NCBI RefSeq assembly: GCF_937951745.1
Contig: NZ_CALFBQ010000061.1
Span: 1-46,931, forward strand
Length of the DNA: 46,931 bases
Direction of reading: 5' to 3'
Origin: an uncultured Chloroflexus sp.
Lineage (GTDB): Bacteria; Chloroflexota; Chloroflexia; Chloroflexales; Chloroflexaceae
The position numbers and the translations under genes are program-made. Shown here in pieces: positions 1 through 46,931 of the stretch (positions within the stretch are counted from its first letter, which is position 1; each line of letters starts with the position of its first letter). The notes under the pieces are model-generated. The model was not told the origin of the DNA. It saw nothing but the letters and a program-made list of their open reading frames with translations, and ran no database searches.

Positions 1-19
1 TAAGAGGAGAGGGGGGTGC

Positions 20-76
20 CCCGCTCCCCGCCGGGGAGCGGGCGAGCTGCACAGCCGTGGGGCTAGACGGCTGTGC
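20..76. repeat. Two adjacent GC-rich hairpins
   Basis: Two perfect inverted repeats lie side by side. Positions 20-29 pair with 33-42 (10 bp arms, 3-nt loop), and GCACAGCCGT at 49-58 pairs with ACGGCTGTGC at 67-76 (10 bp arms, 8-nt loop). The second sits 11 nt past the stop codon of the minus-strand small gene at 87-266, so it could end the transcript of that array. There is no T-run, so an intrinsic terminator is not proven. Confidence 0.5.
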
Positions 77-86
77 GCGGTTGCTG

Positions 87-266
87 TCACGCGCTTTTAA
101 CGCGGATCGGACGGCGCACGGCAGTGGGGTGCCAGCAGGGAGTGGGTGACGGTTCGGGGGTGGGTTGAGGGTCGGGCTGGGCAGATGGCGCTTGGTCAGG
201 CGGATTGGGTGGCGCGGGCGGGACGGCGGGCGGGGCGACGTTGAGCAGGCGGGTCAGCAGCGACAT
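87..266 (-). CDS. Small proline-rich protein, copy 1 (59 aa)
   Basis: The function is unknown. The ORF starts with ATG at 266, preceded by AGAGGAT about 8 nt upstream, and ends with TGA at 87-89. The N-terminus MSLLTRLLNVAPPAVPPAPP matches the two other copies. The middle (residues 25-43) has diverged into a Pro/Gln/Thr-rich stretch. The last 15 residues (W-H-P-T-A-V-R-R-P-I-R-V-K-S-A) again match the other copies, although the DNA there differs at many third codon positions. Protein conservation over diverged DNA is the main evidence that this is a real gene. The polyproline runs would be expected to need elongation factor P for translation. There is no signal peptide, though the first ten residues are weakly hydrophobic. 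It is the most diverged and the last copy in the direction of transcription. Confidence 0.65.
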   Translation of the reverse strand: MSLLTRLLNVAPPAVPPAPPNPPDQAPSAQPDPQPTPEPSPTPCWHPTAVRRPIRVKSA

Positions 267-547
267 AGGGTCTATCCTCTCGGCTATGAGATGAAAAGGT
301 ATTCATATAAGAAACCGCACGAATCGGCAAAAGGATTCGCGGTGTTGGCAGAGATGTTTGGTGATCCGTCTCTCGCTAGGCGGAGGCTGCGGAGTAGGCT
401 TTACAACGGTCTCCCTCATCCCCCCTTCTCCCGTTCGGCGAACAAAGGGCACTCCTGCGCTGGCAGATGGCGCGTGCACTTACACCGGATCGCACCTGCG
501 GAGCAGGGTTTGGCGAGGTAGCCCAGCCTTCAAGAGGTGGGCGCGCC

Positions 548-712
548 TCAGGCACTTTTGACCTTAAGCGGGCGACGGATGGCTCTCGGATACCAAAACG
601 GCGCAGGCGGTGGGGTGGGTTCCTCGCGCACCGGCTTGGGGTCAGTCGGATTGGGTGGCGCGGGCGGGACGGCGGGTGGGGCGACGTTGAGCAGGCGGGT
701 TAGCAGTGGCAT
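548..712 (-). CDS. Small proline-rich protein, copy 2 (54 aa)
   Basis: This is the second member of the tandem family; its function is unknown. It starts with ATG at 712 behind AGAGGAT and ends with TGA at 548-550. The layout is MPLLTRLLNV, a PP-rich block to about residue 22, a short charged stretch (K-P-V-R-E-E), more prolines, then the C-terminal motif F-W-Y-P-R-A-I-R-R-P-L-K-V-K-S-A. Against copy 3 there are six nucleotide differences in the reading frame. Four are synonymous (codons 2, 4, 12, 34) and two change an amino acid (T/P at 23, V/A at 28). That pattern fits mild purifying selection. The basic C-terminus and Pro-rich body suggest a flexible binding protein, but this is only a guess. 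Confidence 0.62.
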   Translation of the reverse strand: MPLLTRLLNVAPPAVPPAPPNPTDPKPVREEPTPPPAPFWYPRAIRRPLKVKSA

Positions 713-994
713 AGGGTCTATCCTCTCGGCTATGAGATGAAAAGGTATTCATACAAGAAACTGCACGAATCGGCAAAAGGATGCGCGGTGTTGGCAGAGA
801 TGTTTGGTGATCCGTCTCTCGCTAGGCGGAGGCTGCGGAGCAGGCTTTACAACGGTCTCCCTCATCCCCCCCTTCTCCCGTTCGGCGAACAAAGGGCACT
901 CCTGCGCTGGCAGATGGCGCGTGCGCTTGCATCGGATCGCACCTGCGGAGCAGGGTTTGGCGAGGTAGCCCAGCCTTCAAGAGGTGGGCGCGCC

Positions 995-1159
995 TCAGGC
1001 ACTTTTGACCTTAAGCGGGCGACGGATGGCTCTCGGATACCAAAACGGCGCAGGCGGCGGGGTGGGTTCCTCGCGCGCCGGCTTGGGGTCAGGCGGATTG
1101 GGTGGCGCGGGCGGGACGGCGGGCGGGGCGACGTTGAGCAGGCGGGTCAGCAGCGGCAT
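995..1159 (-). CDS. Small proline-rich protein, copy 3 (54 aa)
   Basis: This is the first copy in the direction of transcription. It starts with ATG at 1159, has AGAGGAT about 8 nt upstream, and stops with TGA at 995-997. The protein is the same as copy 2 except for P at 23 and A at 28. Upstream on the minus strand lie TTGCCG, 17 nt and TATGAA, a plausible promoter that is repeated in each unit. The copies could therefore be expressed separately or as one transcript. The overlapping plus-strand frame (737-1201) has no ribosome binding site and simply runs through the repeat, so it is taken as spurious. Confidence 0.62.
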   Translation of the reverse strand: MPLLTRLLNVAPPAVPPAPPNPPDPKPAREEPTPPPAPFWYPRAIRRPLKVKSA

Positions 1160-1451
1160 AGGGTCTATCCTCTCGGCTATGAGATGAAAAGGTATTCATA
1201 GAAGAAACCGCACGAATCGGCAAAAGGATGCGCGGTGTTGGCAGAGATGTTTGGTGATCGATACTTCTCTGAATCAAACTGGCGGAGCGGGCCGCGCAAA
1301 GGTGCATCTACCCCTCGAAGGATGAATACCCCTTTTTTTGCGAGCATGGTTTGGTAGCGCGGTTGTGGGCAAACAAGGTGGTAAGGCTGAGTGCAGTTGA
1401 AGCGGGTAAGAATGAGGCCTACTTCTATGTGTAATCCGCCTATCAACCCTC

Positions 1452-1480
1452 TTGACACCAACTCGCTAACCTGCTATATT
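1452..1480 (+). promoter_or_regulatory. Sigma-70-type promoter of the Gam-like gene
   Basis: A perfect -35 box TTGACA at 1452-1457, a 17-nt spacer and a -10 box TATATT at 1475-1480 (5 of 6 consensus positions) give a strong housekeeping promoter. The predicted start of transcription is near 1487, about 65 nt before the ATG at 1553. A second TATAAT at about 1486-1491 has no clear -35. Confidence 0.75.
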
Positions 1481-1493
1481 CTTCTGTATAATT

Positions 1494-1505
1494 GAACATT
1501 TGTTC
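1494..1505. promoter_or_regulatory. Candidate LexA (SOS) operator, GAAC-N4-GTTC
   Basis: GAACATTTGTTC is a perfect dyad that matches the core of the Gram-positive (DinR/LexA) SOS box. It lies at about +8 to +19 relative to the predicted start of transcription, where a bound repressor would block the promoter at 1452-1480. LexA of Dehalococcoides, another Chloroflexota member, is known to bind the Gram-positive box. That this site is bound here is inference. Confidence 0.55.
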
Positions 1506-1552
1506 TTTTTTGTCCGCCACTATCTTCCAATGCAGAAAGGACACTTGCACCA

Positions 1553-1966
1553 ATGGCTTCTCCCGACATCTTGCGCACCATTGAAGAACTGGCCGATGCA
1601 CGCGATGCGCGCGCGGCGTTAGCTGCGGCGCACGATGCCAAGAAGGCGGACATCATGCGCCAAATTGCGGACGAATTGGCGGCGCTTGATGCCGAGTACG
1701 TACCGTTGCTGGCAGCCGCAGACGAGCAGATCAAGGCTTTGGAACAGGACATCCGCGCTGCAGTTCTCCAGCATGGCGCATCGGTGCGCGGCAGTCGTAT
1801 ACAAGCAGTCTATATCCGAGGGCGCACCACGTGGGATACGAAGGGGCTGATGCGCTATGCGATGCGTTATCCCGATGTCTTGACCTACCGCAAGGAGTCG
1901 GCGCCAATAGTGCAATTGCGGATGATTAAAGAGGTACCGATGCAAGCGGGGGTAGCGATATCGTAG
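1553..1966 (+). CDS. Gam-like/Gp157-like coiled-coil protein (137 aa)
   Basis: This is a likely member of the small phage-related proteins annotated as host-nuclease inhibitor Gam or Gp157-like. Residues 5-80 are an Ala/Asp/Glu-rich, heptad-like helical region typical of their coiled coil. The C-terminal part has the recognisable order G-R-T-T-W-D-T-K-G-L, Y-A-M-R-Y-P and Y-R-K-E-S-A-P-I-V-Q-L-R, as seen in phage and integrative-element relatives. The ATG at 1553 is preceded by AAAGGA about 11 nt upstream. The gene stands alone with a strong promoter and a LexA-type box, which suggests DNA-damage control and a role at DNA ends. Mu Gam binds double-strand ends and blocks RecBCD-type nucleases. 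The family assignment is from motif memory, and no other phage gene is visible nearby. Confidence 0.6.
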   Translation: MASPDILRTIEELADARDARAALAAAHDAKKADIMRQIADELAALDAEYVPLLAAADEQIKALEQDIRAAVLQHGASVRGSRIQAVYIRGRTTWDTKGLMRYAMRYPDVLTYRKESAPIVQLRMIKEVPMQAGVAIS

Positions 1967-2008
1967 GTCGCCGGTGCGAATGATGGACGGCTGTGGTGAG
2001 GGCAGTGC

Positions 2009-2392
2009 GTGCCCCCCGCCTGCGCGGCGCTGAGGCAGAGGCAGATCAGCGGTTTGATAAGGCGGCAGTCTGCCCCCGCCTGCGCGGCGCTGCGTCGAGC
2101 CGTGATCTACGAAGTGCGAATCTTGCTGGGTTATGCCAAGATTGATCCGGTCGATGGCCCGAACCGGCTTTGGCAGAACCGGCGGATGCGCCGGGTGTGG
2201 CTAGAGTTTAGCACTGGCGATTGGATCGAGGCGCTGATCGATGATCAAGCCACATTGCCAGCGATCCCGGTAAACAACATTGCGACTGATGGTATCCGGA
2301 TCGTGATTTTGGAGAGTTTGCCTCCAGCGCTGGCCGATGGGCGCGATTTTACGCCGATCAGCGAGGTGGAAGTGTTAGGAGTGGTGCGGTGA
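2009..2392 (+). pseudogene. Truncated discoidin-like (NADase-type glycan-binding) domain gene
   Basis: Residues from about 35 onward (G-Y-A-K-I-D-P-V-D-G, W-Q-N-R-R-M-R-R-V, L-E-F-S-T-G, I-R-I-V-I-L-E-S, I-S-E-V-E-V-L-G) match the second half of the discoidin-like NADase-type glycan-binding domain found in many surface proteins. The first half, with the usual D-G-D-P-x-T-A-W motif, is missing. In its place are about 30 residues encoded by two copies of a GC-rich direct repeat (about 2011-2032 and 2070-2091). The start is a GTG at 2009; a GTG at 2102 is also possible. The TGA at 2390-2392 overlaps the GTG start of the M23 gene, so the two frames may still be translationally coupled. It is either a degenerate 5'-truncated gene or a very small domain protein. 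Confidence 0.5.
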
Positions 2393-3093
2393 ACGTGCAT
2401 GCTATACTGTGCTGGGTGTTGGCGGCATGTACGCTCGTGCTGGCTGGATGCGGCAAGACTGCTGTCTCGGTAAGCCAGCAGTCTCTGCCAGTGGCGACAG
2501 TGGCGATAGTGATGTCTAGCCCGACGCCGTTCCCGCCAACCCGCACCCCGCGACCTAGTCCGACATCCCTGCCGACCCTAACATCCACGTTAGAGCCGAC
2601 GCCGGTACCACCGACTGCCACGCCGGTCACGCTCACATACGTCTTCCCGGTGCGCGGCGAACGGATTGAGTATAGCCCTTACCATCACGACTATCCGGCG
2701 ACCGACATCTTTTGCCCGGTTGGGAGTGAATTTGTAGCCCCAACGAGCGGCATCGTCGATTTTGTCAACCGAGTCGATCGCTGGAATCCGGCCACGAACC
2801 AGCCTGAGCATCGCGGCGGCTTGGCGGTCGCGATCATCGGTGATGACGGCTGGCGCTACTACGGCTCACATTTGTCGGCGGTTGCTGAAGGGATCGAGCC
2901 GGGGGTGCGGGTCGAGGCGGGGCAGGTCTTGGGATACACCGGTAACAGCGGCAATGCGCGTGGCACCCCGCCGCACCTGCATTTTGGCATCTCACGCCCG
3001 ACGACGCCGGACGACTGGGCCGTGCGGCGCGGCGAGATCCCGCCGTTTGCGTACCTGCAAGCGTGGGAGCGGGGCGAGCTGCTGCGCCCGTAA
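2389..3093 (+). CDS. M23-family peptidase lipoprotein (234 aa)
   Basis: This is a predicted cell-wall-type metallopeptidase anchored outside the membrane. Residues 1-20 form a lipoprotein signal with lipobox L-A-G-C. Residues 40-80 are a Pro/Thr-rich linker, and the LytM/M23 domain follows. Zinc ligands are visible in H-H-D-Y-P-A-T-D near residue 100 and in H-L-H-F-G near residue 198, together with the G-S-H-L strand. The start is the GTG at 2389, whose last two bases overlap the preceding stop codon. M23 enzymes cut peptidoglycan cross-links; some LytM proteins only bind or activate, but the ligands here look complete. The likely role is wall remodelling or growth. Confidence 0.85.
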   Translation: MNVHAILCWVLAACTLVLAGCGKTAVSVSQQSLPVATVAIVMSSPTPFPPTRTPRPSPTSLPTLTSTLEPTPVPPTATPVTLTYVFPVRGERIEYSPYHHDYPATDIFCPVGSEFVAPTSGIVDFVNRVDRWNPATNQPEHRGGLAVAIIGDDGWRYYGSHLSAVAEGIEPGVRVEAGQVLGYTGNSGNARGTPPHLHFGISRPTTPDDWAVRRGEIPPFAYLQAWERGELLRP

Positions 3094-3310
3094 CCGTAGG
3101 CTGTGGGCAGGTGTTTTGAATAGACTATGGATTGCCACGGGTTGGACGGATGTGTACGGATCGGTGAAAATCCGTAGCACCTATACGAATTCGTATCCTA
3201 ATTTGGCTGAATGGGATACATATTTTCACAATTGGGAACAGATGCACACGGATCAGTATCGCTCAGCCACTTGCCATAGTGTGATGGTGTTGCTGGACGC
3301 CGTTCGTGAG

Positions 3311-3781
3311 TTACGACCCAAGCTTCACAATCATCGGAATGAAGATCTGCGGCTGCGGCGCCTTGCTCCCGTCCGGTTCCACCACTCGCATCGGGAACGG
3401 ACGGTAATCGGCAGCGCCGTCGCCGAGTTGGCCGGAGTTGTTGCAGTCCTAGCAGCGGACGGTGCCGTCAGTCAGCAGTGTGCAAGTATGCACACTATCC
3501 ACCGCGATGGCCTTACTGGTGGGAGGGGGCCGTCTTGCCGTCGCCAAGTTGGCCGTAGTGGTTCCAACCCCGGCAATGACCATAGCGCTATCCGCTAGCC
3601 CGCAGGTATGATCATTGCCTGCAACCACTTGGGTAAATTCGATCCCCTGCGGCGCCGGCGGTTCGTTGAATGTCGCTGCTGTCGCGCGTGGTACGCGGAT
3701 GGGCAATGTAGATGGCACGGCGAACGCGGCGAGGACGAGCGTGATCAACAGCAGAGCTGAGCATACCACTGGATGACGCAT
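3311..3781 (-). pseudogene. RCC1-repeat secreted protein, disrupted
   Basis: The gene begins with ATG at 3781 behind a strong GAGAGGAGG and a hydrophobic signal sequence (residues 1-25). It then encodes RCC1-type beta-propeller blade motifs such as V-V-A-G-N-D-H-T-C-G-L. Three lesions are visible. After G-L-A-D-S-A the blade core W-N-H-Y-G-Q-L-G-D-G continues only in another frame, and the original frame returns at D-S-V-H-T-C-T-L-L. A TAG at 3449-3451 replaces the Trp of the conserved R-C-W motif. Past the TAG the blade resumes with N-N-S-G-Q-L-G-D-G and ends in a normal C-terminus at 3311. Most of the seven blades are missing, so this is the decayed remnant of a larger gene. Confidence 0.8.
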
Positions 3782-4013
3782 AGCGAACCTCCTCTCTCAG
3801 AACGTATGATCGAGCAACGAACGATGTGAAGACCTGTACTGGCGGGCGCTGCTCGACAGCGCCATTCAGCGCCTGTTCGTAGCGGCAGGCGGCTAGTTTG
3901 CCCAACTGATGCGTCATACCGGCATCTATTGAGGAATTTGGCAAGGATGTTCCTCCTATTGAATCGCCTTCGCGCAGCGTTGTCACTGTGATCGGGATAG
4001 TAACCGGCGCAGC

Positions 4014-4308
4014 GTTATCAGTCTTCAGGACTATGAAGTTGAGTTATGGTTAGGCATCTTGAGCAGCTTGGGTGGTGTCGGTATACCCGTGGATTCGACG
4101 ATATTAGCGTTGGTGTTTTCAGAACAATCTGCGGTGATTGATTTTCGCGGCTGGCGGCAAATCTTTGGTGAAGAGAAGCGAACGTTCTCGATGGCTGATT
4201 ACAAACGCCACCTGAGCGGTTAAACGTCTGGCGGCTGAGTTGGGGTGGCTGGTGCAAGAGGTTGATTTGGCGATGTGGGAGTATGATCGCAGTATGGATA
4301 AGAGATAG
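4014..4308 (+). pseudogene. Frameshifted C-terminal fragment of an unknown conserved protein
   Basis: The plus-strand frame reads L-W-L-G-I-L-S-S-L-G-G-V-G-I-P-V-D-S-T-I, then F-S-E-Q-S-A-V-I-D-F-R-G-W and F-S-M-A-D-Y-K-R-H-L. It breaks at TAA 4221-4223. Shifting by one base at about 4216 restores a sensible ending (V-K-R-L-A-A-E-L-G-W and E-V-D-L-A-M-W-E-Y-D-R) that stops at 4306-4308. The G-V-G-x-P-x-x-S/T-x-I-L stretch followed by V-I-D-x-R-x-W recalls helix-hairpin-helix glycosylase-fold proteins of unknown function. That match is from memory and tentative. No start codon or N-terminal half is present. Confidence 0.55.
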
Positions 4309-4320
4309 TGATGTTCAGAG

Positions 4321-4345
4321 AGTGTGGTAGTTTTACTACCGCACT
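4321..4345. repeat. Intergenic palindrome, GTGCGGCAGT-like family
   Basis: AGTGTGGTAG (4321-4330) and CTACCGCACT (4336-4345) form a 10-bp stem with one wobble pair and a 5-nt loop. It is a diverged relative of the palindromes at 8092, 11526, 13078, 36546 and 36625. It lies 12 nt past the stop of the pseudogene at 4014-4308. Confidence 0.55.
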
Positions 4346-4517
4346 CCGTAATGATGTTCGTTATGCAATAGAGTTGTGTTTCTGCATGACGCACTCTGTC
4401 GGTGGGGATTGTTGCGAGCAGGTTATAATCCCCCTAGTTATCCTTTTTTACGCGGTGTGGTCAGGTGTTCACGCTGATGATGAGCAGACTGAGAACGAGT
4501 GCGCTATACTATGTATC

Positions 4518-4523
4518 TATAAT
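4518..4523 (+). promoter_or_regulatory. Candidate -10 box of the cobalamin riboswitch transcript
   Basis: A perfect TATAAT lies 24 nt before the first paired base of the riboswitch. No good -35 hexamer is visible at the right distance. An alternative TATACT lies at 4505-4510. Confidence 0.4.
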
Positions 4524-4546
4524 CGTGTACGTTGCCAACCAAATAC

Positions 4547-4668
4547 CGTCGCGGTGACCCGTTAGCCCGGATGCTAGGGCGTAAAGGTGGAAGCTGGTGC
4601 AAGTCCAGCGCTGTGCCGCAACTGTAACCGGTCAGGATTGGCCGGAAGCTAGGACGCCTGCCGCGATG
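4547..4668 (+). ncRNA. Cobalamin (adenosylcobalamin-type) riboswitch
   Basis: The B12-box signatures are present in order: G-G-A-A-G-C-T-G-G-T-G-C-A-A-G-T-C-C near 4591, G-C-C-G-C-A-A-C-T-G-T-A-A near 4615, and the 3' GAAGCTAGGACGCCTGCC element near 4645. The ends pair as CGTCGCGG (4547-4554) with CCGCGATG (4661-4668), giving a closing stem P1. It is followed by a leader minigene and an intrinsic terminator at 4755. Binding of B12 would be expected to favour termination and lower expression of the genes from 4907 on, including the BtuF-like gene. Confidence 0.9.
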
Positions 4669-4705
4669 TGTCTGTTCAGCCCTTCTCGAGCTAAGGAGGA
4701 CGGAC

Positions 4706-4723
4706 ATGCCCCGCGCGCCTTGA
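4706..4723 (+). CDS. Five-codon leader minigene (MPRAP)
   Basis: Between the riboswitch and its terminator an excellent Shine-Dalgarno sequence, AAGGAGG (4693-4699), is followed 6 nt later by ATG and then CCC CGC GCG CCT TGA. The stop overlaps the 5' arm of a small hairpin (AACGCG 4723-4728 with CGCGTT 4733-4738). It may be a translated leader peptide that couples ribosome position to termination. Alternatively it may be the surviving start of a gene that once followed the riboswitch. Only the strong ribosome site supports it. Confidence 0.35.
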   Translation: MPRAP

Positions 4724-4754
4724 ACGCGCTCTCGCGTTGACCCAGATCATGTTG

Positions 4755-4785
4755 CCCCGATCTCTGGAAGGAGATCGGGGTTTTT
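4755..4785 (+). terminator. Rho-independent terminator (riboswitch attenuator)
   Basis: CCCCGATCTC (4755-4764) and GAGATCGGGG (4771-4780) form a perfect 10-bp stem with a 6-nt loop, directly followed by TTTTT. It is 86 nt past the riboswitch and 122 nt before the next gene, the layout of a transcription-attenuation riboswitch. Confidence 0.9.
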
Positions 4786-4906
4786 GCTTGTAGCGCGAAG
4801 CTGCACTGACTCTTATCTCCCTTAATCGCTCGTGCTGGGAGGTTGTTGGTTTGTTTGTCGTGAGCGCTGTGCCTGCTGTTGGCGTAGGCAGGAAAGGAGC
4901 GGGCCA

Positions 4907-5245
4907 ATGTTGCAGTGTGATGTGCGCGATATTTGTGATGAATTGCATACGATCGAGCAGCGGCTTGCCGGCTACTGCCGTGATTTTGTCGAGCTGGTGA
5001 ACCAGTCGCCATGTCTAGCACTGAGCTATATCGAGCGCATCGCTCATGATCGGGCGCGTATCTTGCACCTCGCCTTGCTATCGCGCGGTCTCAGCACCGA
5101 TTACGAGCGTTGGGCCAAGACGTCAATGGATGAGCGGATGCGCCAGATCGGTTTCGACCGGTTTTCGCGCCGCAAGTTGCGCTATGTGCGCTGGGCCGGA
5201 TTTAGTTGTGAATTGTCGGCTTTGCAACCATTCAACTCGACGTAG
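4907..5245 (+). CDS. Hypothetical protein (112 aa) in the riboswitch transcript
   Basis: The family is not recognised. The ATG at 4907 is preceded by AAAGGAG about 9 nt upstream. This start is preferred to an upstream in-frame start at 4832, which would lie within 50 nt of the terminator and lacks a ribosome site. The product is soluble and probably all-helical. It has two Cys in the first 45 residues (C-R-D-F and S-P-C-L-A-L) and a basic C-terminal half (F-D-R-F-S-R-R-K-L-R-Y-V-R-W). There is no signal peptide or membrane segment. It sits between the B12 riboswitch and the BtuF-like gene, 55 nt before the latter, so a cobalamin-linked role is possible but unproven. Confidence 0.7.
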   Translation: MLQCDVRDICDELHTIEQRLAGYCRDFVELVNQSPCLALSYIERIAHDRARILHLALLSRGLSTDYERWAKTSMDERMRQIGFDRFSRRKLRYVRWAGFSCELSALQPFNST

Positions 5246-5300
5246 CTGACCTCAATAACTTGATAATGTGCCTTCACCAATGGCGAGAGGAATGAAGAGT

Positions 5301-6191
5301 ATGCGCATTGTGTCATTGATGCCGCCGGCAACCGAGATAATCTGCCGTCTCGGTTTGGCCGATCTCTTGGTTGGCGTTTCCCATCTGTGCGATTTTCCTG
5401 CCGAGGTTGTCACCGGATTACCACGTGTGACCCGCTCGGCGATCCCTGCTAGCCTCTCGGTGGCAGAACTCGATTGGGTGTTGGCGACGCGCCTACGCCG
5501 GGGTGAGAATCTCTTTTCACTTGATGAAGCTGCGCTTATCACGCTCGCGCCTGATCTGATCATCACTCAAGACCTGTGCGATCTTGGTTTGCCTTCGTTT
5601 GACGAGGTATGCTCGCTGCGGCAGCGTTTGCCGGCTGATAGCCAGATCGTCTCGTTGGCGATGCCTGATCTCGATGACCTCTCTCACGATGTGATGGTCA
5701 TCGCGGAAGCGGTAGGTTATCCTGAACGGGGCCGGCGGTTGTGCGACCAGATGCAGATGCAGTTAGCGCGGGTGCAGATGGCCAGCGCTGGCCGTCCGCG
5801 TCCGAAAGTGGTGGCGCTGGAGTGGCTCGACCCGCCGTTTACCGCTGGTCAGTGGGCAGCGGAGATTGTGCGGTTGGCCGGCGGGAATGAGTTGTTGAGC
5901 CGGGTGGATGGGCATTCGGTTCCGGTGAGCTGGAAACAGATACAAGCTGCGCAACCCGATGTGATCGTGTTACTGTTGGCCGGGCATACGGCCCAAGCCA
6001 CCGAGCGGTATTGGCAGACCGCCAAACTGCCGTGCGAGGCGCGCGCGATCCCGGCTATCCGTGATCGGCGGGTTTACGCGCTTGATGCCCGCCCGCTCAG
6101 TATTCGCCCCACGCCGCGTATGGTCGATCTGGTCGAACGTCTGGCAACGCTCTTACCCCCAACTCGATTGACGGAGCAGTGTTATGCCTAA
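5301..6191 (+). CDS. BtuF-like cobalamin-binding protein (296 aa)
   Basis: This is a member of the TroA/BtuF substrate-binding fold (COG0614). The N-terminus M-R-I-V-S-L-M-P-P-A-T-E-I-I matches the usual start of cobalamin-binding proteins. Later motifs include F-S-L-D-E-A-A-L-I near residue 70, the W-L-D-P-P-F-T-A-G-Q-W strand near 175 and the A-A-Q-P-D-V-I-V strand near 225. The ATG at 5301 is favoured by family length and by AGAGG 10 nt upstream; in-frame starts at 5268, 5280 and 5292 would only add a short polar tail. There is no signal peptide or lipobox, so the protein appears cytoplasmic. It may salvage or sense corrinoids rather than feed an ABC importer, and no btuC or btuD is nearby. 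It lies downstream of a B12 riboswitch and overlaps the thioesterase gene by 8 nt. Confidence 0.8.
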   Translation: MRIVSLMPPATEIICRLGLADLLVGVSHLCDFPAEVVTGLPRVTRSAIPASLSVAELDWVLATRLRRGENLFSLDEAALITLAPDLIITQDLCDLGLPSFDEVCSLRQRLPADSQIVSLAMPDLDDLSHDVMVIAEAVGYPERGRRLCDQMQMQLARVQMASAGRPRPKVVALEWLDPPFTAGQWAAEIVRLAGGNELLSRVDGHSVPVSWKQIQAAQPDVIVLLLAGHTAQATERYWQTAKLPCEARAIPAIRDRRVYALDARPLSIRPTPRMVDLVERLATLLPPTRLTEQCYA

Positions 6192-6588
6192 GTCACATCA
6201 CGTCGAAACACGCATGGTCTTTCCCATTTTCCCCGCCGACACCAATCACTATGGCACGCTCTTCGGCGGGCAAGCGGTAGCGTGGATAGATCAAGCCGCT
6301 TTTGTCTGCGCCACCCGCTGGTGCCGGCGCAAAGTGGTGACGGTTCACCTGAGCGAAGTTAACTTTCGCCACCCGGTGCGTGAGGGATCGATCGTCGAAT
6401 TGATTGCGCGTCTTGTCCGCACCGGGCGCAGCTCGATGCACATTTCAGTGGAGATGTGGTGGGAGCCGATGGATCACGAGGAGCGAGTGCTAGCTTGCCA
6501 AGCCGAATGTGTCTTGGTCGCGATTGGCGATGATGGGAAGCCGGTTCCTGTGCCGTCGCTAGATCCGGCGGCACTTGCCGGGCAGTGA
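6184..6588 (+). CDS. Acyl-CoA thioesterase, hotdog fold (134 aa)
   Basis: This is a YciA/ACOT-type thioesterase that hydrolyses acyl-CoA to the free acid and CoA in the cytosol. Typical elements are visible: F-P-x-D-T-N-H-Y-G-T-L-F-G-G near residue 18 with the catalytic-region Asn and Gly pair, the central helix A-W-I-D-Q-A-A near 34, and V-N-F-R-H-P-V-R-E-G near 60. Length fits single-domain members. It starts at ATG 6184 inside the end of the BtuF-like gene (8-nt overlap), so it is probably translationally coupled to it. The substrate range cannot be told from sequence. Confidence 0.85.
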   Translation: MPKSHHVETRMVFPIFPADTNHYGTLFGGQAVAWIDQAAFVCATRWCRRKVVTVHLSEVNFRHPVREGSIVELIARLVRTGRSSMHISVEMWWEPMDHEERVLACQAECVLVAIGDDGKPVPVPSLDPAALAGQ

Positions 6589-6941
6589 CAGAGCGGCGCT
6601 TTGCTATCATGGACGCTGCACCGGCGAGCTTGCGATAGGGATGAGGAGGGCCACTACGCAATGCCCCAAATGCCATACCGAACGATTGAGGCAGCGTTAG
6701 GATCCTCAGCCCGTTGCTGAAGGTGGTCAAAAAGGGCGATATACTGGCTGAGAGGATCGGTCTGGGCACGTCACTCAAAGTTCTGACATCAAGTCGTACT
6801 CTTTCTCATCGTGTGGGTATCTGGAGCTGTAGGTTGCCGAGTTGGAAAAGTTGAAGGCGTAACGTTCCGCTTGCGATCTCTTGCTAGCGCGCCGGCTAAG
6901 AGTGGCCGGCGCCGTGTTTTGCGAGGCAGCAGTGGTACAGG

Positions 6942-7418
6942 TTGCTTTACCCTGCCCGCCACATCGTCTACAACTTCCGATACCCAAGCGGTAAGCACGA
7001 CGGTCAATGCCCTGCAAGTAGGCTGCGTGATCACACCCTACACCGACAGTACCAGCCGGAGATCGGTCGGTACGTGCGCGAGCAGACCAACGACTCGGCG
7101 GCGCGTGCGCTTTCGCGTGAAACAGGCGATAGCTTACGCTGGTGGTATCTAACGCGGGCCGGCATCCACGCCGAAGAGGGCGAGCATTCGTTCATCCAGC
7201 CCACTGCCGGTTGGTCACACTGCTTGGTCTATGCCTATATCTTGGGCGACGGGCGCAGCCAACTGCATCACTGATTCGACCGTCCGTGGGTGTGCGGCAA
7301 TCTCAATTCAATCCAGCAACTTATCGCTACCATTCAGGCGCGGGATGATGAGAGTCTGCCGCTGCGGGTCTGGATGTCGCTGGTGTTGCGAGGATCATAC
7401 GGTGTAGGACACGGATGA
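6942..7418 (+). pseudogene. Decayed gene of unknown family
   Basis: A frame with protein-like composition runs from about 6942 ([13 protein letters not shown]) through [11 protein letters not shown] and [11 protein letters not shown] to [10 protein letters not shown]. It is interrupted by TGA at 7272-7274. Past the TGA it continues in frame as F-D-R-P-W-V-C-G-N-L and V-W-M-S-L-V-L-R-G to a stop at 7416-7418. No ribosome site or convincing start was found. I do not recognise the family. The stretch 6589-6941 before it shows only broken short frames and no other gene, so the whole 6589-7446 gap is probably decayed coding DNA. Confidence 0.4.
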
Positions 7419-7439
7419 AGTCAATCCGTGTCCTACGCC
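7401..7439. repeat. Long intergenic hairpin
   Basis: GTAGGACACGGAT (7404-7416) pairs perfectly with ATCCGTGTCCTAC (7424-7436) across a 7-nt loop. Adding the flanking bases makes a stem of about 16 bp with one wobble. It lies just past the stop codon of the minus-strand gene at 7447-7989 and may end or protect that mRNA. No T-run is present. Confidence 0.55.
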
Positions 7440-7446
7440 CAAAGCG

Positions 7447-7989
7447 TCACGGCGCCTTCCCTTTCCACCGCCAACTTTCCATCAGCAAGGTCAAACCCAC
7501 CAGCAAGAGCAAGCCGGGGAAAAAGAGGCGTGGCATGAGGAACAGCACTCCCAACCCAAACAGCCAGATTGCGTTGCGCATCCCAGCAGCGATGGAGCCG
7601 CGCTGGAAGTGAAAGATGAGTTGGGTAATGCCTAGCACCATCAGAATGTTTGGCCAGATCATGGGCGGCAACCGGAAGATGATCGGGATCAATAAAGCCG
7701 CCCCGATCAGCAATAAGGTGATGCCTAGTTCATGCTTGCCGCGCGCCGGCTTGGGTTGAGGAGCCGCTACGGTGCGCGCTTGCCCACTTCCCTGCATCGG
7801 TTCGCCGCAGAAGACGCAGAAACGGGCGTGGCGCGGATTGACAAAGTGGCAGTGCGGGCAGGTAATGGTTGTGGCATCGCTGCTCGGCAGTTGCACCGTT
7901 TCACCCGTCGCCACACGCACCGCTGTGCCACATTCGATGCAGAAGCGGGCGTCATCGGGTAGAGTGGTATTGCAGTGTGGGCAGTGCAT
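7447..7989 (-). CDS. Double zinc-ribbon membrane protein (180 aa)
   Basis: The start is taken at the ATG at 7989, where the first zinc ribbon begins and an AGGGGG ribosome site sits just upstream; the open frame extends further but without support. Two zinc ribbons follow each other (C-P-H-C-x13-C-x2-C near residues 3-22 and again near 50-70). A Pro/Lys linker is followed by a C-terminal region with four hydrophobic segments rich in Leu, Ile and Phe, of the LiaI/DUF5668 kind. It is likely a membrane protein with a cytosolic zinc-ribbon head and unknown function. A similar zinc-ribbon architecture occurs at 33118-34203. Confidence 0.75.
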   Translation of the reverse strand: MHCPHCNTTLPDDARFCIECGTAVRVATGETVQLPSSDATTITCPHCHFVNPRHARFCVFCGEPMQGSGQARTVAAPQPKPARGKHELGITLLLIGAALLIPIIFRLPPMIWPNILMVLGITQLIFHFQRGSIAAGMRNAIWLFGLGVLFLMPRLFFPGLLLLVGLTLLMESWRWKGKAP

Positions 7990-8091
7990 AGCGCCCCCTT
8001 TCTGAGCCAATACGCAATAAACGATCGTTTGCGCAAGAAGATAGCGCTTCGTCGTTAGAATTGGATCGAACAATCTGACCGTCTCTGGTGG

Positions 8092-8119
8092 GGAGTGGGG
8101 CAGTGCAACTGCCGCACCC
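8092..8119. repeat. Intergenic palindrome, GTGCGGCAGT-like family
   Basis: GGAGTGGGGCAGT, a 3-nt loop and ACTGCCGCACCC form an imperfect stem matching the palindromes at 11526 and 13078. It lies between the zinc-ribbon gene and the solute-binding gene. Confidence 0.55.
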
Positions 8120-8145
8120 TCTTTACTATGACGCTGCTGCACAGG

Positions 8146-9453
8146 TTAGGGTTGCGCAAACTGGCGCAAGCAGGCCAACGCCTCGCGTTGCATACGTGCT
8201 GGCGCATCTTTAAGGGGCGGATCGCCGGTAGTGGCGCTGTACAGGTACGATTCGACGCCAAAGATAGCACAGCGCGCTGCCGGGGTGGGCGGCAGGCCGG
8301 GAGCGGTGGCGGCCTGCGTCGCAGCGGCGGCGCGGGCGGGGTCGGTTTGGATGCTGGAATCGGCCAGTAATTCGCGGCGGGCCGGTAACCGGCCCAGTGC
8401 TGCACTCAGCCGCAGTTGCACATCTGGTCGGTAGAGTATATGAACGATCGCCACTACATCCGCTTGCGTGGCCTGTCCGTCGCGGTGACGCATGAACAGG
8501 CTGCCGCCGATCAGCGGTCGGGCTGGATTGCCGTTGAACGCCGGCAACGGCGCGATCCCGATCTGGAAGGTGTCGCTGATAGCGCGGTAGGTGGGCCATG
8601 CCCAATCACCATCGATCGCATACGCCGCAAACCCTTGCGCCAGCAGCCGTTGGCCACGGGCATAACTGTCGCCGTTGCGCGGCGCCGCTTGGTACAGATC
8701 GCGCAACAACGTGATCGCATCCGTCATTGCCGGCGTGTCGAGCGTTGGCTCAGCGCCGTCGGGGGTGGTAAATGCGCCGCCAGCAGCGTAGAACCACGGC
8801 GCTAGCCAGCGCGCCGCCCCCCAACCCTGCACTAGACCGGCCCGCTCTGGTGTACGCGCCGCTCGTGACGCTGCTACGAGATCGACTGCCGTCGCCGGGG
8901 GAGTACGGTCGAGCTGGTAGAGGAGTAGCAGCATATCTTGCGCCATGACTGGCGCTCCCCAGAGCATATTATCGCTGCTAGCAATCGTGCGCAGGCCGGG
9001 CAAGAGGTCAGCCGGCAGCTCGATGCTAAGCGGCGCAAGCGCGTTATCAGCCAACAAGCCAACCAACGCCTCTTGATCGGCCCAGATCAGGTCAGGCGGC
9101 GGCAGGCCGAGCAGGCGATCGGTGGCGAGACTGAGCAACAGCCCGTCGGGGTCGCGAGGAATGATGGTTAATTGAATATCACTTGCTTGCGCTGCCGGTT
9201 GTAATTCGGCGGCAATCGCCGCTTGGGCGTCAGCCGGCTCGGCGACCCAGATCGTCAATTGGCGCGCCGCCGGGGTAGCCGTGGGGATTGGCGTTGCGGT
9301 AGGCATTGCGGTCGCCGTGGGCGCTGGGGGCACAGTTGGCGCTGCGGTCGCCGTGGGCGCTGGGGTTGGCGCAGGCACCGGTGCAGCGCAGGCGGCGCAG
9401 ATCAACGCCGCGACGCCGATCAGCGCCGCGGCGCGGGCAATGCGAAGACTCAC
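8146..9453 (-). CDS. Family 1 extracellular solute-binding lipoprotein (435 aa)
   Basis: This is a MalE-like substrate-binding component of an ABC importer. Residues 1-22 are a lipoprotein signal ending at A-A-C; residues 24-62 are a Pro/Ala/Thr linker typical of Chloroflexota. The mature domain has the family order: strand T-I-W-V near 70, D-L-I-W-A-D near 125, a hinge near G-A-P-V-M-A-Q-D, and G-D-W-A-W-P-T-Y near 282. The GTG start at 9453 lies 4 nt past the dps stop codon, so the two are probably cotranscribed. No permease or ATPase gene is adjacent, so the substrate is unknown; a sugar is only the family default. Confidence 0.8.
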   Translation of the reverse strand: MSLRIARAAALIGVAALICAACAAPVPAPTPAPTATAAPTVPPAPTATAMPTATPIPTATPAARQLTIWVAEPADAQAAIAAELQPAAQASDIQLTIIPRDPDGLLLSLATDRLLGLPPPDLIWADQEALVGLLADNALAPLSIELPADLLPGLRTIASSDNMLWGAPVMAQDMLLLLYQLDRTPPATAVDLVAASRAARTPERAGLVQGWGAARWLAPWFYAAGGAFTTPDGAEPTLDTPAMTDAITLLRDLYQAAPRNGDSYARGQRLLAQGFAAYAIDGDWAWPTYRAISDTFQIGIAPLPAFNGNPARPLIGGSLFMRHRDGQATQADVVAIVHILYRPDVQLRLSAALGRLPARRELLADSSIQTDPARAAAATQAATAPGLPPTPAARCAIFGVESYLYSATTGDPPLKDAPARMQREALACLRQFAQP

Positions 9454-9457
9454 GGCA

Positions 9458-9949
9458 CTATCCCTGCAAATGGGCTTCGAGGAACCAGAGATCCTTGTCG
9501 ATGATGCGGGCGATCTCGGTCATCAGATCAGCGGTTGCCTGATCACCCATCTCGGCGGCGAAATCAATCGCTTGGCGCGTCGTCTTGCCGTAGGCGGCAA
9601 AGCGATCGGCCAAAGCTGCAACATGGGCCATGCCGTCGGTGATGTCGGTGGGGTATTCGGGCAAGCGCGACGCTGCAGCGGCGAGGCGCGCCGTACCCAT
9701 TGCCATACCGCCAAGGGCCGTGACCCGTTCGGCCAATGCATCAACGAACCCGTTCAGCCGCCCGGCCAACTCATCAAACAGCTCGTGCAGCTCCATGAAA
9801 TGCGGCCCTTTGACATTCCAGTGGGCCTGCTTGGCTTGGCTCATCAGATCAAACGTATCAGCCAGTTGCTGGTTGAGCATCGTGATCAGCGACCGCCGCC
9901 GCTCGAGCGGCAAATCGATCCGGGTGGCAAATTCCGTGGTTTGAGTCAT
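9458..9949 (-). CDS. dps: Dps-family DNA-binding ferritin-like protein (163 aa)
   Basis: Dps forms a dodecameric shell that oxidises and stores iron using hydrogen peroxide and shields DNA in starved or stressed cells. The family signature is clear near residues 40-62: A-K-Q-A-H-W-N-V-K-G-P-H-F then L-H-E-L-F-D-E-L, which carries the ferroxidase His and Asp/Glu ligands shared across the subunit interface. Length is standard, and the acidic C-terminus D-K-D-L-W-F-L-E-A-H is also typical. The start at 9949 has a strong AAGGAGG about 8 nt upstream. It is followed after 4 nt by a solute-binding lipoprotein gene, an unusual partner. Confidence 0.93.
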   Translation of the reverse strand: MTQTTEFATRIDLPLERRRSLITMLNQQLADTFDLMSQAKQAHWNVKGPHFMELHELFDELAGRLNGFVDALAERVTALGGMAMGTARLAAAASRLPEYPTDITDGMAHVAALADRFAAYGKTTRQAIDFAAEMGDQATADLMTEIARIIDKDLWFLEAHLQG

Positions 9950-10135
9950 TGGTTCCCTCCTTATCAGTCCATCCTAGCCAAACCGCCCAGTGCGGCTGGC
10001 TACAGCGATGACAGCAGGTGAGGGCGTCATCACGGTACTTTCATCATACCAAAGTCAGGCTAGTTATGCCAATACACGGTTGGTACAATAGCCAACATAA
10101 CCTGCCGGCAATGCGCATGATAGGAGCATACCGAT

Positions 10136-11494
10136 ATGTGGCGATGGTTGGGCTTCACAGTGATTGGCGTCATCATGCTCTGCTCATTGTTGCCTGCGCA
10201 ACCTGTGCAGGCCCAATACCGCATCTGCTTCGCCGAAGTGCCAGATTGCATTACAGGCCGATTTGCTGAGTACTGGCAGCAAAATGGCGGGTTACCGGTA
10301 TTTGGTTTCCCGATTTCGCCTGCCCTGACGCAAGAGGTCGAAGGGCGTGCGCGGCTCGTGCAACTCTTCGAGCGCAATCGCTTTGAACTGCATCCCGAAT
10401 TAGCGCGGCCTTATGATGTGCTACTCGGCCGGTTGGGTGATGATTTGTTGCAACGGCGGGGGATGCCGTGGCAAAGCGAACCGAAAGCGCCGGTGACGCA
10501 ACAAGCCGGTTGTCGTTATTTCGCCGAGACCCAGCATCTCGTTTGTGATGCGTTTTTGCACTATTGGCAGGCGCACGGTCTTGAGTTTGACGGTAGGCGC
10601 GGGTTCAGCGAGGCGGAAAGCTTGGCGCTCTTTGGGTTGCCGTTGACTGAACCACGTATGGAGACCAATGCGTCGGGTGATACGGTGCTTACACAGTGGT
10701 TCGAGCGGGCGCGGTTTGAGTTGCATTCGCAGCTTGGGCCAGATGTGGTGTTGTTGGGCTTGCTTGGCCGCGAGGCCTTTGCGCCTCCGCCGGCGTTGCC
10801 TGCCTATTGGCTGGATCGGCTGAATGCCTACCGGGCGTTTGCCGGCTTGGCGCCGGTGCAGGAAGAGGCAGTGCTCAGCGATAACTGTTGGCAACACGCC
10901 CGCTATGTGGCTGAAAATAATCATCTGACCCATGATCAGAACCCTGCGCTGCCGTATGCCTCGCCGGCCGGGCAAATCTGCGCGCAGAAGGGGAATGTGT
11001 GGATAGGGTGGGGCTTCTCGTGGCAACCGGCCGCTGCGATTGATAGCTGGATGGAATCGGTCGGTCATCGCCTCTGGATGCTCTATCCAACCCTCCAGCG
11101 CACCGGATTTGGTTTCTACTCAGTAGCCGATGGTGGGCGGAGCGCGGCAGCGCTCGATGTGTTGTCGTCTTTCGACGAAGGAATCAATTATACCGGCTGG
11201 CCGGTGTATTATCCGGGGGTGAACCAACAGGGTGTGCCAGCGGCCATCTACCCAATTACACTGCACTGGCGTTATTTCGGCAGTACGCCAACGGTCACTG
11301 CAACCGATCTGCGAGTTGTGGGCGGTACGGCATTGCCGCATACGGTTTCGACCGATTTGCCGGCTGGCCATAAGGGGATCACGATTATGCCTGCACAACC
11401 GTTACCGGCATCGGCTACGATTGAGGTGACGGTAGCCGGTAGCTACGATGGGCAACCGTTTAGCTATACGTGGCAGTTTCAGACAGGGCGGTGA
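10136..11494 (+). CDS. Secreted CAP-domain protein with two FAEYW repeats (452 aa)
   Basis: Residues 1-27 are a Sec signal peptide ending P-V-Q-A. Two about 85-residue repeats follow (about 30-110 and 120-215). Each has the plan F-x-x-Y-W-x-x-x-G-G/L, F-G-x-P, F-E-R-x-R-F-E-L-H and V-L-L-G-x-L-G, common in Chloroflexota exported proteins. A CAP (SCP/PR1) domain spans about 225-345, with L-N-A-Y-R-A-F-A-G-L and H-A-R-Y-V-A-E-N-N-H-L-T-H. The last about 80 residues resemble an Ig-like beta domain. AGGAG precedes the ATG. CAP proteins of bacteria are mostly of unknown role in the envelope; some bind lipids or act as proteases. Confidence 0.82.
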   Translation: MWRWLGFTVIGVIMLCSLLPAQPVQAQYRICFAEVPDCITGRFAEYWQQNGGLPVFGFPISPALTQEVEGRARLVQLFERNRFELHPELARPYDVLLGRLGDDLLQRRGMPWQSEPKAPVTQQAGCRYFAETQHLVCDAFLHYWQAHGLEFDGRRGFSEAESLALFGLPLTEPRMETNASGDTVLTQWFERARFELHSQLGPDVVLLGLLGREAFAPPPALPAYWLDRLNAYRAFAGLAPVQEEAVLSDNCWQHARYVAENNHLTHDQNPALPYASPAGQICAQKGNVWIGWGFSWQPAAAIDSWMESVGHRLWMLYPTLQRTGFGFYSVADGGRSAAALDVLSSFDEGINYTGWPVYYPGVNQQGVPAAIYPITLHWRYFGSTPTVTATDLRVVGGTALPHTVSTDLPAGHKGITIMPAQPLPASATIEVTVAGSYDGQPFSYTWQFQTGR

Positions 11495-11525
11495 GCGTCA
11501 CTGGTCAGCGCGGTGTGATAACGTA

Positions 11526-11558
11526 TGGAGGATGCGGCAGTCTCACTGCCGCACTCCA
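11526..11558. repeat. Intergenic palindrome, GTGCGGCAGT-like family
   Basis: ATGCGGCAGT (11532-11541), loop CTC, ACTGCCGCAC (11545-11554), with the outer TGGAG and CTCCA also matching. It is nearly the same as the element at 13078. It lies 31 nt past the CAP-protein stop. Confidence 0.7.
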
Positions 11559-11636
11559 GACTGGGCACATTGCTTGGGGTAGGATCCGGCAGCGTGATCG
11601 CCTGCCGTACTCTCGTCAGAACATACGGTGTTTGTG

Positions 11637-13028
11637 ATGCGTCTCTTTCCGATCATTATCTACCTACTGTTCGTCGTTGCGCTCGCTTCCGTCCAAGCCC
11701 AAGCCAACCCGGTGACAGTGTGGGTGCCGTGGGTGCAAGCTCCGCCGCCTACGGTGGCTGGTTATCTGGGCAGTAGGCAGGACGATACGCTGGTTGCGGC
11801 CGGCTTTACGCCTACCGGTGAACTGGTGCTGGCTGGGAATGTGCCGGCGCTGACCGGCGCGCCCGAGACGATCGTGCCGGGGGGCGGGTCTGGCGCGTTG
11901 ATTAGGATTGCCGCCGATGGCCGGACGATCAGCGGGGTAGTGCGGGTCGCTGCAACGCTCAACCATGCGGCGCTTGCCAGTGATGGTAGCGCCGTTGCAT
12001 GCGGGCTAGACGGGGTGATCGTGTTGGAACCTGATCTGGCGACGGTGCGGTGGCGGGCGACGCCGGGCGCGGTCGCGCGTTGCGCGATTGCCGCTGATGG
12101 CCGGGTAGCAGTGTTGCGAGCCGCCGATCGAACGGTACTGGTCTATCCACCAACCGGCGGCGCACCGTTGGCGATGACCGTGGCCGGCACTGCTGTCGCC
12201 GATATTGCGCTTGATGCGGCGAATGGGCTGGTCGTTGCCACCGGCTACACCCAAGCGGCTTCCGATCTGAAGGTGGCCTTTCTGCGCGCCTACCGTCTCA
12301 CTGATGGCAGTGTGGCATGGCAGCGCTATGGTTTCAGCGCTGCGGCTGTCAAAGGGGTGAATCTGGCTGCTGATAGCGAAGGGCGGCGGGTAGCGCTAGG
12401 GGCTGACGGTCTGCTCTACTTCGCCGGCTATACCGATGGCGGTAATTCTATCTTTGGCCGCGATCCCGCCGATCTACACCGTGTCCTCAGCAATAGCGAG
12501 GTGATCACATTCGACCAATACAACAATCCGTTCAATCTCAGCGGTGCAAAATCGTTGGCGTGGTACGGCCGGTTCGATCCGGCGACCGGTGCGCTGCTGC
12601 GCGGGCAGTGGCTGCTCACTCGCCTGAGCGATGGCAAAGGCAATTCGATCACGATCCGGGCCTTGGCGGCGGCGGATGATGGGACGCTGCTGGTTGTGGG
12701 CGATACCGCTTGCTGTCTGCAAGGGCGCAGCACGATGCAACTCTGGGGCCAGACCCTTGGCAATTACGAGGGAGGTGAGCCGTTTGTGCTCGTTGTTAGT
12801 CCTGATTTTAGTCGAAGACAACTCTGGACGGCGCTCGCCGCACCGGGGGCGACGGCGGGCAGTTCGCCAGCGGTGGCGGCAGCGATAACCGGCGACCGGC
12901 TGGCGCTAGCGGTCAATCTGACGCCGAATACTGCTCATACGCGCGCATTGGTGACGGTAGGAAATCCGGCGTTTCCGGTCAGCAATGGCGGGCGCGAGGG
13001 TTACTATCTGCTGATGGCGCGGCCTTGA
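11637..13028 (+). CDS. Exported beta-propeller-like protein (463 aa)
   Basis: A signal peptide covers about residues 1-22 (hydrophobic core F-P-I-I-I-Y-L-L-F-V-V-A). The rest is made of short beta-rich repeats with Asp-Gly turns, for example L-A-S-D-G-S-A-V-A, I-A-A-D-G-R-V-A-V and L-A-A-D-D-G-T-L-L-V-V-G, as in quinoprotein-like or WD-like propellers. The ATG at 11637 gives a clean signal peptide; the frame opens 9 nt earlier at a GTG. The function is unknown, probably an extracellular binding or structural protein. It is flanked on both sides by the same palindromic repeat, so it may be its own transcription unit. Confidence 0.7.
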   Translation: MRLFPIIIYLLFVVALASVQAQANPVTVWVPWVQAPPPTVAGYLGSRQDDTLVAAGFTPTGELVLAGNVPALTGAPETIVPGGGSGALIRIAADGRTISGVVRVAATLNHAALASDGSAVACGLDGVIVLEPDLATVRWRATPGAVARCAIAADGRVAVLRAADRTVLVYPPTGGAPLAMTVAGTAVADIALDAANGLVVATGYTQAASDLKVAFLRAYRLTDGSVAWQRYGFSAAAVKGVNLAADSEGRRVALGADGLLYFAGYTDGGNSIFGRDPADLHRVLSNSEVITFDQYNNPFNLSGAKSLAWYGRFDPATGALLRGQWLLTRLSDGKGNSITIRALAAADDGTLLVVGDTACCLQGRSTMQLWGQTLGNYEGGEPFVLVVSPDFSRRQLWTALAAPGATAGSSPAVAAAITGDRLALAVNLTPNTAHTRALVTVGNPAFPVSNGGREGYYLLMARP

Positions 13029-13077
13029 TAGAGGGGGGAACGTCGCTGGTTGGCAGTTCGCCGCACCTTCGTAATTT

Positions 13078-13110
13078 ATGGAGTGCGGCAGTCTCACTGC
13101 CGCACTCCAT
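13078..13110. repeat. Perfect 33-bp palindrome, GTGCGGCAGT family
   Basis: ATGGAGTGCGGCAGT (13078-13092), loop CTC, ACTGCCGCACTCCAT (13096-13110): 15-bp arms without mismatch. It is the best copy of the family. It lies between the propeller gene and the MoxR gene. Confidence 0.85.
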
Positions 13111-13192
13111 CCAACCGGTGCACCGGTGATGATCGTATCGTGGTACCATACCAGCGAGAGCCTTTGACCGGCAAGCTTAATGGAGTTGTATC

Positions 13193-14161
13193 GTGTCCAC
13201 CGTTTCCGAAACCGCCATTGCCGAGATTCATCGGGTCGCTACGGCCATTCGCGCTCGCATCGGCCAGATCATCGTTGGCAAGGAAGCGATTATTGACCTC
13301 TTGCTGGCAGCATTGCTCTGTGAAGGGCATGTCTTGCTTGAAGATGTGCCCGGTACCGGCAAAACCACTCTCGCCCGCGCACTGGCAAGTGCGCTCGGCT
13401 GTACCTTTCAGCGCATCCAGTTCACCCCCGACCTGTTACCCTCTGACGTGACTGGTCTTTCATTTTATAACCAGAAGTTGGGCGAGTTTCAGTTTCGGCC
13501 CGGCCCGATCTTTGCTCAGATCGTGTTGACCGATGAAATCAACCGGGCGACGCCGCGCACCCAAAGCGCGCTGCTCGAAGCCATGCAAGAACGGACGGTC
13601 TCGATTGATGGCGAGACGCGCCTGCTGCCGCGCCCATTTCTGGTCATCGCCACCCAAAACCCGATTGAACTCGAAGGCACCTTCCCATTACCGGAAGCGC
13701 AACTAGATCGATTCTTGATCAAAGTGGCGATGGGTTATCCGAGTATGGAAGAAGAAGAAGAGATTGTGCGGCGTTCGTTATCACCGATAACGGATGTCGT
13801 GCAGTCGCCGGTTGTAACTGCCGATACAGTGCGCGCTTTGCAAGCGGCAGTGCGTGGAGTAGCGCTCAGCTCGGCAGTGCGCCAGTATTTGGTAGCGATT
13901 GCCCGAGCCACCCGCGATCATCCCGATATTGAGCTAGGCGCTAGCCCGCGCGGTTCGCTAGCATTGGCCCATCTGGCCCAAGCGCGCGCGGCAATGGCTG
14001 GGCGCAGCTTTGTGTTGCCTGATGATGTCAAGGCGATGGTCGCACCGGCCCTTAACCACCGCCTGATCCTCACCGCTGAAGCGCGGCTGCGCGGGCAAAC
14101 TGCGACAGTGATCCTCGAACGCATTCTTGCCCAAATCCCGGTGCCGGTAGAGGGAAGTTGA
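13193..14161 (+). CDS. MoxR-family AAA+ ATPase (322 aa)
   Basis: This is a predicted ATP-driven chaperone of the MoxR group, which helps mature or insert cofactors into protein complexes. Walker A is G-T-G-K-T-T-L (residues 54-60), Walker B V-L-T-D-E (111-115), sensor 1 A-T-Q-N-P (about 152-156) followed by P-L-P-E-A-Q-L-D-R-F, and the C-terminal lid has sensor 2 S-P-R-G-S-L-A-L near 247. The GTG start is placed by GGAG 8 nt upstream and by family length. MoxR genes usually precede a DUF58 or von Willebrand-type partner. Here the next gene is convergent and unrelated, so this one is an orphan. Confidence 0.9.
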   Translation: MSTVSETAIAEIHRVATAIRARIGQIIVGKEAIIDLLLAALLCEGHVLLEDVPGTGKTTLARALASALGCTFQRIQFTPDLLPSDVTGLSFYNQKLGEFQFRPGPIFAQIVLTDEINRATPRTQSALLEAMQERTVSIDGETRLLPRPFLVIATQNPIELEGTFPLPEAQLDRFLIKVAMGYPSMEEEEEIVRRSLSPITDVVQSPVVTADTVRALQAAVRGVALSSAVRQYLVAIARATRDHPDIELGASPRGSLALAHLAQARAAMAGRSFVLPDDVKAMVAPALNHRLILTAEARLRGQTATVILERILAQIPVPVEGS

Positions 14162-14462
14162 TCCTCCCTCCGCCTGATCGGGATAATATTTACCGCAGAG
14201 GCGGACAGGCGTCCGGCGCTCTTTGCCTCTTCGCGGAGCCGGATAGGTGTCCGGGTTTATTGTGGTGTTGGGTTGTCCCCTTCCCAACCTCCCCATCCCC
14301 GGCCCCTCCCCGTTAGAGTTGGAGGGTACTTCTCCCTTTGAGGGAGAGGGTGAGAGTGGAGCATCGGTATTGCTCATCCAAATGACCTTGCGATCCTTGG
14401 CGGGCTTAGCGCCGTTGCGTTGAAAACTTTGCGTTTTTGCTCACTTTGCGCCCCGATCATGC
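14162..14462. other. Intergenic region with dispersed repeat DNA, no gene
   Basis: No gene is seen in these 301 bp. They contain fragments of low-information repeats that recur in the window: a CGCAGAGGCGGACAGGCG type near 14194, a CCCCTCCCC/GGGAGAGGG hairpin-forming stretch near 14300-14350, and a TTGCGTTTTTGCTCACTTTGCG type near 14430. The MoxR gene and the GGDEF-EAL gene converge here, so terminators are expected, but none with a clear stem and T-run was found. Confidence 0.6.
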
Positions 14463-17400
14463 TCAATCAGTTGGCGGATGCCGCCCTTGCAGACGCATAA
14501 TTGTGGGCCACACCTCATCGGCAGGGATGGGGTGTGCAATCAGGTAGCCTTGCAGCACATCGCATCCCATACTGAGCAAGGCGGCCCGCTGCTCATCAGT
14601 TTCGACCCCTTCAGCGACGACAGCCAATCCAAGGCTATGCGCCAAATTGATAATCGCACGCAATAAGGCGCGGCTATTCGTGACCATCCCATGCTGTTCG
14701 TCAATCGCGCGCACAAACGCTTGGTCAATCTTGAGCGCATCAAGGCGGAGTTGGCGCAGATAAGCGAGTGACGAATACCCGGTGCCGAAATCGTCAAGCG
14801 CAATGCGCACCCCCATGTGGCGCAACTGGTCGATCTGGCGCGCAGCGTAGATCGGATCGTCGAGCATGACACCTTCGGTGATCTCTAGTTCAAGATACTG
14901 GGCCGGTAAACCGGTGGTATGCAGGACGGCTGCAACTTCAGCCACAAACTCAGGCCGCAACAGTTGGCGAGCCGAGACATTGACGCTGATGCGCAGGAGC
15001 GGATAGCCAGCCTGTTGCCATACCATTGCTTGCCGGCAAGCTTCACGCAGCACCCATGAACCGATCTCAATAATCAGATCACTCTGTTCGGCAATTGGCA
15101 CAAACTCACTGGGGGCAATAGGGCCGCGTTGCGGATGGTGCCAGCGCACAAGCGCCTCGACGCTGATGATGCCTTCGCTGACCAGATCGTACTGCGGTTG
15201 GTAGTAAACTGCCAGTTCGCCCCGTTCAATTGCGTGGCGCAGTTGGGCTTCCAAGGCAAGCCGGGTGTGGGCGCGCCGGCTGTGTTCCGGCCGGTAATGC
15301 AGAAAACCGCTGCGCTTGAGTTCTTTGGCGCGGTGCATGGCGCTGTCAGCGTTCTTGAGCAGGGACACCACATCGACCCCATCGCGCGGAAAGAGGCTAA
15401 TCCCGATGCTTGCGGTCAAGCGCAATTCATGCCCATCGTGAAGGAACGGCGTTTGCAACGCATCAAGCAAGCGTTGGGCTGCAATATCGGCTAATCGCGC
15501 ATCAGGCAGATCAGGCATCAGCAAGAGAAACTCATCGCCGCCCATCCGGCCAAGGGTGTCTTGCGGGCGGGCGCAGGCAGCGAAGGCATTGCTCACGTGT
15601 TTGAGGAACCGATCACCGATTGGATGGCCCAGCGAATCGTTCACCTGCTTAAACCCATCGAGGTCGATGAAGAGCAGCGCTACAATATGGCGTCGTTCGC
15701 GCGCATCGCGCAGGGCTAGCTCGATCCGTTCTTGCAGCAGATTGCGGTTGGGCAAGCCGGTCAGAGCGTCATAGCGCACCTGATAGTGGAGCTGCGCATT
15801 AAGGTTGGCGTGATCAGCGATCAAGTTAAAGAGTTCGGTCGCGACCCGTAACAGGGTTTGATCACTCTCGCTTGACCAATCGGATTGTTGATGGAAGATG
15901 GCGAGCATACCGTTTGCTTTTGGTAATGGCCAGATCCAACCTCCACTAACGCTCAGATGACCGAGTTGGTCGCCGTGGGTGCGGAGATCGAACGTGATCG
16001 GTTTTTTGGGGTTATGCCGAGCCATGATCTGGCGTAGGCGCGACCCAATCAGCTCGGCTGCATCAGCCAATGGTTTGCTGGCGGCAGCAGCGTAACCGTC
16101 CAATTCAGCCCATACCAGCCAGTTGGGTCGTTGCCGTTCAATGAGGTTCACCAGCCGGTCAAGCACGGCGGTAACTGGGGCATGCTGGAGCAGCAGGGCT
16201 AATATGTCGGAACGGTCATGTTCGAGGAAGGTAGCTAGCTTGTGCGCGCTGATGTCGCGGTGTAATGCGATAAAGTGGGTTGCTTTGCCATATTCATCAG
16301 TGACTGGCGACAAGCTGAGATCAACCCAGATCGGTTCGCCAGCGCGCGTGTAGTAGAGGAGTTCAAGGCGCACTGGTTGCTGCTGCTCCATAGCAACCCA
16401 CAGGTGATGAAGCGTCGCCAGATCGGTGGCCGGGCCGTGCAAGATGCGTAAGCTGCGTCCGATCAACTCGTTAGTGGCGTAGCCGGTCAGCCGGCTGCAA
16501 GCGGCGTTGGCGTAGCGAATAAAGGGGCCGGGTGCATGCAGCGGTTCAGCATCGAGGATGATGACGGCGTCGTTGGTATTCACTACCACCGACTCGAGCA
16601 GGCGCAATCGTTCTTCGGCTTGTTTGCGGGCAGTAATGTCGCGCACCACAATTAGTGTACCGCCGTTGGCTAGCTCGTCGTGATACAGTGGATCAATGCT
16701 CACATCAACGATAATGGCCCGCCCGTCTGGCAGGCGATGGATTAATTCGCCGCGCCAGCCTGTACTGACACTCTGCACTGCCGGTTGCATCGGCTGGTAC
16801 GGCAACGGTTCGGCAGTAAACAGACGGCTCAGCGGCTGGTCGATCATCGCTTCCGGTTGCACGCCGTAGAGGTACGCTGCCATCTCGTTGAGGTAGACAA
16901 TCACGCCGCTGCGGTCGGTCACGATCACCGCCTCGTGAATTTGCGACAGTACCCGCGCTCGCAAGTTTAATTGCCGTTCCGCTTCGACCCGGTCGGTGAC
17001 ATCGTGACCGATCGTTAAGACCTGCGTTTCGCCGGTGCCTTCGATCAACACGCCTTGCACTTCCACCACGCGCACCACCTGATCGCGGGCATAAATGTGG
17101 TAACGAACCGGTTGGAGGAGTTGACCGTTGCGAAGCATATTGCGACGCTCACGGATCAAATGGTGTTCTTCACCAGAAAGGAACGCTGTGAATGGTTGGT
17201 TGATCAGTTCTGCCGGATCAGCGACCCCGAAGATGCGCGCGCCGGTGGGGTTGCAGTAGCGAATAATCCCTTCCGGGAAGCTACTGATCATAATGAGCAT
17301 CGGGGCCAATTCGAGCAATTGGTGATAGCGCAATTGGTTGTTGCGCAGCGCATAGTCGGCGGCCAGCAACGCCGTAACATCATAGCCGCTGATGACGATC

Positions 17401-17768
17401 CCTTCTACTGCGGCTTGGGGCCGGTAGTTGCAACACCGAAACTCAAAAATCCGCCAGCCGCCTTCAACATGCTGTAAACGTACCCGAATTGGTTGGCGCT
17501 GGCATTGGTAATCGATCAAAGTGGCGAGATGTTGTTGCAGCGGGTCATGGTCATCTTGATGGACGAATTCGTAGATGGAGCGATTTACTACAAGAGATGG
17601 CGGATGGCCGAGTAGGTTGGTCAGGGTAGGGCTAGCAAAGCGGATAGTCTGATCGGGTGCGAGAATGATGACTATCTCGGCGGTGCATTCTAGTAGGGTA
17701 GAAAGGGTCGCAGCGGCAATATCACTGTTCAACAGAGGAGGAGGTACGGATGGGGTGTCGTCAATCAT
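14463..17768 (-). CDS. PAS-PAS-PAS-PAS-GGDEF-EAL c-di-GMP enzyme (1101 aa)
   Basis: This is a predicted dual enzyme making (GGDEF) and cleaving (EAL) cyclic di-GMP. Four PAS sensor domains lie at about 22-135, 148-262, 273-382 and 392-508. A GAF-like region follows at about 520-650, then GGDEF at about 665-825 and EAL at about 845-1095. The active motif G-G-D-E-F is intact at 743-747. An inhibitory I-site R-x-x-D (734-737) is five residues before it. The EAL half keeps E-A-L at 871-873, N930, the D-D-F-G-T-G-Y loop at 992 on, and K1013. No membrane segment or signal peptide is visible, so it is likely a soluble sensor. PAS ligands cannot be read from sequence. The gene stands alone, and no clear ribosome site precedes ATG 17768. 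Confidence 0.93.
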   Translation of the reverse strand: MIDDTPSVPPPLLNSDIAAATLSTLLECTAEIVIILAPDQTIRFASPTLTNLLGHPPSLVVNRSIYEFVHQDDHDPLQQHLATLIDYQCQRQPIRVRLQHVEGGWRIFEFRCCNYRPQAAVEGIVISGYDVTALLAADYALRNNQLRYHQLLELAPMLIMISSFPEGIIRYCNPTGARIFGVADPAELINQPFTAFLSGEEHHLIRERRNMLRNGQLLQPVRYHIYARDQVVRVVEVQGVLIEGTGETQVLTIGHDVTDRVEAERQLNLRARVLSQIHEAVIVTDRSGVIVYLNEMAAYLYGVQPEAMIDQPLSRLFTAEPLPYQPMQPAVQSVSTGWRGELIHRLPDGRAIIVDVSIDPLYHDELANGGTLIVVRDITARKQAEERLRLLESVVVNTNDAVIILDAEPLHAPGPFIRYANAACSRLTGYATNELIGRSLRILHGPATDLATLHHLWVAMEQQQPVRLELLYYTRAGEPIWVDLSLSPVTDEYGKATHFIALHRDISAHKLATFLEHDRSDILALLLQHAPVTAVLDRLVNLIERQRPNWLVWAELDGYAAAASKPLADAAELIGSRLRQIMARHNPKKPITFDLRTHGDQLGHLSVSGGWIWPLPKANGMLAIFHQQSDWSSESDQTLLRVATELFNLIADHANLNAQLHYQVRYDALTGLPNRNLLQERIELALRDARERRHIVALLFIDLDGFKQVNDSLGHPIGDRFLKHVSNAFAACARPQDTLGRMGGDEFLLLMPDLPDARLADIAAQRLLDALQTPFLHDGHELRLTASIGISLFPRDGVDVVSLLKNADSAMHRAKELKRSGFLHYRPEHSRRAHTRLALEAQLRHAIERGELAVYYQPQYDLVSEGIISVEALVRWHHPQRGPIAPSEFVPIAEQSDLIIEIGSWVLREACRQAMVWQQAGYPLLRISVNVSARQLLRPEFVAEVAAVLHTTGLPAQYLELEITEGVMLDDPIYAARQIDQLRHMGVRIALDDFGTGYSSLAYLRQLRLDALKIDQAFVRAIDEQHGMVTNSRALLRAIINLAHSLGLAVVAEGVETDEQRAALLSMGCDVLQGYLIAHPIPADEVWPTIMRLQGRHPPTD

Positions 17769-17924
17769 AAGTGTTGCGTGCTCGGATGCCGTATTGTGGA
17801 TTCCGCTGCCGCTAGTATACCGCGTTTACTACATTTCATTGCATCCATGAAAGAAACTCCTGCCGGCATTCCTTTGCGGTAAAAGGCTACCGGCAGGTGG
17901 CAGTGCAGCCAGAAGGAGAGACCA

Positions 17925-18344
17925 TTAGGTGAGTAGTTGCCAAATATCAAAGCCCAACGAGAAAAAAATGATAAAGAGGATGACCAACGAGAGCGGCAGC
18001 ATATCGAACCGGCGCGGGTGCCGGGTTTGCCAGAAGTAACGCAGGCTGCGTACCAGCATCGTGATCGCAAGCAGATCGAGCAGGATCACGAGTGGGAGTG
18101 AAATGTCAGTGGTCAACCCGATGAGTGGCAATCCAATCGGCAAGAGCACGTATTGCAGAGTGCAACGGGTGGCCGAGATGAAGAGCGAGATGCTGAAGGC
18201 TCGCTCTCCCGGCGTCGCTGGCGGTGCGTCGTCAAGTGCTTCTTCCTCAGCCGTTTCTGCGAGCGGGGCCGGCAGTGCCGGCTGCGGCGGCAACCAGAGT
18301 AGCCGGTCGAATACGCGATCGAGCGTTTCGGTGATAGCAGACAT
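17925..18344 (-). CDS. Hypothetical membrane protein (139 aa)
   Basis: The family is not recognised. The ATG at 18344 has GAGGT about 9 nt upstream and is preferred to an earlier in-frame start at 18353. Residues 1-45 are soluble and Pro/Ala/Glu-rich. Three hydrophobic segments follow, at about 52-75, 80-100 and 117-137, separated by a basic loop (Y-F-W-Q-T-R-H-P-R-R). It is likely an inner-membrane protein with a cytosolic N-terminus. The gene shares its strand with the GGDEF-EAL gene 157 nt downstream, but no operon is evident. Confidence 0.65.
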   Translation of the reverse strand: MSAITETLDRVFDRLLWLPPQPALPAPLAETAEEEALDDAPPATPGERAFSISLFISATRCTLQYVLLPIGLPLIGLTTDISLPLVILLDLLAITMLVRSLRYFWQTRHPRRFDMLPLSLVILFIIFFSLGFDIWQLLT

Positions 18345-18377
18345 AGGCAGCACTCACCTCATGATGCAAGAATAAAC

Positions 18378-18402
18378 AGAGACGTTACATCGCAACGTCT
18401 CT
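18378..18402. repeat. Intergenic hairpin AGAGACGTT
   Basis: AGAGACGTT (18378-18386) pairs with AACGTCTCT (18394-18402) over a 7-nt loop, followed by an AT-rich TTATTTTATTATA. It lies in the shared upstream region of two divergent genes, so a terminator role is unlikely; it is probably a dispersed hairpin. Confidence 0.5.
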
Positions 18403-18607
18403 ACTTATTTTATTATAACAGCATCCGGTTAGACTTCGATCAATGCTAGTATAAGTATAGATAACTTGACGTTGGTTAGTGTAACATTAGCATACGGCGG
18501 CCAAGTTGCTGCATGCCATCCAAAGCCTCGCATATGCGTAATCTGCAACCTGCCCCTATAATAAGAAGTGGGCCGATGTGTTGTTTACTCTCTATGAATG
18601 AAATACT

Positions 18608-19120
18608 ATGCGCCATCTGAAATTGGTTCTGGCCCTTGCTCTGCTCCCCCTTGCCGGTTGGTGGTGGTTTGAGAGTAACGTCTTCATTACTGAATGGTTG
18701 CTCAGTCACAACGAGGGCTTCCAACGATTTGTGATCTGGATGATTTCAACCTTGCAGAGCAGCGGTTACGTGACCATTATTGTGTTGGGCACCGTCTATG
18801 TGTTGTTTAGCCTGATCGAGCTGCTGTTGTGGCCGACTGGTGCATTAGCGCGGAGTTTGGGCATTTCGGGGCTGATCTTTTGGCTAACAGTGGGTGCGCT
18901 CGAAGCGATTGGGATTTTCAACGGCTACAGTGTCCGCTATTTCGGCATGTTTGCCGTTGATGGCCAACCGCCCCCTGAATGGGGCCGCTGGCTGAGCGGC
19001 GTGCCGCTGGCGCTGCTCTTTGCCATCGGCCCTGAAGGGTTGATCCGCTGGTCGTTGCTAACGATGTTCGCGTGGGGACGGCACTTCTTCGCCCGTTCGG
19101 TGGCGGTCGGGGAAGGGTAG
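18608..19120 (+). CDS. Hypothetical membrane protein (170 aa)
   Basis: The family is not recognised. It begins with a hydrophobic, Trp-rich segment (residues 6-21), followed by hydrophobic segments at about 55-75, 85-105 and 132-158. Three Trp in a row lie at 18-20. The ATG at 18608 has no strong ribosome site. The last 63 nt overlap the 3' end of phnM on the other strand, so the two genes converge and share coding DNA. It is probably a polytopic membrane protein of unknown role. Confidence 0.6.
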   Translation: MRHLKLVLALALLPLAGWWWFESNVFITEWLLSHNEGFQRFVIWMISTLQSSGYVTIIVLGTVYVLFSLIELLLWPTGALARSLGISGLIFWLTVGALEAIGIFNGYSVRYFGMFAVDGQPPPEWGRWLSGVPLALLFAIGPEGLIRWSLLTMFAWGRHFFARSVAVGEG

Positions 19121-20278
19121 CGGTTCGTTCTGCTCTAGCAGAGTGTACACCGGCTTCCCGCTGACAAAGACCTGTTGCACTACCGGATCGGGCATCCGGC
19201 GGACGACGATCAGGTCGGCGATTAGCCCCGGTTGGATGCTGCCGATCAAATGGTCGATGCCGACGGCGCGGGCCGGGTGGTGGCTGACCAGCGCTACTGC
19301 ATCAGGCAGGCTGAGGGTGCCGCGGTCGGCGAGGCGGAAGATCACTGGTAACAACGAGGCTGGGTAGTAGTCGGCGCATAGCCAATCCACCACACCGGCT
19401 TCGATCGCGGCTAGCGCGCTCAGGTTGCCACCGCTCGACTTGCCGCGCAGCACATTTGGTGCGCCCATGCCCACCGCCATCCCGGCGGTATGGGCCGCTT
19501 GGGCGGCGGCTAAAGTGGTGGGGAATTCAGCAATCTTCACCCCTAGCTCTACCCACTGCGCCACCCGTTCGGGAGTGTCGTCGTCATGGCTGGCGACTGG
19601 CAAGCCATACTTCGTCGCCCACGCAATCACCTGCCGAATCCGGTGAGGCACATCGCTCTGCGCTGCCCGCTTGCGGGTCAGTAGTTCGTCAATTTCAGCA
19701 TCGCTACGCCCAGTGGTTTTAGCGACATAATCGCGAAACGCGGCTTCAGTGGTGTACTGCCCCTGTCCCGGACTGTGATCCATAATCGAGACTAGCCGCA
19801 ACAAGGGATGGCCAAACATCGTCTTCAGCGCCTCAAGGCCGCGTTCGCTGCTAACTTCGACGCGGGCATGCACGAGATGGCGCGCACCGCAATGCCGTTC
19901 GGCGGTGAGTCGGTGGAGGAAGTCTCTGACGAAGCGATCGCTGCGCACGCCGAATTCAGCGTCATCGAGTGATAGGGCGTGGAATTGGCAGGTGACGCCA
20001 CACCCCAGCAAGAGCCGGTCGGCGGCGTGGAGCGCGATCCCAGCTTCGATCTCAACGCCGGGGCGCGGTTGCACCAGTTTCTCAATCGCGTCACAGTGCA
20101 AGTCGATCAGGCCGGGCAACAAGTACGCTCCGTCGAGATCAAACTGTGGCATCGTTGCCGCATACGGGGGTGCGCCGCGGCCAATCGCCCCGATCCGGTC
20201 CCGTTCGATCGTCACCCAACCCTCTTCGACGACCCGATCGGGTAAGACAACAGTAGCGTTGGTGAAGAGAAATTGCAT
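19058..20278 (-). CDS. phnM: PhnM, ribose-1-methylphosphonate 5-triphosphate diphosphatase
   Basis: PhnM removes pyrophosphate from alpha-D-ribose 1-alkylphosphonate 5-triphosphate, giving the 5-phosphate substrate of PhnJ. It is an amidohydrolase-fold metal enzyme of 406 residues. Visible motifs are L-P-G-L-I-D-L-H-C-D near 52, the H-A-R-V-E strand near 130, M-D-H-S-P-G-Q near 163, A-S-H-D-D-D near 230 and A-P-N-V-L-R-G-K-S-S-G-G near 275. The ATG at 20278 (GAGG 8 nt upstream) matches the family start; an open frame reaching 20419 is not needed. It is the last gene of the phosphonate operon, separated from phnL by 223 bp without a gene. Its end overlaps the convergent gene 18608-19120. Confidence 0.95.
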   Translation of the reverse strand: MQFLFTNATVVLPDRVVEEGWVTIERDRIGAIGRGAPPYAATMPQFDLDGAYLLPGLIDLHCDAIEKLVQPRPGVEIEAGIALHAADRLLLGCGVTCQFHALSLDDAEFGVRSDRFVRDFLHRLTAERHCGARHLVHARVEVSSERGLEALKTMFGHPLLRLVSIMDHSPGQGQYTTEAAFRDYVAKTTGRSDAEIDELLTRKRAAQSDVPHRIRQVIAWATKYGLPVASHDDDTPERVAQWVELGVKIAEFPTTLAAAQAAHTAGMAVGMGAPNVLRGKSSGGNLSALAAIEAGVVDWLCADYYPASLLPVIFRLADRGTLSLPDAVALVSHHPARAVGIDHLIGSIQPGLIADLIVVRRMPDPVVQQVFVSGKPVYTLLEQNEPLPFPDRHRTGEEVPSPREHR

Positions 20279-20501
20279 AAGTTGCCTCGATTGATGCATG
20301 CGTAAAGCTAAGGATGTCTCGTTTGGTCTGGGGCGGGCTGATATGCAGGTCAGCGGTCTGGATCTATGGGATGGGCGGGAGTGGCCTGCGTTCAACCAAA
20401 GCGCACATTTGAGAGTCATGCCTGTTCAAGGTTCGATTTGAGCAATGAATATCCCCTCTTGCGCGCACTAAGTTGCCTATTCTTACGACAATACCACGCC
20501 C

Positions 20502-21188
20502 TTACTGGAACGTCCATTGCCGGTTGGCATGCGCCCCTAGCCCGGCCAAGTCGTGCGAGACGCTGATGATCGCGGTGCCTTCACTCTGCGCTACCCGGAT
20601 CATCTCAATTACTACTTGCTTTGTTGCTTCATCAAGACTGGCCGTTGGCTCATCAAGCAACAAGAGGCGCGGACGGGCAATGAAGGCCCGGCCTAGGTTG
20701 ATCCGTTGTTGTTCGCCGCCGCTGAAGGTGAGCGGGCTGGCTTGCCAGAGCGCCGGTGAGATACCGAGTCGTTGCAGCCATTCGCGTCCGATCGCTTGCG
20801 CCGTCGCCCGATCCATCCCCTGCCGGTAGAGCGGCTCGCAGAGCGTGTCGAGCGCCGAAACGCGTGGCAGCACGCGCAAGAATTGTGAGCAGAAGCCGAT
20901 CTCGTGCTCGCGCAGGTTGAGGATGACGCTCTCGGCGGCGCGGCTGAGGTCGATCCGACCAAATTGGTGCGAGTCAAACCAGATCTGGCCGGAAGTCGGT
21001 AAGTAGGTGCGGTAGATGCACTTGAGGATGCTAGTCTTGCCGATCCCGCTGCGACCGTGGATCAGCAGGTGTTCGCCGGTGGCGACGCTCAGATTTACGT
21101 CGCGCACCGGCGTAATTTCGCGCCCGTCGATCAGGTGCAGGGTAAAGGATTTGGATAGGTTACGGATTTCAAGCAGTGGGTGGCTCAT
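20502..21188 (-). CDS. phnL: PhnL, ABC-type ATPase of the C-P lyase pathway
   Basis: PhnL is an ATP-binding protein that works with PhnG, PhnH and PhnI to couple the phosphonate to ATP, displacing adenine. It is not a transporter subunit. The 228-residue length is standard. Walker A is G-R-S-G-I-G-K-T-S near residue 45, the signature F-S-G-G-E-Q-Q-R near 155, and Walker B L-L-L-L-D-E-P-T near 178, followed by S-L-D. The N-terminal I-R-N-L-S-K-S-F-T-L-H and the D-G-R-E-I-T-P-V-R-D-V insertion fit PhnL rather than PhnK. It starts 15 nt after phnK, and the ribosome site is weak, so translation may be coupled. Confidence 0.95.
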   Translation of the reverse strand: MSHPLLEIRNLSKSFTLHLIDGREITPVRDVNLSVATGEHLLIHGRSGIGKTSILKCIYRTYLPTSGQIWFDSHQFGRIDLSRAAESVILNLREHEIGFCSQFLRVLPRVSALDTLCEPLYRQGMDRATAQAIGREWLQRLGISPALWQASPLTFSGGEQQRINLGRAFIARPRLLLLDEPTASLDEATKQVVIEMIRVAQSEGTAIISVSHDLAGLGAHANRQWTFQ

Positions 21189-21203
21189 AGCGTGCAGCCT
21201 TTG

Positions 21204-22043
21204 TTACAACGCCGACGAGACCAGCAGTTGGGTGTATGGGTGCTGCGGGTCTTCGAGGATGTGGTCGGTCAACCCCGCTTCGACAATGTGGCCATTCTTC
21301 ATCACAATCGTGCGGCGGGCGAGTTGGCGCACGACACCGAGATCGTGCGACACCAACAGCATCGTGATCCGGTCTTCCCACTGAATCCGGCGCAGCAGGT
21401 CGAGCACGCGGGCCTGCACCGAAACATCCAGCCCGCTGGTGATTTCGTCGAGTAGCAAGAGGCTGGGGCGGCTGGCTAGCGCCTTAGCAATCTGCACACG
21501 TTGTAGCATGCCGCCGCTGAAGGTAGGTGGTTCGTCGTCAATCCGTTCTGGTGGCAGTTCGGTTTTGACCATCAATTCGGCGGTGCGGGCGCGGATGCGG
21601 CCAAAGTGCCGCCATTCTGCTAGTAATAGCTTTTCGGCTACGTTGCCGCCGACCGAGAAGCGCATGTTTAAGCCCAGTTCGGGACGCTGGTAGACAATAC
21701 CGAGTTTGGTGTTGCGGAATAACCGTGCTTCATAGCGGTTGAGAGTGGTGAGGTCGCGCGGCGGTCCACCATTGTCGCGGTACCAGATGTGACCGCTGTC
21801 GGGGTGCAGGGCTAGATAGATCATCTGTAACAGGGTGCTCTTGCCGCTGCCGCTCTCACCGACGATGCCCAACACTTCGCCTGCGCTCAATTGCAAGTTC
21901 GCCTCAACACAGGCCCAGACCGTCCCACAACGCGGGCACTGTGAGCGGCCAAGATCGGGGCCGGTCAGGCGGCGGCAGTCGGGGCACGTTGGCCCAAAGT
22001 GCTTCGAGAGCTGCTCAACCCGCAGAATCCAATCGCCAGTCAT
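21204..22043 (-). CDS. phnK: PhnK, ABC ATPase with an inserted zinc ribbon (279 aa)
   Basis: PhnK binds the PhnGHIJ core complex and is needed for C-P bond cleavage. Walker A is G-E-S-G-S-G-K-S-T (62-70), the signature F-S-G-G-M-L-Q-R near 175 and Walker B L-L-L-L-D-E-I-T near 197. An odd feature is an N-terminal insert between the first two strands of the ATPase core. It holds C20-x2-C23-x12-C36-x2-C39, a zinc-ribbon pattern, with another Cys at 45. It makes the protein about 25 residues longer than the E. coli form. I recall similar inserts in some other PhnK proteins, so it is a variant rather than unique. The ATG overlaps the phnJ stop by 4 nt. Confidence 0.95.
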   Translation of the reverse strand: MTGDWILRVEQLSKHFGPTCPDCRRLTGPDLGRSQCPRCGTVWACVEANLQLSAGEVLGIVGESGSGKSTLLQMIYLALHPDSGHIWYRDNGGPPRDLTTLNRYEARLFRNTKLGIVYQRPELGLNMRFSVGGNVAEKLLLAEWRHFGRIRARTAELMVKTELPPERIDDEPPTFSGGMLQRVQIAKALASRPSLLLLDEITSGLDVSVQARVLDLLRRIQWEDRITMLLVSHDLGVVRQLARRTIVMKNGHIVEAGLTDHILEDPQHPYTQLLVSSAL

Positions 22044-22906
22044 GCCGTCGCCTCCATCTGTGCCACGCGCTTCGCACAGTACGCTGCGTCAGAACAGGTA
22101 GTTTCCCACCGTCCGCCGTTGCTATCGCTGACAAAATGCTCAGTGAGAAAGGTGTGTTCAGCGCCACAGCGAGCACAGCGCTGGCCGGGCCGGTATTCGG
22201 TACGGAAGGGGTAATCCTCAAATTGGAGCGGTTCGACGATCGTGTAGGGCGGCACCGCATAGATGCGCTTCTCGCGTCCGGCCCCAAACAGGTAGAGGGT
22301 GTCGGCCATATGCAGCTTCGGCACATCCCAGCGCGGGATGGGTGTGGTGTCCATCAGGTAGCGCCGGTTGACGATTACCGGATACTGGCTGGCGATGCGC
22401 AGATCGCCGGCCCGCACCACACTCTCGTACATATAAACCCACATCTTGCCGTAATCGGCTTCGCTGTGCATCATCGTGGCCCGTTCGAGGTTTGGTTCCA
22501 CCCAGCGTAGCGGATCGGCCATCGGCACCTGCAAGACAAGAATTTGATCGGCCCGCATCGGCTCTTCGGGGATGCGGTGGCGGGTTTGGATGATGGTGGC
22601 CGCAGCGGTGTCGGTGGTGGTAGTGACGCCGGTGGTGCGATTGATCAGCCGGCGCAAATTGACTGCATTGACGCTCTCGTCGTCGCCTTGATCAATCACC
22701 TTGAGCGTGTCCGCTGGGGTGACAATTGACAGGGTAATTTGCAACCCGCCGGTGCCCCAGCCGCGGGCAATCGGCAGATCACGGCTGGCAAACGGCACGA
22801 GGTGGCCGGGGAGGGCGACTGCTTTCAACAGCTTGCGCCGGATCTCGCGTTTGGCGTCTTCATCGAGCAGGGCGAAGTTGTAGAGCTGATCGGAAGCTTC
22901 GCTCAT
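22040..22906 (-). CDS. phnJ: PhnJ, radical-SAM carbon-phosphorus lyase
   Basis: PhnJ cleaves the C-P bond of alpha-D-ribose 1-alkylphosphonate 5-phosphate with S-adenosylmethionine, releasing the alkane (methane from methylphosphonate) and a cyclic ribose phosphate. The unusual iron-sulfur Cys set is present: C244-x2-C247, then C271-x5-C277 (S-D-A-A-Y between), matching the known PhnJ pattern. The glycyl-radical loop G-W-G-T-G-G lies at residues 49-54. At 288 residues the length is normal. AAGGA lies upstream of the ATG at 22906. It follows phnI after 69 nt and overlaps phnK by 4 nt. Confidence 0.97.
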   Translation of the reverse strand: MSEASDQLYNFALLDEDAKREIRRKLLKAVALPGHLVPFASRDLPIARGWGTGGLQITLSIVTPADTLKVIDQGDDESVNAVNLRRLINRTTGVTTTTDTAAATIIQTRHRIPEEPMRADQILVLQVPMADPLRWVEPNLERATMMHSEADYGKMWVYMYESVVRAGDLRIASQYPVIVNRRYLMDTTPIPRWDVPKLHMADTLYLFGAGREKRIYAVPPYTIVEPLQFEDYPFRTEYRPGQRCARCGAEHTFLTEHFVSDSNGGRWETTCSDAAYCAKRVAQMEATA

Positions 22907-22975
22907 AGTATGCGTTGTCCTTGGTTGGCGTGGGATACGGACGTTTGCTGCCCGTGTGTGTCTGTGTCCCCCGTA

Positions 22976-24148
22976 TTAGAACGAATCGCTTGTGATCGCC
23001 TGATCAACCAACTGGCCGAGCCGGCTCTGGCGCTGGGTGTGATGCTCACGCGCCCGATCTAGCACGCTCAGGTCGGCGGCAAAGGTGACGTAATGCGGCA
23101 ACTTGTAATGGGTGACGAAGCCGCTGGCTTCGATTCCATCGGTATGCAGCAAGACAAACTCCTCGTTGGCCGCCGGCCCCGACTCGCCAGCGAGACTGCC
23201 GGCACGGGCTTGGGTCAACACGCTATCGAGAATGGCCATGCTCATCACCTTCAGCTCGCTCTGGCCGAAGGCGAAGCCATAGCCAACGTTGAAGCGCGGC
23301 GGTTCGGCGTGATTCGTCACGCTATGCGCCTTCGAGGCGATTTCGGCCTCGGTCGCTTCAATCTCGCCAATAGTGATCGGTTCGCCGGTGAGCGGGTGCG
23401 CGACTTGCACCGGCAGGTAGCCATAGCGCAGTTCCACCAGTGTCGGGTGGGCATCGCCGTAGCCACGGGTACTGCTGTAGGCCAGACTCATGAGGCTGCC
23501 GGTATCGGCTTGGGTCATGGCTTGCAGACGGGCGCTGCGCGGGCAGGGGAAGGTGAGTGGTTCGCGGGTGATGTCAAACGGCTCTTCACGCACAGGTTCG
23601 GCAGGAACATTGACAATCATCTGCTCTTGCCGCATATACTCGGTCACCTTGGGGAAGCGGCCCCACGCGCCGGGTTGGGGGCTGCCGGCCTCAACCAGCG
23701 CTGTGTAGCGTTCGGCGGCGGCAATCACTGCCCGCACATCTTCGTGGGCTAGCGCCGGCTGCAACAAACGGATCAGGTAATCGGTGGCCGGCCCCAGCAT
23801 CTGGCCGCCGGGAATGTCTTTGAACGAAGCCGAAATCCGGCGCAAACAGAACATCTCGCGTCCCGATACCGGCAACGAAGCCATCGCCCGCGGCAAGGTG
23901 GTGCGGTAAGCGCGCAACAAAAACGCCGCTTCGATGCTATCGCCTTCGGCCTGCTTAACCGCCAGCGCTGCCAGCAACGGCGCGTAGAGCGCGCCCTCAT
24001 GCATAGCCCGGCTGACGGCGTGGCGCAGTTGGTCGCGGATCTGCGGCAATTGCAGCGGTGTGCTGCCGCCAAGCAAGCGCAAACACGCGACTAACTCTTC
24101 GGCGCGGGCAACGGCTTCACTGCCCCCGCGCACCGCAACGTATCCCAT
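22976..24148 (-). CDS. phnI: PhnI, C-P lyase core subunit / nucleosidase
   Basis: PhnI, with PhnG, H and L, exchanges the adenine of ATP for a phosphonate at ribose C1, and alone acts as a purine nucleosidase. The 390-residue protein shows the family blocks M-G-Y-V-A-V-R-G-G at the start, C-L-R-R-I-S-A-S-F-K-D-I-P-G-G-Q near 105, A-Y-S-S-T-R-G-Y-G-D-A-H-P-T near 225, and the C-terminal L-H-T-D-G-I-E-A-S-G-F-V-x-H-Y-K-L-P-H-Y near 335-355. The start at 24148 has a strong AAAGGAG. A 105-bp gap without a gene separates it from phnH. Confidence 0.97.
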   Translation of the reverse strand: MGYVAVRGGSEAVARAEELVACLRLLGGSTPLQLPQIRDQLRHAVSRAMHEGALYAPLLAALAVKQAEGDSIEAAFLLRAYRTTLPRAMASLPVSGREMFCLRRISASFKDIPGGQMLGPATDYLIRLLQPALAHEDVRAVIAAAERYTALVEAGSPQPGAWGRFPKVTEYMRQEQMIVNVPAEPVREEPFDITREPLTFPCPRSARLQAMTQADTGSLMSLAYSSTRGYGDAHPTLVELRYGYLPVQVAHPLTGEPITIGEIEATEAEIASKAHSVTNHAEPPRFNVGYGFAFGQSELKVMSMAILDSVLTQARAGSLAGESGPAANEEFVLLHTDGIEASGFVTHYKLPHYVTFAADLSVLDRAREHHTQRQSRLGQLVDQAITSDSF

Positions 24149-24253
24149 ACCAGCTCCTTTATCGCCTTAGCAGTTGTATGGCGGGTCGGACACCCTCACC
24201 CCTACTCCTTATCCTCGTCCGTCGCATTCTCTGCGGTAAAACTCCCTCATTCC

Positions 24254-24880
24254 TTAGATGACCTCAATCTGCGTCGTGCGCGGCAACCCCAAGCATCGCC
24301 CCTGCTGATCAATCAGAAAGAGATCGATCCCCAACGGAAACTGGCTTGGCCGGGCCGCAATAGCGGCTAGCTCGGTCGGGGCGACGCCGCGCAACCCGAC
24401 TGTAGCGGTGGTAGCAATCCCCGGCCCGCGTAGGCGCAGCGCCGCGCCATTGGGCACAATCTCTGGTAGGCTGAGAAAGACGGTGCAACTGCGTTCGGGT
24501 TCGAGTAGTGATCCAATGTTGAGGTCACCAAACAGCGTTGTCCCAGACGGATCATGCAAGAGGGCGAAATCGGTGGCAGAAGGATCTGCCGGGCGCGCGT
24601 TCGTGCGCAGGGCAAGCCAACGTGTTAGTGGATAATCAACCGGCAACCATTCCGCACCGACGGCATGGGCAAAGCTCACGGTCTGGTCGAGCAGGCTGAG
24701 CCATGCGGCAACAGCGACGGTGTTGGGCGGGGTGCCGTCCGGCAGCGGCGGCAGATCGGCGAAGGGCGGCGGCGGCAAGCGGCCAACCTTGCCGGGGCGG
24801 GCTAAGCAATCGAGCAGCACGCGGAAGGCGAGGCTGTTGAAGCGTTCGAGCGGTGTAGGCGGCGTGGCAACGATGGTCAT
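24254..24880 (-). CDS. phnH: PhnH, C-P lyase complex subunit (208 aa)
   Basis: PhnH is a structural subunit of the PhnGHIJ complex, related to PLP-dependent transferase folds but without their cofactor. Visible family motifs are F-R-V-L-L-D-C-L-A-R-P-G near residue 20, L-R-G-P-G-I near 150 and F-P-L-G-I-D-L-F-L-I near 182. Length is as expected. It is the second gene of the catalytic block, but a 433-bp stretch of repeat-like DNA lies between it and phnG, which is unusual because the two are normally adjacent or overlapping. Confidence 0.93.
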   Translation of the reverse strand: MTIVATPPTPLERFNSLAFRVLLDCLARPGKVGRLPPPPFADLPPLPDGTPPNTVAVAAWLSLLDQTVSFAHAVGAEWLPVDYPLTRWLALRTNARPADPSATDFALLHDPSGTTLFGDLNIGSLLEPERSCTVFLSLPEIVPNGAALRLRGPGIATTATVGLRGVAPTELAAIAARPSQFPLGIDLFLIDQQGRCLGLPRTTQIEVI

Positions 24881-25313
24881 AGGCGGGTCTCAGTAGGTTA
24901 TACATCATCTGAATTACGGGTTGAACCGGGGCCGGCCCTCACCCCCGACTTCTCATCCAACGGGGAGTGTTACTGCATGCCGCGCCAGCAATGCCATACT
25001 TACCTGCCTCACGACTCCCCCTCTCCCGCCGTCAGGTGGGAGGGGGCCGGGGGATGAGGGCCATGCGAAAGCCACAACGCGAATAAAGACGCAGAGTTGT
25101 TAACGCAAAGGCGCAACAGTACGCGAAGATCACAAAGAGTTAGATTTGAACATCATCCTCTACGCGCTCGACAGTAAACCCGATCTGGCCCCCACTCCCG
25201 GCCTCTCTCACAGAGGGAGGGACTAGGATGGAGCAAGCGACTTGTGCCTTTTATGTCTTTGCGTGGCTATTTGGCTCCCGTTCATCAGCGCGGCGCAATA
25301 GTAATTGCGTCGA
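24881..25313. other. 433-bp repeat-like insertion between phnG and phnH
   Basis: No gene was found on either strand. The stretch contains a C-rich/G-rich inverted repeat (CTCCCCCTCTCCC near 25015 against GGGAGGGGG near 25038). It also has a GACGCAGAGTTGTTAACGCA type segment near 25090 and another GGAGGGAC block near 25213. These resemble dispersed repeats elsewhere in the window (14162-14462, 32794-33117, 40705-41037). It looks like repeat insertion inside an otherwise compact operon. Confidence 0.6.
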
Positions 25314-25733
25314 TCAAAACGTCTCAAACTCAACCCGCGTCGCCGCGGCAGCGGCGAAACGGCGTTCGTAAGCGGTTCTCAGTGCCTGCTCCAGCTCGGC
25401 GATGCGCAGGCGTAAATCGGCATGCGGATCACCCGGCATGCGCAGCGCCGCGTCGAGCACGGCTAGCGCCGTGGCGTGATCGGGGTCACGCCCGATCACC
25501 ATGCCAAACCCAAACTGGCCAGCCAGCTCTAGTCGTGTCTCGGTGACGAGGATCTCACCCGCGTTGAAGACCGACTCGCCAACGCCCTCGATCATGCGCA
25601 ACTGCACCAGCACGCAGCGCGGGCCGCTAATGAACGTCACTGCATTGCGGTCATACCGCTCTAGCACCTGCTCGGCTAATGCGCAAACGAGGTGGGGTGG
25701 GCTGCAACTCAAAATATGCGAGGGGGTGAGCAT
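25314..25733 (-). CDS. phnG: PhnG, C-P lyase complex subunit (139 aa)
   Basis: PhnG is the smallest subunit of the PhnGHIJ complex, needed with PhnH, I and L for formation of the ribose-1-phosphonate triphosphate. The diagnostic block E-I-L-V-T-E-T-R-L-E-L-A-G-Q-F-G-F-G-M-V near residues 60-79, followed by D-P-D-H-A-T-A-L-A-V-L-D-A-A, is well conserved. The ATG at 25733 has AAGGAG 6 nt upstream. It begins 40 nt after the second phnE, so transport and catalytic genes appear to form one transcript. Confidence 0.93.
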   Translation of the reverse strand: MLTPSHILSCSPPHLVCALAEQVLERYDRNAVTFISGPRCVLVQLRMIEGVGESVFNAGEILVTETRLELAGQFGFGMVIGRDPDHATALAVLDAALRMPGDPHADLRLRIAELEQALRTAYERRFAAAAATRVEFETF

Positions 25734-25773
25734 GGAAATCTCCTTCCGCGGCTGCTGCGCGGGTTTGCAAACG

Positions 25774-26604
25774 TTACGCCTGCCGCTTCACGCCAACTGT
25801 CTCTTTCAACCGGGTTGCGCCCCATTCTAACAGAATGGCGAAAATAAGCACTGCATACGTAAAGATACCCAACTCGCGCAGATCGAGGTAGAAGGCGCTA
25901 GCCATAAACATATCGAACCCGATCCCGCCAGCGCCGGCAGTCGCACCCATCGCAATCGCCACCGAAAAGTTAATCTCAAACCGCACGAACGTCCACGAAA
26001 GCAGGGCCGATGCCGACGAAGGCACGACCGCTTGAAAAATCGTCTGCCACCAATTGGCTCCACTCGCGCGCAACGCCTCTAGCACCCCCTCATCTAGCTC
26101 CTCGAAGGTCTCGGCGTAGGCCTTCACCAAATAGCTGATCGAGTGAAACGTCATCCCGACTACGGCAGCTATACTGCCCAGACCGGCTGTGACTGCAAAA
26201 AACAGTACCCAGAGCACGGTCGGCACCGCGCGGATGAAGGCCATCACTGCCTTAACCGCATCGGTGACCCGGCGCGGAGCCAGATTTTGGGCGGCGAACA
26301 GTGCTACAAAGAAGGCTATGATTGCGCCTAGAACAGTGGTGATCAGCCCCAACGCGACGGTGATCATCAATTCGCGGAACAGCTCCAACCAGCTCAAATT
26401 TTTCAACCGTGCCTCGAACAGCACGATCCGAAAATTATTGAGCATGTCGCCAAAGGCAGTAAAGATGTTGATATTGCGCGTATCGAGGGTCGCCAAGCCG
26501 TAGATGGTCAGCAACACCAACACGATGAGCGTTACGTGCAGCACAATGTTAGCGCGGGTACGCGGTCGCACGCGAATGCGACCAGAGGTCAAGGTCGTCT
26601 CCAT
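25774..26604 (-). CDS. phnE: PhnE, phosphonate ABC transporter permease (second copy)
   Basis: This is a membrane permease of the phosphonate importer (BPD transporter family, 276 aa). After a basic N-terminus, hydrophobic segments lie at about 22-42, 72-105, 125-150, 195-230 and 240-262. The cytosolic EAA-type coupling loop reads E-A-L-R-A-S-G-A-N-W-W near residue 175. Its start codon overlaps the stop of the first phnE (TGATG), so the two permeases are translated together and probably form a heterodimer. Tandem phnE genes are common in phosphonate operons. Confidence 0.92.
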   Translation of the reverse strand: METTLTSGRIRVRPRTRANIVLHVTLIVLVLLTIYGLATLDTRNINIFTAFGDMLNNFRIVLFEARLKNLSWLELFRELMITVALGLITTVLGAIIAFFVALFAAQNLAPRRVTDAVKAVMAFIRAVPTVLWVLFFAVTAGLGSIAAVVGMTFHSISYLVKAYAETFEELDEGVLEALRASGANWWQTIFQAVVPSSASALLSWTFVRFEINFSVAIAMGATAGAGGIGFDMFMASAFYLDLRELGIFTYAVLIFAILLEWGATRLKETVGVKRQA

Positions 26605-27392
26605 CAGAGGATCGTCCTTCGGATATAGTTCGATACCGCTTCAATCAGCAACACAGCCACCACGGTTGCTAGCACGACGAGACTAGCCGAGCCGTAACTA
26701 AAACTCTTGAAGTAGAGATCGAAGAGAAAACCAATACCGGTGCCAGTAAGGATACCGACTAGGGTGGCACTGCGGATGTTCGTTTCGATCATGTACAGCA
26801 CCCAACTGATCAACTGCGGCAAACAAGCTGGAATGACGCTCTGGCTAATGATTGCCGCATAGCTAGCCCCGGTAGCGCGTAACGCTTCGACCGGTTCAAT
26901 GCCCACTTCATCAATCGTCTCGATCATCACGCGGGTGATAAAGCCGAAGGTGACAAAAGAGAGGGCAAAAAAGCCGGTAAAGCCGCTTTGGCCGAACGAA
27001 AAGAGCAAGATCAGCGCCCATACCGACACATCAATATTGCGGAAAATGCTGGCAATGGCGCGGGCCGGCAAGCTAAACCACGGATGCGGGCGGGTGGTAT
27101 TGGCGCCGAGCAGAGCTAGCCCTAAGCCAAAGATTGAGGCAATGGTTGAGGAAGCCACCGCAACCAACACTGTCTCTTGCAACTTCTCTAAAATGCGCGG
27201 CAAGCGCGACCAAGCGCGTTCGTCGGGCACGAAATTGGTAATTGCCCATACAAAAGCACGTGGAATCACGCCTAAGCCTTGCACGAGATCAAATTGGGTC
27301 AGTACCATACTGCCGTAGGTAATAGCGGCAATCACAGCCAAGAAGAAGATTGATTGCAGACGACGGCGGCGCAGAAAGGCGTTAGGCTGCAT
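26604..27392 (-). CDS. phnE: PhnE, phosphonate ABC transporter permease (first copy)
   Basis: This is the first of two permease genes (262 aa). Hydrophobic segments lie at about 15-32, 70-95, 115-150, 175-200 and 215-250. The coupling loop is E-A-L-R-A-T-G-A-S-Y near residue 160, closely matching that of its neighbour. It starts 11 nt inside the end of phnC, as expected for a tightly coupled transporter operon. The two permeases are clearly different in sequence, so they are paralogues rather than a recent duplication. Confidence 0.92.
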   Translation of the reverse strand: MQPNAFLRRRRLQSIFFLAVIAAITYGSMVLTQFDLVQGLGVIPRAFVWAITNFVPDERAWSRLPRILEKLQETVLVAVASSTIASIFGLGLALLGANTTRPHPWFSLPARAIASIFRNIDVSVWALILLFSFGQSGFTGFFALSFVTFGFITRVMIETIDEVGIEPVEALRATGASYAAIISQSVIPACLPQLISWVLYMIETNIRSATLVGILTGTGIGFLFDLYFKSFSYGSASLVVLATVVAVLLIEAVSNYIRRTIL

Positions 27393-28167
27393 ACCGTTCC
27401 TTCAGATCAAGGATCAACTCGCCAGCTTCTGAACCGTAGATGTGGTAGATCTGATCGCTACTGAGATTGTGTGGTGCGCCATCGTACACAATGCGGCCTC
27501 GATTCATGCCGATGATCCGTTTGGCATAGTGCAACGCGACATCGACTTGATGTAAGTTGACCAGCACCGTAATCCCAGTAGAGCGGTTAATCTCTTGCAA
27601 GGTATCCATGATCACCTTCGCCGAACTAGGGTCAAGCGAAGCGATCGGCTCATCGCAGAGCAGCATTTTCGGTTGCTGCACTAACGCGCGAGCAATGCCA
27701 ACCCGCTGCTTCTGACCGCCGCTAAGCTGGTCGCAACGTTTATACATCTGCTCGCTCAAACCGAGTGTTTCGAGAATGCGCACTGCCTCACGCTTCTCTT
27801 CCTCGCTGTACAGTCCGAGGATGCCTTGCAGCGTATTCTTGTAGCCGAGTCGTCCGTGCAACACATTCTCGAGCACGCTGAGGCGATTAACAAGGTTATA
27901 GTGTTGAAAGATCATCCCAATCTGGATGCGATGGCGGCGGAGGGCCGAACCGCGCAGTGTTGGTACACTAACGCCGGCGAACCGAATATCACCAGCGGTA
28001 ATATCGATCAGCCGGTTGATACACCGTAGTAATGTCGATTTCCCTGCCCCCGAAGGGCCAATAATCGCGACAAATTCGCCGGGTTGGACTGAGAAAGTGA
28101 CCGAATCGAGCGCTAATGTCTCTGGCCCATAACGCTTAGTGACGGCATCGACTTCAAGCAAGCTCAT
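27382..28167 (-). CDS. phnC: PhnC, phosphonate importer ATPase (261 aa)
   Basis: PhnC is the ATP-hydrolysing subunit that powers phosphonate uptake with PhnD and the PhnE pair. Walker A is G-P-S-G-A-G-K-S-T near residue 36, the Q-loop lies at I-F-Q-H-Y-N near 86, the signature L-S-G-G-Q-K-Q-R near 147 and Walker B L-L-C-D-E-P-I near 170. An AGGGG site precedes ATG 28167. It is separated from phnD by 93 bp with a strong hairpin. Confidence 0.94.
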   Translation of the reverse strand: MSLLEVDAVTKRYGPETLALDSVTFSVQPGEFVAIIGPSGAGKSTLLRCINRLIDITAGDIRFAGVSVPTLRGSALRRHRIQIGMIFQHYNLVNRLSVLENVLHGRLGYKNTLQGILGLYSEEEKREAVRILETLGLSEQMYKRCDQLSGGQKQRVGIARALVQQPKMLLCDEPIASLDPSSAKVIMDTLQEINRSTGITVLVNLHQVDVALHYAKRIIGMNRGRIVYDGAPHNLSSDQIYHIYGSEAGELILDLKERYAA

Positions 28168-28198
28168 AGAACCCCTTTTCGTGCGTATTGAGTATAAC

Positions 28199-28230
28199 GT
28201 TGGAGCTGAAACATGTCGTTCAGCTCCAAC
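28199..28230 (-). promoter_or_regulatory. Intercistronic hairpin between phnD and phnC
   Basis: GTTGGAGCTGAA (28199-28210) pairs perfectly with TTCAGCTCCAAC (28219-28230) over an 8-nt loop. There is no T-run. Hairpins after the binding-protein gene of ABC operons often protect the upstream mRNA from 3' decay, so that much more binding protein is made than transporter. This role is inferred here. Confidence 0.6.
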
Positions 28231-28260
28231 ATCATTGTTGCGTATAGTGACGAATGCTGT

Positions 28261-29316
28261 TTAGCGCATCTCTCGAATTGGGTTGAAGAAGGAGTCATCA
28301 ACGACCAAGAAGCGCTCGTCCTTCGTCTTGCGCAAGAGCGGGCGGAAGCCGGCATCAATCTCGGCCTTCGTAGCAAAGATGCGGGGGTTATTGGTCACCT
28401 CATCTGAGGTCAGCTTGTCTTGCAGACGCTTAATCTCATCGGCGGTTAGCAGGCTGCTATTGGCCACAAAGGGCGCACTGATTACCGGCACTGAAGCGAT
28501 AATAACAAACTCAGCGCCGGGAAACTTATCAAACGGCTCACTAGCATTATTGAGCACGCGATACACGGCGCCGGGTTGATTCTCTACGCCCGATACCAGC
28601 TCGACGTAGTTCTGAACACAAACGTCACAGAACGAAGCTACTTCGACGGCGCCAGACAGCAAGGCAACTGCCGCACCCTGATGCGAACCGCCGAACTGCA
28701 CGTCGCTGAAGAACTTATTCTGCCCACCTTCGATGAGATCGTCGGGGGTCAAATTTTTCCACTTTTCCTTCTGACTGAAGTATTTGACAATCGTCGCCGC
28801 TGGTACGCGGAAGCCGGAGGCTGAGCTGCTCGAGACGAAGGCAAAGCGCTTGCCCTGAATATTGTCGATTTTGTAGACGCCATTCTCTTGATAGTTACCC
28901 TCTTGACCACGAGCAACTGCTAGCCAGCTATAGTAGACCGCAGTTTCGAGCCGGCCATCAGTACCGCTAGGAATGACCAATGGGATAACTTTTGGATTCT
29001 TGTCGTGCGCCTGAACGTAGGCTTCAGCGCCGAAAAAGCCGAGGTGAGCCGTGTTATTTGCGATGGCTTCAACTGCAATCAAGTAATCGGTTGTAGTGCG
29101 ATGTTCGACGGGGCGACCAAGTGTTTCGCTGATGACTGCACCGATTGCCTCACGTGCATCTTTTAATTCAGCGCCCGATTCATTTGGTAACCATACAATG
29201 GTGACTGGTGTGTTTGTATTCGAGGTAGTGTTTCCACCCGTGTTTCCACTAGCACCACAAGCCACTAAAACCAATGCCGCAATCGTCGTGATGAACAAAA
29301 GCTTGAGCGACCGCAT
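28261..29316 (-). CDS. phnD: PhnD, phosphonate-binding lipoprotein (351 aa)
   Basis: PhnD is the extracellular binding protein that delivers phosphonates (or phosphate/phosphite analogues) to the importer. The start is placed at the second ATG (29316), because AGGAGG abuts the first ATG at 29325 and is 9 nt from the second. Residues 1-20 form a lipoprotein signal with L-V-A-C at 17-20. Family motifs are T-T-D-Y-L-I-A-V-E-A near 80, H-L-G-F-F-G-A near 95, and S-S-S-S-A-S-G-F-R-V-P near 165, the Ser/Thr loop that grips the phosphonate oxygens. It is the first gene of the eleven-gene operon. Confidence 0.94.
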   Translation of the reverse strand: MRSLKLLFITTIAALVLVACGASGNTGGNTTSNTNTPVTIVWLPNESGAELKDAREAIGAVISETLGRPVEHRTTTDYLIAVEAIANNTAHLGFFGAEAYVQAHDKNPKVIPLVIPSGTDGRLETAVYYSWLAVARGQEGNYQENGVYKIDNIQGKRFAFVSSSSASGFRVPAATIVKYFSQKEKWKNLTPDDLIEGGQNKFFSDVQFGGSHQGAAVALLSGAVEVASFCDVCVQNYVELVSGVENQPGAVYRVLNNASEPFDKFPGAEFVIIASVPVISAPFVANSSLLTADEIKRLQDKLTSDEVTNNPRIFATKAEIDAGFRPLLRKTKDERFLVVDDSFFNPIREMR

Positions 29317-29398
29317 ACAAAACATCCTCCTATGTAGGGAGAACTAGCGATGCTGTTGCATCGTTGTAGGCAGTCTAAACGGCTAGGGTTATGAAAGT

Positions 29399-29404
29399 AT
29401 TATA
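29399..29404 (-). promoter_or_regulatory. Candidate -10 box of the phn operon
   Basis: On the minus strand a perfect TATAAT lies 83 nt before the phnD start. A TTAGCC 15 nt further upstream is a poor -35, so an activator (PhoB-like) may be needed. CTTTCATAAC just downstream resembles half of a Pho box, but the second half is not convincing. Confidence 0.45.
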
Positions 29405-29516
29405 AACAGATTATTTCTTGGCTAAGGTTGTATCAAAGCGGTACAGCAGTTGGGCAAGCGGATGCGTGAACGGGAAGCTAGTAGACCCATTAATCGCAAT
29501 TGAGCAGTAACACGTC

Positions 29517-29549
29517 TCACCCCTGCTCCAGCCAGTGGAGCAGGGGTGA
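29517..29549 (-). terminator. Strong hairpin between the acuI-like gene and the phn operon
   Basis: TCACCCCTGCTCC (29517-29529) and GGAGCAGGGGTGA (29537-29549) form a perfect 13-bp stem with a 7-nt loop. It lies 73 nt past the stop of the acuI-like gene and upstream of phnD, so it probably insulates the two units. No T-run follows, so the terminator call is moderate. Confidence 0.5.
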
Positions 29550-29621
29550 AGGATAGCAGAGTGGCAAACCTATCCTTCGTTTGCCCTCGTCTGAGGCAGG
29601 TGCAAGCGCACCGCGCGCGCT

Positions 29622-30614
29622 TCATCGATTGACATCTACCACCACTCGCCCGCGGGTCTGGGCATTAGTGATCTGTTCAGCATAAGCCGGCAGCTCGGCA
29701 AATGGAATGACGGTGGTCATTCGATCGAGCAGTTCCGGCGACAGATCGCGGGCCATACGCTCCCATGCGGCGAGACGTTCCTCGCGTGGCACCATCACCG
29801 ACTCGATACCGATCATCGTGACGCCGCGCAGAATGAAGGGATAGACAGAGGTAGTAAATTCGGCACCACCGGCATTGCCGCAAATTGCAACCGCACTGCG
29901 CATCGCCATCGAACGTAACACACCAGACAACACTGCGCCGCCAACCGTATCAACTGCGCCGCCCCAGCGTTCGCTTTCGAGCGGACGACCGGGCGCACTG
30001 AGGGTATTGCGGTCAAGGATGCCGCTCGCGCCAAGTTCGCGCAAGTACGATTCTTCGTGGGGTCTGCCGGTGGCGGCGATCACCGTGTGCCCAGCTTTGG
30101 CCAGCAACGCCACTGCTACGCTCCCTACACCGCCGGCTGCACCAGTGACGAGTACTTCACGACCGGCGACAAAGCCGTGCCGTTCGAGGGCCAGTACGCA
30201 CAGCATAGCGGTAAATCCAGCAGTGCCCAGCGTCATGGCATGCAGCAAGCTCATACCGGTGGGCAGCGGCACCAGCCATTCACCCTTCACCCGCGTATAT
30301 TGGCTATAACCACCCCAATGCCGCTCACCGACCCCCCAGCCGGTCAATACCACTTGGTCGCCGGGTTGGTAGCGCGGATCGGCTGATTCCACAACGGTGC
30401 CGGCAAAATCAATCCCCGGCGCTAATGGGCTGCTGCGCAAGATTTTACCTTTGCCGGTGATAGCCAAGCCATCTTTGTAGTTGAGGGTTGAATAGGCTAC
30501 TCTGACTAATACCTCACCGGGCGGGAGTGCGCTCAACGGCAATTCACGAAACTCGACCCGCCGGCCATCGGCCCCTTCTTCTACCACCAGCGCAGTAAAA
30601 CGTTCGTCGCTCAT
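29622..30614 (-). CDS. acuI: AcuI/YhdH-type acrylyl-CoA reductase-like oxidoreductase
   Basis: This is a zinc-independent MDR-family NADPH reductase of 330 residues, closest in character to AcuI/YhdH. Motifs: L-N-Y-K-D-G-L-A-I-T-G-K-G near 44, P-G-I-D-F-A-G-T-V near 66, the nucleotide-binding loop G-A-A-G-G-V-G-S-V-A near 157 and A-A-T-G-R near 180. AcuI reduces acryloyl-CoA to propionyl-CoA. In Chloroflexus-type autotrophs that step also exists inside propionyl-CoA synthase, so this protein may be a detoxifying or accessory reductase. The symbol is a family guess. It is transcribed in the same direction as the phn operon but separated by a strong hairpin. Confidence 0.75.
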   Translation of the reverse strand: MSDERFTALVVEEGADGRRVEFRELPLSALPPGEVLVRVAYSTLNYKDGLAITGKGKILRSSPLAPGIDFAGTVVESADPRYQPGDQVVLTGWGVGERHWGGYSQYTRVKGEWLVPLPTGMSLLHAMTLGTAGFTAMLCVLALERHGFVAGREVLVTGAAGGVGSVAVALLAKAGHTVIAATGRPHEESYLRELGASGILDRNTLSAPGRPLESERWGGAVDTVGGAVLSGVLRSMAMRSAVAICGNAGGAEFTTSVYPFILRGVTMIGIESVMVPREERLAAWERMARDLSPELLDRMTTVIPFAELPAYAEQITNAQTRGRVVVDVNR

Positions 30615-30660
30615 CGTGTGCCCCCTTGCTTTGGTAGTACGTGCTTGCTGTAGTGTCGAT

Positions 30661-30666
30661 TATAAT
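30661..30666 (+). promoter_or_regulatory. Candidate -10 box of the VOC-protein gene
   Basis: A perfect TATAAT lies 54 nt before ATG 30720 in the 105-bp gap between divergent genes. No consensus -35 is present at 16-18 nt. Confidence 0.35.
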
Positions 30667-30719
30667 GAAGCAAGATACCTTTGCAACAATGGGCCGCTGC
30701 CGATCGCTACGGAGTTGCT

Positions 30720-31463
30720 ATGATCCATTCCCTCGATCACGTGGTTATTTTGGTAGAGCAGTTGCCGTCGGCTGTGGCGGCATATACTGCGGCCGGTTTT
30801 GTGGTTGCTCCCGGCGGCGAACATGCCGATGGCGCGACCCACAATGCGCTGATCAGCTTCCCCGATGGCACCTATCTCGAACTGCTCGCCTTTCGCCGCC
30901 CTGCCCCCGAACATCGCTGGTGGCGGCATGTGGCAGCCGGGCCGGGGTTGATCGATTTTGCTCTCTTGACAAATAACACCACGATTGCGGTGGCTGCTGC
31001 TGCTGATCGCGGCCTGATGATGAACGGCCCGGTTCCCGGCGGGCGCATCCGGCCCGATGGTATCAGCCTCGCGTGGGAGACGGCGTGGCCGCCTAGTCCT
31101 GATTTACCGTTTCTCTGTGGTGATGTCACCGATCGGGCGTATCGTGTGCCTGATGCCGATTTTTGGGGCCACAGCAACGGTGCGCGTGGGATTGCCGAGG
31201 TGGTTGTCGCGGTGACCGATTTGGTTGCTAGCGCCGGTCGTTACGCTGCGTTGCTCGGTATGAACCCCCAAGCTGCTCCTGCGGAAGTGCGAATTCCGCT
31301 TGGTGAGAGTGAGATCGTGTTGCGTGGGCCCGATTCGGGTGATCCGCACGTGATCGATCGTCTCACCCGGCGCGGCGAAGGGATTTGTGCCATCACCTTG
31401 CGAGGATTACACTTTCCCGACCTTGCTGCGTCGTTGGGGGCGACGATTATGGCTGCACGGTAG
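30720..31463 (+). CDS. Glyoxalase-like VOC-fold protein (247 aa)
   Basis: The ATG at 30720 with GGAG 6 nt upstream gives the normal family start M-I-H-S-L-D-H-V-V-I-L-V; an upstream in-frame start at 30681 is rejected. The first half is a glyoxalase-like (PF13468-type) domain with G-G-E-H-A-D-G-A-T-H-N-A near 32 and F-P-D-G-T-Y-L-E-L-L near 49. The second half repeats the fold from about residue 160. The His and Glu positions fit metal binding, but the substrate is unknown. Divergent from the AcuI-like gene. Confidence 0.75.
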   Translation: MIHSLDHVVILVEQLPSAVAAYTAAGFVVAPGGEHADGATHNALISFPDGTYLELLAFRRPAPEHRWWRHVAAGPGLIDFALLTNNTTIAVAAAADRGLMMNGPVPGGRIRPDGISLAWETAWPPSPDLPFLCGDVTDRAYRVPDADFWGHSNGARGIAEVVVAVTDLVASAGRYAALLGMNPQAAPAEVRIPLGESEIVLRGPDSGDPHVIDRLTRRGEGICAITLRGLHFPDLAASLGATIMAAR

Positions 31464-31474
31464 ATCGTAGCGAC

Positions 31475-31530
31475 GCACGGCCATGCGTTATAGCGCTTCA
31501 TGGTCGTGTGGCTGCACAGCCGTGCGGTTT
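31475..31530 (+). terminator. Hairpin pair ending the VOC gene
   Basis: GCACGGCCATG (31475-31485) pairs with CATGGTCGTGT (31499-31509) with two wobbles. A second small stem GGCTG/CAGCC (31510-31521) is followed by GTGCGGTTTT. It is placed 11 nt past the stop codon. It has the look of a weak terminator and is also related to the GCACGGCTGTGC hairpin at 49-76. Confidence 0.4.
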
Positions 31531-31557
31531 TACATTGTAGTGTACGGATAGCATGGC

Positions 31558-32793
31558 ATGTCCAATCATCTTGACCGCTTCACTCACCAAGCCTATGCCG
31601 AGCGGGGCGGATTTTTCGACCGTGACCGCTCGATTACGGTAACGCAAGCGCCGGGGTGGGTGGATCTGTTTAGCGGCGTTGTTGCCGAAGCGGGCATCTT
31701 GTCGTTGCTGTGGCCGGGCAGTAGTAGTGTTATGGTTGCGCTCCAGCCCGATCCCGAACCGATCATCCGGTTTCGCAGCGGCCAGCGTACCGACTCAATC
31801 CCTTGCACTGCGCTGTTTCTGCCGAGCGGGCCACGCGAATACGCTGATGCTGTCATTGAGATCGACCTGCACCAACCGCCGCGCAGCCCATGGTGGGGGC
31901 CGGCGCTGATGGCGTGGGTGTCGTTGATGCGCGAAGAATTCGCCCGTTTTGGCGGCGGCGCGCGGGTAATGCTGCAACCGGTGGATGCGTTTATGCCGGC
32001 TGCCAGTGTGATCGCCGCTGTCGCCAAGGCGTTGGTGCAGGCGTACAGCATTCACCTTGCCCCACGCGAATTGGCCATTACCTGCGCCGAGGGGCTGGCC
32101 CGCCTCGATCGGCGTAGTACCGGTGCTGAGCTGATCGGTACGCTCACGACTATCTGTGCGCCGGTCAATGAGCTGGTCATCGTCAATCCACTGATGGCGC
32201 ATATCAGTGGAAGTGCCCATCTCCCCGCCGGTTGTGCGTTTTGGGCTATGCAAGTGGGTGATGAGCCGCGCCAGCATCTGGCGCGGGTGCGCGCGGCCCT
32301 CACGCACATCGAGCGTCTGCTCGGCGCGCGCGATGGTGAACCAGCGTTGGCCAGCCTTTCAATAAGCGACTTCATTCGCCATCAACGGTCCCGCTTGCCG
32401 ACGACTCCTCCCCCCAGTACGTATCCCCATCATTCGCCGCCAGCAGCGTTGGCCGCCTTCGCTCTCGCCGAGCAACAACGGGCCCGCCTCGCGCTAGCGT
32501 TGCTGCGCGCTGCTGCCAGCCGTGCCCAACGCGACGACGATCTGCGGCTGGTGGGCGAACTCCTCACCCAAAGCCACTGGGAACAGGCGGCGCTCGGCTT
32601 GACCGATCCGCACGCCGATACCATTATCGAACAGCTCACCACGCCGGCCATCTTCGGCGCCCGCCAGCCGGTTGCGACCACCCACGCCACGGTACTCGTC
32701 TTTGGCCCCAGCGACGCCGAAGCTGAGGTGCGGCGCGTTGCCGCAGCGTATCAGGAACGAGTCGGTGTAGTGGTGCGGGTGGCGCGGGTGTGA
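31558..32793 (+). CDS. Degenerate GHMP-kinase (galactokinase-like) protein (411 aa)
   Basis: The overall plan recalls galactokinase. A-P-G-W-V-D-L-F-S-G near residue 31 takes the place of the A-P-G-R-V-N-L-I-G-E start of GHMP kinases. A central helix V-D-A-F-M-P-A-A-S-V-I-A-A-V-A-K near 141 sits where the G-L-S-S-S-A ATP loop should be. The C-terminal L-L-T-Q-S-H-W-E-Q-A-A near 340 matches the galactokinase L-M-x-x-S-H block. The substrate Glu-His-x-D motif and the Gly/Ser-rich ATP loop are absent, so catalysis is unlikely. It may be a binding or regulatory relative. The assignment is from motif layout only. ATG 31558 is the first start; no clear ribosome site. Confidence 0.5.
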   Translation: MSNHLDRFTHQAYAERGGFFDRDRSITVTQAPGWVDLFSGVVAEAGILSLLWPGSSSVMVALQPDPEPIIRFRSGQRTDSIPCTALFLPSGPREYADAVIEIDLHQPPRSPWWGPALMAWVSLMREEFARFGGGARVMLQPVDAFMPAASVIAAVAKALVQAYSIHLAPRELAITCAEGLARLDRRSTGAELIGTLTTICAPVNELVIVNPLMAHISGSAHLPAGCAFWAMQVGDEPRQHLARVRAALTHIERLLGARDGEPALASLSISDFIRHQRSRLPTTPPPSTYPHHSPPAALAAFALAEQQRARLALALLRAAASRAQRDDDLRLVGELLTQSHWEQAALGLTDPHADTIIEQLTTPAIFGARQPVATTHATVLVFGPSDAEAEVRRVAAAYQERVGVVVRVARV

Positions 32794-33117
32794 GGGGGAG
32801 TGTGGCACTGCTTGAGCGCAAGCAAGCAGCGACCCTCTCTCGCTCCCGTGGTAGGAACGAGGGCATTTTTACCACAGAGAGTGCAAAGGAGGCGGAGGAT
32901 AATCACTACCCTAGCTTTGCACCCTTTGCGTTAATCCCCCAGTCCTCTTTCTCAGCGGAGGAGGAGCGAGGGGTACGGGTGATCCCAGCCCTTCAGCTTC
33001 CTGTGAGGTTGAGTGTCCCTTTATGCTATTCTGAGCGTGTAACGACAATTGCCAAACGCATACGCTGTAGGATAGACCCAAAAAGTGGCCGCAAACCCTA
33101 CTTACGGAGTAACCTCC
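32794..33117. other. Intergenic region with hairpin and dispersed repeat DNA
   Basis: No gene is seen. At 32833-32870 a stem (CTCGCTCC against GGAACGAG, one mismatch) is followed by GGCATTTTT, a candidate terminator for the GHMP-like gene. At 32870-32960 lies ACCACAGAGAGTGCAAAGGA type repeat DNA like that at 14190 and 25090. Confidence 0.45.
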
Positions 33118-34203
33118 ATGTCTCAATCACGCTATTGCCCGCAATGCGGATTACCGGTGCCGGCAGGCGAACGGTTTTGCGCCAATTGCGGCGCGCGAAT
33201 GTCGGAACAGTCGTCGCCGGTAGTACCGGCTCCACCACCCCCTTTCACACCCGTACCATCCCCGCCGCTCGCTGCGTCATCGCGCGCAATGGGCAAGATC
33301 GTGCTCTTCGTTGTCATTGGTCTAATCGGATTGCTGGTTGTGAGTGGGGGGATTTGGTTGGTCTTGATGAATCGACCAACCACCACTGCCACAACCGCCA
33401 CCGTCACTGCTACCCCTCGCCAAGCGGCTACTGCTACCCCGTTGCCAACCGCTACACCGGTAGCTGGCGTCGCTGGCCAGCCCACTCCGCTCGGCGCAGC
33501 GGTACTGGCTCGTACTTCCCAAGCCCAGACCGTGCAGGCGCAAGCGCTGTTGGCCCCTACCCAGACTGCACAAGCGCAGGTGTTACTGGCCCCTACCCAG
33601 ACCGCGCAGGCAATCGAGGCTGAAGTGAGTGCGTTGTTTGCTAATTCGCGGCGGGTGTTTTACGATGAATTTGTTGACAATCGAAACGCATGGTTTACCG
33701 GCGTTTTCCAAGAGATCGAACTCGACCTGATCGAAGATGGTGTCTTTAAGGTGCTTTGGACGGGACGCGGCACCTCGTATGAGTTGTATGAACTTAGCGC
33801 GTTCACCAACTTCATTGCCGAAGTCGATTGTCATATCGCGCGTGGCGGTGGTGACGGGAGTTGCAGTCTGGTCTTTAGTCAACGCCGTGACGTTGGCATG
33901 TACAAGTTTGAGTTCTTTATCGATTATTATCGGCTCTTTACCGTGCCGGCTGAAGGCGAACTGGTAACGCTGGCCGAGGGCGATCCTCGTCTGTTTACAA
34001 CGATTGGCGGTGTCAACCGCTTGCGCGTGATCAAGCAAGGCGATCGCATCCGCTTGTTCATCAACGGCGTCTTAGTTGGTGATCTCCGTGACGCCACCTT
34101 CGCCTCTGGCCGGATTGGCGTCTCGACAACGTGCTACCGTGAAGAGGGCGGAGTCGAGGTGCATTTCGATAATTTCGGCATCTGGTCATTACCAGACGTT
34201 TAG
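33118..34203 (+). CDS. Zinc-ribbon, membrane-anchored protein with LamG-like domain (361 aa)
   Basis: The ATG at 33118 has GGAG 9 nt upstream. An N-terminal zinc ribbon (C-P-Q-C-x13-C-x2-C, residues 7-26) is followed by a Pro-rich linker, one membrane segment at about 60-82, and a Thr/Ala-rich extracellular stalk. The stalk carries a repeated L-L-A-P-T-Q-T-A-Q-A unit near 148-175. The C-terminal about 180 residues resemble a concanavalin-like (3-keto-disaccharide hydrolase or LamG type) beta-sandwich: F-Y-D-E-F-V-D-N-R-N-A-W near 182, and N-R-L-R-V-I-K-Q-G-D-R-I-R-L-F-I-N-G near 302. It probably senses or binds a glycan outside and signals through the zinc ribbon inside; the function is unknown. 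Confidence 0.72.
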   Translation: MSQSRYCPQCGLPVPAGERFCANCGARMSEQSSPVVPAPPPPFTPVPSPPLAASSRAMGKIVLFVVIGLIGLLVVSGGIWLVLMNRPTTTATTATVTATPRQAATATPLPTATPVAGVAGQPTPLGAAVLARTSQAQTVQAQALLAPTQTAQAQVLLAPTQTAQAIEAEVSALFANSRRVFYDEFVDNRNAWFTGVFQEIELDLIEDGVFKVLWTGRGTSYELYELSAFTNFIAEVDCHIARGGGDGSCSLVFSQRRDVGMYKFEFFIDYYRLFTVPAEGELVTLAEGDPRLFTTIGGVNRLRVIKQGDRIRLFINGVLVGDLRDATFASGRIGVSTTCYREEGGVEVHFDNFGIWSLPDV

Positions 34204-34209
34204 ACGTAA

Positions 34210-34229
34210 AGACGCACAACCGTGCGTCT
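34210..34229 (+). terminator. Hairpin AGACGCAC after the zinc-ribbon gene
   Basis: AGACGCAC (34210-34217) and GTGCGTCT (34222-34229) form a perfect 8-bp stem with a 4-nt loop, 7 nt past the stop. There is no T-run, and the next gene starts 24 nt later, so partial termination or mRNA protection is more likely than a full stop. Confidence 0.4.
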
Positions 34230-34252
34230 CCACAAGACAAGGAACGAACGCT

Positions 34253-34711
34253 ATGTCCTCTCCCTTTCCCTACCTCCTCGAGGAATTTGTGATGGTCAAT
34301 ACGCCAATGGATCGGGTCGAGCAGGTGATGACCGACCAAACCCTTATGGAGCGTTGGATGTCGCCGGCGGTGCAGTTTACGCCACTCGATGGTTGGCGAT
34401 TTGATGTTGGTGCGCCGTGGCGGTTACGCCTCACCGGGGTTGGCCCGTTGCTCGAAGCCGGCTATGTGGTGGCCGAACGGCGGCCCGGTCTAGTGTTGTG
34501 GGCCTTCGATGGCTTCTGGGAGGGGTTCGATGCATGGCATTGGCTGCCATGGCAGGGCCGCACTGATCAGACCCTCATCCAAAACCGGATCGAATATCGC
34601 CTCAAGGTGCCCGGTCTCGATCTGATCTGGCCGCTGACCATCGCGCCGCTGATGCAACTTGACGCTAAAGCGCAGATGCAGCGGTTGAAGGTTGTGTGTG
34701 AGCGGGGGTAG
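34253..34711 (+). CDS. SRPBCC (START-like) family protein (152 aa)
   Basis: The ATG at 34253 has AAGGAA about 8 nt upstream; an earlier open frame into the preceding gene is ignored. The protein has the plan of polyketide-cyclase-like ligand-binding folds: an early F-V-M-V-N-T-P-M-D-R-V strand-helix, D-Q-T-L-M-E-R-W-M-S-P near 28, a central W-R-L-R-L-T-G-V-G strand near 55, and a long C-terminal helix from about 125. The ligand is unknown. It may be cotranscribed with the zinc-ribbon gene. Confidence 0.65.
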   Translation: MSSPFPYLLEEFVMVNTPMDRVEQVMTDQTLMERWMSPAVQFTPLDGWRFDVGAPWRLRLTGVGPLLEAGYVVAERRPGLVLWAFDGFWEGFDAWHWLPWQGRTDQTLIQNRIEYRLKVPGLDLIWPLTIAPLMQLDAKAQMQRLKVVCERG

Positions 34712-34742
34712 TGTGAATGGAACACGGATACGCACAGATACG

Positions 34743-34789
34743 ACGGATTGACACGGATTCGCTAAGCTTGTCTAACCGTGTCAATCCGT
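34743..34789. repeat. Long-armed hairpin with ACGGATTGACACGG arms
   Basis: ACGGATTGACACGG (34743-34756) is perfectly complementary to CCGTGTCAATCCGT (34776-34789), 14 bp with a 19-nt loop. Related ACACGGAT/ATCCGTGT sequence forms the hairpin at 7401-7439 and recurs near 3145-3175, so this is a second dispersed hairpin family. Confidence 0.65.
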
Positions 34790-34973
34790 TCCCACCTGTG
34801 CCAATCCGGGTCTAAGGTGTTGTACATACCACCCGCAAGATGTGTTACTCTGATGAAGCATTCACTCCTAGCTGAGGCCGGAGTGAAATCCTGCAGACAG
34901 AGGGTTTGCCCACCAATTGGATGATGCAATACCGCCCTCGAAGCGCTATCGCTGCGCAATCAACGGAGCCACT

Positions 34974-35672
34974 ATGTTGCCATTGAAAGACACGATTCCC
35001 TCACGCTCGTTTCCGGCAGTCAATTGGGCCTTGCTGGTCGCGAATGTTGTGGTCTTTTTCTTCATGGCGCGCGATGCTCGCCTTGCTGAGGCTTGGATTG
35101 CTGCGTTGGCGTTGGTGCCGGCCCGCTTTTTGGCTAACCCGCTCGACCCGACTGAGCTGATCACCGTCTTTACCTCGATGTTTATGCATGGTGGCTGGTT
35201 TCACCTGTTCAGCAATATGCTGGCGCTCTACATTTTTGGCGATAACGTTGAAGACAGCATGGGTAGCCAGCGTTATCTGATCTTCTATCTGCTCTGTGGG
35301 GTGGCAGCGGCGTTGACCCACGTCTTTTTCAACCCAGCTTCACCAATTCCAACAGTTGGTGCTAGCGGCGCACTGAGTGGCGTGTTGGCTGCTTACTTGC
35401 TCTTCTACCCCTCGGCCCGCGTGATCACGCTGGTGCCCATCTTTTTCTTACCATGGTTGATCGAGATTCCGGCGGTAGTGTATCTCGGTTTGTGGTTTAT
35501 TTCCCAACTGGCGAATGGCGTCTTTTCCATCCTGATCGACGTGCAGGCGATGGGTGGCGTGGCGTGGTGGGCACACATCGGTGGCTTTGTCGCCGGTTTG
35601 GCGCTGGCTCCGCTCTTCCGGCAACGGCGTTACGTGCGGCGTTACTATCGTGACCAGTATTATCCATGGTGA
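34974..35672 (+). CDS. Rhomboid-family intramembrane serine protease (232 aa)
   Basis: Rhomboids cut membrane proteins within or near their membrane segments. The ATG at 34974 (GGAG 6 nt upstream) gives a short cytosolic start before the first membrane segment (about 18-34). Catalytic Ser is in G-A-S-G-A-L-S-G near residue 128, and catalytic His in W-W-A-H-I-G-G-F-V-A-G near 202. The H-G-G-W-F-H-L-F-S-N-M motif near 77 is typical. About six membrane segments are seen. It ends with a basic and Tyr-rich tail (R-R-Y-V-R-R-Y-Y-R). A second membrane protease gene starts 21 nt downstream. Confidence 0.92.
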   Translation: MLPLKDTIPSRSFPAVNWALLVANVVVFFFMARDARLAEAWIAALALVPARFLANPLDPTELITVFTSMFMHGGWFHLFSNMLALYIFGDNVEDSMGSQRYLIFYLLCGVAAALTHVFFNPASPIPTVGASGALSGVLAAYLLFYPSARVITLVPIFFLPWLIEIPAVVYLGLWFISQLANGVFSILIDVQAMGGVAWWAHIGGFVAGLALAPLFRQRRYVRRYYRDQYYPW

Positions 35673-35693
35673 TGGCTTGTGCAGAGGTGAGCT

Positions 35694-36521
35694 ATGGACT
35701 TTTTTTCGCTGTTGTGGCTCTTTTTCATTATCACATCCTTACAGCCGGTGATTAAGCAGCGCATGCTCGATGCCGCCCGCCAGCGTTTGCTTGAACAGTT
35801 GGAGCGGAAGCGCAAGAGTCGGGTGATTGCACTGATCCATCGCCAAGAGACGATGAGCCTGCTCGGTTTTCCGCTGGTGCGCTACATTAGCATCGAAGAC
35901 TCAGAGGCGGTGCTGCGGGCGATCAAGATGACTGATCGCGATATTCCGATTGATCTGATCCTGCATACCCCCGGCGGCTTGGTGCTGGCTTCCGAGCAGA
36001 TCGCTCGCGCGCTCCAGAAGCATCCGGCTAAGGTGACGGTGTTTGTACCGCATTACGCAATGTCGGGTGGTACCCTGATTGCACTCGCCGCCGATGAGAT
36101 TGTGATGGACGAGAACGCGGTGTTGGGGCCGGTTGACCCCCAATTGGGCCAGCATCCGGCGGCATCGATCTTGCGCGTGCTTGAACGCAAGCCGCTCAGC
36201 GAAGTTGATGATGAGACGCTGATGATGGCTGACATCGCCGAGAAGGCGATCCGGCAGGTGAAGCGCACGGTTTGCGAGCTGCTGCGTGATAAGATGACGG
36301 TTGAGCAGGCGGAAGAAGTGGCCCATACGCTGGCCAGCGGCGTGTGGACGCACGATTATCCGATTACGGTTGATGAGGCGCGTGAATTGGGTTTGCCGAT
36401 CAGCACCGAGATGCCCGATGAGATTTACCAGATTATGGCGCTGTATCCGCAAACTGCCCAGCGCCGCCCTTCGGTTGAGTATATCCCCGCGCCGCGTTCG
36501 CGTCAGTTTGATGTGTCGTAG
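35694..36521 (+). CDS. SDH-family (ClpP-fold) membrane serine protease (275 aa)
   Basis: This is a member of the serine dehydrogenase proteinase (PF01972) family, related to SppA and ClpP. One N-terminal membrane segment (about 4-20) is followed by a basic helix and the crotonase-like fold. L-H-T-P-G-G lies near 85 (oxyanion loop), the nucleophile Ser in H-Y-A-M-S-G-G-T near 117, and a Lys-rich region later (M-A-D-I-A-E-K-A-I near 172) could supply the base. The G-P-V-D-P-Q-L-G motif near 141 is typical. It follows the rhomboid gene after 21 nt, so the two probably act together on membrane proteins, for example in signal-peptide or damaged-protein removal. Confidence 0.88.
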   Translation: MDFFSLLWLFFIITSLQPVIKQRMLDAARQRLLEQLERKRKSRVIALIHRQETMSLLGFPLVRYISIEDSEAVLRAIKMTDRDIPIDLILHTPGGLVLASEQIARALQKHPAKVTVFVPHYAMSGGTLIALAADEIVMDENAVLGPVDPQLGQHPAASILRVLERKPLSEVDDETLMMADIAEKAIRQVKRTVCELLRDKMTVEQAEEVAHTLASGVWTHDYPITVDEARELGLPISTEMPDEIYQIMALYPQTAQRRPSVEYIPAPRSRQFDVS

Positions 36522-36533
36522 CGTGGGAAGATG

Positions 36534-36649
36534 CGTTGGTATGACGTGCGGCAGGTAAACTGCCGCGCGCCTATCGATTGATGCGCCAGTATTCGGATGG
36601 CCGCGAACGATACGTTGGTATGACGTGCGGCAGGTAAACTGCCGCGCGC
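36534..36649. repeat. 37-bp direct repeat containing the GTGCGGCAG palindrome
   Basis: The same 37 bp occur at 36534-36570 and 36613-36649. Each begins CGTTGGTATGACGTGCGGCA and contains the stem GTGCGGCAG/CTGCCGCGC. They are the last two members of the palindrome family, here in a slightly different form and in direct tandem with a 42-bp spacer. Confidence 0.85.
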
Positions 36650-36729
36650 TATGTTGGTGCGACAGCGGGTAAGGTTCGCTCGCGCCGATCACTAGATAAT
36701 TCCTCTCCCCGCCGTTGCCTGTTTTCCCC

Positions 36730-36757
36730 TTGAGCTTTCTCTTCAACCAGATATAAT
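36730..36757 (+). promoter_or_regulatory. Promoter upstream of the 627-aa gene
   Basis: TTGAGC (36730-36735), a 16-nt spacer and a perfect TATAAT (36752-36757) lie 109 nt before the ATG at 36866. Confidence 0.55.
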
Positions 36758-36791
36758 CATTACTTAACAAAATCTTGATGCCAGCTAGTAC

Positions 36792-36812
36792 GGGCAGAGC
36801 CACGCTCTGCCC
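36792..36812 (+). repeat. 5'-leader hairpin GGGCAGAGC
   Basis: GGGCAGAGC (36792-36800), loop CAC, GCTCTGCCC (36804-36812): a perfect 9-bp stem in the predicted leader of the gene at 36866. It could affect mRNA stability; there is no T-run. Confidence 0.45.
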
Positions 36813-36865
36813 TTGCTGCCCTTGCAAGCTAGGTGCTGCGCTGTCTGTATAAACAGGTTTCAACC

Positions 36866-38749
36866 ATGACGCTCTCACTTCGTCTCGTCGATATCAATGG
36901 CCCGTTTATCGATCAATCGGCCCCGGTGCGGAATTGGTCGTCGTTTCCCTTTTGCCAGATCGATCTGCCAGTACTGCCGTATGTTGATCAAGTGCGCTTG
37001 CAGCGTGGCGTCCAGCGGGCGCGTACCTATCTAGCGGCGGTGCAGGCACAGGGGTATACCGGCATCGTCATCGATAATCTGGCCCACTTGGTCACATTTG
37101 ATCAGGCACCCCAGCAATACTATGCGCCCAATAGTCCTTTTCGCTTGCGCGCACTTGCCTACCGGCAAGCCTTGTTGCCACTGCTGCACGATGCCGCTGC
37201 GCGCGGGATGCAGGTCTACGTAACCTGCGATATGCAATGGATGACCAATGATTTGCGCCGTGTTGTTGGGCCAATCGCGACTGATAATCCGCAGGTAGCG
37301 GCGCTCAACCGGGCAGCGTTGATCGATCTGTTTACCGCGTTGCCGATGGTGAACGGTGTGATTGTGCGGATCGGCGAGACGGGCGGTGCGCACGATGTGG
37401 CTGGCTATACCGGCCATCTGATCTACCACGAGGTGGCCGCGATTCGTCATCTGATCGCAACCTTGTTGCCGGTGTGTACTCAGTTTGACCGTCACTTGAT
37501 CATGCGCACATGGACGCTCGGTATCGGTGAGGCGGGTGATCTGATCTGTTCGCCGGAACGCTACGCCGCCGTTTTTTCCGATCAGCGCGATCCGCATCTG
37601 TTGGTCTCGATCAAGCATACGCCGGCCGATTTCTTCCGGCTGTTACCGCCCAATCCGACCTTGGGCCTGCCCGGCCCGCGCCAGATCGTCGAGCTGCAAA
37701 ACCGGCGTGAGTATGAGCTATTTGGCTTGGTTCCGGCGGGGTTGGTTGGCTTGCACAGCGCCGCTATCCGGCGCGCGGCTCGCGATCCGCAGTGTGTGGG
37801 GGTGTGGGCTTGGAACAGCACCGGCGGTTGGGGCGGCGGCGGTGCATCGGTGGGGCCAAATGGCTGGAACCTGTGGACAGAGGCTAGCAGTGCGTTGACG
37901 GCGGCCCTCGCGATACATCCCGAACGTGACGCCGAGCAGTTTGTGAGCGAGTGGTTTCAGCAACGGTTAGCCGGCTACGATTCCGCTTTCGTGCGCGCCG
38001 TGACGGCTGCCTATGTGGAGTCAGAGCGGTTGATCGAGCAGGGATGGTATCTGGGCCACGCGCCGGGGATGCAACGGATTGGCGGGATGGTCGTGCCTTC
38101 GTTGTTGTGGGTCTGGTGGATGCGCCCCACCGCTGCCTTGCCGGTCTGGGTCTATTTGGCCGAATTGGTGGGTGACGTTGAGCCGGTGATTGCGCAGGCA
38201 GAGTGGGCGGTGCAGCGTGCGCAGCAACTGCGCGCTGCTGTGGCAGCGGCGGCGCCAGAGGGTGATCCGCTAGTGCAACAACTCGTCATGAGTCTCGACT
38301 ATTTGGTTGATGCATTGACCATTGCGTGGCGGGTGCGCGCGCTCTTGCTGCCGCTGGCGGCGCAGGCGCGCGGTCATCAGCGTTGCGATCTCGGTGAGGC
38401 AGCAACGATGCTGCGCGCGGCGATGCAACAACATCGTATGCGCTGGGCTGGCCGCACCGATTTCCCGCCGCTTGAGCTTGATGAGTTAGCCTCATTCTTG
38501 GCGCGCTGGGAACGCTCACCGGGTGTAGTCTGGCAGCGGGCCCGGCTGGCGGCCCGGCTGGTGGCGTTAGCCCGCCGTCAACCGCCGCGCTCGACCCGCG
38601 CGCGGGCTGTGCTCAGCTTCCTGTTTCCCACCCGGTTGCGCCGGCGACTATTGCAAACCGCCCTGCCATGGCTCAGCCGACGGTTAGACCTGTTGCCGAC
38701 CATCTTTTTTGAAACCGGCCCAGCTCTCGGCGAATGGGCGCGATCGTAG
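36866..38749 (+). CDS. Large protein of unknown function, glycosidase-like character (627 aa)
   Basis: The function is not established. The first about 330 residues alternate strands and helices like a TIM barrel, with G-Y-T-G-I-V-I-D-N-L near 60, V-Y-V-T-C-D-M-Q-W near 120, V-I-V-R-I-G-E-T-G-G near 165 and I-M-R-T-W-T-L-G-I-G-E near 212. Acidic residues at strand ends recall glycoside hydrolases of the alpha-glucuronidase type. The later part (about 350-600) is mostly helical and ends in a very basic segment. There is no signal peptide, so it is probably cytoplasmic. ATG 36866 has only a weak ribosome site; an open frame from 36833 adds nothing family-like. Its end overlaps the convergent PHP gene by 66 nt. 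Confidence 0.55.
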   Translation: MTLSLRLVDINGPFIDQSAPVRNWSSFPFCQIDLPVLPYVDQVRLQRGVQRARTYLAAVQAQGYTGIVIDNLAHLVTFDQAPQQYYAPNSPFRLRALAYRQALLPLLHDAAARGMQVYVTCDMQWMTNDLRRVVGPIATDNPQVAALNRAALIDLFTALPMVNGVIVRIGETGGAHDVAGYTGHLIYHEVAAIRHLIATLLPVCTQFDRHLIMRTWTLGIGEAGDLICSPERYAAVFSDQRDPHLLVSIKHTPADFFRLLPPNPTLGLPGPRQIVELQNRREYELFGLVPAGLVGLHSAAIRRAARDPQCVGVWAWNSTGGWGGGGASVGPNGWNLWTEASSALTAALAIHPERDAEQFVSEWFQQRLAGYDSAFVRAVTAAYVESERLIEQGWYLGHAPGMQRIGGMVVPSLLWVWWMRPTAALPVWVYLAELVGDVEPVIAQAEWAVQRAQQLRAAVAAAAPEGDPLVQQLVMSLDYLVDALTIAWRVRALLLPLAAQARGHQRCDLGEAATMLRAAMQQHRMRWAGRTDFPPLELDELASFLARWERSPGVVWQRARLAARLVALARRQPPRSTRARAVLSFLFPTRLRRRLLQTALPWLSRRLDLLPTIFFETGPALGEWARS

Positions 38750-39418
38750 CGCCCGTTCCCGCACCACGCCGGCCACCCCTCGCCATCCCCAATAATGCCC
38801 GATCACCTGCGTCTCGCCACGCTGCAATGCCCGCCGCAGATCGGCGGCGCTCGTCCCAGCAAACAGGGTGCGCCCGTAGCCGATCATCGCCAGATCGTGA
38901 GCGTCGCTGCCGCCAATGGCGGTTAATCCCAGCGCTTGCGCTTTCTGTGCTGCGCGCCGGTTGTTGGCCGGGTTCCACAGACTAGCATTGAATACCTCGA
39001 CACCATCGAGGAGGTGCCAGTTAAGATCGGTGCGTTCGGGGCCGAGCAGGTGTTGCCGCCCCACCGATGCGACCAGCGCGCCGAAGGGGTGGGCGGCAAA
39101 CGCCAGCCCGCCCTGTTCATGCACGAACCTGACCGTTGTAGCCAGATCGAGCCCGGCAGGGATCGGTTGCTCGATGAACAGTGCCAACACGTGCCCGATC
39201 GCGGTCGAGATTTCACATCCTACGATCACGTCTATTCCATACCGCAGCGCTAACCGGCGCGCCGCGAATGCGCCTTCGAGCGTGTTATGGTCGGTAATTG
39301 CGATCACACGTAAGTCAGTTTCCTCCGCTACATACGACAACACCGCCTCTGGTGAGGCGGCGCCGTCGCTAGCCGTAGTATGGATATGCAGATCAGCAGC
39401 GTTGTAGAGCGATGTCAC
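38684..39418 (-). CDS. PHP-domain phosphoesterase (244 aa)
   Basis: The PHP metal-binding motifs are all present: D-L-H-I-H-T near residue 9, I-T-D-H-N-T near 41, G-C-E-I-S near 65, A-A-H-P-F near 107 and G-G-S-D-A-H near 170. These bind a three-metal centre that hydrolyses phosphate esters; relatives include nucleoside 3',5'-bisphosphate phosphatases (TrpH-like). The protein is soluble. The C-terminal about 40 residues, which overlap the opposite-strand gene by 66 nt, are basic and not part of the fold. Confidence 0.85.
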   Translation of the reverse strand: MTSLYNAADLHIHTTASDGAASPEAVLSYVAEETDLRVIAITDHNTLEGAFAARRLALRYGIDVIVGCEISTAIGHVLALFIEQPIPAGLDLATTVRFVHEQGGLAFAAHPFGALVASVGRQHLLGPERTDLNWHLLDGVEVFNASLWNPANNRRAAQKAQALGLTAIGGSDAHDLAMIGYGRTLFAGTSAADLRRALQRGETQVIGHYWGWRGVAGVVRERALRSRPFAESWAGFKKDGRQQV

Positions 39419-39520
39419 GGGTTATACTCCTTCCCCATTGTGTAGTTCCCGTGGTGAGTGTAGTCTACCTTGATGAAGCCGTTGTGATGACGAGGTCAAG
39501 CACAGATGAAGAGCAGTTAA

Positions 39521-39578
39521 ACGGTAGAGCCGGTGCCCTGCACCGGCTCTACGCTCTGCACTACAACGGCTCTACCGT
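39521..39578. promoter_or_regulatory. Two mutually exclusive hairpins sharing one arm
   Basis: ACGGTAGAGCCGGTGC at 39521-39536 contains two overlapping arms. GTAGAGCCGGTGC (39524-39536) pairs perfectly with GCACCGGCTCTAC (39540-39552) over a 3-nt loop. ACGGTAGAGCCG (39521-39532) can instead pair perfectly with CGGCTCTACCGT (39567-39578). Both cannot form at once. The structure covers the 3' end of the minus-strand gene 39572-40558, including its stop codon. It may be a terminator-like or switch-like element, or simply a decayed tandem hairpin repeat. Confidence 0.55.
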
Positions 39579-40558
39579 CCCGGTAGCAACGTATACTCTG
39601 CTACCGCGCGTCGTTCGCTACGATTACCGTAGGCGCTGATCGCGTACCGGCCAGTCGGGTCTTGCTCGCTCAGATACAGTTCAGCAGCGAAACTACCATC
39701 ACCAGTCGCTGTCACATCACCGAGCCATTCGGTCGAGTAATCGGGCAAGGTGGCCCAGATAGTGACCACTTCACCGGGCAGAAAACCGCTGCCTTTCAAG
39801 CTCACCGCGCTACGTTGCTGGCTGCTGCCCGGCCCGACCGTGAGTGTGGCGTTGCCGCGCGGGCGGAGTGTATCGCCAACCAAAACCTCGAAATCGGCAA
39901 TGCCGTTGCCGCCGCTCTGCAAGCCGCGTGCGGTCAACGCGTAGCGCCCTACCGGGATGCCATTGCTAGCGATTGTGAGTCCGATCCGTCCTTGTTGATC
40001 GGCGGTCTGAGTGCCGAGATCGGCAACACCATTGTTCGGGTAGCGCAGCCAGAGGGCAACTTGCTCTCCTGCTCGATAGCCGCTGCCGCTGAAGGTAAAG
40101 GTTGCCCCCTGCGCTTGCGCTGGCTTATCAACTGTTAACTGTACGCCAGCCGTTACGCCGGGGGCCGGCGCAATCTCGACCTCAAGGCTCGCATACGCTT
40201 CTCGCCCGCTCTGCCAACCGTGCGCTGTGTAGGTGTAACGACCGGTGGGAGTGAAGGTGGCACCGAGAAAATCGGGTACGTAAGGATGGTTGAAGCGTCC
40301 TTGTTTGTCAATAGTCACAGTAGTAACGCCGTAGACGGTGTAATCTGGATAGGTAATCCAGATACTGACCGTTTCGTCGGGTAAAAAGCCGCTGCCGCTA
40401 AGGGTGACAATGCTGTTTTGGTGAGCAACGGTGGGTGAGACGGTGAGGGTCGCTGTTTGTGCGCCGGCTGGCCAGCTCCAGATTCCAATGATCAGCGCCA
40501 GCGCGCCGGCAAAGACAAGGGTGAAGGGAGTGAGCAACGAGCGGTTGATCATCGGCAT
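39572..40558 (-). CDS. Exported protein with three Ig/TIG-like repeats (328 aa)
   Basis: A signal peptide covers about residues 1-33. Three repeats of about 95 residues follow, starting near 36, 139 and 237. Each has the plan L-T-V-x9-V/F-x-L/F-x-G-S-G-F/Y-x-P/A-G/D-E-x-V-x-I/L-W, then a Gly-rich turn and G-R-Y-x-x-x-A-x-G. This resembles Ig-like or IPT/TIG beta-sandwich domains of surface proteins. No catalytic residues are evident. It is probably a structural or adhesive envelope protein. Confidence 0.75.
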   Translation of the reverse strand: MPMINRSLLTPFTLVFAGALALIIGIWSWPAGAQTATLTVSPTVAHQNSIVTLSGSGFLPDETVSIWITYPDYTVYGVTTVTIDKQGRFNHPYVPDFLGATFTPTGRYTYTAHGWQSGREAYASLEVEIAPAPGVTAGVQLTVDKPAQAQGATFTFSGSGYRAGEQVALWLRYPNNGVADLGTQTADQQGRIGLTIASNGIPVGRYALTARGLQSGGNGIADFEVLVGDTLRPRGNATLTVGPGSSQQRSAVSLKGSGFLPGEVVTIWATLPDYSTEWLGDVTATGDGSFAAELYLSEQDPTGRYAISAYGNRSERRAVAEYTLLPGR

Positions 40559-40704
40559 AAGCGCCTCCGTTTTGACGAAAAATCAACGTTTCCACGCTTA
40601 CGAACGATGATTGCGCTAGTTGCTTGCCAACCGATAGATTACGGGAAGCTGACGAGATTGGGTTGGAGCTATGATCCCTATCCCTAATCTCTCACCCAGC
40701 GGGG

Positions 40705-41037
40705 GCGAGGGCGAGGGCCAATAGCCCGCGTCGCGGGCGGTGCGCTGCTGCTAGGGTAGGGCTGGGGCGGTGTCTATCTCCCCTCCCTGTGCCCGCTGCG
40801 CCCTTCGCGTCTTTGCGTTACCCGTCTCGGTGTCTTTGCACCCTTTTGGGGAGGGGAGAAAGCCTTCTCCCCCCGGAGGGGAGCTAGGTCAGGTAGGGGC
40901 GGGGGCGAGGGCCAATAGCCCGCGTCGCGGGCGGTGCGCTGCTGCTAGGGTAGGGCCGGAGCAGTGTCTATCTCCCCTCCCTGTGCCCGCTGCGCCTTTC
41001 GCGTCTTTGCGTTACCCGTCTCGGTGTCTTTGCACCC
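40705..41037. repeat. 139-bp direct repeat, period 194 bp
   Basis: Positions 40705-40843 and 40899-41037 are about 97 percent identical (a handful of substitutions). The spacer contains an AAAGCCTTCTCCCCCCGGAG stretch. The second copy runs 26 bp into the TspO-like gene and supplies its last eight codons and stop. The content (GCGCCTTTCGCGTCTTTGCG type) matches other dispersed low-complexity repeats. Apart from this repeat, 40559-41011 holds no gene. Confidence 0.85.
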
Positions 41038-41812
41038 CTTGCGTCTGTACGTTCTGCGAAACATACGCTGCCGTCGCTGCAACCAATGCTATTGCCGCCA
41101 CTCCCCACGCGACCACTGCCAGCGGCGCGATCGCAGATTGTTTCAGCGCAATCCCGCTGGCGGCCCATGCGATAACCAATGGCAACACACCATCACCCCA
41201 GCGACGGGCAAACCACCAGCTCAAACCAGCAGCCAGCGCTAGCAAGACGATGGTGCTGGCAATGCCGCCGGTTCCAGTATCGCGCCAGCCCAGTTCGTAC
41301 AAAAAGACGCTGCCATTGACCAGCGTGGCCACGCAGATCCACCCTAGATAGATACTGAACGTTGGTCGCACCAGCCAGCGTTCGCCAGCGGTAGGCGTTC
41401 CGTGGCTGCGTAACGCGAGGTAGACCCCAATGAGGCCGATCAGTACGCTCACCATTGCCGGTAACGAGAACAGTGGTAAGTTGTAGTGCCACACCAAAAG
41501 CCAGATAATGTTACCGGCGCAACTTAGCCAAAACCACGGTGCAGCCGCACGCAGACGGGGATTGCTCGCCTGCCCCGGCAGCGCCTGATAGATGGCGTAG
41601 CCGATCAAGCCGGTGTAAATCAGCCCCCAGATGGCAAACACATACCCCGGCGGCGTGATCAAGAGCGGGTACTGATCCGAGATAGCGGCTGTGGTCTGTC
41701 CGTTGAGCGGCAAAGTATTGGCCAGCGCATTGATCGCTACTGTCGCCGCTAAGGCTACGATAACGCCGATCTGTTGCAATTGAAATATTGGACGCGCAAG
41801 CAATGTCGCCAT
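41012..41812 (-). CDS. TspO/MBR-family tryptophan-rich membrane protein (266 aa)
   Basis: This is a member of the tryptophan-rich sensory protein family, which binds tetrapyrroles and cholesterol-like ligands. In phototrophs it can link tetrapyrrole or oxygen status to pigment gene control. Motifs are P-P-G-Y-V-F-A-I-W-G-L-I-Y-T near residue 55, A-G-N-I-I-W-L-L-V-W near 98 and R-P-T-F-S-I-Y-L-G-W near 149. It is longer than the usual 160 residues, with about seven or eight hydrophobic segments, as in the longer TspO-like proteins. The last eight residues come from the 139-bp repeat, so the natural C-terminus has probably been replaced. No ribosome site is obvious before ATG 41812. Confidence 0.8.
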   Translation of the reverse strand: MATLLARPIFQLQQIGVIVALAATVAINALANTLPLNGQTTAAISDQYPLLITPPGYVFAIWGLIYTGLIGYAIYQALPGQASNPRLRAAAPWFWLSCAGNIIWLLVWHYNLPLFSLPAMVSVLIGLIGVYLALRSHGTPTAGERWLVRPTFSIYLGWICVATLVNGSVFLYELGWRDTGTGGIASTIVLLALAAGLSWWFARRWGDGVLPLVIAWAASGIALKQSAIAPLAVVAWGVAAIALVAATAAYVSQNVQTQGVQRHRDG

Positions 41813-41892
41813 AGTATTCTCCGGTATAATGTCGGTATCGGGGCGAAAGCTGTGCGTCCGCCTATCTCTATTGTAGAGGAGAGTTGACCATT

Positions 41893-43260
41893 ATGCTAGA
41901 CTGGAAAGGCTATCTCACCGAGCAGCAAGACCGTTTTCTCAACGAGTTGATCGATTTTCTGCGAATTCCCAGTGTTTCTGCCATCTCGGCCCATGCCGAC
42001 GATGTCTTACGCGCTGCCGAGTGGGTTGCCAACCGGCTGAGCGCAGCCGGGATGGAGCACGTTGCCATCCTGCCCACGGGCGGTCACCCGGTAGTTTACG
42101 CCGATTGGCTGCATGCCCCCGGCAAGCCGACCGTCTTGATCTATGGCCACTTCGACGTACAGCCGGTTGACCCGCTCCACTTGTGGACGCACCCGCCCTT
42201 CGAGCCGCATATCGAGCATGACCGCATCTATGCTCGTGGTGCGAGCGATGACAAAGGCAATATGCTGATCCCGATCTTGGCGGTTGAGGCGCTCTTGCAA
42301 AGCAGTGGTGCGCTGCCGGTGAACGTCAAGTTCTTCTTTGAGGGCCAAGAGGAGATCGGCAGCCCCCAGATTCCCGCTTTCCTCCAACACGAACGCGAGC
42401 GCTTTGCCTGCGATATGGTGCTCAGCGCTGACGGTGGTCAGTGGAGTGAAGAGCAGCCACTGATTTTAGTCGGGTTGCGCGGCGGTTGCGGCGTTCAGAT
42501 TGATGTCCGCGCGGCTAAGATGGATTTGCATTCGGGGATGTACGGCGGCGTGGTACAGAATCCGATCCACGCGCTGGTGCAGATACTCGCCTCGATGCGT
42601 TCAGCAGATGGCATGATCACGATCCCCGGCTTCTACGATCAGGTGCGGCCACTCACCCCTGCTGACCGCGAACGGATCGCTGCCATTCCCTTCGACGAAG
42701 AGAAATTGAAAGAGACGCTTGGCGTACCGGCATTGTTTGGTGAGGCCGGCTTCACTCCCCGCGAGCGGGAATGGGTGCGCCCGACGCTGGAGGTGAACGG
42801 TATCTGGGGTGGTTTTCAGCAAGAGGGGATTAAGACAGTGCTGCCCGCCGAAGCCCACGCCAAGATTACCTGTCGCCTTGTGCCCGACCAAGACCCGCAG
42901 GTCATTCTTGATCTGCTCCAAGCCCACATTAAGCGCCACACTCCTCCCGGTGTCACGGTGACGGTAACACCGCTCGCTTTCCAAGCCTATCCCTACCTCA
43001 TTCCCGAAGACGATCCGGGTAATGTAGCTGTGCGCGAGGTGCTGGTCGAGATGTACGGGCGTGAACCGTACTATGTGCGCAGTGGCGGCTCAATTCCAGT
43101 CTGTACGCTCTTCCAGCGTCAGCTCGGCGCTTATACGAGCAGCTTTGCTTTTGGTCTTGACGACGAGCGGGTGCATTCACCTGATGAATTCTTCCGTCTC
43201 AGCAGCTTCCGCAAGGGCCAGATCGCCTACTGTAAATTGCTCGAACGGTTGGGAGGCTGA
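41893..43260 (+). CDS. M20-family dipeptidase (455 aa)
   Basis: This is a zinc-dependent amino/dipeptidase of the ArgE/DapE/CPG2 group. Motifs: G-H-F-D-V-Q-P near residue 84 (first zinc His and Asp), R-G-A-S-D-D-K-G near 113 (bridging Asp), F-E-G-Q-E-E-I-G-S near 145 (catalytic Glu and zinc Glu), and S-A-D-G-G near 177. The dimerisation lid lies around 200-330. The ATG at 41893 is 11 nt from GGAG; a TTG 9 nt earlier is too close to it. It is probably a general cytosolic dipeptidase; substrate unknown. A DinB-family gene follows after 48 bp. Confidence 0.92.
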   Translation: MLDWKGYLTEQQDRFLNELIDFLRIPSVSAISAHADDVLRAAEWVANRLSAAGMEHVAILPTGGHPVVYADWLHAPGKPTVLIYGHFDVQPVDPLHLWTHPPFEPHIEHDRIYARGASDDKGNMLIPILAVEALLQSSGALPVNVKFFFEGQEEIGSPQIPAFLQHERERFACDMVLSADGGQWSEEQPLILVGLRGGCGVQIDVRAAKMDLHSGMYGGVVQNPIHALVQILASMRSADGMITIPGFYDQVRPLTPADRERIAAIPFDEEKLKETLGVPALFGEAGFTPREREWVRPTLEVNGIWGGFQQEGIKTVLPAEAHAKITCRLVPDQDPQVILDLLQAHIKRHTPPGVTVTVTPLAFQAYPYLIPEDDPGNVAVREVLVEMYGREPYYVRSGGSIPVCTLFQRQLGAYTSSFAFGLDDERVHSPDEFFRLSSFRKGQIAYCKLLERLGG

Positions 43261-43308
43261 ACGCTCTATCGTTCGTCGTTATATCTGCTTACACTCAGAG
43301 GTGTTGCT

Positions 43309-43881
43309 ATGCTCGACTATGCCGCGCTCTACCGTCGCGAACGCACCATGCAAGAAATTGTCGGCGATATGACTGTCACCGATTTGCATGCCGAAACCGA
43401 CGAGATGTACGATACCATCGAACGGCTAATCGCCGATTGCGTTGATGCCGACGTTACCTTCCAGCCGGTTGATCCCAACGCCAACGATCCCTTCGCCAGC
43501 GATCCGAGCGCCGTCAACCAAGCATGGACACTCGGCCATGTGATCGTTCATCTCACCGCGTCATGTGAAGAGTCGGCCTTTCTAGCTGCCGAAATGGCGC
43601 GCGGTGTCCACTTTCATGGCCGCTCGCGCTACGAAGTGCCGTGGGAGACGGTGACAACGATGGCGCAGGTACGTCAGCGCCTAGCCGAGAGTCGGCGTAT
43701 GCTGCACGCATCGTTACAGATGTGGCCAGATCAGCCCCACCTCGATTATCTGGTCGAACCATGGCCCGGTGCGCCGCCGGTTGATGCCCGTGGTCGCTAT
43801 GCGCTCGGCCTTGCCCACGCCTACGATCACCTCGGCCAGATCGAAGAGATTGTCCGTCAAGCTCGCGCTGCGCGGGGGTGA
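43309..43881 (+). CDS. DinB-family protein (190 aa)
   Basis: This is a four-helix-bundle metal-binding protein of the DinB/YfiT type. The likely metal His residues are in L-G-H-V-I-V-H-L near 75 and A-Y-D-H-L-G-Q-I near 175. Members in other bacteria act as thiol transferases (bacillithiol- or mycothiol-dependent) or are of unknown role. No DNA-repair activity is implied by the name. The ATG has a weak AGAGG upstream. It follows the dipeptidase by 48 bp on the same strand. Confidence 0.72.
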
Positions 43882-44009
43882 GGACAGGTTGGGATAAAAT
43901 GCGCCGAGGCTGAGCCGGTAAGACAGGGCACGAGACGTGAGGGGCGGGTTACAAACCCGCCCTAATCCTAATTTCCTCTCGGTTGCTCGATGCCATCTGC
44001 GACTCGTGA

Positions 44010-46280
44010 TCAACCCTGCTGCAACGCCCGCCATACCACCTCATCACGCATTGGCAGCTCATAGATACGGACGCCGGTCGCATCGCGGATGGCATTAGCA
44101 ATCGCCGCCGCCCCAGCGGTGATCGGCGGTTCGCCAACGCCGCGCGCGCCGAAGGGGCCATTGGGAGCCGGGTTCTCTACCAGCACCGCTTCGAACGGGG
44201 GGAGGTCGGCAGCGCGGGGCAGGGTGTAGTCCATCAAGCTAGCGGTCAGCAACTCGCCGCGCTCATCGTAGCGCAGCGCCTCGTAGAGACCCCAACCCAC
44301 CCCTTGCGCCGCGCCGCCGTGGATTTGGCCCTCGACCATCAGCGGGTTGAGCGGGAAGCCGACATCTTGGATTGCAACGTAACGCAGCGGTTTCACTCTG
44401 CCTGTCTCGCGATCGACCTCAACCTGCACGATATGAGCGACAAAGCCGGGCGCATTCTCGGCGGGGGCGGCTTTTCCATCACCCACAATCGGCCCCGGCC
44501 CACCAGCCTGCTCCTCGGCTCGCTTTGCCACCTCACCGATCGGCAACTCGCGTCCGGGAACGCCACGAATCTGCACTATTCCTTCGCGAATATCGAGGTC
44601 ATCAACCCGCGCTTCGAGCATATCAGCGGCTATTTCCAACAACTGTCGGCGCGCCTCACGTGCGGCGGCGGCCACTGCGCTGGCCACGCTGTAGGTAATC
44701 TGGCTACCGCCGCTCGGCCCGGCAAACGGCCCGCTGCGCGTATCACCAGTCACAATCTCAACCTGCTCTGGCGGCACCCCCAGAATCTCTGCGGCAACCA
44801 GCACAAAGCTGCTGTTGACGCCGGAAATATCAACCGATCCGACATGCACGCGGACAACCCCGTCGGTATCGACGCGGCAAATCGCCGCAGCCGGCGACAT
44901 GCCGCACGGCCAGCCGCCGATTGCCAGTCCAATCCCGCTACCCGGTTGGCGTTCGCGCCAGAGCGGGTGGTGAGCGGCGACTTCGAGCACCTTGGTCAAG
45001 CCTATCGACGGCCACGGATCGTTATTGCCCATTGGATCGCCAGTAGTGGCCGCATTGCGCAACCGTAGCTCCAGCGGGTCGAGGCCCAGCTTGTGGGCTA
45101 ATTCATCCATCGCCGACTCGATGGCGAAGGTTACCTGTGGCGCACCGGGAGCGCGGTAGGCGCCGGCTTGCGGCTTGTGGGTCAGCACTTCGATCACATC
45201 GATCTGCACGTTAGGACAGCGGTAGTAGCCGCCGAGCAGCGTGCTCATAATCCCGCCGAGCGTAAATGGGTAGACGCCATTATCATTCACGATCTCGGCT
45301 ACGAGCGCGGTCAGCGTGCCATCGCGGGTCGCGCCGAGCTTGAGCGTGATCGTGCTGGCCGGCGAGGGGGTGGTAGTAAGAAAGTCTTCTGTGCGGTCAA
45401 GGGTGATCCGCACGGGCCGACCCACGGCGAGCGCCGCCGCTGCTGCCAGCGGTTCGAGAATACCGTACTTTGCTCCAAACCCGCCGCCGACTGTCATTGG
45501 GACAACCGTTACTTGGCTTGCGCGGAGGCCTAGCAGTCGCGCTACTTCATCGCGCACGCCAAACTGGCCTTGCGTGCTGGTGTAGAGCGTAAGTTGCTTG
45601 CGCACCGGATCAATGTCGGCCACGACTGCGTGCGGTTCGAGGTAGCCTTGATGCACGATTGACGTGCGGTAGGTTCCCTCCACCACTACGTCGGCGGTGG
45701 CCAAGGCCGCCAGTGCGTCACCCCGGCTAAACTGTTTGTGCTCGTGAAGGTTTGACGCCTTGTGCTCAGCCTGATCGTCACCGCGAGCCACCGCAGCGTG
45801 AGCGGCAGTCAGGTCGGCCTCACCCTTCGGCGCGCCCTGCGGCCAGATCACCGGCGCCGCCGGATCGAGCGCCGCTGTCGGTGTGACCGGGCCGGGCAGT
45901 GGTTCGTAGTCGATCTGTAACGCGGCCACACCGTCTTCGGCAGCAGCTAGACTCGTCGCCAACACTAGCGCCACCGGCTCGCCACGGTAACGCACCACGC
46001 CATCGGCCAGCGTTGTCGTCTGGCGTGACGAAGGCTGGCGGCCACGAGTGGGCAAGTCCGCCGCGGTCAGCACCGCCACCACACCCGGCACAGCGCGGGC
46101 TGCGCTGGCATCAATGCTGACAATGCGGGCATGGGCGTACATGCTTAACGCCAGTTTGCCGTGCAACAGACCGGGCAGATGCACGTCGCCAGCGTAGCGG
46201 GCACGCCCGGTCACCTTCTCTATCCCATCAACTGATTTACGCCCTTTGCCAAGGTAACGATGAGACGTAACGTTGGTCAT
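44010..46280 (-). CDS. Molybdenum hydroxylase large subunit, xanthine dehydrogenase family (756 aa)
   Basis: This is the molybdopterin-binding catalytic subunit of an enzyme that hydroxylates an N-heterocycle or aldehyde. The N-terminal domain has G-R-A-R-Y-A-G-D near 25 and V-L-T-A-A-D-L-P near 70. The Mo domain has G-G-G-F-G-A-K near 265, a Y-R-A-P-G-A-P-Q loop near 375, and the catalytic Glu in G-V-G-E-P-P near 717. Length is standard. GGGAG precedes ATG 46280. The FAD and 2Fe-2S partner subunits are not adjacent within the window; DNA beyond 46280 is repeat-like. They may lie elsewhere, or this could act with a shared small subunit. The substrate cannot be read from sequence. Confidence 0.88.
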   Translation of the reverse strand: MTNVTSHRYLGKGRKSVDGIEKVTGRARYAGDVHLPGLLHGKLALSMYAHARIVSIDASAARAVPGVVAVLTAADLPTRGRQPSSRQTTTLADGVVRYRGEPVALVLATSLAAAEDGVAALQIDYEPLPGPVTPTAALDPAAPVIWPQGAPKGEADLTAAHAAVARGDDQAEHKASNLHEHKQFSRGDALAALATADVVVEGTYRTSIVHQGYLEPHAVVADIDPVRKQLTLYTSTQGQFGVRDEVARLLGLRASQVTVVPMTVGGGFGAKYGILEPLAAAAALAVGRPVRITLDRTEDFLTTTPSPASTITLKLGATRDGTLTALVAEIVNDNGVYPFTLGGIMSTLLGGYYRCPNVQIDVIEVLTHKPQAGAYRAPGAPQVTFAIESAMDELAHKLGLDPLELRLRNAATTGDPMGNNDPWPSIGLTKVLEVAAHHPLWRERQPGSGIGLAIGGWPCGMSPAAAICRVDTDGVVRVHVGSVDISGVNSSFVLVAAEILGVPPEQVEIVTGDTRSGPFAGPSGGSQITYSVASAVAAAAREARRQLLEIAADMLEARVDDLDIREGIVQIRGVPGRELPIGEVAKRAEEQAGGPGPIVGDGKAAPAENAPGFVAHIVQVEVDRETGRVKPLRYVAIQDVGFPLNPLMVEGQIHGGAAQGVGWGLYEALRYDERGELLTASLMDYTLPRAADLPPFEAVLVENPAPNGPFGARGVGEPPITAGAAAIANAIRDATGVRIYELPMRDEVVWRALQQG

Positions 46281-46931
46281 AGATGTGCTCCCTTGCTCAA
46301 TAACATACTTCTCTATCGTACCATGGCTTGATCAGGCAACGGCGCGTTGATGGGCATAGTTGAGCGGCAAATACCATCGAGGCGCATAGCCGTGTGTTTT
46401 GTGTCTCACCCTTCTCCTTTCTCGCTAGAGGCGGGATGCTTTCTTGCGTTGCCGGTGTCTCTTGTTGGTAGGTCTCCTACCCTCCCCCACAAGGGGGGAG
46501 GTCTACTCCCCCACGAGGGGGGAGGGCGACGGCGACGGGGGGAGGGCTACGGATACGGCGACGGGGGGAGGGCTACGGACGACGGATACGGGGGATACCC
46601 CCCACCCCCAGCCCCTCCCCCACAAGGGGGGAGGGGGGAGGACGTATTATGTAGGGCGGAATTTATGCCGCCCCTTGCAATCTGTTGAGCGCGATGGCTG
46701 CCCCCCACCCCCAGCCCTCCCCCACGAGGGGGGAGGGCTACGGATACGGCGACGGGGGGAGGGCGACGGCGACGGGGGGATATCCCCCACCCCCAGCCCC
46801 TCCCCCACGAGGGGGGAGGGGGGAGGACGCATTGTGTAGGGCGGAATTTATGCCGCCCCTAGCAATCTGTTGAGCGCGATGGCTGCCCCCCCACCCCCTA
46901 CCCTCCCCCACGAGGGGGGATACCCCCCACC
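46281..46931. repeat. Low-complexity repeat region with a 185-bp unit
   Basis: No gene is supported here. The first 100 bp are upstream sequence. From about 46470 the DNA is built from palindromic blocks such as CTCCCCCACGAGGGGGGAG, joined by GGGCTACGGATACGGCGACG type runs. A 185-bp period is visible: the segment starting GTAGGGCGGAATTTATGCCG occurs at 46651 and 46836, followed each time by CAATCTGTTGAGCGCGATGG. That segment contains a GGGCGG/CCGCCC hairpin. The array continues past the window end. Long open frames here are a by-product of the composition. Confidence 0.75.

Follow-up and report, generated by a model that had tools for sequence, protein, structure and literature searches.

We found that three short reading frames on the minus strand of the window (the whole 46,931-base stretch of Chloroflexus DNA analysed here) are, as judged from their sequences, real protein-coding genes. 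It is very probable that these frames are both coding and members of a genus-wide competence regulon, that is, of a set of genes for DNA uptake and recombination. Competence regulons are a known kind of regulon; what distinguishes this one is a promoter type of its own and an unnamed family of small proteins. No publication on a Chloroflexus competence regulon was found among the matches listed by a literature search that left subscription journals mostly outside. In the excerpts available, PMC8146883 contains a reference title about Thermus, PMC12288463 deals with pili-dependent aggregation with Chloroflexus, and PMC10355840 concerns another organism.

Three small genes and their relatives

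The three genes are at 87-266 (copy 1, 59 aa), 548-712 (copy 2, 54 aa) and 995-1159 (copy 3, 54 aa) of the minus strand. Each frame has an ATG start, and a check of the open reading frames put all three where the first-pass annotation had placed them. That annotation also described AGAGGAT 5' of every ATG, and the sequence bears this out: the Shine-Dalgarno elements of copies 1 to 3 are at 274-280, 720-726 and 1167-1173 (minus strand), with GAGG starting 13 nt (GAGG/AGGA 12-13 nt) upstream of each ATG. A tandem repeat with a period of 447 bp runs from 194 to 1259 (2.4 copies, 96% matches), and each unit consists of a promoter, a gene and a spacer. All three genes had been assigned to this repeat. 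The repeat was found, but copy 1 is only partly within the good repeat, since this starts at 194. Copies 2 and 3 differ by four synonymous and two non-synonymous changes, exactly the numbers claimed earlier. The end of copy 1 had been said to differ from copies 2 and 3 at many third positions; over the last 17 codons we counted 13 third-position differences and 7 first- or second-position differences.

Divergent from the array is a gene for a 137-aa protein (1553-1966, plus strand) with a sub-threshold Pfam match to Phage_Mu_Gam (E 0.015). This gene was found in two of eight Chloroflexus genomes, both with an adjoining small-gene array at the same place. A search of window positions 1-6000 for a known RNA element at the array gave one chance-level match and, farther off, a cobalamin riboswitch (4535-4678, plus strand, 46.7 bits) that is upstream of an ORF judged by eye to be periplasmic-binding-like (5268-6191). 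A 185-bp tandem repeat (46537-46920; two copies, 92%) lies at the opposite end of the contig.

The protein encoded by copy 3, used as a query, recovered the sister copies in its own genome. In a search of 100 genomes with this query, the best E value in Chloroflexus islandicus was 4.8e-24, and that in all other genomes was 0.0025 or worse. The tandem array of C. islandicus isl-2 consists of six full copies and a partial one. All three window copies are homologous to the six full copies, and the arrays are syntenic: the C. islandicus array is divergent from an orthologue (84% identical) of the window gene at 1553-1966. Profile searches added four copies in the Chloroflexus genome G002, one in G004 and one in G006. 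Of 82 genomes searched in the order, five matched at E 0.001; all five are among the eight Chloroflexus genomes and none among the other 74. In a sixth genome of the genus, G003, the promoter and the Shine-Dalgarno element are followed by a Pro-rich frame (MLLSVLPRRRCAPLAPPPAAPPPPSPPP) that reaches the contig end after 28 codons; this member was counted from those 28 codons, and its tail would lie beyond them. Counting this contig-end fragment, six of the eight Chloroflexus genomes have the small gene, and none of the 74 other genomes of the order has it. The profile search did not find it in G005 (99% complete) or G001 (82% complete), which are fragmented assemblies of 400 and 630 contigs. 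Two weak profile hits, in G005 and G008, were rejected as homologues on inspection by eye.

We also looked for a wider distribution. Across 400 genomes of the phylum (best 15 candidates each), everything outside Chloroflexus matched at E 2e-4 or worse. A scan of contigs from named genomes gave 17 pattern matches, of which C. islandicus alone was confirmed; its tblastn filter used only the first sequence, and distant relatives may be missed by it. An origin as a phage gene was rejected: PHROGs gave no match, and none of three pattern matches in viral contigs was confirmed. By these searches the small-gene family is specific to Chloroflexus. The earlier affiliation of the frames with Chloroflexota stands, with C. 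islandicus isl-2 as the named homologue, and the predicted homologous frame with a conserved tail is present in five Chloroflexus genomes, one being that of the window.

We aligned 15 full homologues from the five genomes. The proteins are 54-66 aa long, and M1, P16, D24, P38, W40, P42, A44 and R46 (copy 3 numbering) are invariant. The family's tail, W-[HY]-P-x-A-[IV]-R-[RH], is conserved and basic. There was no match in Pfam, NCBIfam or PHROGs for the 3, 4 and 4 of 15 members run against them (copy 2 itself was left out), and the best E value, 0.15, was at chance level.

Substitutions in the family obey the claimed reading frame. We computed dN/dS for twenty pairs of copies, five of which, distant ones, were saturated at synonymous sites. 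All four computed pairs of a window copy and a C. islandicus copy had dN/dS of 0.09-0.27: copy 3 gave 0.09-0.16 against three C. islandicus copies, and copy 1 gave 0.27 against C. islandicus copy 2 (the sole computed C. islandicus pair for copy 1). Three pairs within C. islandicus gave 0.10-0.22. Within the window, dN/dS was 0.18 for copies 2 and 3, and 0.35 and 0.43 for copy 1 against copies 2 and 3. One pair within G002 gave 1.75 (11 non-synonymous and 2 synonymous changes). Over 12 pairs of window and C. islandicus copies, pN/pS was 0.24 in the sense frame and 1.87, 2.58, 2.55, 0.41 and 3.03 in the five other frames. Of the six frames, the sense frame thus fits the substitutions best. In addition, the start codon, the Shine-Dalgarno element and the promoter block are kept on the same strand in all 15 full homologues, with a Shine-Dalgarno-like element starting 9-13 nt 5' of the ATG in each. 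Purifying selection on the sense frame, together with the promoter and the Shine-Dalgarno element on the same strand, rules out a chance ORF; the earlier proposal of a real protein family is borne out by the homologous frames in relatives and by this selection.

The frame antisense to the genes (e.g. 537-740, plus strand, 67 aa) runs without a stop through seven of the 15 homologues, namely copies 2 and 3 of the window and five copies of C. islandicus, and its pN/pS of 0.41 is the second best. However, it has third positions in common with the sense frame, is broken by stops in the other eight homologues, and lies opposite a promoter and a Shine-Dalgarno element that are oriented to the sense frame. 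There is next to no chance that the true gene is this antisense frame, with the one on the minus strand as its shadow.

A promoter shared with competence genes

An upstream block is common to all 15 full genes, with a TATAT-like part 38-48 nt 5' of the ATG. The motif has the form GCGnnn-N17-CGGTT-N3-TATA. In the window, the putative promoters are on the minus strand at 306-340 for copy 1 (GCGAATCCTTTTGCC...GCGGTTTCTTATA; 37.3 bits, no mismatches), 752-786 for copy 2 (26.1 bits, more than one mismatch) and 1199-1233 for copy 3 (31.7 bits, one mismatch). The promoter of copy 2 is altered at two core positions (CAGTT, TGTA) and so weakened.

We searched for this motif at fixed length, allowing one mismatch at most. 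There were 43 hits in the eight Chloroflexus genomes compared to 1 for the reversed control. In contrast, hits (15) were fewer than control hits (31) in the 74 genomes of the order that are not Chloroflexus. The motif is therefore a feature of Chloroflexus, being enriched there and below the control elsewhere in the order. A pattern with free spacing gave 32 rows in the eight genomes, some places being counted twice, compared to 1 for the reversed control; among the genes downstream of its hits were comEA, dprA and one for a RecQ-type helicase.

The genes downstream of the motif connect it to competence. Eight of the 43 hits are 5' of small genes (two in the window, five in C. islandicus and one in G003). 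Nearly half of the remaining 35 (17) have comEA (6), dprA (4), comF (3), ssb (2) or recQ (2) downstream. Of the other 18, two are at places that were not read and 16 are upstream of genes without a known role in competence; these genes encode a PAP2-type lipoprotein (5), a WXG100-like 92-aa protein (4), a Uma2-type protein (4), a protein of ~154 aa (2) and a 257-aa protein (1). One member of each kind of gene was checked by profile (Pfam, and for some NCBIfam), and the rest were recognised by like sequence. ComEA (SLBB plus HHH), DprA, SSB, RecQ, PAP2 and Uma2 passed the Pfam cut-offs. ComF matched at E 1.2e-25 in NCBIfam, yet below the curated cut-offs; the WXG100-like protein was just below the Pfam cut-off, and the ~154-aa protein had no Pfam match. 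The search with free spacing added dprA of G006 and the PAP2-type lipoprotein gene of G004.

Three kinds of gene without a known competence role stand out behind competence-type promoters. The WXG100-like 92-aa protein is encoded at L116 1191-1466 and has orthologues in G001, G003 and G004. In six genomes such a promoter is 5' of the gene for a lipoprotein-like protein of 430 aa that contains a PAP2 phosphatase domain (L154 1932-3221 and orthologues). G006 has four Uma2-type (putative endonuclease) genes, one of them Pfam-checked, at G006:C1:1022701, 1068280, 1364554 and 3091370.

ComEC is encoded in all eight Chloroflexus genomes, and a CGGTAT variant of the motif is 28-45 nt 5' of comEC in seven of them. 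The variants in five genomes score 11.0-22.9 bits; those of G005 and G007 score 5.3 and 6.7 bits and need an 18-nt spacer. The variant in G004 has ATG where GCG is expected. No variant was found upstream of comEC in G000. In G004 there is a 17.5-bit site 5' of a gene for a YifB-family ATPase, which we take to be of the comM type (ComM family), ~1.2 kb from the small gene.

The small genes and the com and recombination genes are under one motif, which places the small genes in the predicted competence regulon. They would then be induced when the cell becomes competent.

We scored sites with a matrix made from 26 hand-chosen sites of the regulon, none of which is 5' of a small gene. On both strands of the whole window there were exactly three sites of at least 11 bits, one for each small gene, compared to an average of 0.05 such sites in 20 Markov-resampled windows. 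The independence of this test is limited: the small-gene promoters supplied the first pattern, and the training sites were picked by hand. Unlike the matrix test, the identity of the genes downstream of the motif is independent evidence.

The matrix also detected sites of small genes in other genomes. In C. islandicus, five copies have sites of 39.6-41.9 bits and copy 2 has one of 15.6 bits; elsewhere the sites score 32.4 bits (G003), 24.7 bits (G004) and 21.3-21.7 bits (G002). G006 has seven tandem competence-type promoters (L078 5086-5848; 18.0-23.9 bits). Only the last unit of this array has a full small gene; in the six units before it, the gene is reduced to a mini-frame of a few codons. 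Next after this array is a long repeat array that looks CRISPR-like by eye.

The layout GCGnnn-N17-CGGTT resembles that of a promoter for an extracytoplasmic function (ECF) sigma factor. We compared spacings at 20 sites outside small-gene arrays, from a search in which the -35 was left free. GCG is exactly 23 nt 5' of CGGTT in 16 of them; of the remaining four, two have one change and two look like chance. The fixed spacing of GCG and CGGTT identifies GCGnnn-N17-CGGTT as the core. We also considered a sigma70 reading (TTTTG/TATAT), which fits less well because its two spacings, TTTT to CGGTT and TATAT to CGGTT, vary among the 20 sites and that of GCG and CGGTT does not. As in ECF sigma regulons, there is a GC-rich -35 followed by a T-run, a 17-nt spacer that is fixed in most sites, and a short -10. 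Unlike the -10 in such regulons, that of the competence-type motif is CGGTT with a TATA extension.

Linkage to an ECF-type sigma factor

In two species an ECF sigma gene is beside a small gene, a further likeness to ECF sigma regulons. In G004, a gene for an ECF-type sigma factor (Pfam Sigma70_r2 and r4) follows the small gene at a distance of ~165 nt, with the ATG taken to be at L028 3167. This sigma gene is tandemly repeated, with nine matches in the cluster that cover at least half of the query, one of them with a stop; some of these ~nine copies (G004:C1:2813166-2819522; L028, L049) are shortened. The three copies for which upstream DNA was read have an element in common (GTACCGTTTT ... 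TATACT). In G002, a small gene and a relative of the G004 sigma gene are divergent and ~430 nt apart at two places, and a third pair is ~1.3 kb apart. ORFs that look transposase-like by eye lie between small gene and sigma gene in G002. The fourth small-gene copy of G002 has no sigma neighbour in the ORF list.

The distributions of the two families also agree. Six genomes (G000, G002, G003, G004, G006 and G007) matched the sigma family with E values of 6.2e-28 or lower, and the matches in G001 (1.3e-10) and G005 (4.2e-9) were only at the level of ECF factors in general. The strong sigma family and the small gene are thus in the same six of eight Chloroflexus genomes; the chance of this is 1 in 28, ignoring kinship. 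The sigma genes inspected in G000, G006 and G007 had no small gene next to them.

We infer that the competence-type promoter may be read by an ECF sigma factor. G001 and G005 have the motif and lack both the small gene and the neighbouring sigma family. Therefore, unless these assemblies happen to lack it, that sigma factor would not be the sole reader of the motif. In addition, and unlike the case in ECF sigma regulons, the candidate sigma gene is without the motif. None was found upstream of sigma genes at 11 bits (L042, L043, L044, L048) or at 12 bits (L031-L034, L038, L045-L047, L049). The motif hits at sigma loci belong to small genes, to the YifB-family gene or to a Uma2-type gene, and the neighbouring sigma genes carry an upstream element different from the competence-type motif.

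A search for an autoregulated ECF gene in Chloroflexus (30 loci of a longer list) gave only one ECF gene whose -10, in two genomes, is related to that of the motif but different. This gene, at L193 and L199 in G005 and G007, has CGTC as the -10 and a -35 (GCGCAACTTTTT) that resembles the competence-type one; the element is perhaps the ECF gene's own promoter. In another family of the order, at L172 (G041:C3:1020645), a site with one mismatch is just 5' of an ECF sigma gene. It resembles autoregulation and is perhaps a chance match.

Possible roles of the small proteins

The small proteins have GRAVY values of -0.44 to -0.85 and no hydrophobic span. Structure prediction (mean pLDDT 73.6, pTM 0.16) gave an extended chain whose one helix is N-terminal (residues 3-8), and the Pro-rich body is probably disordered. 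A conserved aromatic-basic end on a Pro-rich spacer would be suitable as a docking motif. We tentatively propose that the small protein would act as an adaptor, unstructured in itself, that binds through its tail to a protein of the regulon, most likely the adjoining ECF sigma factor; with similar reserve, we regard that sigma factor as its best candidate partner. Protein accumulating from several gene copies would then adjust the competence response or shut it off. It is a more doubtful step to the full scheme, in which a dedicated ECF-type sigma factor would drive competence in Chloroflexus and the small proteins would be late partners, amplified in tandem along with their promoters, that set the size and the end of the competence window. 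No published report of competence driven by an ECF-type sigma factor was found among the matches listed.

The proposed regulation has a parallel in the late competence regulon of streptococci, which is controlled by SigX/ComX through the combox and includes the small proteins ComW and CibAB. As there, one dedicated motif would serve comEA, comEC, comF, dprA and ssb, lineage-specific small proteins are included, and an alternative sigma factor is suspected in Chloroflexus. In contrast to the streptococcal regulon, the Chloroflexus promoter is ECF-like and not a combox, and the small proteins have no known sequence relation to those of streptococci. The Chloroflexus proteins are like small regulators of the ComW or anti-sigma type in small size, sigma linkage and competence context. 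They differ from them in that no homology was found in the family libraries, and their gene is under a late-type promoter.

Other roles would also fit a small protein of the regulon. It could be a cytoplasmic helper of incoming ssDNA, its basic tail binding DNA or a complex of SSB, DprA or RecA. The promoter in common with dprA, ssb and recQ and the aromatic residue in the conserved basic tail are consistent with this, but no known DNA-binding fold was recognised (Pfam, NCBIfam and PHROGs were without a match in the members run) and two genomes with com promoters lack the small gene; we consider such a helper unlikely.

Streptococcal bacteriocins induced in competence kill neighbours and free their DNA. 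By analogy, the Chloroflexus genes could encode tandem cationic Pro/Arg/Trp peptides that competent cells release for the same use. The multi-copy tandem arrangement of small genes within a competence regulon is as expected for such peptides, as is the basic tail with its net charge of +3 to +5; the proteins are also Pro-rich with Trp and Arg in the basic tail, like proline-rich antimicrobial peptides. However, we found no signal-like hydrophobic stretch (GRAVY) and, by eye in the alignment, no leader motif, that is, no export signal. The pI of the whole protein drops to 5.6-7.0 in 4 of 15 homologues, making these four members neutral or acidic overall. Furthermore, the tail is the most conserved part of the small protein. 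Bacteriocin cores usually vary. We regard an antimicrobial role as quite improbable.

It is very improbable that the promoter arrays serve to titrate a regulator, with the genes in C. islandicus and the window as mere passengers: G006 has seven tandem promoters for one full gene, but the protein is under purifying selection with its tail kept in five genomes, and the window and C. islandicus amplify gene and promoter together.

Our preferred reading is still that of an adaptor in a competence regulon. Known schemes of competence control include those of SigX, Sxy/CRP and ComK, and the promoter layout suggests that Chloroflexus may have a distinct one, control by an ECF-type sigma factor. The small protein family gains a concrete working context, with short genes tied to a process through their promoter. 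The promoter signature makes DNA uptake by Chloroflexus (whether it occurs, and when) directly testable in filamentous phototrophs. Should it prove possible to switch on the regulon, this would open a path to genetic work in Chloroflexus.
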